Below, one piece after another: positions 1-43,316 of a stretch of DNA of 43,316 nt (position 1 is its first letter; every line of letters starts with the position of its first letter). The stretch covers positions 1 through 43,316 of the forward strand of contig VHBP01000018.1 in the NCBI GenBank assembly GCA_016871915.1. Direction: 5' to 3'. Made by a program: the position numbers and the translations under genes. The DNA comes from Gemmatimonadota bacterium (GTDB taxonomy: Bacteria; Gemmatimonadota; Gemmatimonadetes; Gemmatimonadales; Gemmatimonadaceae). The notes beneath the pieces are model-generated. The model searched no databases and was not told where the DNA came from. It saw nothing but the letters and a program-made list of their open reading frames with translations.

Positions 1-917
<917 letters not shown>

Positions 918-957
918 GGAAGTTATCGGTCGGTGAATCGTTCGGTGAATGGACGCG

Positions 958-986
958 GTCCCCCGAAGCATACTGCCTCGGGGGAC
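958..986 (-). terminator. Hairpin between dnaK and htrA
   Basis: A perfect 9-bp stem (GTCCCCCGA / TCGGGGGAC) with an 11-base loop lies 16 bases after the dnaK stop codon. No T-run follows on the minus strand, so it is either a weak intrinsic terminator or an mRNA-stabilising hairpin at the dnaK 3' end. Next to it, CGGTGAAT occurs twice in direct orientation (about 930-950). Confidence 0.55.
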
Positions 987-1001
987 CTGAGGTTCCCGGT
1001 C

Positions 1002-2915
1002 CTACTTCTTGTCGTCGACGATCTCGTAGTCCGCCTCGACGACGTCATCCTTGGGCGGGGTGGCGCCACCCTCAGCGCCTTCCGCCCCAGCCGCCGGCTG
1101 CGCGGCGTAGATCGCCTGACCCGCCGCCGAGAAGGCCTCGGAGAGTTCGGTCAGCGCGGCGTTCACCTCCGCCATGTCCTCACCGCGGTGCGCCTTCCGC
1201 GCCCGCTCCACCGCCGCCTCGAGGCGCGCCTTCACCTCGGCCGGGAGCTTGTCGGCCCAGTCCTTCGACTCCTTCTCCACCTGGAAGGCGAGCGAGTCGA
1301 GGCGGTTCCGGGTCTCGATCTCCTCCCGGCGCTTCTTGTCCTCGGTCGCGTTCGCCTCCGCGTCCTTCACCATCCGGTCGATCTCGGCGTCCGAGAGCCC
1401 ACTCGAGGCCTCGATCCGGATCTTCTGCTCCTTCCCGGTGGTCTTGTCCTTCGCCGTCACGTGCAGGATGCCGTTGGCGTCGATGTCGAAGGTGACCTCG
1501 ACCTGCGGCGTGCCGCGCGGGGCCGGCGGGATCCCCGTCAGCTGGAACTTGCCGATCGTCTTGTTGTGCAGCGCGAGCTCGCGCTCCCCCTGCAGCACAT
1601 GGATCTCGACCGTCGTCTGGTTGTCGTCCGCGGTGGAGAAGGTCTCCGACTTCTTCGTCGGGATCGTCGTGTTCCGCGGGATGAGGACCGTCGAGACCCC
1701 GCCCAGCGTCTCGATGCCGAGCGAGAGCGGCGTCACGTCGAGGAGGAGGACGTCCTTCTGCTCGCCGGTGAGGACCGCGCCCTGGATCGCCGCGCCGACC
1801 GCCACGACCTCATCCGGGTTCACGCCCTTGTTCGGCTCCTTCTTGAAGAACTCCTTCACGATCTCCTGGATCCGCGGCATGCGCGTCGACCCACCGACGA
1901 GGATCACCTCATCGATGTCGGACGGGGAGAGCCCCGCATCCTTGAGCGCCTTCTGCATCGGCAGGATCGTGCGCTGCACGAGGTCGTCGACGAGCTGCTC
2001 GAACTTGGCCCGCGTGAGCGTGTAGTTGAGGTGCTTCGGCCCCGTTTGATCCGCCGTGATGAACGGCAGGTTGATGTCGGTCGAGGTCGTGCCGGAGAGC
2101 TCGATCTTCGCCTTCTCCGCGGCCTCCTTCAGGCGCTGGAGCGCCATCGGGTCCTTGGAGAGGTCGATCGCCTGATCCTTCTTGAACTCCGCGACGAGCC
2201 AGTCGATCACCTTCTGGTCGAAGTCATCACCACCGAGATGGGTGTCGCCGTTCGTCGACTTCACCTCGAACTGACGCGTCCCCTCGACCTCATAGAGCTC
2301 GAGGACCGAGATGTCGTAGGTGCCGCCGCCCAGGTCGAAGACCGCGACCTTCTCGTCCTTCGTCTTCACCTTGTCGAGGCCGTAGGCGAGCGCGGCCGCG
2401 GTGGGCTCGTTGACGATACGGAGCACCTCGAGGCCGGCGATCTTGCCGGCGTCCTTGGTGGCCTGGCGCTGCGAGTCATTGAAGTAGGCCGGCACCGTGA
2501 TGACCGCCTTCGTCACCGCGTGACCGAGGTAGTCCTCGGCGGTCTGCTTCATCTTCTGCAGGATCATCGCCGAGACCTCGGGCGGGGTGTACGTCTTCCC
2601 CTGCACCTCGACGGCGGCGAGATCGTTCTGCCCCTTCACGACCTTGTACGGGACGCGCGAGGTCTCGGTCTGCACCTCGGACATCTTCCCGCCCATGAAC
2701 CGCTTGATCGAGAAGACGGTGTTCTGCGGGTTGGTCACGGCCTGGCGCTTCGCGATCTGCCCGACGAGGCGCTCGCCGTCCTTGCTGAAGCCGACCACCG
2801 AGGGCGTGGTCCGACCCCCTTCGGCGTTGGGGATGACGACGGGGTCGCCCCCTTCCATGACGGCGACGACCGAGTTGGTCGTGCCGAGGTCGATACCGAT
2901 CACCTTGTCTGCCAT
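1002..2915 (-). CDS. dnaK: Chaperone protein DnaK (Hsp70)
   Basis: ATP-dependent cytosolic Hsp70 chaperone of 637 residues, the usual length. It begins [15 protein letters not shown] (phosphate-binding loop 1). It contains the Hsp70 signatures [15 protein letters not shown] and [16 protein letters not shown], the [12 protein letters not shown] segment, a substrate-binding beta domain and the C-terminal acidic tail ending YEIVDDKK. The reading frame stays open upstream, but the ATG at 2915 is preceded by a good ribosome-binding site (GAGGA, 5-6 bases away) and gives the canonical N-terminus. grpE and dnaJ are not adjacent. The upstream region (2916-3078) has a CA/TG dinucleotide run near 2937-2950, but I see no CIRCE element. 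The neighbouring gene on the same strand is htrA; the rhomboid gene diverges on the other side. Confidence 0.98.
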
Positions 2916-3022
2916 GTGGTCCTCAGTGGAATATTCGTGTGTGTGTGAGATGCTCGGGGCGGGGGCGGTCGCCTCCGCCGGCGTCCGGTCAGATGAATGG
3001 CAAAGGCGGGGCCAGCGAAATG

Positions 3023-3056
3023 CGCCGAAACGGCAGGATTCGACTGGGTTTCGGCG
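3023..3056. repeat. Inverted repeat between dnaK and the rhomboid gene
   Basis: CGCCGAAAC (3023-3031) and GTTTCGGCG (3048-3056) are a perfect 9-bp dyad with a 16-base spacer in the divergent 163-bp intergenic region. It could be an operator or a hairpin in the leader of the rhomboid mRNA. It does not match the CIRCE heat-shock operator. Confidence 0.45.
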
Positions 3057-3078
3057 GCCAGCGTGGCATGGAGGTGCC

Positions 3079-3825
3079 ATGATCCCACTGAGTGACGACA
3101 ATCCGACCGCGCATCCCCCGGTGATGACCGTCCTGATCCTGATCGCGCTCGGGGTGGTCTGGGTCGTGGTGCAGGGGGGCGGGTTCACCGACCAGTTGGT
3201 TCGGAGTGTCTGCAACCTGGGGATGGTGCCGGGGGAGCTTACGGGGCGGGCCCAGATAGGGTCGGGTGTCGCGATCACCTCGAACCTGGTGTGTACGGTC
3301 GACGCCGAACCGGTCAATCGACTGACCCCGCTTCTCTCGATGTTCCTCCACGGCGGGTGGGGGCACATCCTCGAAAATGCCCTCTTCCTCTGGGTCTTCG
3401 GGAACAACGTCGAGGACCTGATGGGGGCGGGGCGGTTCTTGGTTTTCTATCTCCTCTGTGGGCTCGCCGCCGCAGCGGCGCACGTCGCGGTCGATCCCGG
3501 CTCGATCCTCCCGACCGTCGGGGCCTCGGGGGCGATCTCTGGGGTCATGGGGGCGTATCTCGTCCTCTACCCGAAGGTCCCCGTTCGCATGCTCTTCTTC
3601 TTCGGGATCTTCATCCGCGTCATCCCACTCCCCGCCTGGGGGGTCCTCCTCTGGTGGTTCGCCTGGCAGGTGATCGCGGGGCTCCCGCAGCTGGTCGGGG
3701 TCGGGGATCTGGCCGGTGGGGTCGCGGTCTGGGCGCACGCGGGGGGATTCCTTGCGGGGGTGTTGCTGGTCCGGCTCTTCGTGCGCCCGGACCGTGAGCG
3801 GGAGCGGCGCGCCCTGCACGCGTAG
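3079..3825 (+). CDS. Rhomboid-family intramembrane serine protease
   Basis: Membrane protease that cleaves transmembrane substrates; 248 residues with about six to seven hydrophobic segments. The loop motif [10 protein letters not shown] (residues 91-100) matches the family HxxxHxxxN pattern. The nucleophile is Ser150 in GASGAISG, and the partner His220 lies in [10 protein letters not shown] in the last membrane segment, giving the Ser-His dyad. The ATG at 3079 follows a GGAGG-like sequence; a longer in-frame extension is open upstream but would run antisense into dnaK. It is divergent from dnaK. The tail after the last segment is Arg-rich ([13 protein letters not shown]), consistent with a cytosolic C-terminus. 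The substrate is unknown. Confidence 0.93.
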
Positions 3826-3840
3826 GACGGGGGACGCACC

Positions 3841-3858
3841 GTGTAACAGTTCTGTTAC
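3841..3858 (+). promoter_or_regulatory. Candidate Pho box upstream of the DUF47-pit-ppk operon
   Basis: GTGTAAC-AGTT-CTGTTAC is a 7-4-7 direct repeat with an 11-bp period, the architecture of PhoB binding sites. It is also nearly palindromic (TGTAACAG / CTGTTACA). It lies 17 bases upstream of a possible -35 element and about 60 bases upstream of the first gene of a phosphate operon. The architecture is seen in the sequence; PhoB binding is inferred. Confidence 0.6.
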
Positions 3859-3875
3859 AAAGAGGGGGCGTCGGT

Positions 3876-3907
3876 TTGGCGCCCTTTCACGGTGACGGCT
3901 AACTTTC
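3876..3907 (+). promoter_or_regulatory. Candidate promoter of the phosphate operon
   Basis: TTGGCG (3876-3881), an 18-base spacer and TAACTT (3900-3905) fit a housekeeping promoter. The extended form TAACTTTC matches the TAnnTTT element seen before several genes here. CGGTGAC directly precedes it, as CCGTGAC does before the nucleotidase gene at 19240. Start of transcription would fall near 3912. Confidence 0.45.
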
Positions 3908-3920
3908 CTCCGCGTTACCG

Positions 3921-4589
3921 ATGCGCCCGCGCTCAGGTGATGGCGAGCGCCGACAGTCGACCCCAGCCGAGCACCACGTGCGCTTCCTACCGAAGGATGA
4001 GGGGTTCTTCACCCTCTTCGATCAGCTCTCCGGCCATCTCAACGCCGCCGCCGAGCAGCTCCAAGCCCTCTTCGCCGACCCGACCCGCCGCGAGGAGCTC
4101 ACCGCGCGGATCAAGACCGAGGAGCATGCCGCCGACGCTCTCACGTATGAGGTGCTGCAGCGCATCGACCGGAGCTTCGTGACCCCGCTCGACCGTGAGG
4201 ACATCCATCTCCTCACGAATCGGCTCGACAACGTCGTCGATCTGATCGATGGCACGGCGCGCCGCGTCACGATGTATCAGATCACCGAGCCCCGCGCGGC
4301 GGCCAGCGAACTCACGCGCGTCCTCCGGGCCGCGGCGTCGACGATCACCGATGGGGTGAAGCACATCCGGAAGCCCGCCGAGGTCCACCGCGTGGCCCGC
4401 CGCGTGAAGGAGCTCGAGGAGGAGGCCGATACGATCTACTCGCAGGCGATCGCCGAGCTCTTCACGGGGCGTCCCGATCCCCTCGAGGTGATCAAGTGGA
4501 AGGAGATCCTCGACAACCTCGAGCACGCCGTCGATGAGTGCGAGGATGTCGCGAACGTGCTCGAGAGCATCTCCCTCAAGAACTCCTGA
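3921..4589 (+). CDS. DUF47/PhoU-like phosphate-transport accessory protein
   Basis: All-helical protein of the DUF47 (PhoU-like) family, which accompanies PiT phosphate transporters and is thought to modulate them. The diagnostic start VRFLPKDEGFFTLFDQLSGHL is followed by heptad-rich helices with acidic pairs and the family-like stretch LEEEADTIYSQA. The start is uncertain: ATG 3921 gives 222 residues, whereas the GTG at 3978 gives 203 residues and begins exactly where family members usually begin. Neither has a clear ribosome-binding site. The stop codon is 2 bases before the pit start codon, so the two are certainly co-transcribed and probably translationally coupled. The upstream Pho box suggests induction under phosphate limitation. 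Confidence 0.9.
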   Translation: MRPRSGDGERRQSTPAEHHVRFLPKDEGFFTLFDQLSGHLNAAAEQLQALFADPTRREELTARIKTEEHAADALTYEVLQRIDRSFVTPLDREDIHLLTNRLDNVVDLIDGTARRVTMYQITEPRAAASELTRVLRAAASTITDGVKHIRKPAEVHRVARRVKELEEEADTIYSQAIAELFTGRPDPLEVIKWKEILDNLEHAVDECEDVANVLESISLKNS

Positions 4590-4591
4590 CC

Positions 4592-5623
4592 GTGGTCTGG
4601 TACATCCTCGCGATCGTCCTGGTCGCGTTCATCTTCGACTACATCAACGGGTTCCACGACTCGGCGAACTCGATCGCCACGATCGTGGGGACGCGGGTGC
4701 TGAGCCCGTTCACCGCCGTCGTCTGGGCGGCGACCTTCAACTTCATCGCCCTCTTCCTCTTCGATACGAGCGTCGCGAAGACGATCGGGAAGGGGATGAT
4801 CGACATCGCGATCGTGAACCCCGATGTGATCCTCGCCGGCCTGATCGGGGCGATCACCTGGAACCTGATCACCTGGTGGTACGGGATCCCCTCCAGCTCC
4901 TCGCACGCGCTCATCGGCGGGTACGCCGGGGCGGCCGTCACCAAGGCGGGGTTCAGCGCGATCATCGCCTCGGGGTGGACCAAGACGCTGATCTTCATCG
5001 TCGTCTCGCCGATGGTCGGGATGGCGGCGGGGTGGACGCTCATGGTCCTCTCCACCTGGGCGTTCAGAAAGGCGCGCCCCGCCACGGTTGACCCGCTCCT
5101 CCGCGGGATGCAGATCACGAGCTCCGCCCTCTTCTCCCTCTCGCACGGCGCCAACGATGCGCAGAAGACGATGGGGATCATCGTCTCCCTCTTGGTCGCA
5201 GGGCAGGCGCACTTCGCCAACGAGACGGGATTCCTCCGGCACTTCTATCTCACGTCGGGTGAGGAGATCCCCTTCTGGATCAAGTTCGGGGCGCACTTCG
5301 CGATCGCGATGGGCACCCTCATGGGCGGCTGGCGCATCGTCCACACCTTGGGCTCGCGCGTCACCAAGCTCCGCCCACTGGGTGGCTTCTGCGCCGAGAC
5401 TGGTGGGGCGAGCGCGATCTTCCTCGCCACGGCGCTCGGGATCCCAGTGAGCACCACCCACACCATCTCCGGTGCGATCGTCGGCGTCGGCGCGACGACG
5501 CGGCTCTCCGCCGTCCGCTGGGGCGTCGCGAGCCAGATGATCTGGGCCTGGGTGATCACGATCCCCGCCTCGGCGCTCGTCGCCGCGCTCTCCTACCTGG
5601 TGGTCGCCGCGATCCGCGGCTGA
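4592..5623 (+). CDS. pit: PiT-family inorganic phosphate transporter
   Basis: Inner-membrane low-affinity phosphate permease (PHO4/PiT superfamily), cation-coupled in known members; 343 residues with about ten hydrophobic segments. It carries both PiT signature repeats: FDYINGFHDSANSIATIVGTR near the N-terminus and LSHGANDAQKTMGIIV in the second half, plus the internally repeated GVPVSTTHTISGAIVGVG-like segment (here GIPVSTTHT). I chose the GTG at 4592 because it gives the canonical N-terminus VVWYILAIVLVAFIFDYING; a longer ATG start at 4538 would overlap the DUF47 gene. It is the second gene of a DUF47-pit-ppk-porin operon, with ppk starting about 12 bases after its stop. Confidence 0.96.
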   Translation: MVWYILAIVLVAFIFDYINGFHDSANSIATIVGTRVLSPFTAVVWAATFNFIALFLFDTSVAKTIGKGMIDIAIVNPDVILAGLIGAITWNLITWWYGIPSSSSHALIGGYAGAAVTKAGFSAIIASGWTKTLIFIVVSPMVGMAAGWTLMVLSTWAFRKARPATVDPLLRGMQITSSALFSLSHGANDAQKTMGIIVSLLVAGQAHFANETGFLRHFYLTSGEEIPFWIKFGAHFAIAMGTLMGGWRIVHTLGSRVTKLRPLGGFCAETGGASAIFLATALGIPVSTTHTISGAIVGVGATTRLSAVRWGVASQMIWAWVITIPASALVAALSYLVVAAIRG

Positions 5624-5634
5624 GCGGCGTGACG

Positions 5635-7737
5635 ATGTCCGCGGCGCCGGCGCGGCCCTCGCGGTACCTCAATCGGGAGCTCTCCTGGCTCGCGTTCAAT
5701 GCGCGGGTCCTGCACGAGGCGGAGGACGTCAGGACCCCGCTCCTCGAGCGGGTGAAGTTCCTCGCGATCTTCGCGTCGAATCTCGATGAGTTCTACATGG
5801 TCCGCGTGGCGGGGCTCCGTCGGCAGCGCTCCGCGGGGGTCCAGCAGCTGGACGCCGAGGGGCGGAGCCCCGCCGAGCAGCTCGCCGCGATCGACGAGGC
5901 GGTCCGCCGGATGCTCGCGCGTGCGCGTCGGACCCTCCATGAGGAGTTGATCCCGCAGCTGCGGTCGATCGGGGTGACGATCGCCGAGGGGGAGGCGCTC
6001 GATGCGGGAGAGCGCGCCCGCGTCGATCAGTACTTCGACACGCAGGTCTATCCTGTCCTGACGCCGCTCGCCGTCGATCCTGGTCACCCCTTCCCGTATA
6101 TCTCGAATCTCTCCCTCAGTCTCGCGGTGGAACTGCGCGATCCTGAGGATGGACAGATCCACTTCGCGCGTGTGAAGGTCCCGAAGACCCTTCCGCGCTG
6201 GGTACCGACGGGGAAGCCGAACACCTTCATCCCGCTCGAGGCGCTGATCCGAGCGCGGCTCGATGCGCTCTTCCCCGGGATGCAGGTCCTCGGCGCGCAT
6301 GGGTTCCGGTTGACGCGCTACTCCGACCTCGAGATCTCGCCCGAGGAGGAGCCGGAGGATCTCCTCGCCTCGATCGAGGAGCAGCTCTTCCAGCGACGCT
6401 TTGGCGAGGTCGTTCGCGTGGAGGTCGAGCCCGCGATGCCGGTGCATCTGCGCGAGCGCCTCCTCGAGGAGTTGCAGGAGAGCGAGGAGCCGGCGATGGT
6501 CCCGCTCACCATGCAGGAGGTGCACGAGACGGGGCCCTTGCTCGACATGGCGGATCTGCACGCGATCGCCGCACTGGAGATCTCGGAGCATCGCGATCCG
6601 CCGTTCACGCCGCAGGTGCCATCGGCGTTGCGGGATCCCGCCCGGTCGATCTTCGAGGTGATCCGGGAGCACGACCTCCTCGTGCATCACCCGTATGAGT
6701 CCTTCACCGCCTCGGTGGTGGCCTTCATCGACGCGGCGGCACGGGACGAGCAGGTCCTCGCGATCAAGATGACGCTCTATCGCACCTCCGGTGACGGGAC
6801 GATCGTGCGGGCGCTCACCGAGGCGGCGCAGCGCGGGAAGCAGGTCGTGGTGCTCGTCGAGCTGCAGGCACGGTTCGATGAGGTGAACAACATTGCCTGG
6901 GCGCGCACCCTTGAGTCGTTCGGCGTGCATGTGGTCTACGGCGTCCCGGGGCTCAAGACGCACAGCAAGACGACGCTCGTGGTCCGACGCGAGGCCGACG
7001 GGATCCGGCGGTTCGTGCATATCGGGACGGGGAATTACAACTCGCGCACCGCGCGGACCTATACCGATGTGGGGCTCTTCACCGCCGATGAGGCGATCGG
7101 CGCCGATGTGAGCGACCTCTTCAACCTGCTCACCGGGTACTCACGCTTCTCGTCCTATCGGCGCCTGCTCGTCGCCCCGCAGGGGCTCCGGTCTGGGATC
7201 CTCGCCCTCATCGCGCGTGAAACCACACATGCCCAGGCCGGCCGTCCCGCGCGCATCGTCGCCAAGATGAACGCGGTGGTGGACCAGGAGGTGATCGATG
7301 CGCTCTATGCGGCCTCGGCGGCAGGGGTCACCATCGACCTGATCGTGCGGGGCATCTGTTGTCTCAGGCCTGGGGTCCCCGAACTGTCGGAGCGGATCCG
7401 TGTCATCAGCGTGATCGGACGGTTCCTCGAGCATTCGCGGATCTGGATGTTCGAGAACGGTGGCGCGCCGGAGTTCTACATCGGGTCGGCGGATTGGATG
7501 CCGCGGAACCTCGATCGACGGGTGGAGGTGGTGACGCCGGTCCAGTCCGCCTCCCATCAGGCCCAGCTGCGTACCGTCCTCGAGATCTGCTTGGCGGACG
7601 ATCGTTCCGCGTGGGAGCTCGCACCGTCCGGGGGTTACCTGCAGCGACGTCCGGATGGCCCGGGTGAGCGTGCGACCCATCAGACCCTGATGCGGTCCCC
7701 GTGGGGCCTAGGGGTGTCATCGCTCTCCGGAGGGTGA
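5635..7737 (+). CDS. ppk1: Polyphosphate kinase 1
   Basis: Reversibly transfers the gamma-phosphate of ATP to polyphosphate. The 700 residues match PPK1 length. The N-terminus YLNRELSWLAFNARVLHEA and FASNLDEFYMVRVAGL are PPK1 signatures. The two catalytic histidines are His462 (VHIGTGNYNSRTARTYTD, the autophosphorylated residue) and His600 (LEHSRIWMF). The ATG at 5635 is the likely start; a GTG two codons upstream (5629) is possible. It sits between pit and the porin gene, 13 bases before the latter, so uptake is coupled to storage in one transcript. The degrading enzyme Ppx is encoded convergently just downstream. Residues after about 675 (ATHQTLMRSPWGLG) form a poorly conserved tail. Confidence 0.98.
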   Translation: MSAAPARPSRYLNRELSWLAFNARVLHEAEDVRTPLLERVKFLAIFASNLDEFYMVRVAGLRRQRSAGVQQLDAEGRSPAEQLAAIDEAVRRMLARARRTLHEELIPQLRSIGVTIAEGEALDAGERARVDQYFDTQVYPVLTPLAVDPGHPFPYISNLSLSLAVELRDPEDGQIHFARVKVPKTLPRWVPTGKPNTFIPLEALIRARLDALFPGMQVLGAHGFRLTRYSDLEISPEEEPEDLLASIEEQLFQRRFGEVVRVEVEPAMPVHLRERLLEELQESEEPAMVPLTMQEVHETGPLLDMADLHAIAALEISEHRDPPFTPQVPSALRDPARSIFEVIREHDLLVHHPYESFTASVVAFIDAAARDEQVLAIKMTLYRTSGDGTIVRALTEAAQRGKQVVVLVELQARFDEVNNIAWARTLESFGVHVVYGVPGLKTHSKTTLVVRREADGIRRFVHIGTGNYNSRTARTYTDVGLFTADEAIGADVSDLFNLLTGYSRFSSYRRLLVAPQGLRSGILALIARETTHAQAGRPARIVAKMNAVVDQEVIDALYAASAAGVTIDLIVRGICCLRPGVPELSERIRVISVIGRFLEHSRIWMFENGGAPEFYIGSADWMPRNLDRRVEVVTPVQSASHQAQLRTVLEICLADDRSAWELAPSGGYLQRRPDGPGERATHQTLMRSPWGLGVSSLSGG

Positions 7738-7750
7738 TAACCTCCATGCG

Positions 7751-8971
7751 ATGCGTTTCCGTCGGCCGTTCCTCGTCCTCGCGGCGGTCCTGACCGGGGG
7801 ACCGGCCACCCTACTGGCGCAATCGTCACCTGACGGGCCGGTGGCCCCTAAGCCGCCCGCCGCTGCCTGGTACGAGAAGTTCCGTATCCGTGGGTATGGC
7901 CAGATCCGCTTCAATCGTCTGTTCGAGTCGAACCCCGCGCTCCAATGCGAGCAGTGTGATCGAAGCTGGGGGGACAACGGGGGATTCTTCATCCGTCGGG
8001 CGCGCGTGATCATTCAGGGGCAGATCCATCCTCGGGTCGCCATCTATCTCCAACCCGATTTCGCCAGCACCGCTGGTGCCACCGGTCACGTGGGTCAGCT
8101 GCGGGATTGGTACGCCGATGTCGGTATCGACGCGTCGAACGAGTTCCGCCTTCGCATCGGGCAGAGCAAGGTCCCGTACAGCTTTGAGAACTTGCAGAGC
8201 AGCTCGAATCGCCTACCACTCGACCGTGCCGATGCCACCAACAGCGCGAACGCCAACGAGCGTGACCTTGGCGTCTTCTTCATGTGGGCACCGAAGCCGA
8301 TCCGCGACCGCTTCAACACGCTCGTGAACGACGGCCTCAAGGGAAGCGGGGACTACGGCGTCTTCGCCATCGGCGCCTTCAATGGCCAGACCGCCAATCG
8401 AGCCGAGGCGAACAACGATCTGCACGTGGTCGCGCGGCTCTCCTATCCCTTCGCTGTCGGGACCCAGATCATCGAGCCGTCGGTGGCCGCCTACAGTGGA
8501 CGCTATGTGGTGACCGCCGATCAACGGACGACCGGCGTGAAAGGGCGCTCGGATTGGAACTATGCGGATCAGCGCGTGCTGGCGACTTTGGCCATCGCCC
8601 CGAAGCCCTTTGGACTCCTCGCCGAATACAATGTCGGCGTGGGGCCGGAGTACCATCCGCAGCGGGATAGCATCGAGACGCGGCGGCTGCATGGGGGCTT
8701 CGTGACCGCGGGTTATCTCATCCGTCGCAACGGCCAGGTCGTCATCCCCTTCTCGCGCTGGCAAGTATATGAAGGCGGGAAGAAGCATGAACGTGATGCG
8801 CGCAGCCACTCGGTGAACGACGTCGAAGTCGGTGTCGAATGGCAGCCGAATCCGGCATTCGAACTCGTCGCTGAGTGGTACCACGGCGATCGGCGTTTCG
8901 AAGACAAGCTCCGTCCGAGCAACCGACAGGCAGGGCAGCTCTTCCGCTTGCAGGCGCAGTTCAACTACTGA
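7751..8971 (+). CDS. OprO/OprP-family phosphate-selective-type porin
   Basis: Outer-membrane beta-barrel of 406 residues with a signal peptide (MRFRRPFLVLAAVLTGGPATLLAQ, cleavage near residue 24). The mature start FRIRGYGQIRFNRLFE, followed by FFIRRARVIIQGQIHPRVAIYLQPDF, is typical of the phosphate-selective porin O/P family (PF07396). Alternating hydrophobic strands run to the end, which closes on an aromatic residue (RLQAQFNY). An unusual CEQC pair (about residues 58-61) lies in an early loop. It is the last gene of the phosphate operon, which supports anion or phosphate passage across the outer membrane, but selectivity cannot be read from sequence and family members also pass other solutes. 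Confidence 0.9.
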   Translation: MRFRRPFLVLAAVLTGGPATLLAQSSPDGPVAPKPPAAAWYEKFRIRGYGQIRFNRLFESNPALQCEQCDRSWGDNGGFFIRRARVIIQGQIHPRVAIYLQPDFASTAGATGHVGQLRDWYADVGIDASNEFRLRIGQSKVPYSFENLQSSSNRLPLDRADATNSANANERDLGVFFMWAPKPIRDRFNTLVNDGLKGSGDYGVFAIGAFNGQTANRAEANNDLHVVARLSYPFAVGTQIIEPSVAAYSGRYVVTADQRTTGVKGRSDWNYADQRVLATLAIAPKPFGLLAEYNVGVGPEYHPQRDSIETRRLHGGFVTAGYLIRRNGQVVIPFSRWQVYEGGKKHERDARSHSVNDVEVGVEWQPNPAFELVAEWYHGDRRFEDKLRPSNRQAGQLFRLQAQFNY

Positions 8972-8984
8972 CCATCAGGTCAGT
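8967..8984. terminator. Small bidirectional hairpin over two convergent stop codons
   Basis: ACTGACC-ATCA-GGTCAGT is a perfect 7-bp stem with a 4-base loop. It contains the stop codons of both the porin gene (plus) and ppx (minus). No T-run follows on either strand, so it may be a weak shared terminator. Confidence 0.45.
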
Positions 8985-10584
8985 CGTCGGCGCGGACCAC
9001 CGCACCGTTCGGCGCCACCACCTCGATCGGCAGGCCAGCGACCTCCTCGAGGAGCCCCGCCTTCCTGGCACCCCCCCACGATTCGAGACGCAGGGGATCG
9101 CTCGCGCGCCGCGGCACGAGGGTGATGCGCACCGCTCGGTCGAGCCACCGCACCTTCACGCGCTCGATCGCACTCGAGTGCCCGCGGTCGAGGCCGTCGG
9201 CCAGCCGCAGCAACGCGGAGAGGCGCACCACGCGCTCACGGCTCGCGCGATCCAACGCGGACCAGGCCTCATGCTCTCGGCGTGGACGTTTCCCGCGGTG
9301 ATAGCGCGCCACCTGGGCGATCACCACCTGATCGGTCGGCGTGATCCCGAGAAGATCGGCGTGGAGGATCAGGTGGTACGAGTGCTTGTGGTGCGCCACA
9401 TAGTTGATGTGGTAGCCCACGTCATGCAGCAGGGCGGCATCGGCGAGGAGCTGCCGGTCCTCCGGCTCGCACCCGATCCGCGCGCCCATGGCATCGAACA
9501 GCTGGAGTGCGAGCCGCCGCACCTGCTCCGCATGCGGGGCCTCGTAGTGACACCGCTCGGCGAAGGCGATGATCGACCGCTCGCGCGCCTCGCCGGGGTC
9601 GGCGATCGTCGGCGTGATGCGCGCGCTTTCGAGCAGGAGCCCTTCACGGATCCCGTACGCCGAGGTGAGGAGCTCCCGCGGTTCGACGCGGGCGAGGACC
9701 TCGGCGGCCACGGCGAGTCCCGCGACGATCAGGTCGGCACGCCCCGCGTTCAGTCCCGGCACGGCCAGTCGCTCCTCGACCGACATCGTCGAGAGCTGTT
9801 CCAAGAGATGCTCCACCTCCTGCCGCGGGACACGTGTGCCATGCACGCTCCGCACCTTCACCCATTTGCGTGCCAGGTACATCCCCGCGAGGTTCGTGAA
9901 GGTCCCGCCTGAGCCGATCACCTCGGCGCCGCGCCAGTCGCGGAGCGGGAGCGCCTTCTTGATCTCCTTGCGCACCGCCTTTCGCAGCTTGCGGACCCCT
10001 TTGGGACCGGAATGGCCGGTGAGGTAGCGCTCCGTCAGTCGGATCGCGCCGAAGGGGAAGGAGACGAGCCGCTCCACCAAGCCCTCGGCGGCGAGGGCGA
10101 GTTCGAGCGACCCACCGCCGATGTCCATCACGACGCTGCGCCCGCGTCCGAGTTCGAAATGCGCGAGGGCCGAGCGGAAGGCCAGGTGCGCCTCCTCGTC
10201 GCCGCGCAGGATGCGGCAGCGGAGCCCCGTCTCCCGTCGCACGCGCGCGAGGAAGGCGGCGCCGTTGGATGCGTCACGCACCGCCGAGGTCGCGACGACC
10301 TCGATGCGTGAGGCATCAAGCTGCTTCGCGAGGGTCGCCATGCGGGTGAGGGTCGCGATCGCCTCATCCATGTTCGATTCGCCGAGCATCCCCGTGTGGC
10401 TCAGCCCATGGCCGAGCCGTGGGGCGGCCTTCAACTCGTCGACGACGCGGATCTCCCCGCGCGGCGTGACGTCAGCGATCAGCTGTCGGATCGAGTTCGA
10501 GCCGATGTCGATCGCAGCGATGCGCTGGCCGACCGCTGCGGGATCACGCGAGGCGTCCGAGGGGAGGCGAGTCGGGTGGCTCAC
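8980..10584 (-). CDS. ppx: Exopolyphosphatase / guanosine pentaphosphatase (Ppx/GppA)
   Basis: Hydrolyses terminal phosphate from polyphosphate and possibly from pppGpp. The 534 residues show the two ASKHA phosphate-binding loops (IAAIDIGSNSIRQLIADV near residue 20 and VVMDIGGGSLELAL near 150) and a C-terminal HD-type domain with DAALLHDVGYHINYVAHHKHS. I chose the GTG at 10584: it overlaps the stop of the upstream lipoprotein gene as GTGA and gives a short N-terminus before the first loop. Longer starts would sit inside that gene. It is convergent with the ppk operon, so synthesis and breakdown of polyphosphate are encoded tail to tail. Whether it prefers polyphosphate or pppGpp cannot be told from sequence. 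Confidence 0.95.
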   Translation of the reverse strand: MSHPTRLPSDASRDPAAVGQRIAAIDIGSNSIRQLIADVTPRGEIRVVDELKAAPRLGHGLSHTGMLGESNMDEAIATLTRMATLAKQLDASRIEVVATSAVRDASNGAAFLARVRRETGLRCRILRGDEEAHLAFRSALAHFELGRGRSVVMDIGGGSLELALAAEGLVERLVSFPFGAIRLTERYLTGHSGPKGVRKLRKAVRKEIKKALPLRDWRGAEVIGSGGTFTNLAGMYLARKWVKVRSVHGTRVPRQEVEHLLEQLSTMSVEERLAVPGLNAGRADLIVAGLAVAAEVLARVEPRELLTSAYGIREGLLLESARITPTIADPGEARERSIIAFAERCHYEAPHAEQVRRLALQLFDAMGARIGCEPEDRQLLADAALLHDVGYHINYVAHHKHSYHLILHADLLGITPTDQVVIAQVARYHRGKRPRREHEAWSALDRASRERVVRLSALLRLADGLDRGHSSAIERVKVRWLDRAVRITLVPRRASDPLRLESWGGARKAGLLEEVAGLPIEVVAPNGAVVRADD

Positions 10585-11267
10585 AGCGCGTTGTCGAGCC
10601 CGAGCAGCTTGTAGCGCCCGTCGCGTCGGATGACGGTCGAGACGATCCAGAGGGTATCGATGCGCTGGTCTGGCCATCGCAGCACGACGGCGCAGGGGCC
10701 GCTGGTCTCACTCGTCCCCTCCGTGCGCCCGCCCGCGCGGCAGGTGACGTCGCGGAGCACCGCACGGCCGGCGGCGGCCTCACGCGCTCGACTCGACGCG
10801 GCGGTGAGGCCGCGCCCCGACTGGGCCTCATAGAGGGCCCAGGCGGGCACCGGCTGCATCCCGCTCGCGAAGGGCGCGCTCTCGGGGAAGTAGAGATAGG
10901 CGAACTCCGCCTTGGAGAGGACCAGAGTGCGGATCCGGGTGGTGTCGGTACCCTGCAAGGCGTCCCAGTACGCTCGGATCAACGCTGACCGGGAATCGGC
11001 GCCGCCGGTCAGACGCGTCGGGATGGGGTCGGTGACCTCCTGCTGGAGACGACGGAGCGCTTCGTCTGGCGGGAGGATCGAATCGATGATGTAGCCCGGC
11101 GTCTTGCGGAGCGAATCTGGCGAAGGGATCAGGACCCCATCGGAGCGCCATTCGACCATCGCGGGATCGATGCCCGGCGGGATCGGCTCGCGTGCATCGG
11201 CCGTGCGGTCATCCCCACGGCCGCACGCGATGATAGAGAGAAAGAGAGCGGGAAGAAGGGAGCGCAT
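10581..11267 (-). CDS. Uncharacterised lipoprotein coupled to ppx
   Basis: A 228-residue protein with a short lipoprotein signal (MRSLLPALFLSIIAC, lipobox IIAC, Cys15). The mature part is mixed alpha/beta. The segments DALQGTDTTRIRTLVLSKAEFAYLYFPESAPFASGMQPVPAWALYEAQSG, read as a whole, suggest a small NTF2-like or similar ligand-binding fold, but this is a guess. Two later cysteines (TCRAGG and GPCAVV) could form a disulfide. I do not recognise the family. Its stop overlaps the ppx start (GTGA), so the products are probably made together. It is preceded by a strong hairpin that ends the upstream TonB/lipoprotein unit. Confidence 0.8.
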   Translation of the reverse strand: MRSLLPALFLSIIACGRGDDRTADAREPIPPGIDPAMVEWRSDGVLIPSPDSLRKTPGYIIDSILPPDEALRRLQQEVTDPIPTRLTGGADSRSALIRAYWDALQGTDTTRIRTLVLSKAEFAYLYFPESAPFASGMQPVPAWALYEAQSGRGLTAASSRAREAAAGRAVLRDVTCRAGGRTEGTSETSGPCAVVLRWPDQRIDTLWIVSTVIRRDGRYKLLGLDNAL

Positions 11268-11292
11268 GGTGACTCGAGGTCAATAATGTGGT

Positions 11293-11329
11293 GCGGGGGG
11301 CAGCGCCGCCATGCGACGCTGCCCCCCGC
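11293..11329 (-). terminator. Strong hairpin after the beta-helix lipoprotein gene
   Basis: A perfect 13-bp stem (GCGGGGGGCAGCG / CGCTGCCCCCCGC) with an 11-base loop lies 18 bases after the stop of the gene at 11348-13084. An AT-richer stretch containing ATTATTG follows on the minus strand. It is probably the terminator of the TonB-receptor/lipoprotein unit. Confidence 0.7.
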
Positions 11330-11347
11330 GGTCCGGCCGTTGATCAA

Positions 11348-13084
11348 TCAGTTGCGGAAGTACGCCGTCCAGCCCGCGTACCACGGGGTGGCCGCATCGG
11401 GCGCGATCGCGCCGAGGAAAATCGTTCCCGCCAGCGAGCCACCGAAGAAGCTGCCGACGCGCGTCCCGGTCTTCCCGGGGAGCGTGGTCCCGGTGCCGCC
11501 GGAGCGGAGCGCCGACCCAGTGGCCGGGCGCCAGTCGAGGGTGGCGCCGTTGGCGATCGCCACCGAGGAGTCGGGGATGCTGGTGAAGAGGAGGTGGGCG
11601 GCGGCCGTCGAGGTCGTGAGGTTCGCCCCGGTGAACTTGTCCTCCGTGCCGAAGCGGTTCGTCGCGCCCGCGACGTCGAAGGCCCGGCTGTTGTTGGCGA
11701 GCAAGGTGTTGAACACGTCGAGCGAGTCGGCGGCGAAGCGCGCGAAGGTCGCGGTGGAGTCGAACATCGAGAGCCCCGACTCCGGCCAGCGCGCGACGAC
11801 GCCGTTCATCCAGGTGCCACCGGTGCCGCGGCGGAGGAGCATCCCGACGCCACCGTCACCCCCCGAACGGACCGGCAGCACGCCGGCGCCAGGGCCTACG
11901 ATCGTGAAGTTCGCCACGACCGGCATCGTGTACGGCTCGGAGCTGAAGCCGATGGCGCAGGTGCCGGACGCCGAGCCGCAGCCGTCGATCTCGAAGCCGT
12001 TCTGCTCAGCGGAGAGCGCGCCCGGGTTCCCGGCGCGCGGCGAGACGCGCGGACCAGTCTGAAGCGCGATCAGGTACTGCAGGCGGCCGCGGTACCCCTC
12101 GGCCATGTCGAAGTGGTCATCGCCCGACTCGTACGAGACAAGGTAGCGCCCGTCGACGGTCCCGCCGAACCACTCGAACATGTCATCGAGGCCGCGGATC
12201 GCCTGGTTGTACTCGAAGCGGGTGTTGCTCCCCACGGCGTACATGGAATAGGAGTTGAGCTCCACATTGAGGATCGCGGCGGCGCCGGCGAACTCCACGC
12301 GGGTGTAGACGATCTCGCCCGAGTTGTCGTTGTCGAGATTGCCGCCGTTCCAGCTGACGGTGTCGGCCGGGGCCGGCCCCTCGACCACGGTGCGGCCGGT
12401 GCGGTTCGAGCGGGCGTTGCCGACAAGGATCAGACCGCCCCAGTCACCCGGCGCGCGCGCGCCTGCGGCCGCCGACGAGGTGAAGACGATCGGCTGCGAC
12501 GCGGTACCGACGGCGTTGAGACGTGAGCCGCGGAGTACCATCAGCGCGGTGACCGGCGGGGCCTGCCCCGTCGTGATCGTCCCACCGATGATCTTGGTGC
12601 CGGCCTGGATGGTCAGCGTCGCGCCATTCGCGACCGAGATGATCTTGGTGAGCTGATAGACGTTGGTGTTCGTCCAGGTGGTGTTGGATGTGATGTCCGC
12701 GGTGACCTGCACGACCGGGCGGTCCCCGGTCAGCGCGGTGGCCTCGGTGCTGTACGGGCCCTGCTCCGTGCCGCGCAGGGCGCGCACCCGGAACTTGTAC
12801 GAGGTCTCCGGGGCGAGTGTGCTGTCTCGGAAGGTCGCCGTGGTCGCGGTGCCGACGGTGGCGAAGGTCCCGGACGCCGTCGCGCGATCCACTTCGTAGC
12901 GATCGGCGCCGCTCACCGCGGCCCAACTGAGCTGCACGCTGGTCGGACCCTGGGTCGTGGCGGTGACGGTCGCGGGGGCGGCGAGGGGATCGGGGGCGGT
13001 CACGCCGTCCGAGCACGCGCCCACGAGGGCGAGGAGCGCCGGCGCGAGGACGCGCAACGAGAGAAAAGGACGAAGCAGAGGCAT
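11348..13084 (-). CDS. Surface lipoprotein with fibronectin-III domain and beta-helix-like repeats
   Basis: A 578-residue predicted lipoprotein: signal MPLLRPFLSLRVLAPALLALVGAC with lipobox LVGAC. A fibronectin type III domain spans about residues 35-125 (PATVTATTQGPTSVQLSWAAV ending near GPYSTEATAL). Next comes a right-handed beta-helix-like region beginning with ITSNTTWTNTNVYQLTK and LTIQAGTKIIGG, then GDWGGLILVG, IRGLDDMFEWFGGTVDGRY and the closing TPWYAGWTAYFRN. I recall this type of protein beside TonB-dependent receptors in other phyla, often with misleading product names; its biochemical role is unknown to me. Two short Cys pairs occur (DGCGSASGTC). It lies downstream of the TonB receptor on the same strand, but has its own four-half-site Pho-box-like array and a 16-bp hairpin in its leader. 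A role in binding or capturing a phosphorus compound is inferred from context only. Confidence 0.85.
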   Translation of the reverse strand: MPLLRPFLSLRVLAPALLALVGACSDGVTAPDPLAAPATVTATTQGPTSVQLSWAAVSGADRYEVDRATASGTFATVGTATTATFRDSTLAPETSYKFRVRALRGTEQGPYSTEATALTGDRPVVQVTADITSNTTWTNTNVYQLTKIISVANGATLTIQAGTKIIGGTITTGQAPPVTALMVLRGSRLNAVGTASQPIVFTSSAAAGARAPGDWGGLILVGNARSNRTGRTVVEGPAPADTVSWNGGNLDNDNSGEIVYTRVEFAGAAAILNVELNSYSMYAVGSNTRFEYNQAIRGLDDMFEWFGGTVDGRYLVSYESGDDHFDMAEGYRGRLQYLIALQTGPRVSPRAGNPGALSAEQNGFEIDGCGSASGTCAIGFSSEPYTMPVVANFTIVGPGAGVLPVRSGGDGGVGMLLRRGTGGTWMNGVVARWPESGLSMFDSTATFARFAADSLDVFNTLLANNSRAFDVAGATNRFGTEDKFTGANLTTSTAAAHLLFTSIPDSSVAIANGATLDWRPATGSALRSGGTGTTLPGKTGTRVGSFFGGSLAGTIFLGAIAPDAATPWYAGWTAYFRN

Positions 13085-13100
13085 GACGAGAGCTCCCAAA

Positions 13101-13137
13101 CGTGAAGGGGTCCGAGTGGATCTCGGACCCCTTCACG
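13101..13137 (-). other. Perfect 16-bp hairpin in the leader of the beta-helix lipoprotein gene
   Basis: CGTGAAGGGGTCCGAG and its exact complement flank a 5-base loop. On the minus strand the hairpin ends 16 bases before the ATG at 13084, leaving GGGAG as the ribosome-binding site. It may be an attenuator, a translation-control hairpin, or the receptor gene's terminator. The 12-mer GAAGGGGTCCGA inside it also occurs 34 bases upstream of the TonB receptor start (15981-15992). Confidence 0.65.
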
Positions 13138-13148
13138 TTCATCACCGT

Positions 13149-13188
13149 CTGTCATCCTTCGGCGACGCTTCTGTCACGAAGCAGTCAC
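13149..13188 (-). promoter_or_regulatory. Array of four Pho-box-like half-sites
   Basis: Read on the plus strand, 7-mers start every 11 bases: CTGTCAT (13149), CGGCGAC (13160), CTGTCAC (13171) and CAGTCAC (13182). The first equals the classical enterobacterial PhoB half-site CTGTCAT, and the second is degenerate. The array lies 65-104 bases upstream of the lipoprotein gene it probably controls. The repeats and their phase are seen directly; PhoB binding is inferred, and the orientation relative to the gene is reversed compared with typical enterobacterial sites. Confidence 0.65.
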
Positions 13189-13205
13189 GTCGTGCTGGTG
13201 GAATC

Positions 13206-15947
13206 TCATCGCCACCGCATCCCGATCGTGATCCCGCGTCCGGTGCGATACCCTTCGCGCACCACCGGCCCCTGTGTCAGACGGAACGGCGCATCCAGGA
13301 GGTTGCGCGCATCGAGCGAGATCTCCGCCCGATCGGTGATCGGGAGTCGCACCGAAAGATCGATCAGATGACGCGTCGCCTCCAGCACATCCGGATAGGG
13401 GACGGTGCCCGCACTGAAGATGCGCGGCCCCACGGCGGAGTAGAGCAGGGTGGCAGACCCGCCGCGATCGCCCGAACGCGTGAGCCCCAGATTCGCTACC
13501 CATGGCGCCTGTCCCATCATCGGCCGATCGGCATTGGTATTGGCCGAGGCCCCCTCACCCAAGGTGATGCGACTCTCCATGAGCGTCACGTTGCTGAAGA
13601 GGGCGTAGCGCTCGAGTGCGCCGATCCACCCACCGAGGTTCTTGCGCGCCTCGAGCTCGACGCCAAGGTTCTGCGCCTCGTCCGCGTTGAAGAAGGAGAC
13701 AAAGGGCTGGCCCCCGGTCGAGATATCGATCCGCTCGATCGGGCGGTCGAAGCGCTTGGCGAAGAGGCCGACGCTCACCACCTCACCGGGCGCGGGGAAG
13801 AGCTCCCACTTGAGATCGGCGTTCTGGATCAGCGTCCGCACCAGATCGCCGTTGCCACGGGTGATCTGCCCACCCACGACCTCGAGGTACTGCACCGGGG
13901 AGAGCTCGCGGTATTCGGGACGCGCCAGCGTCTGCGAGGCCGAGGCGCGAAGCTGGGCACGATCAGAGAGGCGCACGTTCAAGATGATCGCCGGGAGGAC
14001 GTCGGTGTTGTTAAGCCGCGAGAGGAAGCGCCCTCCGTTGGCCAGGGCGGTGTTCACCTCGATGTCAGCCCGCTCGACGCGGGCGCCACCGATGAGACGG
14101 AAGCGCCCCGCGAAGGGGAGCTCCGTCATGAGATAGCCGGCGCTCAACCGTTCCCAGGCCTCGTACTCTCCATCCGCCGCGACGTTGTAGATCGAGAACA
14201 CATCGGCGTCGCCCGTGGAGAAGCGTCCGTCGAAGAGCTCCTCGGCGCGGCGCGCTCGATCGGCGTCGGGCACACGCGAGGAGAGGATGCTGAACTGCCG
14301 GTTGAAGGCGTCGCGGGTGGTCTCACGATAGAGGCCCCCCACCTTGAGCGACGGGGCCTCGGCTCCCTCGCCGATGGTCCACTTGTAATTGAGGGCCGAC
14401 GACCAGTTGGACTCGCGCAGGTCGCTGAAGGTGCGCCGCGCGACGTCCGGGTTACCATCTGACCAGGCATACGGACCATCGGGAGAGAACTGCGCGTAGA
14501 CGAGATCGGAGCGATCCGGCTCCTGTCGGCGGACCGCCGCCGACGCGAGGCTCCAGGTGATCTGGTGCTGCGCGTTGAAGGTGTGATCCCCCGTCAGCTG
14601 CGAGCTGCGGACCGCCCGCTCCACATAGCGGAGCGTCATCCGCTCGATGCTCCCGCCGGAGAAGGAGAAGGCCGGCCCGACCGACTGGCGCGCCTCGTTG
14701 TCCGCGGAGCGCGTATAGCTGTTGTTGAAGCGGAGGAGCGTGTGCTTCCCGAGCATCGTGCTGGTGTTGAACAGCGCCCCGAGGGTGCTGCTCCGCGTCG
14801 CGGCCTGGCCGGACCACGACTCGAGGACCACCGGACGGCCTCCCTCCTGGATCGGGTTGGCCTGGGTGTACTCGCTCTGCACGTCCTGCGTGTTCGCGTA
14901 GGTGAGCGAGGCGAGGTACCCGAGGTCGAGGCCGAGGATCGGATCCTGTCCACCGACGGAGACGCCGAAGGCGCCGTTCGGGAGCCCATTCCGATTCTCC
15001 GGCGTCCAGACGTTCCGAAGCGAATTGACGGCCGCATTCACCTGCTGGCGCGTGGTGAGCTGGCCGACCGCCGCTGCCGAGCGAAGGGCGGTGGGCAGGG
15101 TGCGGCTGGCGGCACCGTTCCCGATCCACTCCCCGCTTGTCGTGGGGGCCGAGACGATCGACTGGCCGGTGGCGCGATCGTTCCCGCCGAGGGAGGCGGA
15201 GAAGGTCACCGTGCGACGTGACGGATACTCCTTGGTCCGGATGTCGACCGAGGCGCCAGAGAAATCACCGGAGAGATCCGGGGTGAATGACTTGCTGACG
15301 TCAATCGACTGGAGGAGCGAGGAGGGGAAGAGGTCGAGCGGGACGTAGCGCTTCTCTGGCTCGGGGCTCGGGAGGCGAGCGCCGTTCATGCTCGTGACCG
15401 TATAGCGCTCGCCCAACCCGCGGACGAAGACGCTCCGACCATCCTGGACCGTGACCCCGCTGACGCGCTGGATCGCCTTGGCCGCATCGCCGTCTGGGCT
15501 CTTCGCAATCTGCTCGGCGGTCACCGCGTTCACGATCCCGGTGGCGGTGCGCTGCTGGTCGAGTGCCTCGTTCACCGAGCCGCGCTCGACCGCCGCCGTC
15601 ACCACGCTCGCGGTGAGCTGGACCGTGGCTTGGGCGAGGGAGACATCCTGCTGGAGGGCCTGTCCGGCGACGACCACGAGCCCCGTCACCGTCTTCGGGG
15701 CGTACCCGATGCGGCGCACGAGGATCGAGACGGTGCCCGGCGCCACGCCGACGAGAGTGTAGCGGCCGTCGACCCCGGAGAGGGTGCCCTGGGTGGTCCC
15801 GACGAGCTGGATCCCGGCATCGGTGATGGCCGCGCCATTAGCGGCGTCGAGGATCCGGCCCACGATGCGGCCGGTGGTCGCTGACTGGGCGGGAAGGATG
15901 GTGCTCACACAAAGGAGCGTGAGGCAGACGAGCAGGACACGGCGCAT
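13206..15947 (-). CDS. TonB-dependent outer-membrane receptor with N-terminal carboxypeptidase-regulatory-like domain
   Basis: A 913-residue outer-membrane active transporter, energised through TonB in known families. It has a signal peptide (MRRVLLVCLTLLCVSTILPAQS) and a beta-sandwich domain (about 25-105, GRIVGRILDAANGAAITDAGIQLVG to the GYAPKTV segment). The plug domain includes AIQRVSGVTVQDGRSVFVRGLGERY and the SFTPDLSGDFSGASVDIRTKEYP stretch, and the rest is a 22-strand-type barrel. It ends GRGITIGMRWR, without a terminal Phe but with Trp next to last. The receptor class with this plug is common among large-substrate importers. It stands alone between phoR and the beta-helix lipoprotein gene, with a Pho-box-like repeat 94 bases upstream. 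The substrate is unknown; a phosphorus-containing compound is the contextual guess. Confidence 0.95.
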   Translation of the reverse strand: MRRVLLVCLTLLCVSTILPAQSATTGRIVGRILDAANGAAITDAGIQLVGTTQGTLSGVDGRYTLVGVAPGTVSILVRRIGYAPKTVTGLVVVAGQALQQDVSLAQATVQLTASVVTAAVERGSVNEALDQQRTATGIVNAVTAEQIAKSPDGDAAKAIQRVSGVTVQDGRSVFVRGLGERYTVTSMNGARLPSPEPEKRYVPLDLFPSSLLQSIDVSKSFTPDLSGDFSGASVDIRTKEYPSRRTVTFSASLGGNDRATGQSIVSAPTTSGEWIGNGAASRTLPTALRSAAAVGQLTTRQQVNAAVNSLRNVWTPENRNGLPNGAFGVSVGGQDPILGLDLGYLASLTYANTQDVQSEYTQANPIQEGGRPVVLESWSGQAATRSSTLGALFNTSTMLGKHTLLRFNNSYTRSADNEARQSVGPAFSFSGGSIERMTLRYVERAVRSSQLTGDHTFNAQHQITWSLASAAVRRQEPDRSDLVYAQFSPDGPYAWSDGNPDVARRTFSDLRESNWSSALNYKWTIGEGAEAPSLKVGGLYRETTRDAFNRQFSILSSRVPDADRARRAEELFDGRFSTGDADVFSIYNVAADGEYEAWERLSAGYLMTELPFAGRFRLIGGARVERADIEVNTALANGGRFLSRLNNTDVLPAIILNVRLSDRAQLRASASQTLARPEYRELSPVQYLEVVGGQITRGNGDLVRTLIQNADLKWELFPAPGEVVSVGLFAKRFDRPIERIDISTGGQPFVSFFNADEAQNLGVELEARKNLGGWIGALERYALFSNVTLMESRITLGEGASANTNADRPMMGQAPWVANLGLTRSGDRGGSATLLYSAVGPRIFSAGTVPYPDVLEATRHLIDLSVRLPITDRAEISLDARNLLDAPFRLTQGPVVREGYRTGRGITIGMRWR

Positions 15948-16040
15948 GGGCGTCTCGTGGAGAGGTTCGAAGCGTGAGTGTCGGACCCCTTCTCCGACCT
16001 CTGGAACCTCCTCTGGACCGGTACCGGACCGACGACATTT

Positions 16041-16058
16041 CGGTCACGGCTATGTAAC
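16041..16058 (-). promoter_or_regulatory. Candidate Pho box upstream of the TonB receptor gene
   Basis: On the plus strand CGGTCAC-GGCT-ATGTAAC is a 7-4-7 direct repeat with half-site pattern NNGTNAC. It sits between the end of phoR and the receptor start (15947). The intervening leader also has the octamer TCCAGAGG repeated twice at 12-base spacing on the minus strand. Orientation relative to the gene is the same as for the array at 13149-13188. Confidence 0.5.
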
Positions 16059-16099
16059 GGCCCGTCGCATGATCGTGGCGGACGGACGGTTTGTGACGT

Positions 16100-17812
16100 C
16101 TACGCCGTCTCGTCCGGGAAGAGCACGGTGATCGTCGTCCCCACCCCCACGGTGCTCTCGGCGCGGACCCGCCCACCATGTGCCTCCACGAGATGCTTCA
16201 CGATCGCGAGGCCGAGTCCCGTCCCGCCTTCCTCGCGCGAGCGCCCCGGGTCCACTCGATAGAAGCGCTCGAAGATCCGCGGGAGATGCTCGGTGGGGAT
16301 CCCCGTCCCCGTATCGCGGACCCCGACCTCCACGCCCCGCCGGTGCCGACGGGAGAAGAGGACCACCTCGCCCGTGCTGGTATGTCGCACCGCGTTGTCG
16401 ACGAGGTTGCCGAGCACCTGACGCAGGGCGGTGGGGTCGGCCTGTACCTCGCGGGCGTCCTCCCCGATCTCCGAGGTCAGTTGGAGCCCCTTCGCCTCGG
16501 CGGCCTCCTTCGCTGAGCCAAAGACCTCGGCCGCCACTCCGTGGACGGGGATCGGCCGCGGATTCGGCACCCATCCCCCCGACTCGATGCGCGAGAGATC
16601 GAGGAGATCATCGACGATGCGCTGCATCCGCTGCGTGTTGCTGAGAATGCGCGTCACGAACTGCTGGCGCATCTCCCGCGGGACATCCTCGCCGGCAAGA
16701 GTCTCAGCGAAGCCGCCGACGATCGTGAGGGGGGTGCGCAGCTCGTGGGAGACATTCGCGACGAAGTCCCGACGTACCGCCTCCAGTCGCCGCACGCGCG
16801 TGAGGTCGAAGAGCGCGAGCACGGCCCCGCCCTCAGCGAGGGGCCGCGCGGTGATGTTGAGCGTACGCCCGGTGATCACGACCTCGGTCCCCTCCGTCGT
16901 CTCGCCGTCGAATGCCGCGCCGAGGGCATCGCGTAGCGTGACGTCGCGCGGGAGGAGGTCGACGGGGAAGGGGAGGGGGGCGGTGACGCCGAGCAGCCGA
17001 CGCCCCGTCTCATTGATGCGCACCACCTGTTGCCGCGTATCGACGGCGATCACCCCTTCATTAAGCGACTCGGTCAGCTGCGAGAGGAGCTGCTCATCGG
17101 CCTTGAGGGCGCGCAGTCGCGCCGAGAGCTGCTCAGCGAGGGAACGGAGGGCGCGGGCGAGCTCCCCCACCTCGCCGGGGGCATCGAGGGTGGGGCGTCG
17201 CGCGAGGTCGCCATCGGCGATCGCTTGCGCCACGTCACGAAGTTCCTCGACCGGTCGGGAGACGGATCGCGAGAAGAGCCAGGCGATGGTGAGTGCTCCG
17301 AGGAGGGCGAGGAGCGCGGCGCGGAGGATATCCGCGCGCGCGGACGTCACCACCGCATCGAGACTTGCCGTCGGGAGGGAGACGCGGGCCACGCCATGCC
17401 CGGATACGGCGACCGCGACATAGAGCTCGACGACACCGGTCGAGGGCGAGGGACGGCGGGCGATGCCCGTCCCCATACGCCGTGCGGCGGCGACTTCCGG
17501 CCGCTCGGCGTGATTCTGCAGGTTGCGGAGCGAGTCCCCGTCGAACTCGGAGTCCCCGATGACGACGCCATCCTCACGGACGAGGGTGACGCGCCGCCCG
17601 AGCGCGCGCCCCGTACGATCGGCGAGGGAGTCCGGGTGACTCGGTTCGCGGCTCCAGAGGTCGCCGACGAGTTGGGCCTCGCGCGCGAGGAAGGTCGTGG
17701 CATCGTCGCGAAGTCGCGCGCTGATCTGGCGGTCGACGACGGTGAGGATGAGTGCGACGAGGAACCCGACGAGGAGGAGCGCGCCGAGGAGGAGCCGCTG
17801 CGTCAGCCGCAC
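16100..17812 (-). CDS. phoR: PhoR-type sensor histidine kinase
   Basis: Membrane sensor kinase of 570 residues. It has a transmembrane segment (about 7-27), a periplasmic domain to about 160, a second segment (about 163-181), HAMP (about 182-235) and a PAS-like domain (about 240-335). The HisKA box is DFVANVSHELRTPLTIVGG with phospho-acceptor His356. The HATPase domain shows the N box LGNLVDNAVRHTS, the G1 box VGVRDTGTGIP and GGTGLGLAIVKHLVEAHGG. The layout is that of PhoR, except that the sizeable periplasmic domain suggests direct extracellular sensing in addition to, or instead of, Pst-mediated control. It starts 7 bases after phoB ends, in the order udk-phoB-phoR, and is surrounded by phosphate genes, which supports the name over other OmpR-partner kinases. 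Confidence 0.92.
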   Translation of the reverse strand: MRLTQRLLLGALLLVGFLVALILTVVDRQISARLRDDATTFLAREAQLVGDLWSREPSHPDSLADRTGRALGRRVTLVREDGVVIGDSEFDGDSLRNLQNHAERPEVAAARRMGTGIARRPSPSTGVVELYVAVAVSGHGVARVSLPTASLDAVVTSARADILRAALLALLGALTIAWLFSRSVSRPVEELRDVAQAIADGDLARRPTLDAPGEVGELARALRSLAEQLSARLRALKADEQLLSQLTESLNEGVIAVDTRQQVVRINETGRRLLGVTAPLPFPVDLLPRDVTLRDALGAAFDGETTEGTEVVITGRTLNITARPLAEGGAVLALFDLTRVRRLEAVRRDFVANVSHELRTPLTIVGGFAETLAGEDVPREMRQQFVTRILSNTQRMQRIVDDLLDLSRIESGGWVPNPRPIPVHGVAAEVFGSAKEAAEAKGLQLTSEIGEDAREVQADPTALRQVLGNLVDNAVRHTSTGEVVLFSRRHRRGVEVGVRDTGTGIPTEHLPRIFERFYRVDPGRSREEGGTGLGLAIVKHLVEAHGGRVRAESTVGVGTTITVLFPDETA

Positions 17813-17819
17813 GGCAGGC

Positions 17820-18536
17820 TCACTCGGCTCGGTCGGAGTCGGCGCGGAGCCGGTACCCGAAGCCGCGAACGGTCTCGATCAGGTCCCCGGCGGGGTGGAG
17901 CTTGGTGCGGAGGCGTTGCACATGCATGTCCACCGTCCGCGTCTGGATATCGGGCGCGGCCTCCCAGACCGTCTCGAGCAGGAGGGTACGCGCCTGCACG
18001 CGCCCGCGCCGTTCGGCGAGGGTGAGCAGGAGTTTGAACTCCGTCGGGGTGAGCTCGACCTCATGCCCCTCGACGGTCACGCGGTGGGCGGAGCGATCGA
18101 TGACGATCGGGCCGATGCGGAGTTGGTCGCTCCCGGCGGCATTCGCGTTCGTGCGGCGAAGGATCGCGCCGACCCGCAAGACGAGCTCCTGCGGACTGAA
18201 GGGTTTGGTCAGGTAGTCGTCGGCGCCGAGCTCGAGGCCGCGGATGCGATCGGGCTCATCCTTGCGCGCTGTGAGCATCAGCACGGCGATCGACGCGGTA
18301 TCGGGATCGGCGCGCAGTTGCTCGAGGACGTCGAATCCCGACATCCCCGGCAGCATGAGATCGAGGACGATCAGCGCAGGACGCTCTCGCTTGGCTAGCG
18401 CCAGCGCATCTGACCCTGATGTGGCCGAGCTGACCTTGTACTTGGCCTTGGCGAGATGATAGACGACGAGGGCGACGATATCCGGCTCGTCATCGACGAC
18501 GAGGATCCGTTCACCGTCGGCGGGGGACGGTGTCAT
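17820..18536 (-). CDS. phoB: PhoB-type response regulator (OmpR family)
   Basis: DNA-binding response regulator of 238 residues. The receiver domain has the acidic pair Asp15-Asp16, phospho-acceptor Asp59 in LIVLDLMLPGMSG, and Lys in DDYLTKPFSPQEL. The C-terminal winged helix contains LTPTEFKLLLTLAERRGRV and RTVDMHVQRLRTKL, the recognition-helix region characteristic of PhoB/OmpR. Its start overlaps the udk stop (ATGA), and phoR follows 7 bases later. Pho-box-like direct repeats occur upstream of at least four nearby units, which is the best evidence that this regulator is PhoB and not a paralogue. Confidence 0.93.
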   Translation of the reverse strand: MTPSPADGERILVVDDEPDIVALVVYHLAKAKYKVSSATSGSDALALAKRERPALIVLDLMLPGMSGFDVLEQLRADPDTASIAVLMLTARKDEPDRIRGLELGADDYLTKPFSPQELVLRVGAILRRTNANAAGSDQLRIGPIVIDRSAHRVTVEGHEVELTPTEFKLLLTLAERRGRVQARTLLLETVWEAAPDIQTRTVDMHVQRLRTKLHPAGDLIETVRGFGYRLRADSDRAE

Positions 18537-19159
18537 CCGGTGCGACCGCTCAGGCGGCGGCTCAGGGAGGCGAGGAGGAGGTCGATCGCGACCACGTTCT
18601 GCCCACCGCGCGGGATCACGAGATCGGCATACCGCTTGCTCGGCTCGACGAACTGGAAGTGCATCGGCTGCACCGTGTTCAGATACTGATCGAGGATCTC
18701 CTCGAGGGGGCGCCCGCGCACCGCCATATCGCGGCGGATCCGCCGCACCAAGCGGATATCTGAATCGGTGTCGACGAAGACCTTCACGTCGCAGGCCTCG
18801 CGCACCCGCTCATCGACCAAGAGGAGGATCCCATCGATCACGATCGCATCGGCCGGCTCGATGCGGACCGTCTCCGGGGCCCGGAGGTGCGAGACGAAGT
18901 CGTAGACCGGCTTGTCGATCGCCTCGCCCCGGCCGAGGGCCTCCAGATGGGCGGCGAGGAGGTCGAGGTCGAAGGCGTCGGGGTGGTCCCAATTGACCCG
19001 CCGCCGCTCCTCGAGGGTGAGCTTCCGATGGTCGCGATAGTACGCATCCATGTCGAGGAAGGCGACGCGCGCCCCTGGGATGGAGTCGGCGATCCGCTTC
19101 GCCACGGTCGATTTGCCCGACCCGCTGCCGCCGGCGATCCCGATGATGAGGGGCTTCAT
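18533..19159 (-). CDS. udk: Uridine kinase
   Basis: Phosphorylates uridine and cytidine using ATP or GTP in pyrimidine salvage. The 208 residues are typical. P-loop GIAGGSGSGKSTVAKRI lies at residues 7-23, followed by DMDAYYRDHRKLTLEERRRVNWDHPDAFD (nucleoside-binding region with YYRD), then VYDFVSHLR and the lid region RRIRRDMAVRGRPLEEILDQYLNTVQPMH. Its stop overlaps the phoB start by ATGA, so a salvage enzyme heads the phoBR operon. This is an unusual pairing that fits the divergent nucleotidase gene, whose product releases nucleosides. A GAACTTTG stretch and a GGGGG ribosome-binding site precede the ATG. Confidence 0.95.
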   Translation of the reverse strand: MKPLIIGIAGGSGSGKSTVAKRIADSIPGARVAFLDMDAYYRDHRKLTLEERRRVNWDHPDAFDLDLLAAHLEALGRGEAIDKPVYDFVSHLRAPETVRIEPADAIVIDGILLLVDERVREACDVKVFVDTDSDIRLVRRIRRDMAVRGRPLEEILDQYLNTVQPMHFQFVEPSKRYADLVIPRGGQNVVAIDLLLASLSRRLSGRTG

Positions 19160-19207
19160 CCCCCAAAGTTCTCGCCGCGGGTCGGGCCGGGCAACTTCGG
19201 ACCCTCC

Positions 19208-19236
19208 CTGATACCGAACCGTGACGGGTAGATTTG
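19208..19236 (+). promoter_or_regulatory. Weak Pho-box-like repeat plus TAGATTTG promoter element
   Basis: CTGATAC-CGAA-CCGTGAC (19208-19225) is a 7-4-7 repeat; the first half is off-consensus. TAGATTTG (19229-19236) follows 3 bases later and stops 3 bases before the ATG at 19240, predicting an almost leaderless mRNA. The block CCGTGACGGGTAGATTTG agrees at 13 of 18 positions with CGGTGACGGCTAACTTTC before the DUF47 gene. Confidence 0.4.
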
Positions 19237-19239
19237 AGG

Positions 19240-22200
19240 ATGATTCGCGCCTCTCGCATCCTACTTCTGGCGGCGAGCGCCCTGGCCTCGGGGACCACGC
19301 CCGTCCGAGCCCAGTCCCGGGTGGAACTCACCCTCGCCGCGACCACCGATGTGCATGGTCGGCTGCGCGCCTGGGACTACTACGCCGACCGCCCCGACCC
19401 CGACCGCGGCCTCACGCGCGCCGCGACGATCGTCGACTCCCTCCGCCGCGCCGCCCCCGGGCGGGTGATCCTGGTCGATGCCGGGGACCTGCTCCAGGGG
19501 AACCCGATGACCTACGTGGCGGCGCGCATCGACTCGACGCGCCCGAGCCCAGTGGTCGCGGCGATGAACGTGATGCGCTACGACGCGGCCGCCGTCGGGA
19601 ACCACGAATTCAATTACGGTCTCCCGACCTTCGATCGGGCGCGGACCGGCGCCACCTTCCCCTTCCTCGCGGCCAACACCCGGCGGCTCGATGGCGGGAC
19701 CCCGTTCCCGGCACGTACGATGGTCACTCGCGCCGGGGTGAAGATCGCGATCATCGGCGTGACGACCCCGGGGTCGATGGTCTGGGATCGCGACCACTTG
19801 CGCGGGCGCCTCGAGGTCACCGACATCGTGGCCGCGCTCCCACCGCAGATCACGGCCGCCCGCGCCGAGGGGGCAGACCTCGTCGTCGTGGTCGCCCATG
19901 CAGGGCTCGGTGGGGAGTCGTCGTACGACACGGTGGGCACGGGGCTCGCGAGTGAGAACCCGATGGCTCGGGTCGCGCGGGAGGTTCGCGGGATCGATGT
20001 GTTGGTGATCGGGCATTCCCACCGGGAGGTGGCAGATTCGACGATCGCGGGGGTGTTGGTCATGCAGCCCCGCAACTGGGCGACGAGCGTGGCGGCCGCC
20101 ACCATCGCCCTCGAGCGGGAGGGGACCGGGTGGAAGGTGGTGAGCCGTCGAGGTCGTCTGGTGCCGGCCCGCGGACACGCCGAGCAACCCGCGGTGGTGC
20201 AGGCGGTGGCGCGCGCGCATCAGTCGGCCGTCAAGCACGCCAACGAGGTGATCGGTCGGACCGATGTCGCGTGGCGCACCGACTCGGCGCGCGTACGCGA
20301 TGAGCCGCTCATCGACCTGATCCAGGCGGCGCAGCTCCGGGCCACCGGTGCGCAGCTCAGCATCGCCTCGGCCTTCACGCTCGACGCGCGGTTGGAGCCG
20401 GGCCCGATCACCGTTCGGCAGATCGCGCAGCTCTATCCGTATGAGAACTCGCTGCGGGCACTGCGACTGAGTGGCGCGCAGCTCCACGCCTTCCTCGAAC
20501 ACAGCGCGCGCTACTGGATCGTTGAGGCGGATGGGGCCGGTGGCTTCCGCACGCGCCCCGACCCGACGATCCCGGGCTACAACTATGACATTCTAGCCGG
20601 CGCCGAGTATGTGGTGGACCTCTCGCGGCCGATGGGATCGCGGATCGCGACGCTCACCTACAAGGGTCGTCCGATCGCTGACGCCGACACCTTCACCGTC
20701 GCGGTCAACAACTATCGCGCGGGGGGCGCGGGCGGCTACGCGATGCTTCGTGGCGCCCCGGTGGTCTATGAGTCCCCGACGGAGATCCGTGATCTCGTGA
20801 TCGCGGAGGTGCGGCGTCGCGGGGTCTTGAAGCCAGAGGAGATCGGGGAGCGCAACTATCGCTTGCTCCCGCCGCGCCGCACGGTGCGGGTGCTTGCGAT
20901 CAACGATTTCCATGGCGCGCTCACCAAGCGGCCGGTCGGCACCATCGGGAACCGGGGCGGGGTGGCGGAACTCGCCACGATGATCCGTGAGGCTGGGGCG
21001 GCGTGCGCGCCCACCTGTGTCCCGCTCGTCCTCCATGGTGGCGACATGTTCCAAGGGACCGCCGCCTCGAACCTCGCCTTCGGTCGGACCGTCGTCCCGA
21101 TCCTCGAGGCGCTCGGGGTCGCGGCGGGCGCCCTCGGGAACCATGAGTTCGATTGGGGGCAGGATACCCTTCGCGCGCGGATGCGTGAGTTGAAGCCCCT
21201 GATCCTCGGCTCAAATGTGCGTGACCCCGATGGCGGGGACATCGACTGGATCCCTGATGACACGCTCGTGGCCCGTGACGGGGTGCGCATCGGGATCATC
21301 GGGCTCGCCGATCCGGCGACCCCACGGACGACGATGCCTCGGTACGTCGCGAACCTGCGCTTCCTGCCCCCCGCGCTCTATGTCCGTGAGCGCGCGGCGG
21401 CGCTCCGCGCGCGCGGCGCCGACGCCGTGGTGGTCGTCGCGCACATCGGTGGCTTCTGTGAGATCGCGGCCCCCGACCAATGCCGGGGAGAGATCATCGA
21501 GCTCGCCAAGGAGCTCCCCGCCGGCTTCGTCGATGCGATCGTGAGTGGGCACACCCACTCGGCGATCAACACGGTGGTGAACGGGATCCCGGTGGTGCAG
21601 GCACGCTCGAACGGGCAGGCGCTTGGGGTCATCGACATCACCCTGGGGGGCGGGGCTCCGCAGCGTCCTGAGCTCCGCGCCGTCGTGAGCGACAGCGTGC
21701 GTCGCGATCCCGCGGTCGCCGCACTGGTCGCGGAGGCCGAGGCGGCGGTGGCCTCGCGCATCGCCGCCCCCGTGACGACGGCTGAGGTGCGGTTCGCGCG
21801 CGCCGGCGATCAGTATCCCCTCGGCAACCTCATCGCCGATGCGCAGCGCGCCGCAGGGCGAGGCGACCTCGCGGTGATGAACAATGGCGGGATCCGCACC
21901 GAGATTCGTCAGGGGGTCGTGACCTGGGGGGATCTCTTCGAGGTCCAACCCTTCGGGAACCGCCTTGTCGCGGTGACGATCCGTGGGGATGCGCTGCGTC
22001 GGTATCTCGAGGCGTTGGTCGATGGACGCGGGATCCGCTATCACCTGAGCGGGGTGACGATCGAATACGATCCCTCGGCCCCGAGTGGGTCGCGCCTCCG
22101 GTCGGTTCGCTTCGACGATGGGCGTTCGCTCGAGAATGGACGCCGGTACCGCATCGTCATGACCGACTTCCTCGCCACCGGTGGTGACGGAGCGGCCCTG

Positions 22201-22335
22201 ACGCGTGATGCGCGCATCGAAGACCTGAACCGCGTCGATCTCGACGCCCTCATCCAACATCTCCAGGGGCTCCCCGGAGGACGGCCCACGCTGACGCCGG
22301 CCCTGCAGGCCCCTCGTATCAAGCCGATCCCATGA
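19240..22335 (+). CDS. Secreted double-module nucleotidase (CpdB-like plus UshA-like, YfkN-type)
   Basis: A 1031-residue exported phosphoesterase made of two complete metallophosphatase/5'-nucleotidase units in tandem. The signal peptide ends near residue 24 (VRAQS). Unit 1 (about 28-545) has ATTDVHGRLRAW, GNHEFNYG near 121 and GHSHRE near 257. Its C-terminal domain, with NYDILAGAEYVVDLSRPMG and NNYRAGGAGGY, resembles 2',3'-cyclic-nucleotide phosphodiesterase/3'-nucleotidase. Unit 2 (about 550-1031) has AINDFHGALT, GNHEFDWG near 633, GHTHS near 770 and NNGGIRTE near 881, as in UshA-type 5'-nucleotidases. Bacillus YfkN has the same two-in-one plan. It probably degrades extracellular RNA products and nucleotides to nucleosides and phosphate. 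It heads an operon with add and a purine phosphorylase, and is divergent from udk-phoBR. A TTG at 19234 is an alternative start. Confidence 0.93.
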   Translation: MIRASRILLLAASALASGTTPVRAQSRVELTLAATTDVHGRLRAWDYYADRPDPDRGLTRAATIVDSLRRAAPGRVILVDAGDLLQGNPMTYVAARIDSTRPSPVVAAMNVMRYDAAAVGNHEFNYGLPTFDRARTGATFPFLAANTRRLDGGTPFPARTMVTRAGVKIAIIGVTTPGSMVWDRDHLRGRLEVTDIVAALPPQITAARAEGADLVVVVAHAGLGGESSYDTVGTGLASENPMARVAREVRGIDVLVIGHSHREVADSTIAGVLVMQPRNWATSVAAATIALEREGTGWKVVSRRGRLVPARGHAEQPAVVQAVARAHQSAVKHANEVIGRTDVAWRTDSARVRDEPLIDLIQAAQLRATGAQLSIASAFTLDARLEPGPITVRQIAQLYPYENSLRALRLSGAQLHAFLEHSARYWIVEADGAGGFRTRPDPTIPGYNYDILAGAEYVVDLSRPMGSRIATLTYKGRPIADADTFTVAVNNYRAGGAGGYAMLRGAPVVYESPTEIRDLVIAEVRRRGVLKPEEIGERNYRLLPPRRTVRVLAINDFHGALTKRPVGTIGNRGGVAELATMIREAGAACAPTCVPLVLHGGDMFQGTAASNLAFGRTVVPILEALGVAAGALGNHEFDWGQDTLRARMRELKPLILGSNVRDPDGGDIDWIPDDTLVARDGVRIGIIGLADPATPRTTMPRYVANLRFLPPALYVRERAAALRARGADAVVVVAHIGGFCEIAAPDQCRGEIIELAKELPAGFVDAIVSGHTHSAINTVVNGIPVVQARSNGQALGVIDITLGGGAPQRPELRAVVSDSVRRDPAVAALVAEAEAAVASRIAAPVTTAEVRFARAGDQYPLGNLIADAQRAAGRGDLAVMNNGGIRTEIRQGVVTWGDLFEVQPFGNRLVAVTIRGDALRRYLEALVDGRGIRYHLSGVTIEYDPSAPSGSRLRSVRFDDGRSLENGRRYRIVMTDFLATGGDGAALTRDARIEDLNRVDLDALIQHLQGLPGGRPTLTPALQAPRIKPIP

Positions 22336-22574
22336 CCGAGCCGATCCGTGTCTTCGTGAATGGTGCCGGGGTGAGTGTCCCCCCTGGCAGTACGCTGCTC
22401 GACGCCGTGCGCGCGAGCGATCCTCAGGCGGCGACGGCGATCACCACCGGCTCACGCGCCATCGCGGACAGTCGCGGGATCGTCGTCGATCCGGCGTCCC
22501 TCGTCTCCGGCGGCTTCGTGATGCGCTTGGTATCGGGGAAGGCGAAGCTCGGTGCCGCCCACGTCGACGACTGA
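22332..22574 (+). CDS. Small uncharacterised protein, possibly beta-grasp (ThiS-like)
   Basis: An 80-residue protein whose ATG overlaps the stop of the nucleotidase gene (ATGA) and which ends 3 bases before add, so it is firmly inside the purine-scavenging operon. The sequence IRVFVNGAGVSVPPGSTLLDAVRASDP, then a variable middle, then SGGFVMRLVSG, recalls ThiS/MoaD or ferredoxin-like beta-grasp proteins. It lacks the terminal Gly-Gly needed for sulfur carriage (it ends AAHVDD) and lacks cysteines, so it is neither a sulfur carrier nor an iron-sulfur protein. I do not know its function; the location suggests an accessory role in nucleoside handling. Confidence 0.75.
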   Translation: MTEPIRVFVNGAGVSVPPGSTLLDAVRASDPQAATAITTGSRAIADSRGIVVDPASLVSGGFVMRLVSGKAKLGAAHVDD

Positions 22575-22577
22575 GCG

Positions 22578-23618
22578 ATGCTGATCACCTCCGAGCTCCT
22601 GCGTCGACTCCCGAAGGCGGAGCTCCACTGTCATCTCGATGGGTCGGTGCGCCCCGCCACGATGCTCGAGTTGGCGCGCGACCTGCACGCCCCGATGCCG
22701 CGCGATGACGCCGAGGCGCTGCGCGACTACATGTTGGTGAAGGACGCACGGAGTCTCGAGGAGTACCTCGAGCGCTTCGCGATCACCCTCTCGGTGATGC
22801 AGCAGGGCGAGGCGATGGAGCGGATCGCCTATGAGCTTGCCGAGGATTGCGCGAAGGAAGGGGTTCGGTACATCGAGGTCCGCTATGCGCCCGTGCTCAA
22901 CACCCGCGCCGGCCTCACGATGGAGCAGGCGGTGGAGTTCCCGCTCCGTGGGCTCGCGAAGGCCGAAAAGGAATACGGGATCGTCGCGCGCGTGATCGTC
23001 TGTGCGATCCGCAACATGCCCCCGGCGACCTCACTCGAGGCGGCGTGGACCGCCGTCGACTTCAAGGGCGAGAGGGTGGTGGGGTTCGATCTCGCCGGTG
23101 GCGAGGCAGGGAACCCGGCGTGGCTCCACAAGGCGGCCTTCGATCACTGCGTGGCGCATGGGCTGCCGTGCACCTGTCATGCGGGCGAAGGCGCGGGCGC
23201 GGAGTCGATCGCCGAGGCGGTGCATCTCTGTCACGCCTGTCGGATCGGGCATGGGACGCATCTCATCGATGACCCGGTGTTGATGGCGGAGCTCATCCGC
23301 AACGGGATCGCGGTGGAGTGCTGTCTCACCAGCAATGAGCAGACGCACACCATCCAGTCAGTCGAGGAGCACCCGCTCCGGCAGTTCATCGCCGCGGGGC
23401 TGCAGGTCTCGCTCAACACGGATAACCGGTTGATGAGCGGCACCGATCTGGTGACCGAGTACGGCTTGGCGGCACACCGATTGGGCTTCACCTTCGAGGA
23501 GTTGCTGGCGTTGGCGCGACAGGGGTTCGTGAATGCGTTCTTGCCCGAGGCGGAGCGTGCCGCGCTCCTCGCCCGGGTCGATCAGGACTTCGCCGCCTTG
23601 CGGCAGGAGGGACGATGA
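22578..23618 (+). CDS. add: Adenosine deaminase
   Basis: Zinc enzyme converting adenosine to inosine and ammonia, cytosolic; 346 residues. Metal ligands are visible in ELHCHLDGS (His17, His19), and the catalytic region HAGEGAGAESI lies near residue 200. The later zinc aspartate region SLNTDNRLMSGTDLVTEY is present (family form SxNTDDP, here NTDNR, so one Asp is replaced by Asn). The substrate-binding GGEAGNPAWLHKAAF segment is also seen. It is the third gene of the nucleotidase operon, and its stop overlaps the next start by ATGA. Together with the phosphorylase it converts scavenged adenosine to hypoxanthine and ribose-1-phosphate. The NTDNR variant hints that substrate preference might differ from strict adenosine deaminase; aminodeoxyfutalosine or adenine deaminases of this superfamily are alternatives. 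Confidence 0.9.
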   Translation: MLITSELLRRLPKAELHCHLDGSVRPATMLELARDLHAPMPRDDAEALRDYMLVKDARSLEEYLERFAITLSVMQQGEAMERIAYELAEDCAKEGVRYIEVRYAPVLNTRAGLTMEQAVEFPLRGLAKAEKEYGIVARVIVCAIRNMPPATSLEAAWTAVDFKGERVVGFDLAGGEAGNPAWLHKAAFDHCVAHGLPCTCHAGEGAGAESIAEAVHLCHACRIGHGTHLIDDPVLMAELIRNGIAVECCLTSNEQTHTIQSVEEHPLRQFIAAGLQVSLNTDNRLMSGTDLVTEYGLAAHRLGFTFEELLALARQGFVNAFLPEAERAALLARVDQDFAALRQEGR

Positions 23619-24451
23619 GTGCGATGACCACCACCCATGGGGCGGCTGATGCCCAGCGTGCCGCTGAGGCCGTCTGCGACCGCCTCGGGGTGCGCGCGCC
23701 GGTGATCGGGATCGTCCTCGGTTCGGGGCTCGGCACCCTCGCCGATCGCCTCACCGAGGCCACGCGTGTCCCCTACGCCGAGATCCCGGGGTTCCACGCG
23801 CCGAAGGTCGATGGGCATCGTGGCGAGCTGATCGCCGGGCAGCTCGGTGGCCGCGAGGTGCTCTGCCTCGCCGGTCGCTTCCATATGTACGAAGGCCATC
23901 CGGCGCGCGTCTCCGCCTTTCCGATCCGCGTCCTCCACGCGCTCGGCGCGCGGCGGCTCTTCGTCTCGAATGCGGCGGGTGGGGTGCGGCGCAGCTTCCG
24001 CGCCGGTGAGCTGATGCGGATCGTCGATCATCTCAATCTCACGGGGCAGAACCCCCTCACCGGGCCGGTCGAGCCGGGCGATCAGCGCTTCAATGACATG
24101 ACCGAGGCGTACAGCGTCGCGTTGGGTGAGCGACTCGATGCCTCCGCACAGGCGCTCGGCGTCCCGCTCGCAAGCGGTGTCTATGCGGGATTGCTCGGCC
24201 CCAACTTCGAGACCCCCGCCGAGGTGCGGATGCTGGAACGGCTTGGCGCTGATGCGGTGGGGATGAGCACCGTCGCCGAGGTGATCGTCGCGCGGAACCT
24301 CGGGATGGAGGTCGCGGGGATCTCGTTGATCACGAACCCCGGGGCGGGGATCTCATCGACGCCGCTCAATCACGAGGAAGTGATGGCGGAAGGGGAGCGG
24401 GCCGCTGGCGCATTCGGCGACCTCGTCGCGCACTTCGTCAGCGGGCTCTGA
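23615..24451 (+). CDS. punA: Purine nucleoside phosphorylase (trimeric PNP, inosine/guanosine type)
   Basis: Phosphorolyses inosine or guanosine to the base plus ribose-1-phosphate; 278 residues. Family motifs in order are GIVLGSGLGTLAD (phosphate loop, about residues 30-42), IPGFHAPKVDGHRG, GRFHMYEGHP, FVSNAAGGVRRSF, GPNFETPAEVRML, and GMSTVAEVIVARNLGMEVAGISLITNPGAG. The Asn in SLITN fits preference for 6-oxopurines. It consumes phosphate, so it links nucleoside scavenging with intracellular phosphorus. Its start overlaps add by ATGA. Its 3' end overlaps the convergent potassium-channel gene by 14 bases. Confidence 0.95.
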   Translation: MSAMTTTHGAADAQRAAEAVCDRLGVRAPVIGIVLGSGLGTLADRLTEATRVPYAEIPGFHAPKVDGHRGELIAGQLGGREVLCLAGRFHMYEGHPARVSAFPIRVLHALGARRLFVSNAAGGVRRSFRAGELMRIVDHLNLTGQNPLTGPVEPGDQRFNDMTEAYSVALGERLDASAQALGVPLASGVYAGLLGPNFETPAEVRMLERLGADAVGMSTVAEVIVARNLGMEVAGISLITNPGAGISSTPLNHEEVMAEGERAAGAFGDLVAHFVSGL

Positions 24452-25469
24452 GCGCCTGCACCGAGTTCGGGTCCCCCATCACGATCAGGGTCGAACCGGC
24501 GCGCACCAAAGCATCGGCTGGGGGATTGAAGGCGTAATCCCCTGAGGCCTCCTTGAGGGCGAGCAAGAGGAGACCGCTCCCCTGTTCGTAGAGCGGGAGG
24601 CTCCCGACCGTTCGTCCCTCGAGCCCGCTCCCACTCAGGACGGTGACCTCTTCGATCCGGAGGTTCCGGTTGGTGTCGCGGAGCATCGTATCGAGGAATC
24701 CCACCACCGTCGGGCGGACCATCTCGCTCACCAAGCGCATCCCGCCGATCTGCGCAGGGGCGACGATGCCATCGGCGCCGGCCTGCTTGAGGCGGGCGAC
24801 CGCCTTCTCGGTCGTCGCACGCGCCGTCACGCGCACTGCCGGGTTCAGCTGCTTCGCGAGCACCGTCGTCACGAGGGCGGTCTTGTCGTCATCGGTGCAG
24901 ATCACCACGCCACCGGCCCGCGTGATCCCCGCGTGCAGCAGCGTCTCGTCGTCGGAGCAGTCGCCGTGCAGGAAGGGGATGGAGGCGAACTCCGCATCGA
25001 CCGCCTCGAGCTGCGCCTCGTTCGCCTCGATCACCACACAGGGGCGCTGGGTGCGCACCAGCTCGCGGAGCACCGTCAAGCCCGTCTGGCCGGCCCCGCA
25101 CACGATCACATGGCCCGTCATCCCTTCGATCGCCTTCCGCATCCGTCGCCTCCGGAATCCCTGCGTGATGTCCCCTTCGACGACGAAGGCCGTCAGCATC
25201 GAGAGGGTATAGACCGCGGCCGTCGCCCCGACCACGAGGATCACCATCGTGAAGATCTGGGATGCGGCGGTCTCGGTGGGAACGACTTCCTTGGTGCCCG
25301 TGGTCGTCAGCATGATGACCGACATGTAGAGCGCGTCGATCCACCCGTACCGATCGCCTCCGATGATACGGTACCCGACGACCGCGACACCAAAGATCAT
25401 CGCGAGCGCGAGGAGCGCCGCGAGGATGCGGCGCTCGATGCGCACCAGATTGCCGTCGTCCGCGATCAT
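24438..25469 (-). CDS. Two-TM potassium channel-like protein with RCK (TrkA-N/TrkA-C) domains
   Basis: A 343-residue Kch/MthK-type protein. Membrane helix 1 is at about residues 14-34, the pore loop at about 43-62 and helix 2 at about 72-94. The cytosolic RCK-N Rossmann domain includes VIVCGAGQTGLTVLREL, and the RCK-C domain includes VLSGSGLEGRTVGSLPL and the end segment TLIVMGDP. The selectivity filter reads LTTTGTKEV (55-62) where classical channels have TVGYGD, so Tyr-Gly are replaced by Thr-Lys. Related bacterial proteins have filters such as TVGFREV, so this is a divergent variant and ion selectivity is uncertain. It is convergent with the phosphorylase gene, overlapping by 14 bases. The ATG at 25469 gives a short cytosolic N-terminus. 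Confidence 0.88.
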   Translation of the reverse strand: MIADDGNLVRIERRILAALLALAMIFGVAVVGYRIIGGDRYGWIDALYMSVIMLTTTGTKEVVPTETAASQIFTMVILVVGATAAVYTLSMLTAFVVEGDITQGFRRRRMRKAIEGMTGHVIVCGAGQTGLTVLRELVRTQRPCVVIEANEAQLEAVDAEFASIPFLHGDCSDDETLLHAGITRAGGVVICTDDDKTALVTTVLAKQLNPAVRVTARATTEKAVARLKQAGADGIVAPAQIGGMRLVSEMVRPTVVGFLDTMLRDTNRNLRIEEVTVLSGSGLEGRTVGSLPLYEQGSGLLLLALKEASGDYAFNPPADALVRAGSTLIVMGDPNSVQALRAR

Positions 25470-25523
25470 GGGGGGAAGTTACCGCGCGCCCGGTCGGTCG
25501 GCGCGCCCAGCCCATCGATGTGG

Positions 25524-25538
25524 CCCCCCCGGCGGGGG
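25524..25538 (-). terminator. Short GC hairpin after the M48 protease gene
   Basis: CCCCC/GGGGG pairing (a stem of at least 5 bp) lies directly after the M48 stop codon and before the channel gene on the same strand, without a T-run. It could be a weak terminator or just a G+C-rich spacer. Confidence 0.3.
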
Positions 25539-26333
25539 TCAGCGTGCTGGCGGGGAGGGCGGGAGCGCCGCGAGGCGCGCCTTGAAGGCCTGGAAGTTCT
25601 GGGAGTCGCGTGTCAGCCCACGGAGCCGCTCCGGGGGGAGCTGCGCGATTCGCGCCTTGGCGGCCTCGATCCGCGATTCCTCCAGCGGGTGCGATCGGAA
25701 CCAGGCATCGAGCGCCCCGGGCTTCCGGGCCCGCTCGTCAAGAAGGATCTGGAACATCTCGGGGATCCCGGTCGGATCGATCCCGGCGTCGACCATGTAT
25801 GTCACACCCTCGGCGTCAGCCTCGTCCTCATCCTGTCGCGAGAAGGAGGCGAAGGCGGCGCTCGCCCCGATGTTGATCATCGCCTGGGATGCCTCGCTAT
25901 TGCAGACACTGGTCAAGACACAGACGAGGGTCACCCCGAGATTGGTCCCCTGCGCCTTCTGCATCTGTTTGATGGAGTGCCGCATGGTCACGTGGCCGAT
26001 CTCATGCCCGATGACGCCGGCCACCTGCGAGAGGGCGGTGGCGCGCTCGATCAGCCCGCGATTGATGTAGATGAATCCACCCGGGATCGCGAAGGCGTTC
26101 ACGTCGGGGCTATCGACGATCCGGAAGGACCAGTCGAGGTTCCGGGCGTCGGCGATGCGGGCGATCGAGTCCCCGAGTACGTTGATGTAGCGCGTGAGCT
26201 CCGCATCCTCGACGAGGCGGAGTTGACGCTCGATCTGCTGGGCATAGCCTGCCCCCATCTCCACCTCTTGCTGGGTGGAGACGGCGCAGGCGGAGAGCCC
26301 GAGGGTGAGGACGAGAAGCGAGAGCCGACGCAT
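25539..26333 (-). CDS. M48-family metalloprotease lipoprotein
   Basis: A 264-residue predicted periplasmic or outer-membrane-anchored zinc protease of the BepA/LoiP-like M48 group. The lipoprotein signal is MRRLSLLVLTLGLSAC (lipobox LSAC, Cys16). HEIGH at residues 110-114 supplies two zinc ligands and the catalytic Glu, and Glu171 in SRQDEDEADAEG is the likely third ligand. The region NAFAIPGGFIYINRGLI is the usual substrate-edge strand. The reading frame stays open far upstream, but the ATG at 26333 gives the signal peptide. A promoter (TTGCGG-N17-TACGGT) lies inside the divergent methyltransferase gene, whose ATG shares the CATG at 26331-26334. The likely role is envelope protein quality control. 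Confidence 0.92.
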   Translation of the reverse strand: MRRLSLLVLTLGLSACAVSTQQEVEMGAGYAQQIERQLRLVEDAELTRYINVLGDSIARIADARNLDWSFRIVDSPDVNAFAIPGGFIYINRGLIERATALSQVAGVIGHEIGHVTMRHSIKQMQKAQGTNLGVTLVCVLTSVCNSEASQAMINIGASAAFASFSRQDEDEADAEGVTYMVDAGIDPTGIPEMFQILLDERARKPGALDAWFRSHPLEESRIEAAKARIAQLPPERLRGLTRDSQNFQAFKARLAALPPSPPAR

Positions 26334-27096
26334 GGGTTTATTGACCGTAGCAAGGGACCTGACACGCCGCAAGGCGCGGGAGCGGAGTGGCCGCTTCGTC
26401 GCCGAGGGGGTCCGTACCGTCGAGGCATTGCTCGCCTCTTCGGTGCGCGTCATCGGTGCACTGACCTGCGACCTCCTCGATCGTACCCCGCGGGGCGCGG
26501 CCCTCGGCGCCCAGCTCCATGCACGGGACATCGACGTGCTGCGCGTCAGCGAGCGCGAGTTCCTCTCCGCCTGCGATACCGAGCAGCCACAGGGCGTCCT
26601 GGTCGTCGCCGAGCAACCGACCTGGACCCTCGAGGCCCTGACCCTCGGCGCGACGGCGCGCCTGCTGGTCCTCGATGGGATCCAGGATCCGGGGAACGTC
26701 GGCACCCTGCTGCGCACCGCCGCCGCACTCGGCGCCGACGCGACCTGCGTACTGCCGGGGACCGTCGATCCGTGGAACGCGAAGGTCGTACGCGCCGCGG
26801 TGGGGATCCAGCTCGGGCACCCGACGGTCGAGTGTACCCTCGAGGCGCTGACTGCGTTCCTCGTCTCGCAGCGGATCCCGCTCTGGGGCGCCGACCTCGG
26901 CGGGGCATCGATCGATATGCTCGTACCGCCGGCGCGTCTCGCGGTGGTGGTCGGGAATGAGGGGGCGGGGCTCGCACCGGCGGTCCGGGCCGCCTGCGCG
27001 GAGCGCGTCACCCTCCCGATGGCGCCGGGCGCGGAGTCGCTCAACGTCGCCGTCGCCGCGGGGATCACCCTCTTCACCCTGCGGCCACGCGCATGA
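26332..27096 (+). CDS. TrmH/SpoU-family RNA 2'-O-methyltransferase
   Basis: SAM-dependent ribose methyltransferase of the SPOUT class acting on rRNA or tRNA; 254 residues. The N-terminal substrate-binding domain (RDLTRRKARERSGRFVAEGVRTVEALL) resembles the L30e-like region of RlmB/TsnR proteins. The catalytic domain shows the three SPOU motifs: LDGIQDPGNVGTLLRTAAALGAD (motif 1), VVVGNEGAGL (motif 2) and LPMAPGAESLNVAVAAGITLF (motif 3). The ATG at 26332 gives MGLLTVARDL, the expected N-terminus; a TTG at 26341 is the alternative. Its stop overlaps the prepilin peptidase start (ATGA), forming a three-gene operon with the following lipoprotein. The target nucleotide cannot be assigned. Confidence 0.92.
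   Translation: MGLLTVARDLTRRKARERSGRFVAEGVRTVEALLASSVRVIGALTCDLLDRTPRGAALGAQLHARDIDVLRVSEREFLSACDTEQPQGVLVVAEQPTWTLEALTLGATARLLVLDGIQDPGNVGTLLRTAAALGADATCVLPGTVDPWNAKVVRAAVGIQLGHPTVECTLEALTAFLVSQRIPLWGADLGGASIDMLVPPARLAVVVGNEGAGLAPAVRAACAERVTLPMAPGAESLNVAVAAGITLFTLRPRA
26344..26372 (-). promoter_or_regulatory. Candidate promoter of the M48 protease gene
   Basis: On the minus strand TTGCGG (26372-26367), 17 bases and TACGGT (26349-26344) fit a housekeeping promoter. The -10 ends 10 bases before the ATG, so the leader would be only a few bases long. It lies inside the coding sequence of the divergent methyltransferase gene. Confidence 0.4.
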
Positions 27097-27905
27097 GTCT
27101 CCTCGCCTTCCTCCTCGGCGCCGTCATCGGGTCGTTCCTCAATGTGTGCATCGTGCGGTGGCCGCAGGAGCAATCCATCGTGCGGCCGCGCTCGCGCTGC
27201 CCGACATGCGAACGGCCGATCGCCGGCTACGACAACATCCCGATCGTGAGTTGGATCCTGCTGCGCGGACGGTGTCGGGGCTGCGGCGAGGCGATCGCCA
27301 TTCGGTATCCGGTGATCGAGCTCCTCGTCGGTCTCCTCTGGATGGTCAGCATCCAGACGTGGGGGCCGACCTTCGAGGCGCTGCGAGTGGCGATCACGGC
27401 GACCATCCTCCTCGGCATCGCCGTCACCGACCTCACGACCTATCTGATCCCCGACGGGTTCACCGTCACCGGGCTCCTCTTCGCGCTCGTGTCAGCGGCG
27501 ATCGCCTTCGTGCTGGGGAGCGAGACCCAGTTCGCCGGTCCATGGAATGCCCTCCTCGGCGCGTGTGTCGGCGCCGGCGCGATCGCCATCGTCGCCTGGA
27601 ATGGTGAGGTCGTGCTCCGGAAGGAGGCGATGGGGCAGGGGGACATCACGCTAATGGCGTTCGTGGGGGCGATGGTCGGTCCGGAGCGCAGTCTCCTCAC
27701 GATCTTCGTCGCGGCGGCGTTAGCGTCGGTGGTCTTCCTCGCGGTGGTGATGCCGATCGGGTGGGCGCGTGCCCGCGCGCGCGGGGAGACCTTCGCGTTG
27801 CCGCTGGTGCCCTTCGGGGTCTTCCTCGCACCGGCTGGCGTGGTCACGCTGATCGCCGGTGATGCCATGATCGGGTGGTATCTCGCGCAGGTGCTGGGCG
27901 CATGA
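27093..27905 (+). CDS. pilD: Prepilin peptidase / leader-peptide methyltransferase (A24 family)
   Basis: Bifunctional inner-membrane enzyme that cleaves and N-methylates type IV pilins and type II secretion pseudopilins; 270 residues. The N-terminus GAVIGSFLNVCIVRWP is the family signature. A zinc-type four-cysteine motif follows (CPTC at about residues 36-39 and CRGC at about 67-70), belonging to the methyltransferase loop. Catalytic aspartates are visible in VTDLTTYLIPD and GQGDITLMA (family form GxGD). About eight hydrophobic segments fit the family. It overlaps both neighbours by ATGA. No pilin or secretion genes are in the window, so its clients are encoded elsewhere. Confidence 0.95.
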   Translation: MSLLAFLLGAVIGSFLNVCIVRWPQEQSIVRPRSRCPTCERPIAGYDNIPIVSWILLRGRCRGCGEAIAIRYPVIELLVGLLWMVSIQTWGPTFEALRVAITATILLGIAVTDLTTYLIPDGFTVTGLLFALVSAAIAFVLGSETQFAGPWNALLGACVGAGAIAIVAWNGEVVLRKEAMGQGDITLMAFVGAMVGPERSLLTIFVAAALASVVFLAVVMPIGWARARARGETFALPLVPFGVFLAPAGVVTLIAGDAMIGWYLAQVLGA

Positions 27906-29122
27906 GGCGTGCGTTCATCGCAACCTTCTTGGCCCTGTTTCTCACCGCCTGCGCCGTCGAGCCGCCGGGGTATGAGGGGCCGTTCAAAAAGCAGGTGCGC
28001 GCGGCGATCCCCCAATTGGAGGAGGCCTCGGGGCTCCGATTCCTGAAGCTCCCGGTCCTGCAGACCCGTTCCCGAGATGAGGTCCGCTCCTACCTCGAGC
28101 AGGAGTTCAACGCGCAGCTCACGCCATTGGAGTTGGCGGGGACGCAGACGGCGTATCGACTGCTTGGTCTCCTCCCCGACACGCTGGAGCTGCGCGCCTT
28201 CCTGCTCGACCTGCTCACCGAGCAGGTGGCGGGCTACTACGACCCGGAGACGAAGGTGCTCTATGTGGTGGATGATGCCTCGTCGGAGATGCGAGACATC
28301 ACCATCACGCATGAGTTAATGCACGCCTTGCAGGACCAGCACACCGACCTCACGCAGATCGAATCCCTCACGGGGGACAACGATAGAATGGTCGCGATGC
28401 AGGCTGTGGTGGAGGGGCAGGCGGTCTACGAGCAGCTCGCGGTGATGACGGGTGGCCAAGATGGCGAACCGCAGATCCCAGGTGGGTGGGGGCGGGTGCG
28501 CGAGATGATCCGCGAGGGGCAGTCGTCGATGCCCAAGTTCACGAGTGCGCCGATGCTCATCCAGGAGACCTTGCTCTTCCCCTATCTGAGTGGGGCGGAG
28601 TTCGTGCGTCGGGTGAAGCGGGCGCGGCCGGGTGTCGCGCCCTTCGCGCCCTTTGCCGCCTCCACGGAACAGATCCTGCATCCCGAGCGCTTTCTCGATT
28701 CGGTGCCGGACCTCCCGACGCGCGTCACGATCGGAGCCCCGCGCACCGGCACCCTCCTACACGAGGACAACCTCGGGGAGTTCGAGACGCGCTTGTTGCT
28801 GTTCGCCCATCTGCAGGACGAGGCCGCGGCGGTGCGTGGCGCGGCGGGGTGGGATGGCGATCGCTATCAGGTGATCGAGACGCCGTCGGGGCCCGCCTTC
28901 GCCTGGGTGACGATCTGGGATTCGGCGGATGAGGCGGCAGAGTTCGCCGGGCTCTTACGGCGCGCGATCGAAGCGCGGCATGGCGCGGGGATCGCGGCGC
29001 GGCGGATCACGATCCGCGAACAGGGGATCGCGGGGCAAGCAGCTGTGGTCTTCGAAGATGCCCCTGCGGCGGTCACCTCACCGCTGCTGACGCTCGAGAC
29101 GATCCAGCTCGGCGCGCCCTAA
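27902..29122 (+). CDS. Lipoprotein with gluzincin-like HExxH motif, family unassigned
   Basis: A 406-residue predicted lipoprotein (MRRAFIATFLALFLTAC, lipobox LTAC, Cys17) with a zinc-protease-like active site. HELMH at residues 137-141 lies in a helix (ITITHELMHALQDQH), and Glu171 in AVVEGQAVYEQL is about 30 residues later, the spacing of gluzincins. The preceding strand VAGYYDPETKVLYVVDD would be the edge strand. The C-terminal half (about 200-406) looks like a separate mixed domain. I do not recognise a named family, so protease activity is inferred from the motif only. It is translationally coupled (ATGA) to the prepilin peptidase gene, which raises the possibility of a role in pilus or secretion-system assembly or in envelope maintenance. 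Confidence 0.85.
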   Translation: MRRAFIATFLALFLTACAVEPPGYEGPFKKQVRAAIPQLEEASGLRFLKLPVLQTRSRDEVRSYLEQEFNAQLTPLELAGTQTAYRLLGLLPDTLELRAFLLDLLTEQVAGYYDPETKVLYVVDDASSEMRDITITHELMHALQDQHTDLTQIESLTGDNDRMVAMQAVVEGQAVYEQLAVMTGGQDGEPQIPGGWGRVREMIREGQSSMPKFTSAPMLIQETLLFPYLSGAEFVRRVKRARPGVAPFAPFAASTEQILHPERFLDSVPDLPTRVTIGAPRTGTLLHEDNLGEFETRLLLFAHLQDEAAAVRGAAGWDGDRYQVIETPSGPAFAWVTIWDSADEAAEFAGLLRRAIEARHGAGIAARRITIREQGIAGQAAVVFEDAPAAVTSPLLTLETIQLGAP

Positions 29123-29156
29123 CGCCCGAGCGAGCGCGACACGATCACGCGGCCGC

Positions 29157-29675
29157 TTACGCCGTCGCGTGCGGCCCCCATTGTGCATGCGCCCGCCGCA
29201 CCAATGGGTGCAGTGGCTGCCGCTTCGGTTTGAGGATCGACCCTCGACAGCGCTTCGCCTCACACCGGCACGGGAAGCGTCGCTTCCGCGCCGGGGTGTG
29301 CGGCTCGTCGAGCTCGATCGCATAGTCGTACGCGAGCTCCTCACCCGGACGGATGTCGCGGACGGCGACGATCCACATCTGGTCACCGTACGCGATCGGC
29401 TCGCAGTTCGGTTCACAGGAGTGATTGATGAACCGCGCCTCATTTCCGCCGACATTCGCGTCGATCACGCGCCGATCATCGAGCGTGAGGAGATAGGTGT
29501 GCTCGGGCTCCTCTGATCCATCGGCCGGCGTCGGATAGCGTCGCTCCCCCTCGGCTTCGCTGATCAGCTCGCCGGTGTACTCGATGATCCGCGTGCCGGC
29601 GGGGATCGTCGCGACCGCGAAGACGCCGCGGCCATGGCGCGCGGAGCGCCGCACCACCCAGGGACGCCGCGCCAT
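29157..29675 (-). CDS. SET-domain protein-lysine methyltransferase
   Basis: A compact 172-residue SET protein. In order it shows GRGVFAVATIPAGTRIIEYTGELIS (SET N-terminal strands, SAM contact), RFINHSCEPNCEP (the pseudoknot NHS motif that binds SAM), GEELAYDYAI (catalytic Tyr region), and a post-SET-like zinc cluster PCRCEAKRCRGSI. The enzyme should methylate lysine in a protein substrate; bacterial SET targets are mostly unknown. The ATG at 29675 follows the lon stop codon by one base (TGAGATG), so it is translationally coupled to lon. The Lon link suggests the methylated substrate could be a Lon substrate or DNA-associated protein, but that is speculation. A longer N-terminus inside lon is possible but would lack sense. 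Confidence 0.93.
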   Translation of the reverse strand: MARRPWVVRRSARHGRGVFAVATIPAGTRIIEYTGELISEAEGERRYPTPADGSEEPEHTYLLTLDDRRVIDANVGGNEARFINHSCEPNCEPIAYGDQMWIVAVRDIRPGEELAYDYAIELDEPHTPARKRRFPCRCEAKRCRGSILKPKRQPLHPLVRRAHAQWGPHATA

Positions 29676-29676
29676 C

Positions 29677-32106
29677 TCAGGGCGCCGGCGGGGCGTCGGC
29701 GATCGTTGAGGCGACGTCGTCGAAGAGCGGGAGATCCTCCGCCATCGCATTCGGCCGCGCGGGGAGGAGCATCACCTCCACCACCTCGTCCATCGTCCCC
29801 GCGAAGTGCACCTGCAACGCGCTCCGCACCTCCTCCGGGAGCTCCCGCAGATCTTTCTTGTTCGCTGCGGGCAGGACCACGGTGCGGAGCCCCGCCCGAT
29901 ACGCCGCGAGGACCTTCTCCTTCACCCCGCCGATCTCGAGCACCTTCCCGCGCAGCGTGACCTCACCGGTCACGGCGACATCACGCCGCACCGGCCGACG
30001 GCTCATCACACTCGCGATCGCGAGGGTCACCGCCACGCCCGCACTCGGACCATCTTTGGGCACGGAGCCGGCTGGGAAGTGCACATGGAGATCGCTCGCG
30101 CGCATCTCGGGGTCGGCCACGCGCAGTTGGCGAGCGCGCGAGCGCACATACGAACTCGCGGCATCGACCGACTCGCGCATCACATCGCCGAGCTGCCCGG
30201 TGACGATCAGCTTCCCCGTGCCCGGCATGCGGAGCGCCTCGATCGTCATGAGCTCACCGCCGTTCGCCGTCCAGGCGAGTCCGGTCACCGTGCCGATCTC
30301 CGGCTCCTGTTCCGCCGCCTCCGGTGCCCAGCGGGGCGGACCGAGCACCTCCTCGACACGCTCGGCGTCGAGCACCCAGGCGCCGGCCTCGCCTTCGGCC
30401 TTCCGTTTCGCGCGACGTCGCATCAGCGCGGCGAGCTGCCGCTCGAAGGTGCGGAGCCCGGCCTCGCGCGCGTAGCGGTCGGCGATCAGCGAGAGCACCT
30501 CGTCGGTGAACTGCAGGTCGCGGTCGGTGATCCCGTGCGAGTCGAAGAGACGCGGGAGGAGATAGCGCCAGGCGATCTCGACCTTCTCCTCCACCGTGTA
30601 GCCGGCGATGCGGATCACCTCGAGACGATCGCGCAGCGCGTGCGGGATGTCGAAGAGGTTGTTCGCGGTGCAGATGAAGAGCGCGCTCGAGAGATCGAAC
30701 GGGAGATTGAGATAGTGGTCGGTGAAGGTCGCGTTCTGCGCGGGGTCCAGGACCTCGAGCATCGCGGCGGTTGGATCCCCACCAGCCCCGCCGCCGGCCA
30801 TCTTGTCGATCTCGTCGATCATCAGCACAGGATCGCTGACCTGCACGCGACGCATCGCCTGAATCAGGAGCCCTGGGAGCGAGCCCACATAGGTGCGCCG
30901 ATGTCCGCGGATCTCGGCCTCATCGCGCACCCCGCCGACGGAGATCCGATAGAATGCGCGCCCGAGACTCTCGGCGATCGCCTCGCCGAGCGAGGTCTTC
31001 CCCGTGCCCGGGGGGCCGACGAAGCAGAGGATCGGGGCGCCGGGATCGCGGCCACCGTCGCCGCGCAGTTGGCGAACCGCAAGATACTCGAGGATCCGGT
31101 CCTTCACCTCGCGGAGGCCGTAGTGGCGCCCGTCGAGCGCCGACTCCACGCGCTCGAGCGTGATCGCATCGGCACCGGCGCGGCGCTGCCACGGGAGTGC
31201 GAGCACCCACTCGAGGTAGTTGCGAAGCACCTGATGCTCGCTCGACGCCGACGAGAGCGCACGCAGGCGATCGAGCTCGTGGCGTGCCTCGGTCGCGACC
31301 GACTCGGGCAGCGCTGCCTCCTCGATTCGGCGCAGCAGCTCCGTGATGTCGCGATCGCCGACCTCGGCCTCACCGAGCTCCGCCTTGATCGCCTGCAGCT
31401 GTTGGCGCAGGAAGAACTCGCGGTGATGGCGATCGATCCGCCGCTCCGTCTCCTGGCGCACCTCCTGCTGCACCGTGGCGCGCGCCTCCTCGCGCTCATA
31501 GCGCTCGGCGAGGTACTCGAGTCGCCAGACGACGTCGAGTCGCTGGAGGGCTTCGTCCTTCTCGGTGGCGCGCAGGGCGCCACGAGCCGCGGCGAGATCG
31601 GCGAATCGCCCGGGACGCTTCACCTCACGGCGCAACAGTCCAGGGAGCTCGGCGGGGAAGTTCTCGTCGCGCTCGGCGCGGGCATCGGCGGCGAGGGCGA
31701 TCCGATGCATCAGGGCCTGCGCCGCCGCCTGATCGGCGAGTGGCTCCTCCACCGGGCGGAAGGTCGCGGTCGCGAAGCGCGCGCCGGCCTCGCGTCGCAC
31801 CCCGGCGATCGTCACGCGCAGCAGCCCTTCGAGGGTCACCTGATGGAGCCCGTCGATCGGGGCGCGGCGATCGGTCAGCCGCGCCACCACCCCGACGCGC
31901 CCGACCGCGCGGACCTCGCCCCCGGGTCCCTCCTCCTGCGTCAGGACACAGCAGACGAGGGCTCCCTCCTCGGGGTGCGCCGCGAGGAGCGCCTGGTTGT
32001 CGTCACTGGCGACCTGGACGGCGATCCGCCCACGCGGGAAGACCAGGGTCGACCGGAGCGCGAGGAGGGGGAGGGTGTCCTGGGGCGCGGACGGGGCGTC
32101 GGGCAC
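29677..32106 (-). CDS. lon: ATP-dependent protease Lon (LonA)
   Basis: Cytosolic AAA+ protease of 809 residues, standard for LonA. The N-terminal substrate domain (about 12-205, LPLLALRSTLVFPRGRIAVQV) is followed by a helical linker including REFFLRQQLQAIKAELGE. The AAA+ module has Walker A GPPGTGKTSLGEA near 363 and Walker B PVLMIDEIDKM. The S16 proteolytic domain has catalytic Ser in PKDGPSAGVAV (about 688) and catalytic Lys in GGVKEKVLAAYRAG (about 730). The GTG at 32106 gives the canonical N-terminus; TACATTTG lies 4 bases upstream, so the transcript may be leaderless. It is divergent from ffh and coupled downstream to the SET gene. Confidence 0.98.
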   Translation of the reverse strand: MPDAPSAPQDTLPLLALRSTLVFPRGRIAVQVASDDNQALLAAHPEEGALVCCVLTQEEGPGGEVRAVGRVGVVARLTDRRAPIDGLHQVTLEGLLRVTIAGVRREAGARFATATFRPVEEPLADQAAAQALMHRIALAADARAERDENFPAELPGLLRREVKRPGRFADLAAARGALRATEKDEALQRLDVVWRLEYLAERYEREEARATVQQEVRQETERRIDRHHREFFLRQQLQAIKAELGEAEVGDRDITELLRRIEEAALPESVATEARHELDRLRALSSASSEHQVLRNYLEWVLALPWQRRAGADAITLERVESALDGRHYGLREVKDRILEYLAVRQLRGDGGRDPGAPILCFVGPPGTGKTSLGEAIAESLGRAFYRISVGGVRDEAEIRGHRRTYVGSLPGLLIQAMRRVQVSDPVLMIDEIDKMAGGGAGGDPTAAMLEVLDPAQNATFTDHYLNLPFDLSSALFICTANNLFDIPHALRDRLEVIRIAGYTVEEKVEIAWRYLLPRLFDSHGITDRDLQFTDEVLSLIADRYAREAGLRTFERQLAALMRRRAKRKAEGEAGAWVLDAERVEEVLGPPRWAPEAAEQEPEIGTVTGLAWTANGGELMTIEALRMPGTGKLIVTGQLGDVMRESVDAASSYVRSRARQLRVADPEMRASDLHVHFPAGSVPKDGPSAGVAVTLAIASVMSRRPVRRDVAVTGEVTLRGKVLEIGGVKEKVLAAYRAGLRTVVLPAANKKDLRELPEEVRSALQVHFAGTMDEVVEVMLLPARPNAMAEDLPLFDDVASTIADAPPAP

Positions 32107-32110
32107 GGTC

Positions 32111-32118
32111 CAAATGTA
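32111..32118 (-). promoter_or_regulatory. TACATTTG element before lon
   Basis: On the minus strand TACATTTG exactly fits TAnnTTTG, the -7 element known from Bacteroidetes promoters. It ends 4 bases before the lon GTG. No convincing TTG-type -33 element was found, so the call rests on this one motif and its recurrence elsewhere in the window. Confidence 0.35.
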
Positions 32119-32190
32119 TGGCGCGCGGCCCCCCCCGTGGGTGGGGTTCGGGCGAGGGGTCCCCGCGGGGCAAGATCCGGGTCCCGTCCC

Positions 32191-32221
32191 TTGGCCCAGA
32201 CCCCCCAAGTCCCTATGTTTC
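32191..32221 (+). promoter_or_regulatory. Candidate promoter of ffh
   Basis: TTGGCC (32191-32196), a 17-base spacer and TATGTT (32214-32219) fit a housekeeping promoter; the extended -10 is TATGTTTC. Transcription would start near 32226, which rules out the ATG at 32215 and favours the ATG at 32230 for ffh. Confidence 0.45.
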
Positions 32222-32229
32222 AAGGCTCT

Positions 32230-33531
32230 ATGTTCCAAGAGCTGTCCGAGAAGCTGGAAGCCACCTTCGCCAAGTTGCGGGGGCGCGGCGTCCTGACCGA
32301 AGCCGATATCAAGGAAGGGCTCCGCGAGGTTCGCCGAGTTCTGCTTGAGGCCGACGTCAGCTTCCAACTCACGCGTGAGTTCCTCGAGCGGGTCGAGCAG
32401 CGCGCCGTCGGGGTCGCACAGGTCAAGAGCATCCAGCCGGCGCAGCAGCTGGTGAAGATCGTCTACGACGAACTCACCCTGATGCTCGGCGAGCGGAAGG
32501 AAGGGCTCCGGATGTCGACCCTCCCGCCGACCGTCGTCCTGATGGTCGGGTTACAGGGGTCAGGGAAGACGACCACTGCGGCCAAGTTGGCGCGGCGGTT
32601 GAAGGGGGAGGGACGGCCGACGCGCCTCGTGGCGGCGGACGTCTATCGCCCGGCGGCGATCGATCAGCTCGAAACCTTGGGGCGCGACCTCGAGGTCCCG
32701 GTCTACGCCGATCGCTCCACCTCCGATGTGGTCCGCATCGCGCGGGCCGGCGTGGAGGAGGCGCGGAAGGGGCGGGATCGCGTGGTCATCATCGACACCG
32801 CGGGCCGCCTGCAGATCGACGAGTCGATGATGGACGAGCTACGCCGCGTGAAGGAGGCGGTGCAGCCCGATGAGATCCTCCTCGTGGCCGACGGGATGAC
32901 GGGGCAGGATGCGGTGAAGATCGCGCAGGGGTTCAACGACGCGTTGGGCGTCACCGGCGTGGTCCTCACCAAGATGGACGGCGACGCGCGCGGTGGTGCG
33001 GCGCTCTCGATCTACGGGGTCACCAAGAAGCCGATCAAGTACATCGGCGTGGGGGAGAAGCCCGACGCGCTCGAGGAGTTCCATCCCGACCGCATGGCGG
33101 GGCGGATCCTGCAGCAGGGCGACGTCCTCACGCTGGTGGAGAAGGCGCAGGCCACGTTCGATGCCGACGAGGCCAAGCGACTCGAGAAGAAGGTGCGCAA
33201 GGAGGGGATGGACCTGCAGGACTTCCTCGGCGCGATGAAGCAGATGCAGAAGCTGGGGTCGATGCAGAACATCCTGCGGATGATCCCGGGTGTGAACAGC
33301 AAGATGGTGCAGCAGGCGAGTCAGGCTGACCCGCGGCGGATCAAGCACGCCGAGGCGATCGTCCTCTCGATGACGATGGCGGAGCGGCGGGACCCCTCGC
33401 TGCTCAACGGCTCGCGCCGTGCGCGGGTCGCGAAGGGCGCGGGGCGGCCGGTGAGCGAGGTGAATCGCCTGCTGGAGCAGTTCCGCGAGATGCAGAAGAT
33501 GATGAAGCGGATGGCTGGCGCCCGGCGCTAG
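32230..33531 (+). CDS. ffh: Signal recognition particle protein Ffh
   Basis: GTPase subunit of SRP that binds signal sequences and 4.5S RNA; 433 residues. The N domain begins [18 protein letters not shown]. The G domain has [18 protein letters not shown] (G1), [24 protein letters not shown] and [14 protein letters not shown]. The M domain is methionine-rich ([19 protein letters not shown], ending [10 protein letters not shown]). I chose the ATG at 32230 because it gives the normal N-terminus and because the promoter -10 overlaps the earlier ATG at 32215; AAGG precedes it. It heads the conserved ffh-rpsP-rimM-trmD-rplS-rnhB cluster. The 4.5S RNA gene is not in the window. Confidence 0.98.
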
Positions 33532-33625
33532 CCCTTCGTGGCAGGACCCGAGTGCGGCCCGGGAGTTCCGGGTGCGCGATGAGCTCGGCGCAGGACCACA
33601 CCACCCGATCCTGGAGGATCATCGC

Positions 33626-33931
33626 ATGGCCGTTCGTATCCGTCTCCGTCGTCAGGGCCGCACCAAGTCGCCGACCTACCGCATCATCGTCGCCGACAGC
33701 CGGTCGCCCCGTGACGGCAAGTTCATCGAGATCCTCGGGCAGTACGCCCCCCGCTCGGGTGAGCAGGCGCTCCAGCTCAAGGCCGATCGCGCCAACTACT
33801 GGCTCGACAACGGCGCGCAGCCGTCGGACACCGTCCGCTCGCTCCTCCGCAAGGCGGGGGTGCTCAAGGCGCGGCACGAGGCGCGCCTTGCCTCGAAGCT
33901 CGCCGCGTCGGCGGTGCCGGTGAAGGCCTAA
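33626..33931 (+). CDS. rpsP: 30S ribosomal protein S16
   Basis: Small-subunit protein of 101 residues. The start [38 protein letters not shown] is the S16 signature and [20 protein letters not shown] its C-terminal portion. The ATG at 33626 has a strong ribosome-binding site (GGAGG, about 9 bases upstream). It lies 94 bases after ffh and 5 bases before rimM, which assists assembly of the same subunit. Confidence 0.98.
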
Positions 33932-33936
33932 CGCCG

Positions 33937-34488
33937 ATGACGCTCCCCGACTGCGCGAGTGTCGCGCGGGTCCGCCGGCCGCATGGCGTGCGGGGAGAGA
34001 TCGCGATCGAGGCGTTGACTGACGAGCCGGAGGCGATCCTCGCCTCCGGTCGTCGGCTTTTTCAGGGGACGCCGGACGGGGCCCTCTGGCTCGATCCGCG
34101 CACGCGTCAGCCGCGCGAGCTGCATGTGACGAAGCTTCGTCCGGTGCATGATGGGTGGCTCCTCACCGTCGCGGAGATCGCCGACCGCACCGAGGCCGAG
34201 AAGTGGAACGGCCGGTTCTTGCTCGTCCCGGTGGAGGAGCTCTCCGAGCCCGATGCGGGCGAGGTCTTCACGCATGAGCTGATCGGGATGATGCTTGTCG
34301 ATGCGGTGACCGGCGCCGAGGTCGGCGAGGTGACCGAGGTCTTTGAGCTCCCCCAAGGGTTGCTGCTCGAGTTCCGCGGCGCACAGGGGACGCACTCGGT
34401 CCCGTTCGTCGAGGAGTTCGTCGACGAGGTGGATCGAGAGGGTCGGCGCATCACCGTGCGGCTTCCTGACGGGTTGTTGGAGCTCTGA
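33937..34488 (+). CDS. rimM: 16S rRNA-processing protein RimM
   Basis: Assembly factor for the 30S head that binds S19; 183 residues. The N-terminal RimM domain starts ARVRRPHGVRGEIAIEALTDEPE. A PRC-barrel domain (about 95-175) contains FTHELIGMMLVDAVTGAEVGEVTEVFELPQG and ends with the basic segment before the stop. The stop and the trmD start share TGATG, so translation is coupled. Position between rpsP and trmD is the canonical order. Confidence 0.97.
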   Translation: MTLPDCASVARVRRPHGVRGEIAIEALTDEPEAILASGRRLFQGTPDGALWLDPRTRQPRELHVTKLRPVHDGWLLTVAEIADRTEAEKWNGRFLLVPVEELSEPDAGEVFTHELIGMMLVDAVTGAEVGEVTEVFELPQGLLLEFRGAQGTHSVPFVEEFVDEVDREGRRITVRLPDGLLEL

Positions 34489-35141
34489 TGCTCACGATCA
34501 ACCTGATCTCGATCTTTCCCGACTTCTTCGCCGGGCCGTTGGGGTTGAGCATCCCCAAGCGGGCGGCGGAGGCGGGATTGGTGCAGTACCGGTGCATCGA
34601 CCTGCGCGACTTCGCGCACGACAAGCATCGGACGGTCGATGATGCCCCATTCGGTGGCGGGCCGGGGATGGTCATGAAGCCGGCGCCGTTCTTCGAGGCG
34701 GTGGAGTCGGTGGGGGCCACAGCGCCGATCGTGCTCCTCTCCCCCCGCGGGAAGGTCTTCCAGCATGGCGACGCCGAGCGCTTCGCGGCGGGGACCGAGC
34801 TGACCCTGCTGTGCGGGCATTACAAGGACGTCGATCAGCGAGTGGCCGACCATCTGGCGACCGAGGAGATCTCCCTGGGGGACTTCGTCTTGAGCGGGGG
34901 GGAACCGGCGGCGCTGGCGATCGTCGATGCCGTGGTCCGACTCCTCCCCGGGGCGATGAGCGACATCGAGAGCGCCCGGACGGACTCATTTTTCGGACGC
35001 GGGATCTCCGCCCCCTCCTACACGAGGCCCGCGGAGTACCGAGGGTTCGGGGTCCCGGAGGTCCTGCTGAGCGGGAACCACGCGGCGATCGAGAAGTGGC
35101 GGGAGGAAGAGGGGGTCCGGCGGACCCAGGAGCGGGGGTAG
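34488..35141 (+). CDS. trmD: tRNA (guanine-37-N1)-methyltransferase TrmD
   Basis: SPOUT-class SAM methyltransferase modifying G37 next to the anticodon to prevent frameshifting; 217 residues, slightly shorter than the usual 240-250 because the C-terminal tail ends early (REEEGVRRTQERG). The knot region is clear: LISIFPDFFAGPLGLSI, DDAPFGGGPGMVMKP, LLCGHYKDVDQRV, EEISLGDFVLSGGEPAAL and GRGISAPSYTRPAEYRGFGVPEVLLSGNH. The Asp in GDFVLSGGE and Arg in the final motif are catalytic in the family. It overlaps rimM (TGATG) and is followed by a spacer of 141 bases with a heptad repeat and a promoter before rplS. Confidence 0.97.
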   Translation: MLTINLISIFPDFFAGPLGLSIPKRAAEAGLVQYRCIDLRDFAHDKHRTVDDAPFGGGPGMVMKPAPFFEAVESVGATAPIVLLSPRGKVFQHGDAERFAAGTELTLLCGHYKDVDQRVADHLATEEISLGDFVLSGGEPAALAIVDAVVRLLPGAMSDIESARTDSFFGRGISAPSYTRPAEYRGFGVPEVLLSGNHAAIEKWREEEGVRRTQERG

Positions 35142-35159
35142 GTCGAGTCCTGAGCACCC

Positions 35160-35194
35160 GCTTTCAGCCTTAGGCCTCCAGCTTTCAGCCTTTG
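35160..35194 (+). repeat. Five-unit heptanucleotide repeat between trmD and rplS
   Basis: Five contiguous 7-base units: GCTTTCA, GCCTTAG, GCCTCCA, GCTTTCA, GCCTTTG. Units share GCYTYNR-like form, and the period is exactly 7. It is unlike the surrounding sequence and lies directly upstream of the rplS promoter. Confidence 0.75.
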
Positions 35195-35200
35195 CCCCCG

Positions 35201-35229
35201 TTGCGCAACCCGTGACGCCGCAGTACCTT
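35201..35229 (+). promoter_or_regulatory. Candidate rplS promoter
   Basis: TTGCGC (35201-35206), a 17-base spacer and TACCTT (35224-35229) fit a housekeeping promoter 54 bases upstream of the rplS start, giving a leader of about 45 bases. It would allow L19 expression independent of ffh-trmD. Confidence 0.5.
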
Positions 35230-35282
35230 ACGAGGCTTAGCACTGCCACCTCAGCGGGCCGCTTTTGCGCCCGGAGTCCCAT

Positions 35283-35660
35283 ATGCACGCGTTCACCGAG
35301 ACCGAGAAGGATTATCTGAAGACCGTCCCCGCGTTCCGCGCAGGCGACACGCTCCGCGTGAACGTCCGCGTCAAGGAAGGGGAGAAGGAGCGTCTGCAGG
35401 CCTTTGAGGGCGTCTGCATCGCCCGTCGCGGCAACGGCGTCGGGGCCTCCTTCACCGTCCGGAAGATCTCGAACGGCGTCGGTGTCGAGCGCATCTTCCC
35501 GCTCCACTCCCCGATGCTCGCCGACATCAAGGTCGTGCGTCGTGGCCGTGTCCGTCGCGCGAAGCTCTTCTACCTTCGCAACGTGACCGGCAAGGCCGCG
35601 CGTATCGCCGAGAAGAAGGTCCGCGTGCAGGTCCCCGCGACGGGGTCGGCCGAGGGCTGA
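35283..35660 (+). CDS. rplS: 50S ribosomal protein L19
   Basis: Large-subunit protein at the subunit interface; 125 residues. Typical segments are [56 protein letters not shown] and [25 protein letters not shown]. The ATG at 35283 is chosen for length and N-terminus; it is preceded by CGGAG at a suitable distance. rnhB starts 6 bases after its stop. Confidence 0.98.
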
Positions 35661-35666
35661 GTCGCG

Positions 35667-36290
35667 ATGGCCGGCGGGTGGAGCGCGCTCGAGCGTTCGC
35701 TCCGCACCGCGGGTGCCTCGCACATCGCAGGCGTGGATGAAGTCGGACGGGGCCCCTTGGCGGGCCCCGTCGTCGTTTGTGCGGTGATCATGCCCGCCGA
35801 TCGGCGCGCGATCGCCGGCGTGACCGATTCCAAGCAGCTCAAGGCCGCGGAGCGCGAGCGGTTGGCGGCGCAGATCCACGCGGAGGCGGTGGCGGTGGTG
35901 CTCGCCGCGGCCTCGGTGGCGGAGATCGCCCGCTGGAACATCTATCAGGCCACGGCCCGGGCGATGGCCCGGGCGATCGCACGGCTCGCGGTGCGCCCGG
36001 ATGAGGTACTCGTCGACGGGAAGCCGATCAAGACGTTGGGGGTCCCGCATCACGCGGTGGTCGGCGGCGACGCGACCTGCTACACCATCGGGTGTGCGAG
36101 CATCGTGGCGAAGGTGGTGCGTGACCGGTTGATGCAGCGGTTGGCGGCGCGGCATCCGGGGTATGGGTGGGATTCCAATGCCGGCTATGGGACCCCCGCG
36201 CACATCGCGGGGCTTCGGGAGCGTGGACTCACGGCGCACCATCGGGTCGCCTTCTGCCGGACGGCGCTCGGCGGACAGCTCGAGCTCTAG
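35667..36290 (+). CDS. rnhB: Ribonuclease HII
   Basis: Removes ribonucleotides from DNA and degrades RNA in RNA-DNA hybrids; 207 residues. Catalytic acidic residues are visible in AGVDEVGRGPLAGPVV (Asp-Glu pair), DSKQLKAAERERLAAQI and VDGKPIKTLG, with SIVAKVVRDRLMQRLAARHPGYGWDSNAGYGT as the C-terminal signature. It follows rplS as in many genomes and ends the translation-linked cluster. A heptad-repeat inverted array lies just downstream. Confidence 0.97.
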   Translation: MAGGWSALERSLRTAGASHIAGVDEVGRGPLAGPVVVCAVIMPADRRAIAGVTDSKQLKAAERERLAAQIHAEAVAVVLAAASVAEIARWNIYQATARAMARAIARLAVRPDEVLVDGKPIKTLGVPHHAVVGGDATCYTIGCASIVAKVVRDRLMQRLAARHPGYGWDSNAGYGTPAHIAGLRERGLTAHHRVAFCRTALGGQLEL

Positions 36291-36303
36291 GCTAATTTCA
36301 GGG

Positions 36304-36366
36304 GGTAGGTGACAGGTGCCAGGGGTCAGGTACCTGCACCCTGGTCCCTAGTCCCTGATCCCTGCC
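36304..36366. repeat. 63-bp inverted array of heptanucleotides
   Basis: Nine contiguous 7-base units fill the rnhB-permease spacer. Left half: GGTAGGT, GACAGGT, GCCAGGG, GTCAGGT. Right half: ACCTGCA, CCCTGGT, CCCTAGT, CCCTGAT, CCCTGCC. The left units are reverse complements of the MCCTGNN type of the right half, so the array is a long imperfect palindrome centred on GGTACC (36330-36335 region). It can fold into a hairpin and might serve as a terminator or protein-binding element. Confidence 0.8.
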
Positions 36367-36369
36367 TCC

Positions 36370-37863
36370 ATGCACTCTGATCTCGCGTTGGCGAGCACGA
36401 CTGACCCCATCTCGCAGGCCCTCGTCGGCGGGCTCCTCGTCGCGATGTTCGTCGCCTTGGCGCTCGAGAAGGCGCATCGCGTCCTCGTGGTGATGGGGGC
36501 GGTCGCCCTGATGTGGGGGATCAGCTACGCCACGCCCTATCGGTTGTTGACCTTCGAGGCCACCGCCCAGGCGCTCGACGTGAATGTGCTCCTCCTCCTC
36601 GCCGCCATGATGGCGTTGGTCGGTGTGCTCAAGGAGACAGGGGTCTTCGGGTGGGCGGTGGAGCGGATCCTCGAGCGGTTCGGGGGGCGGCCCGCGCGGG
36701 CGATGGTCCTCCTCTGGTGGTTCACCGGGATCGCCTCCGCCTTCCTCGATAACGTGACGACGGTGGTCTTCGTGACGCCGGTCGTCCTCGCCGCGTCGCG
36801 GCGCGTGGGTGCGCCGTCACTGCTCGTGATCCTCCCGGTGATCATGGCGGCGAACATCGGTGGGACGGCGACGTTGATCGGCGATCCGCCGAACATCATG
36901 ATCGGGTCGGGGGCAGGGCTCACCTTCCTGCAGTTCCTCGAGGAGCTCACCATCCCCGTGCTCATCATGATGTGCGGGTTGCATTGGTGGGGGGCACGCC
37001 GGCTGCGTGCCGCGATGGGTAGGCAGGCAGATCTTCCCGCGGCGGCAGATGAGCCGGGGTATGGCCCGCGCATCACCGACCCGCTCCTCCTGAAGTGGCT
37101 CGGCGGGATCAGCGCCTTCGTGCTCGTCGGGTTCGTCACGCACGGGATCACGCACATGCCGGCGGCGGTCCCTGCGGTGATCGGCGCGACGGCGGCGCTT
37201 CTGGTGCAGGATGTGCTCTATCTGCGGACCGCGCATCCCACGCACGAGGAGCGGCGCCACGGGATCCTCCACATCATCGAGCGCGAGATCGAGTGGCCCA
37301 CGCTCGTCTTCTTCGCCTTCCTCTTCATCCTCGTCGGTGCCGCGGTGGCCACGGGGTTGATCGACACCCTCGCCTCGCTCCTGCAGCAGGGGATCATGGC
37401 GGGGCGCGATGCCTTCGGCCTGGGTGAGGCGGGGACGTTGATCTTTGCCGCGCTCCTCGTGGCCTGGGTCGCCGCGCTCCTCTCTGCGGTGATGGACAAC
37501 ATCCCCTTCGTCGCGGTGAGCATCCCGATCATCAAGGCGCTCACGTTGGAGCTCCCGGGCGACGCGACGGTCCTCTGGTGGGCGCTCTCCCTCGGCGCCT
37601 GTCTCGGCGGGAATGGCACCCCGATCGGCGCGTCGGCGAATGTCACCACCCTTGGGATGGCGGAGAAGCAGGGAATCCGTGTCACCTTCGGTGAATTCAC
37701 CACCGTCGGCGCGCGCGTGGGAGTCTTCACGCTGCTCGTGTCGAGCGCCTTCCTCGTCGGGTTCGTCCTGTTGGGCGCCGATCGGGTGGCGGAGGTGGGG
37801 GCGGTGGTGCTCGCGCTCGTCGCGGCGGCGTTGTGGCGCTACGAGTCGCGCGCGAATGGGTGA
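36370..37863 (+). CDS. SLC13/ArsB/NhaD-type (ion transporter superfamily) permease
   Basis: Inner-membrane secondary transporter of 497 residues with about twelve hydrophobic segments arranged as two repeats. Features are VTPVVLAASRRVGAPSLLVILPVIMAANIGGTATLIGDPPNIMIGSGAGL in the first half and ALSLGACLGGNGTPIGASANVTTLGMAEKQG in the second, the two substrate-loop motifs of the superfamily. The close match of GGTATLIGDPPNIM favours the NhaD/ArsB branch over dicarboxylate carriers, so Na+/H+ antiport or metalloid or anion export are all possible. It starts 4 bases after the heptad array and appears monocistronic. The substrate cannot be assigned from sequence. Confidence 0.88.
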   Translation: MHSDLALASTTDPISQALVGGLLVAMFVALALEKAHRVLVVMGAVALMWGISYATPYRLLTFEATAQALDVNVLLLLAAMMALVGVLKETGVFGWAVERILERFGGRPARAMVLLWWFTGIASAFLDNVTTVVFVTPVVLAASRRVGAPSLLVILPVIMAANIGGTATLIGDPPNIMIGSGAGLTFLQFLEELTIPVLIMMCGLHWWGARRLRAAMGRQADLPAAADEPGYGPRITDPLLLKWLGGISAFVLVGFVTHGITHMPAAVPAVIGATAALLVQDVLYLRTAHPTHEERRHGILHIIEREIEWPTLVFFAFLFILVGAAVATGLIDTLASLLQQGIMAGRDAFGLGEAGTLIFAALLVAWVAALLSAVMDNIPFVAVSIPIIKALTLELPGDATVLWWALSLGACLGGNGTPIGASANVTTLGMAEKQGIRVTFGEFTTVGARVGVFTLLVSSAFLVGFVLLGADRVAEVGAVVLALVAAALWRYESRANG

Positions 37864-37903
37864 GTGCGGCGTCCTCGGCGCGCGGTGTGTCGCGCGCCGA
37901 GCC

Positions 37904-38959
37904 TCACCGCGCCACCGGCCCCACGATCGCCCACGTCGCGGGATCCTCGCTCCCGAGCAGCCAGACCGAGTAGCCGCGCAGCTTGTGGCGGCGCACCAAC
38001 TGCAACTTCTCCTTGAAGGCGCGCGCGTCCTCGATCCAGGCATGCTCGTACACCCCGTGGCGCTCCCACATCCCGACGAGCGCCCGCTGCACCGGATCCC
38101 AGCGGGGCACCCCACCGGCGGCGCGCATGATCCCCATCACCGTGGGATAATCGATATCGACCCCACGCGACCGTGAGCCCGAGCGCTCGTCGTAGTCGGT
38201 GAACCAGTAATCCGAGTAGGCGGGGATCCCGAGCGAGAGCTTCTCGGGTGGCACCCCCTGCGCGAGCACGTAGCGGAGCGAGGCCTCCATCCAGGGATAG
38301 CCCGCGACCGGTCCAGGCGTCGTGCCCCCGGTGTGCTGCGCGTAGGTCATGTACGAGAGGAAGTCGAGCACCTCGGCGAGCGCCTTGTAGTCGTACGCGG
38401 CGCGCCAGTAATCCGACATGTAGTGGTGATAGGGCAGCGCCCCGCGCACGTCGTCTGGGCGCGGGACCACGGCGGCCGAGAGCCGGCAACCGGCGGCGTG
38501 TACCGAGTCGGCGGCCTCGCGCGCGAAGGTGGTGAAGGCGTCGCGGTCGCTCACATGTAGGTTCTCGAGGTCGAGCTGGATCCCGTCGGCCTGAAGCTCG
38601 CGGCAGAGGACGGCCATGCTGCGCGCCGAGTGGGTGCGCGCGGTGCGGTCGGTGACGATGTGGTGGAGGATCCCGAGATCGAAGCCGGGGTTCATCACGA
38701 GGGGCATGAGCCGCACCCCATGTTGTTTCGCGATGGTGATGATCCGTGGGTCGATCCCGCCGCGGATGGTCCCACTGCTATCGATGCTATGGGCCTGCGG
38801 GGCGATGATGGTGATGCGGGAGGCGTTGGCGGCAAAGCTCTGGATGCCGGCCGAGTCGTTCCGGATGTACCAGATGGCCTCGGCGGCGGGTTGGGCGCGG
38901 GCCGTCGCGGGGAGGGCGGTCAGGACCAGGAGGGCGAGGCGGCGCAGGGGGAGGGGCAT
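37904..38959 (-). CDS. Secreted GH18-like glycosidase-fold protein
   Basis: A 351-residue exported protein with a signal peptide (MPLPLRRLALLVLTALPATARAQ). It has the TIM-barrel pattern of family 18 proteins related to the YaaH/chitinase-like group: SRITIIAPQAHSIDSSG, LMPLVMN, then the active-site strand ADGIQLDLENL near residues 134-144, FLSYMTYAQHTGG, LGIPAYSDYWF, and the closing RGYSVWLLGSEDP. The GH18 motif is DxxDxDxE; here it reads DGIQLDLE, so the proton-donor Glu and the last Asp are kept but one Asp is replaced by Gln. Activity on peptidoglycan or N-acetyl sugars is plausible but uncertain. It is convergent with the permease and divergent from the tRNA. Confidence 0.85.
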   Translation of the reverse strand: MPLPLRRLALLVLTALPATARAQPAAEAIWYIRNDSAGIQSFAANASRITIIAPQAHSIDSSGTIRGGIDPRIITIAKQHGVRLMPLVMNPGFDLGILHHIVTDRTARTHSARSMAVLCRELQADGIQLDLENLHVSDRDAFTTFAREAADSVHAAGCRLSAAVVPRPDDVRGALPYHHYMSDYWRAAYDYKALAEVLDFLSYMTYAQHTGGTTPGPVAGYPWMEASLRYVLAQGVPPEKLSLGIPAYSDYWFTDYDERSGSRSRGVDIDYPTVMGIMRAAGGVPRWDPVQRALVGMWERHGVYEHAWIEDARAFKEKLQLVRRHKLRGYSVWLLGSEDPATWAIVGPVAR

Positions 38960-38994
38960 CGGGGCGGAGGCGTGAGAGAGGGGGGACGACCCAT

Positions 38995-39001
38995 TATCTT
39001 C
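38995..39001 (+). promoter_or_regulatory. TATCTTC element upstream of tRNA-Lys
   Basis: TATCTTC lies 26 bases before the mature tRNA 5' end, a suitable place for a -10 box. It fits the same TAnnTT(T)C pattern seen before other genes here. No clear -35 was found. Confidence 0.4.
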
Positions 39002-39027
39002 CGTGAGGATCGCCCGCAGGGCAATCC

Positions 39028-39100
39028 GACCCGGTAGCTCAGCCGGTAGAGCAGCGGCCTTTTAAGCCGTAGGTCGTGGGTTCGAGCCCCACCCGGGTCA
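39028..39100 (+). tRNA. trnK: tRNA-Lys (anticodon UUU)
   Basis: A 73-base cloverleaf with a 7-bp acceptor stem (GACCCGG / CCGGGTC), a D arm with AGCTCAGCCGGTAGAGC, an anticodon arm with CGGCC-TTTTAAG loop (anticodon TTT) and a T arm GTGGG-TTCGAGC-CCCAC. The discriminator base is A and CCA is not encoded. A His-rich protein gene starts 3 bases after it. Confidence 0.96.
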
Positions 39101-39102
39101 TC

Positions 39103-39513
39103 ATGGTTCGGCACCGCCTGCATCCACTCGGCACCCTCCTCGCCGTGGTCGCGCTCCTCGTGGCGCCGCTGCGGTCGACCGTGGCGTGCGATATGGCGCC
39201 CGAGGCTCACACGTCACATGAGGCGCAGGCGCATCACGAGGCACTCGCTTCAGTGACGGAGGCCGTCGATCATTCGGCGCATGCTGGCCATGAGATGGTC
39301 GCGGCCGTCGAACCCGAGGCGCCGGCGCAGGATCTCCCCGCATCGGTCCCTATGCCTTGTGATGACTGGGCGAGCTGCGCGATGATCGCGCTCCCTCAGG
39401 TGGCGCTGGTGCGCCCCGTGCCATCGATCCCTGCCAACGCACCACGGATCACGCTCGCCTCGGCGCCTGACGCGCCGGCGCTCACGGTCGAGCCGCCCCC
39501 TCCGCGCGGCTGA
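39103..39513 (+). CDS. Small secreted His/Met-rich protein
   Basis: A 136-residue protein with an N-terminal signal or anchor (MVRHRLHPLGTLLAVVALLVAPLRSTVAC, cleavage near 28). The mature part starts with a cluster of metal-ligand residues: DMAPEAHTSHEAQAHHEAL and DHSAHAGHEMVAAVEP, about nine His within 50 residues, then Cys-rich PCDDWASCAM. This suggests a periplasmic metal-binding (copper or similar) role, although I do not recognise a family. The ATG lies 3 bases after tRNA-Lys, so its leader is the tRNA transcript. The next gene ends in a His-rich tail, so the two may act together on the same metal. Confidence 0.7.
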   Translation: MVRHRLHPLGTLLAVVALLVAPLRSTVACDMAPEAHTSHEAQAHHEALASVTEAVDHSAHAGHEMVAAVEPEAPAQDLPASVPMPCDDWASCAMIALPQVALVRPVPSIPANAPRITLASAPDAPALTVEPPPPRG

Positions 39514-39614
39514 GTCGTCCTGCGGCGTTCGGTCGCCGCCCCGCACGATCTGACGTCACGAGGTCATCGCGCATCAGGTGCGGTGTGCCTTCGTGGCCCC
39601 TCCGGACGATTCCC

Positions 39615-41528
39615 ATGACACGACACCTTTCGGCGCGCGCGGCGCGCTGGGTCACCCGATCGCTCTGCGGTGCGATCACCGTGCTGCCTACGACGCTCGC
39701 CGCCCAGACCGACTTTTACAACACCGATCGTGGGCGCCCGCTCCGCGTCGAGGACGCGCTCGTCGTCGAACGACGCGCCTTCGAGCTGCAGGCAGCGCCC
39801 TTCACCTGGGAGCGCGTGCGCCGTGGCGCCTCACACCTCGCGGTCGCCCCGGAGTTCGCGTGGGGGGTGCTCCCTCGTACGCAGATCGAACTCGCGCTCC
39901 CGATGCTCCGTACGGATGAAGGCGTCGGGACCACGCCGACCATCGGGCTCGGTGGGGTGGAGCTCGAACTCCTCCACCAGCTCAACGCCGAGACCACACG
40001 GTGGCCGGCGCTCGCGCTGGGCGCGGGGGCGCATCTCCCGGTGGGTGGGATGGCGCCCTCACGCACCCTCACCTCGGTGCGTGGGCTCGCGACGCGCACC
40101 CTCGGCTGGGGCCGCGTGCATCTCAATGCGACCATGGGCCTCGGCGACGATCTCCCGGTGAACGATCCCGGTGCATCGGAGGCCGCGCGCTGGGAGGCCG
40201 GTGTGGCCGTCGATCACACCTTCTTCTTCCGGTCACTACTCGTCGGGGCGGATCTTGTCGCGCGGCGTGGACAGTTCGCCGATGCGGCGACTCAGTGGCA
40301 GGCCGGCGTCGGGCTCCGGCAGCAGGTCACGCCGCGCCTCGCCTTCGATGCGGGGCTCCGACGCCGCGTCTCCGCTGGCGAGGCGGGGTGGACCTTCACC
40401 ACGGGGGCGGCCTACGCCTTCGCGAAGCCCTGGCGTCCTGCCGCGACCGCGCCGGCGCGACCCGCTGTCGTGCGATCGGTGCGCGGGAGCGGGCTCGCGA
40501 CGAGCGCCCCGCAGTGGTCGACGGTGCAGGATCAGTTCTATCAGCAGGCGGAGCACAACTTCGTCTTCCGACGCATGTATCCCGGCGCCGATCGACTCTT
40601 CAACGCCTTCGACTTCGGTCATGCGGTGCTCTACGAGACGCTCTGGACGCAGCCCGATGCGGCGGAGCGTCTGCTCGAAGGACCGGTCTATACGCAGCTG
40701 ACCACCGAGGTGCTCTCCGCACCGCCGCGGCTCCCCCTCGCCGAGGACGCGATCGAGCCCCTCTATGCGCGACTCGCGCCCGAAGCGAAGGCGATGTTCG
40801 AGTGGGCGCACATCCTGCATCGTCAGGTCTACGACATCCTCGCCGACGAACGCCTCTCGGAGGCCGCGAAGGACGCCGAGCTCCAGCGGCTCACGGCGTA
40901 CTATCGCTCCCGTCCCGATCTCGCCTTCAGCGCGCTCCCGAAGAACATGGCACTGATGCAGGAGATGCCGTACTCTCTTGCCTTCCGGCAGCGCTATCCC
41001 AAGTTCAACGGGCTGATCTGGGCCTATCACTGGTTGCAGGTCGGGATCTACGAACCGCTCGTCGTCGGACAGACGCCGGCGGAGCGGCAGGCGGGGGTCG
41101 CGGCGGCGGTCGCACGTTTCAAGCAGATGATCCCCGGAGCCCCCGAGAACTATCCCGGGATGATGCCGATGACGGCGGCGATCGCGCCCACCTTCTCGTC
41201 GAAGTGGCCCACCTTCGCGATCATCTTCGACAACCTGCATTCGCTGCACGATGTGATCTCCGACATCCTCGCGAATCCGGCGGTGCCACGCGGGGAGAAG
41301 CGCGCGCTGATCCTCGAGGCGGTGGATGCCTATCGCGATGACACCACGCAGATCATGACCATCGAGGGGTGGAAGAAGATGTCGCTCACGATGGGGCTCG
41401 AGAATCAGGGCGGGCCCGTCGTCGGGTTCCTCCCGGCGCTCCCGACCCAGACGATGCCACGTGGGATGGTGATGCGGTATGACAGGGACGGGAATCCGAT
41501 CGATGATCATCATCACCACGAACCGTGA
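39615..41528 (+). CDS. Outer-membrane beta-barrel fused to a novel helical domain with His-rich tail
   Basis: A 637-residue exported protein. The signal peptide spans about residues 1-30 (ending TTLAAQ). Residues about 45-270 are strand-rich with alternating polarity (ERRAFELQAAPFTWERV, LPRTQIELALPML, YAFAKPW), as in the outer-membrane transporter or phenol-degradation MetA-type barrel families. A Pro/Ala linker (about 275-300) leads to an alpha-helical region (about 305-600) with aromatic and His-rich features: QQAEHNFVFRRMYPGADRLFNAFDFGHAVLYETLW, FEWAHILHRQVYDIL and FNGLIWAYHWLQ. The protein closes with DDHHHHEP. I do not recognise the helical domain. The ATG at 39615 is chosen because it gives the signal peptide. 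Proximity to the His-rich secreted protein suggests metal handling, but that is inference. Confidence 0.8.
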   Translation: MTRHLSARAARWVTRSLCGAITVLPTTLAAQTDFYNTDRGRPLRVEDALVVERRAFELQAAPFTWERVRRGASHLAVAPEFAWGVLPRTQIELALPMLRTDEGVGTTPTIGLGGVELELLHQLNAETTRWPALALGAGAHLPVGGMAPSRTLTSVRGLATRTLGWGRVHLNATMGLGDDLPVNDPGASEAARWEAGVAVDHTFFFRSLLVGADLVARRGQFADAATQWQAGVGLRQQVTPRLAFDAGLRRRVSAGEAGWTFTTGAAYAFAKPWRPAATAPARPAVVRSVRGSGLATSAPQWSTVQDQFYQQAEHNFVFRRMYPGADRLFNAFDFGHAVLYETLWTQPDAAERLLEGPVYTQLTTEVLSAPPRLPLAEDAIEPLYARLAPEAKAMFEWAHILHRQVYDILADERLSEAAKDAELQRLTAYYRSRPDLAFSALPKNMALMQEMPYSLAFRQRYPKFNGLIWAYHWLQVGIYEPLVVGQTPAERQAGVAAAVARFKQMIPGAPENYPGMMPMTAAIAPTFSSKWPTFAIIFDNLHSLHDVISDILANPAVPRGEKRALILEAVDAYRDDTTQIMTIEGWKKMSLTMGLENQGGPVVGFLPALPTQTMPRGMVMRYDRDGNPIDDHHHHEP

Positions 41529-41570
41529 TGGATCGCTGGCCGACCCCTGGCGCGGGCGTTCCCATCCTCG

Positions 41571-42566
41571 TCACGCAGCGCACCGTGGTGTCACCTCTGT
41601 GGCGCAGTGTACCCAGACGAGGCGTGCGAGATCGGCGATGAGCCGTTGCGCGGTCACTCGATCGGGGATGGCACGGGTCAGGATCACGAGCACGAGTGGG
41701 GCCCGGTCGCGGGGGTAGATGATCGCCGCGTCGTGCGTCGTCGCGGTGATCCACCCCGTCTTGTGTGCGACGGGGACGCCCGCTGGGAGTCCCGCTGGGA
41801 TCTCGTCGTTGAACTCCTGCCGGAGCAGGGTCGCGCGCATCGCGGCGGTGGCCCACGCTGAGGCGTCGTCACCTCGCTCGATGGCGGTGAGGAGCCGGCC
41901 GAGTCCGCGGGCGGTCGTGACGTTGTTGCGACCCGCCTCGAAGGCCTTCTGGTCCTCGACCCCGCGTCGTACCACGATGCCCTCGCCACCGAGCGCGCGT
42001 GCGGTCGCGGTGATCCGCGTCGGGTCGAGGCGTTCGATCAGGACGTTGGTCGCGAGGTTGCTCGAGCGGACGATCATCCGCTCGGTGAGTTCGCGATAGG
42101 TGACCGGCGCGCCGATGCGATCGTAGAGCGCTGGATCGGAATCGCCGTCGCGCGAGAGTCGATAGGGGGACCCATCGATGATCGAAGCGAAGGTGTTCAC
42201 GAGCGGGATCCGATCGTCGAGCGTGACCGCGGCGGTGTCGACCTGACGCATCAGCTCGACCATCACCGGCACCTTCATCGTGCTCGCGGCATGGAAGGTG
42301 ACGGTGTCGTCGATGCCGAGGGTCTCGTGGGTGGCGAGGTCATGCAAATAGAGACCGACCTGTGCGCCCGGGACCTCGGCGATGCGCGCGAGGAGTCGCG
42401 TGCGCAGTGCCAAGGGTACAGGCGATGATCTGCCCGTGGCGGCGCTCACGGGGGCGCGTACGGGGGCTGCCGTGGGAGGGGCGACGGCCGGTGAGGCCTG
42501 CGTCCCGCCCGTCGTCACGCATGCGGCGCCGACGAGGGCGATCAGGGGTGGCACAAGGCGCTTCAT
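41571..42566 (-). CDS. Class A beta-lactamase-like serine hydrolase, lipoprotein
   Basis: A 331-residue predicted lipoprotein (MKRLVPPLIALVGAAC, Cys16) followed by an Ala/Pro linker and a penicillin-binding-fold domain. The motifs are Ser95-x-x-Lys98 in ASTMK, SSN at 168-170, Glu204 in RRGVEDQKAFEAGRNNVTT (possible deacylation Glu) and KTG at 269-271. This pattern matches class A beta-lactamases and the related beta-lactamase-2 family; the lipoprotein form and the neighbouring lytic transglycosylase suggest either antibiotic resistance or a peptidoglycan-related role. Nothing in the context indicates mobility. Its ATG (42566) is 3 bases from the divergent ATG of the transglycosylase gene. Confidence 0.9.
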   Translation of the reverse strand: MKRLVPPLIALVGAACVTTGGTQASPAVAPPTAAPVRAPVSAATGRSSPVPLALRTRLLARIAEVPGAQVGLYLHDLATHETLGIDDTVTFHAASTMKVPVMVELMRQVDTAAVTLDDRIPLVNTFASIIDGSPYRLSRDGDSDPALYDRIGAPVTYRELTERMIVRSSNLATNVLIERLDPTRITATARALGGEGIVVRRGVEDQKAFEAGRNNVTTARGLGRLLTAIERGDDASAWATAAMRATLLRQEFNDEIPAGLPAGVPVAHKTGWITATTHDAAIIYPRDRAPLVLVILTRAIPDRVTAQRLIADLARLVWVHCATEVTPRCAA

Positions 42567-42569
42567 CCG

Positions 42570-43316
42570 ATGAACTTACTATCGGTGACCCGACTTCTCC
42601 TTTGCACGGCCCTTCTGCTGTCCGCCGGGTGCGGTCGTTCCGGCCTGCGTCCCGGCAGTCCGATGCCGCTTCCGGAACGCGCGAAGGTCGGCGTCCCGAC
42701 GGTGATCGACGCCCCTGTGCCCGAGGGCGCAGGGGCACGGACCGATGGCGGGCCGACGCTATTCGTCGAGGCTGACCCCGTCATCGTCACGGGCAGCGAT
42801 CTCGGCTCGGAACCAGCGGCCTCAAAGGTCGTTCCCGCTGGGGCCGATTCGCCGCTGGTCGCGACACCCGTGTGGGATATCGACGTCGCCTCGTACGAGG
42901 CGCAGGACCGCGTCGCCTACTTCGTCGGGCGTTTCAGTGGTCCGGCGCGGGGCTCCTTGCAACGGGCGCTCACACGGCAGAGCCGCTATGCGGAGATGAT
43001 CACCTCCAAGCTTCGGGCAGGCGGCTTGCCTGAGGACATGCTCTATCTGGCGCTCATCGAGAGCGGGTATGACGTCCATGCGTATTCCCGTGCGGCTGCC
43101 GTAGGGATGTGGCAGTTCATGACGACGACGGCGCGCGGGGTCGGGCTGCGTGTCGACTGGTGGGTCGATGAGCGACGTGATCCGGTCCGTTCGACGGATG
43201 CCGCGATCCGGTTCCTCAACGAACTCACGGAGACGTTCGGGTCGGTCTACCTCGCCGCGGCGGCGTACAACGGCGGACCGGGACGGGTCTCCCGGGGGCT
43301 GGCCCAGCATGCGACC
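42570..43316 (+). CDS. MltD-like lytic transglycosylase lipoprotein (3' end beyond window)
   Basis: The first 249 residues of a periplasmic murein lytic transglycosylase. The lipoprotein signal is MNLLSVTRLLLCTALLLSAGC (lipobox LSAGC). A linker of about 75 residues follows. The SLT domain starts about 110 with IDVASYEAQDRVAYFVGRF and includes ALIESGYDVHAYSRAAAVGMWQFM (catalytic Glu164) and AAAAYNGGPGRV. The reading frame is open to the window edge; LysM domains, common in MltD, would lie beyond. A GTG five codons downstream is an alternative start. It is divergent from the beta-lactamase-like gene with 3 bases between the two ATGs. Confidence 0.93.
   Translation, partial: MNLLSVTRLLLCTALLLSAGCGRSGLRPGSPMPLPERAKVGVPTVIDAPVPEGAGARTDGGPTLFVEADPVIVTGSDLGSEPAASKVVPAGADSPLVATPVWDIDVASYEAQDRVAYFVGRFSGPARGSLQRALTRQSRYAEMITSKLRAGGLPEDMLYLALIESGYDVHAYSRAAAVGMWQFMTTTARGVGLRVDWWVDERRDPVRSTDAAIRFLNELTETFGSVYLAAAAYNGGPGRVSRGLAQHAT

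Follow-up and report, generated by a model that had tools for sequence, protein, structure and literature searches.

The spacer between rnhB and a permease gene in a Gemmatimonadota bacterium carries an inverted array of ten heptanucleotide units, which is probably one copy of a dispersed intergenic heptameric SSR (STRR-like) family that turns over by slippage or exchange of whole units and whose function is putative. Among bacterial repeats, heptad arrays are an old class that is still largely unexplained. Those described here are dispersed over the genome, gain, lose and replace whole units between species, keep a core while their linkers change neutrally, have arms that vary independently, and are present or absent at some orthologous sites. 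The window, that is, the whole stretch of 43,316 nucleotides analyzed, is contig 18 of a 2.07 Mb genome that is 98.75% complete.

The Array between rnhB and the Permease Gene

The spacer measures 79 bp from the rnhB stop codon (36288-36290) to the permease ATG at 36370, and the array (36299-36364) covers 66 bp of it with five CAGGNNN units followed by five NNNCCTG units (Table 1). Two of the ten cores, TAGG and CCTA, are imperfect. The phasing is 7 bases inside either arm and 6 bases where the arms meet, between the final CAGG and the CCTG that comes next. An earlier note on this DNA had counted nine units in exact 7-base phase; the phasing holds within the arms, and the count becomes ten because the first unit had been skipped. 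That such an array exceeds chance is borne out by a four-unit pattern with at most two mismatches, which gives five matches in the window, all of them at this array, when dinucleotide shuffles expect 0.04. The part of the array adjoining the permease ATG, read directly, contains no Shine-Dalgarno-like stretch, and no sigma-70-like promoter was found at the array. A comparison of the array with Rfam returned no match above the gathering score, just weak miRNA hits far under the cut-off.

Table 1. Coordinates of the array, its flanking genes and related repeats (window positions unless a contig is named)
Feature	Position	Strand	Remarks
rnhB (ribonuclease HII)	35667..36290	+	final gene in rimM-trmD-rplS-rnhB; stop codon lies 8 bp ahead of array
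Left arm	36299..36330	+	five units; cores CAGG (36299), TAGG (36306), CAGG (36313), CAGG (36320), CAGG (36327); linkers GGG, TGA, TGC, GGT
Centre TA between arms	36331..36332	none	perfect local palindrome CAGG-TA-CCTG = AGGTACCT
Right arm	36333..36364	-	five units; cores, read on the + strand, CCTG (36333), CCTG (36340), CCTA (36347), CCTG (36354), CCTG (36361); linkers CAC, GTC, GTC, ATC
CitMHS/ArsB-type permease	36370..37863	+	ATG 5 bp past array end
Second-word loci	L221 19088-19195; L222 6502-6556, 8595-8677; L184 8894-8925		
CAGG palindromes of ~110 bp	L338 4450-4560; L288 5134-5245		also in G301 and G307

A Family of Arrays across the Genome

Three exact CAGGNNN units in a row occur 83 times genome-wide against once in a reversed control, and four units with at most two mismatches occur 170 times against 4, these counts depending on the pattern definitions used in pattern searches and sampled stretches. 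The search yielded 57 clusters and about 55 array loci, most of which lie in spacers. The cluster at window 32547 matches within the ffh P-loop by chance, and 15 of the 57 overlap predicted genes; some of those inside predicted genes may be chance matches or gene-prediction errors. Genes were called with a home-made coding-score predictor, so the gene contexts carry some error. Forty clusters are single-armed, 14 run CAGG-then-CCTG, one has the reverse order, and two have other layouts. Orientation relative to the neighboring genes follows no clear rule, apart from the filling of short spacers.

The word is CAGGKRH, a CAGG core and then a 3-bp linker that is free yet biased, its first base being G or T in 96% and its second base G or A in 88% of cases. 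It matches none of the published words compared (CCCCAGT-type, GGGGAYT, GGGAATC and TAACTGA). In this genome, linkers at a distance of two units agree in 29% of cases versus 9% expected (p < 0.0005), with no such likeness at lags of 1 or 3, which makes 14 bp a frequent step. The same CAGG family is abundant in four close relatives in the genus (G001, G004, G009 and G013), and most other members of the genus have none. The STRR-type reading proposed in the earlier note therefore stands, given a nonchance array and its many loci, and the heptad-run count that it suggested finds the array neither unique in the genome nor missing from close relatives.

Both this genome and G001 also have another heptad word, RRGCTGR (AGCTTCT-AGCCTCC), which likewise occurs in inverted pairs (Table 1). 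At L104 581-612, an array runs right up to a start codon; the gene encodes an enolase-like product with the N terminus MSTILAVQAREILDS, and this array is retained in G004 and G013.

Evolution at Orthologous Sites

In G004, the spacer between rnhB and the permease gene holds an inverted array of different make-up, and the same spacer has no array in G013, the closest by RnhB (96%), or in four others. Across 38 site-by-species pairs, at least two exact consecutive units were found in 32 of the 38 other-species spacers, and the unbiased contigs yielded fewer of them than the biased set. At some sites the array is cleanly absent, among them site 28 and site 50, which lies between two tRNA genes and is empty in G013. 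The earlier note had proposed to compare copy number between strains; among relatives, unit number varies at one and the same site. At several orthologous sites, array lengths differ by 7, 14 or 21 bp, and some differences are not multiples of 7.

Cores ascertained in G000 diverge by 5.8% in G013 and 4.6% in G004, whereas linkers diverge by 24% and 44% and fourfold sites by 25.5% and 39%, respectively. Since one side of each comparison was selected for exact cores, a fair neutral expectation is roughly half the fourfold value (12.8% and 19.7%), and the core rates still fall significantly below it (p = 3e-5 and 6e-6; p = 0.03 in the unbiased contigs alone). Ungapped pairs give a core divergence of 7.4% versus 32% for linkers (p = 3e-6). 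The linkers thus evolve at the synonymous (fourfold) rate, and the core is conserved, with a divergence of about 6%. In the ungapped pairs, linker triplets with zero, one, two and three changes number 13, 5, 6 and 3 versus 8.5, 12, 5.7 and 0.9 expected, a clustering by whole triplet that is expected if units are swapped or shifted. A kept core, neutral linkers, whole-unit swaps and uncorrelated arms together give this repeat class a concrete molecular-evolution signature.

This signature bears on the likeliest of the alternative explanations, which we regard as possible and on balance unlikely, namely, that the arrays are functional multisite targets in which a protein or RNA reads the core every 7 bp and the word co-evolves with its reader. 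Core substitution at about half or less of the ascertainment-corrected neutral rate beside neutral linkers is what such a target would show, and the frequent retention of sites between species, the species-specific words and the arm polarity fixed in a genome point the same way. However, whole-triplet replacement suggests unit turnover, which would keep the core without selection; the reader is still hypothetical, and several words coexist in one genome. Moreover, the arrays share no gene context, and at some orthologous sites the array is simply absent. Core conservation could equally reflect binding-site selection, and the data fit both accounts. Slippage and a sequence-specific reader can be told apart by test in any array-bearing species.

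Inverted Layout, Polarity and the Hairpin Question

The inverted arrangement, which looked new in the earlier note, has precedent. Convergent inverted pairs of heptad arrays have been published for Xanthomonas (70 in Xcc and 75 in Xac, PMC4692102), and the layout is widespread among bacterial phyla. A genome collection gave at least 118 stretches with inverted CAGG arrays, which include Gemmatimonadota, Planctomycetota, Acidobacteria, Bacteroidota, Chloroflexi and Desulfobacterota, with Pseudomonas, Alcanivorax, Flavobacterium, Nostoc and others as further hosts. Among the matches listed, 33 of 120 inverted CAGG arrays overlap a predicted gene versus 98 of 120 random positions.

Two arms facing each other invite the reading that the array is a bidirectional terminator or 3'-end hairpin serving both strands between rnhB and the permease gene, and the array does have a folding energy of -42.7 kcal/mol (z -2.5). 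For Xanthomonas, quadruplex-capable heptad repeats have been described as more frequent sites of transcript starts or stops than control repeats (PMC4692102). We nevertheless consider this reading very unlikely. No U-tract terminator was found at the array, in keeping with the earlier note's remark that it matches no standard terminator. The linkers of the two arms are no more complementary than those of randomly paired arms of the same genome (0.402 vs 0.444 for random pairs), nor are they in other species (55 loci, 0.601 vs 0.624), and when the cores are held fixed and the linkers permuted, comparable stability is reached in 25% of trials; the extra hairpin stability stems from the cores. 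Nor do inverted arrays favor the spacers of convergent genes (0 of 14 vs a background of 16 of 135), and most arrays in the genome are single-armed. Since arm linkers are not complementary beyond chance within genomes, the RNA hairpin that the earlier note had proposed to look for in transcript data is unsupported by the arms, and hairpin selection was rejected, and the signature described above argues against it as well. An apparent arm-complementarity signal in a set spanning several phyla disappeared once the shuffling of arms was confined to each species.

In this genome, paired arms have the order CAGG-then-CCTG over its reverse by about 14:1. Among 395 Gemmatimonadota genomes, CAGG-then-CCTG is the order in 27 and the reverse in 5; G188 has the reverse polarity exclusively, at 69 places. 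Polarity thus appears nearly fixed within a genome. A universal purine-to-pyrimidine polarity seemed to hold in the genus and was discarded in view of G188 and of control hits with the GTCC/GGAC word in G321 and G385. Together with G103, these three genomes are rich in inverted heptad arrays of opposite polarity or other word.

Telomere-like end addition, in which G-rich heptads are added to broken ends that are then joined with their arms facing, would account for convergent polarity, independent arms and variable centres. It would also suit site 22 (L096 376-456 vs L412), where the array occupies the position of other sequence in a relative. We judge it highly improbable, as array-bearing genomes contain no RVT_1 reverse transcriptase, variable linkers are ill-suited to a fixed template, G188 shows its opposite polarity throughout, and arrays are mostly one-armed and conserved in place. 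As an observation in its own right, the inverted array at site 22 coincides in position with about 400 bp of different, probably coding, sequence in G013, and it is possibly a deletion scar. REP/RAYT was likewise set aside, there being no Y1_Tnp gene in any of the 17 genus genomes; the absence of Y1_Tnp and RVT_1 from array-bearing genomes removes both RAYT and ordinary reverse transcriptases as drivers. A G-quadruplex element has next to no likelihood as an explanation of the whole family: the right arm at the rnhB-permease site fits G3N4 x4 on the minus strand, but the motif (four G-tracts of at least three) fits just 7 of 74 arrays in the genome.

Relation to Known Heptad Repeats

The closest described case is the Xanthomonas GGGAATC family (PMC4692102), whose intergenic arrays of 7-bp units likewise have conserved and variable positions, number hundreds per genome, lie mostly at the same sites in a sister species with other lengths, and often touch stop codons. 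Unlike the Xanthomonas GGGANTN repeats, the arrays here have the word CAGGNNN, mostly lack a quadruplex motif and belong to another phylum. The cyanobacterial STRR, Nostoc GGGGA(C/T)T and Calothrix heptanucleotides (PMC4692102) are also tandem heptads dispersed in the spacers of one genome, but their words are other ones and Nostoc has few inverted pairs (PMC4692102). The TAACTGA repeats of Beggiatoaceae, Cyanobacteria and Bacteroidetes (PMC4679880) form spacer arrays scattered over phyla and often lie just upstream of start codons; in contrast to CAGGNNN, their word is nearly invariant, they are direct bar one inverted case, and their orientation is fixed to the downstream gene, a rule not seen here (PMC4679880). 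REP/BIME with RAYT shares the dispersed intergenic inverted repeats, yet a REP unit of 20-40 nt is missing here, as is the transposase gene noted above. The CAGG family is accordingly a new word of a known kind of heptad array rather than a repeat that has already been published. Less known are the phylum breadth, the arm polarity and the pattern of conserved core and neutral linkers; in the literature searched, neither that measurement nor the phylum breadth has appeared in print.

Turnover of the Arrays

Of the explanations considered, we favor a slippage-prone intergenic repeat family. The inferred mechanism is slippage in steps of 7 bp, often 14 bp, or exchange from one array to another, or both. 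Replication slippage at this step would let arrays grow, shrink and be refreshed, exchange between arrays possibly adding to the refreshing, and such turnover, perhaps with weak selection on the core, would keep the CAGG register while the linkers drift. The inverted form would then be two arrays of fixed polarity meeting in one spacer and not a hairpin with co-evolving sides. Insertion would be tolerated because the array lies between genes, and any influence on the expression of rnhB or the permease gene is provisionally taken as a side effect. As cited in PMC4679880, Mrazek 2007 ranks heptads first in abundance among long SSR classes for most genomes and suggests polymerase slippage, tied to a 7-nt DNA polymerase contact.

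Tandem repeats in unbiased stretches of five genomes (240 kb here and 840 kb in the other four) show the same period: spacers contain 39 segments at period 7 (plus 14 and 21) versus 2 and 5 at lags 6 and 8, all other periods being much rarer, and genic repeats have periods that are multiples of 3. Pure slippage alone does not account for the arm polarity, for the occurrence of at least two unrelated words in one genome, or for some species of the genus that are array-free in the stretch sampled. A broader and quite doubtful proposal is that spacer-bound heptad arrays with about four fixed and three free positions, genome-fixed polarity and independent arms form one class in many phyla, which a postulated dedicated machinery would make or maintain, dictating word, polarity and the step of 7 bp.

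Words also change within the genus. In G005 and G015 (L171-L178, L191-L208), GGACGGA/GGACGAA heptads take the place of the CAGG family, and such a difference between species of one genus is a natural experiment on what sets the word. G015 has further arrays of GGTGAAY, GAGTTGT and GGATGAA. In Gemmatimonas relatives, we found near-identical dispersed palindromes of CAGG heptads, about 110 bp long with ends CTCCCTAG...CTAGGGAG (Table 1), which look like small mobile or MITE-like elements. Elsewhere in the window, an open frame of 1241 aa (29806-33531) contains Ffh (SRP54) at residues 813-1233, preceded by about 800 aa without a Pfam match, which suggests a gene fusion or a mis-called start.
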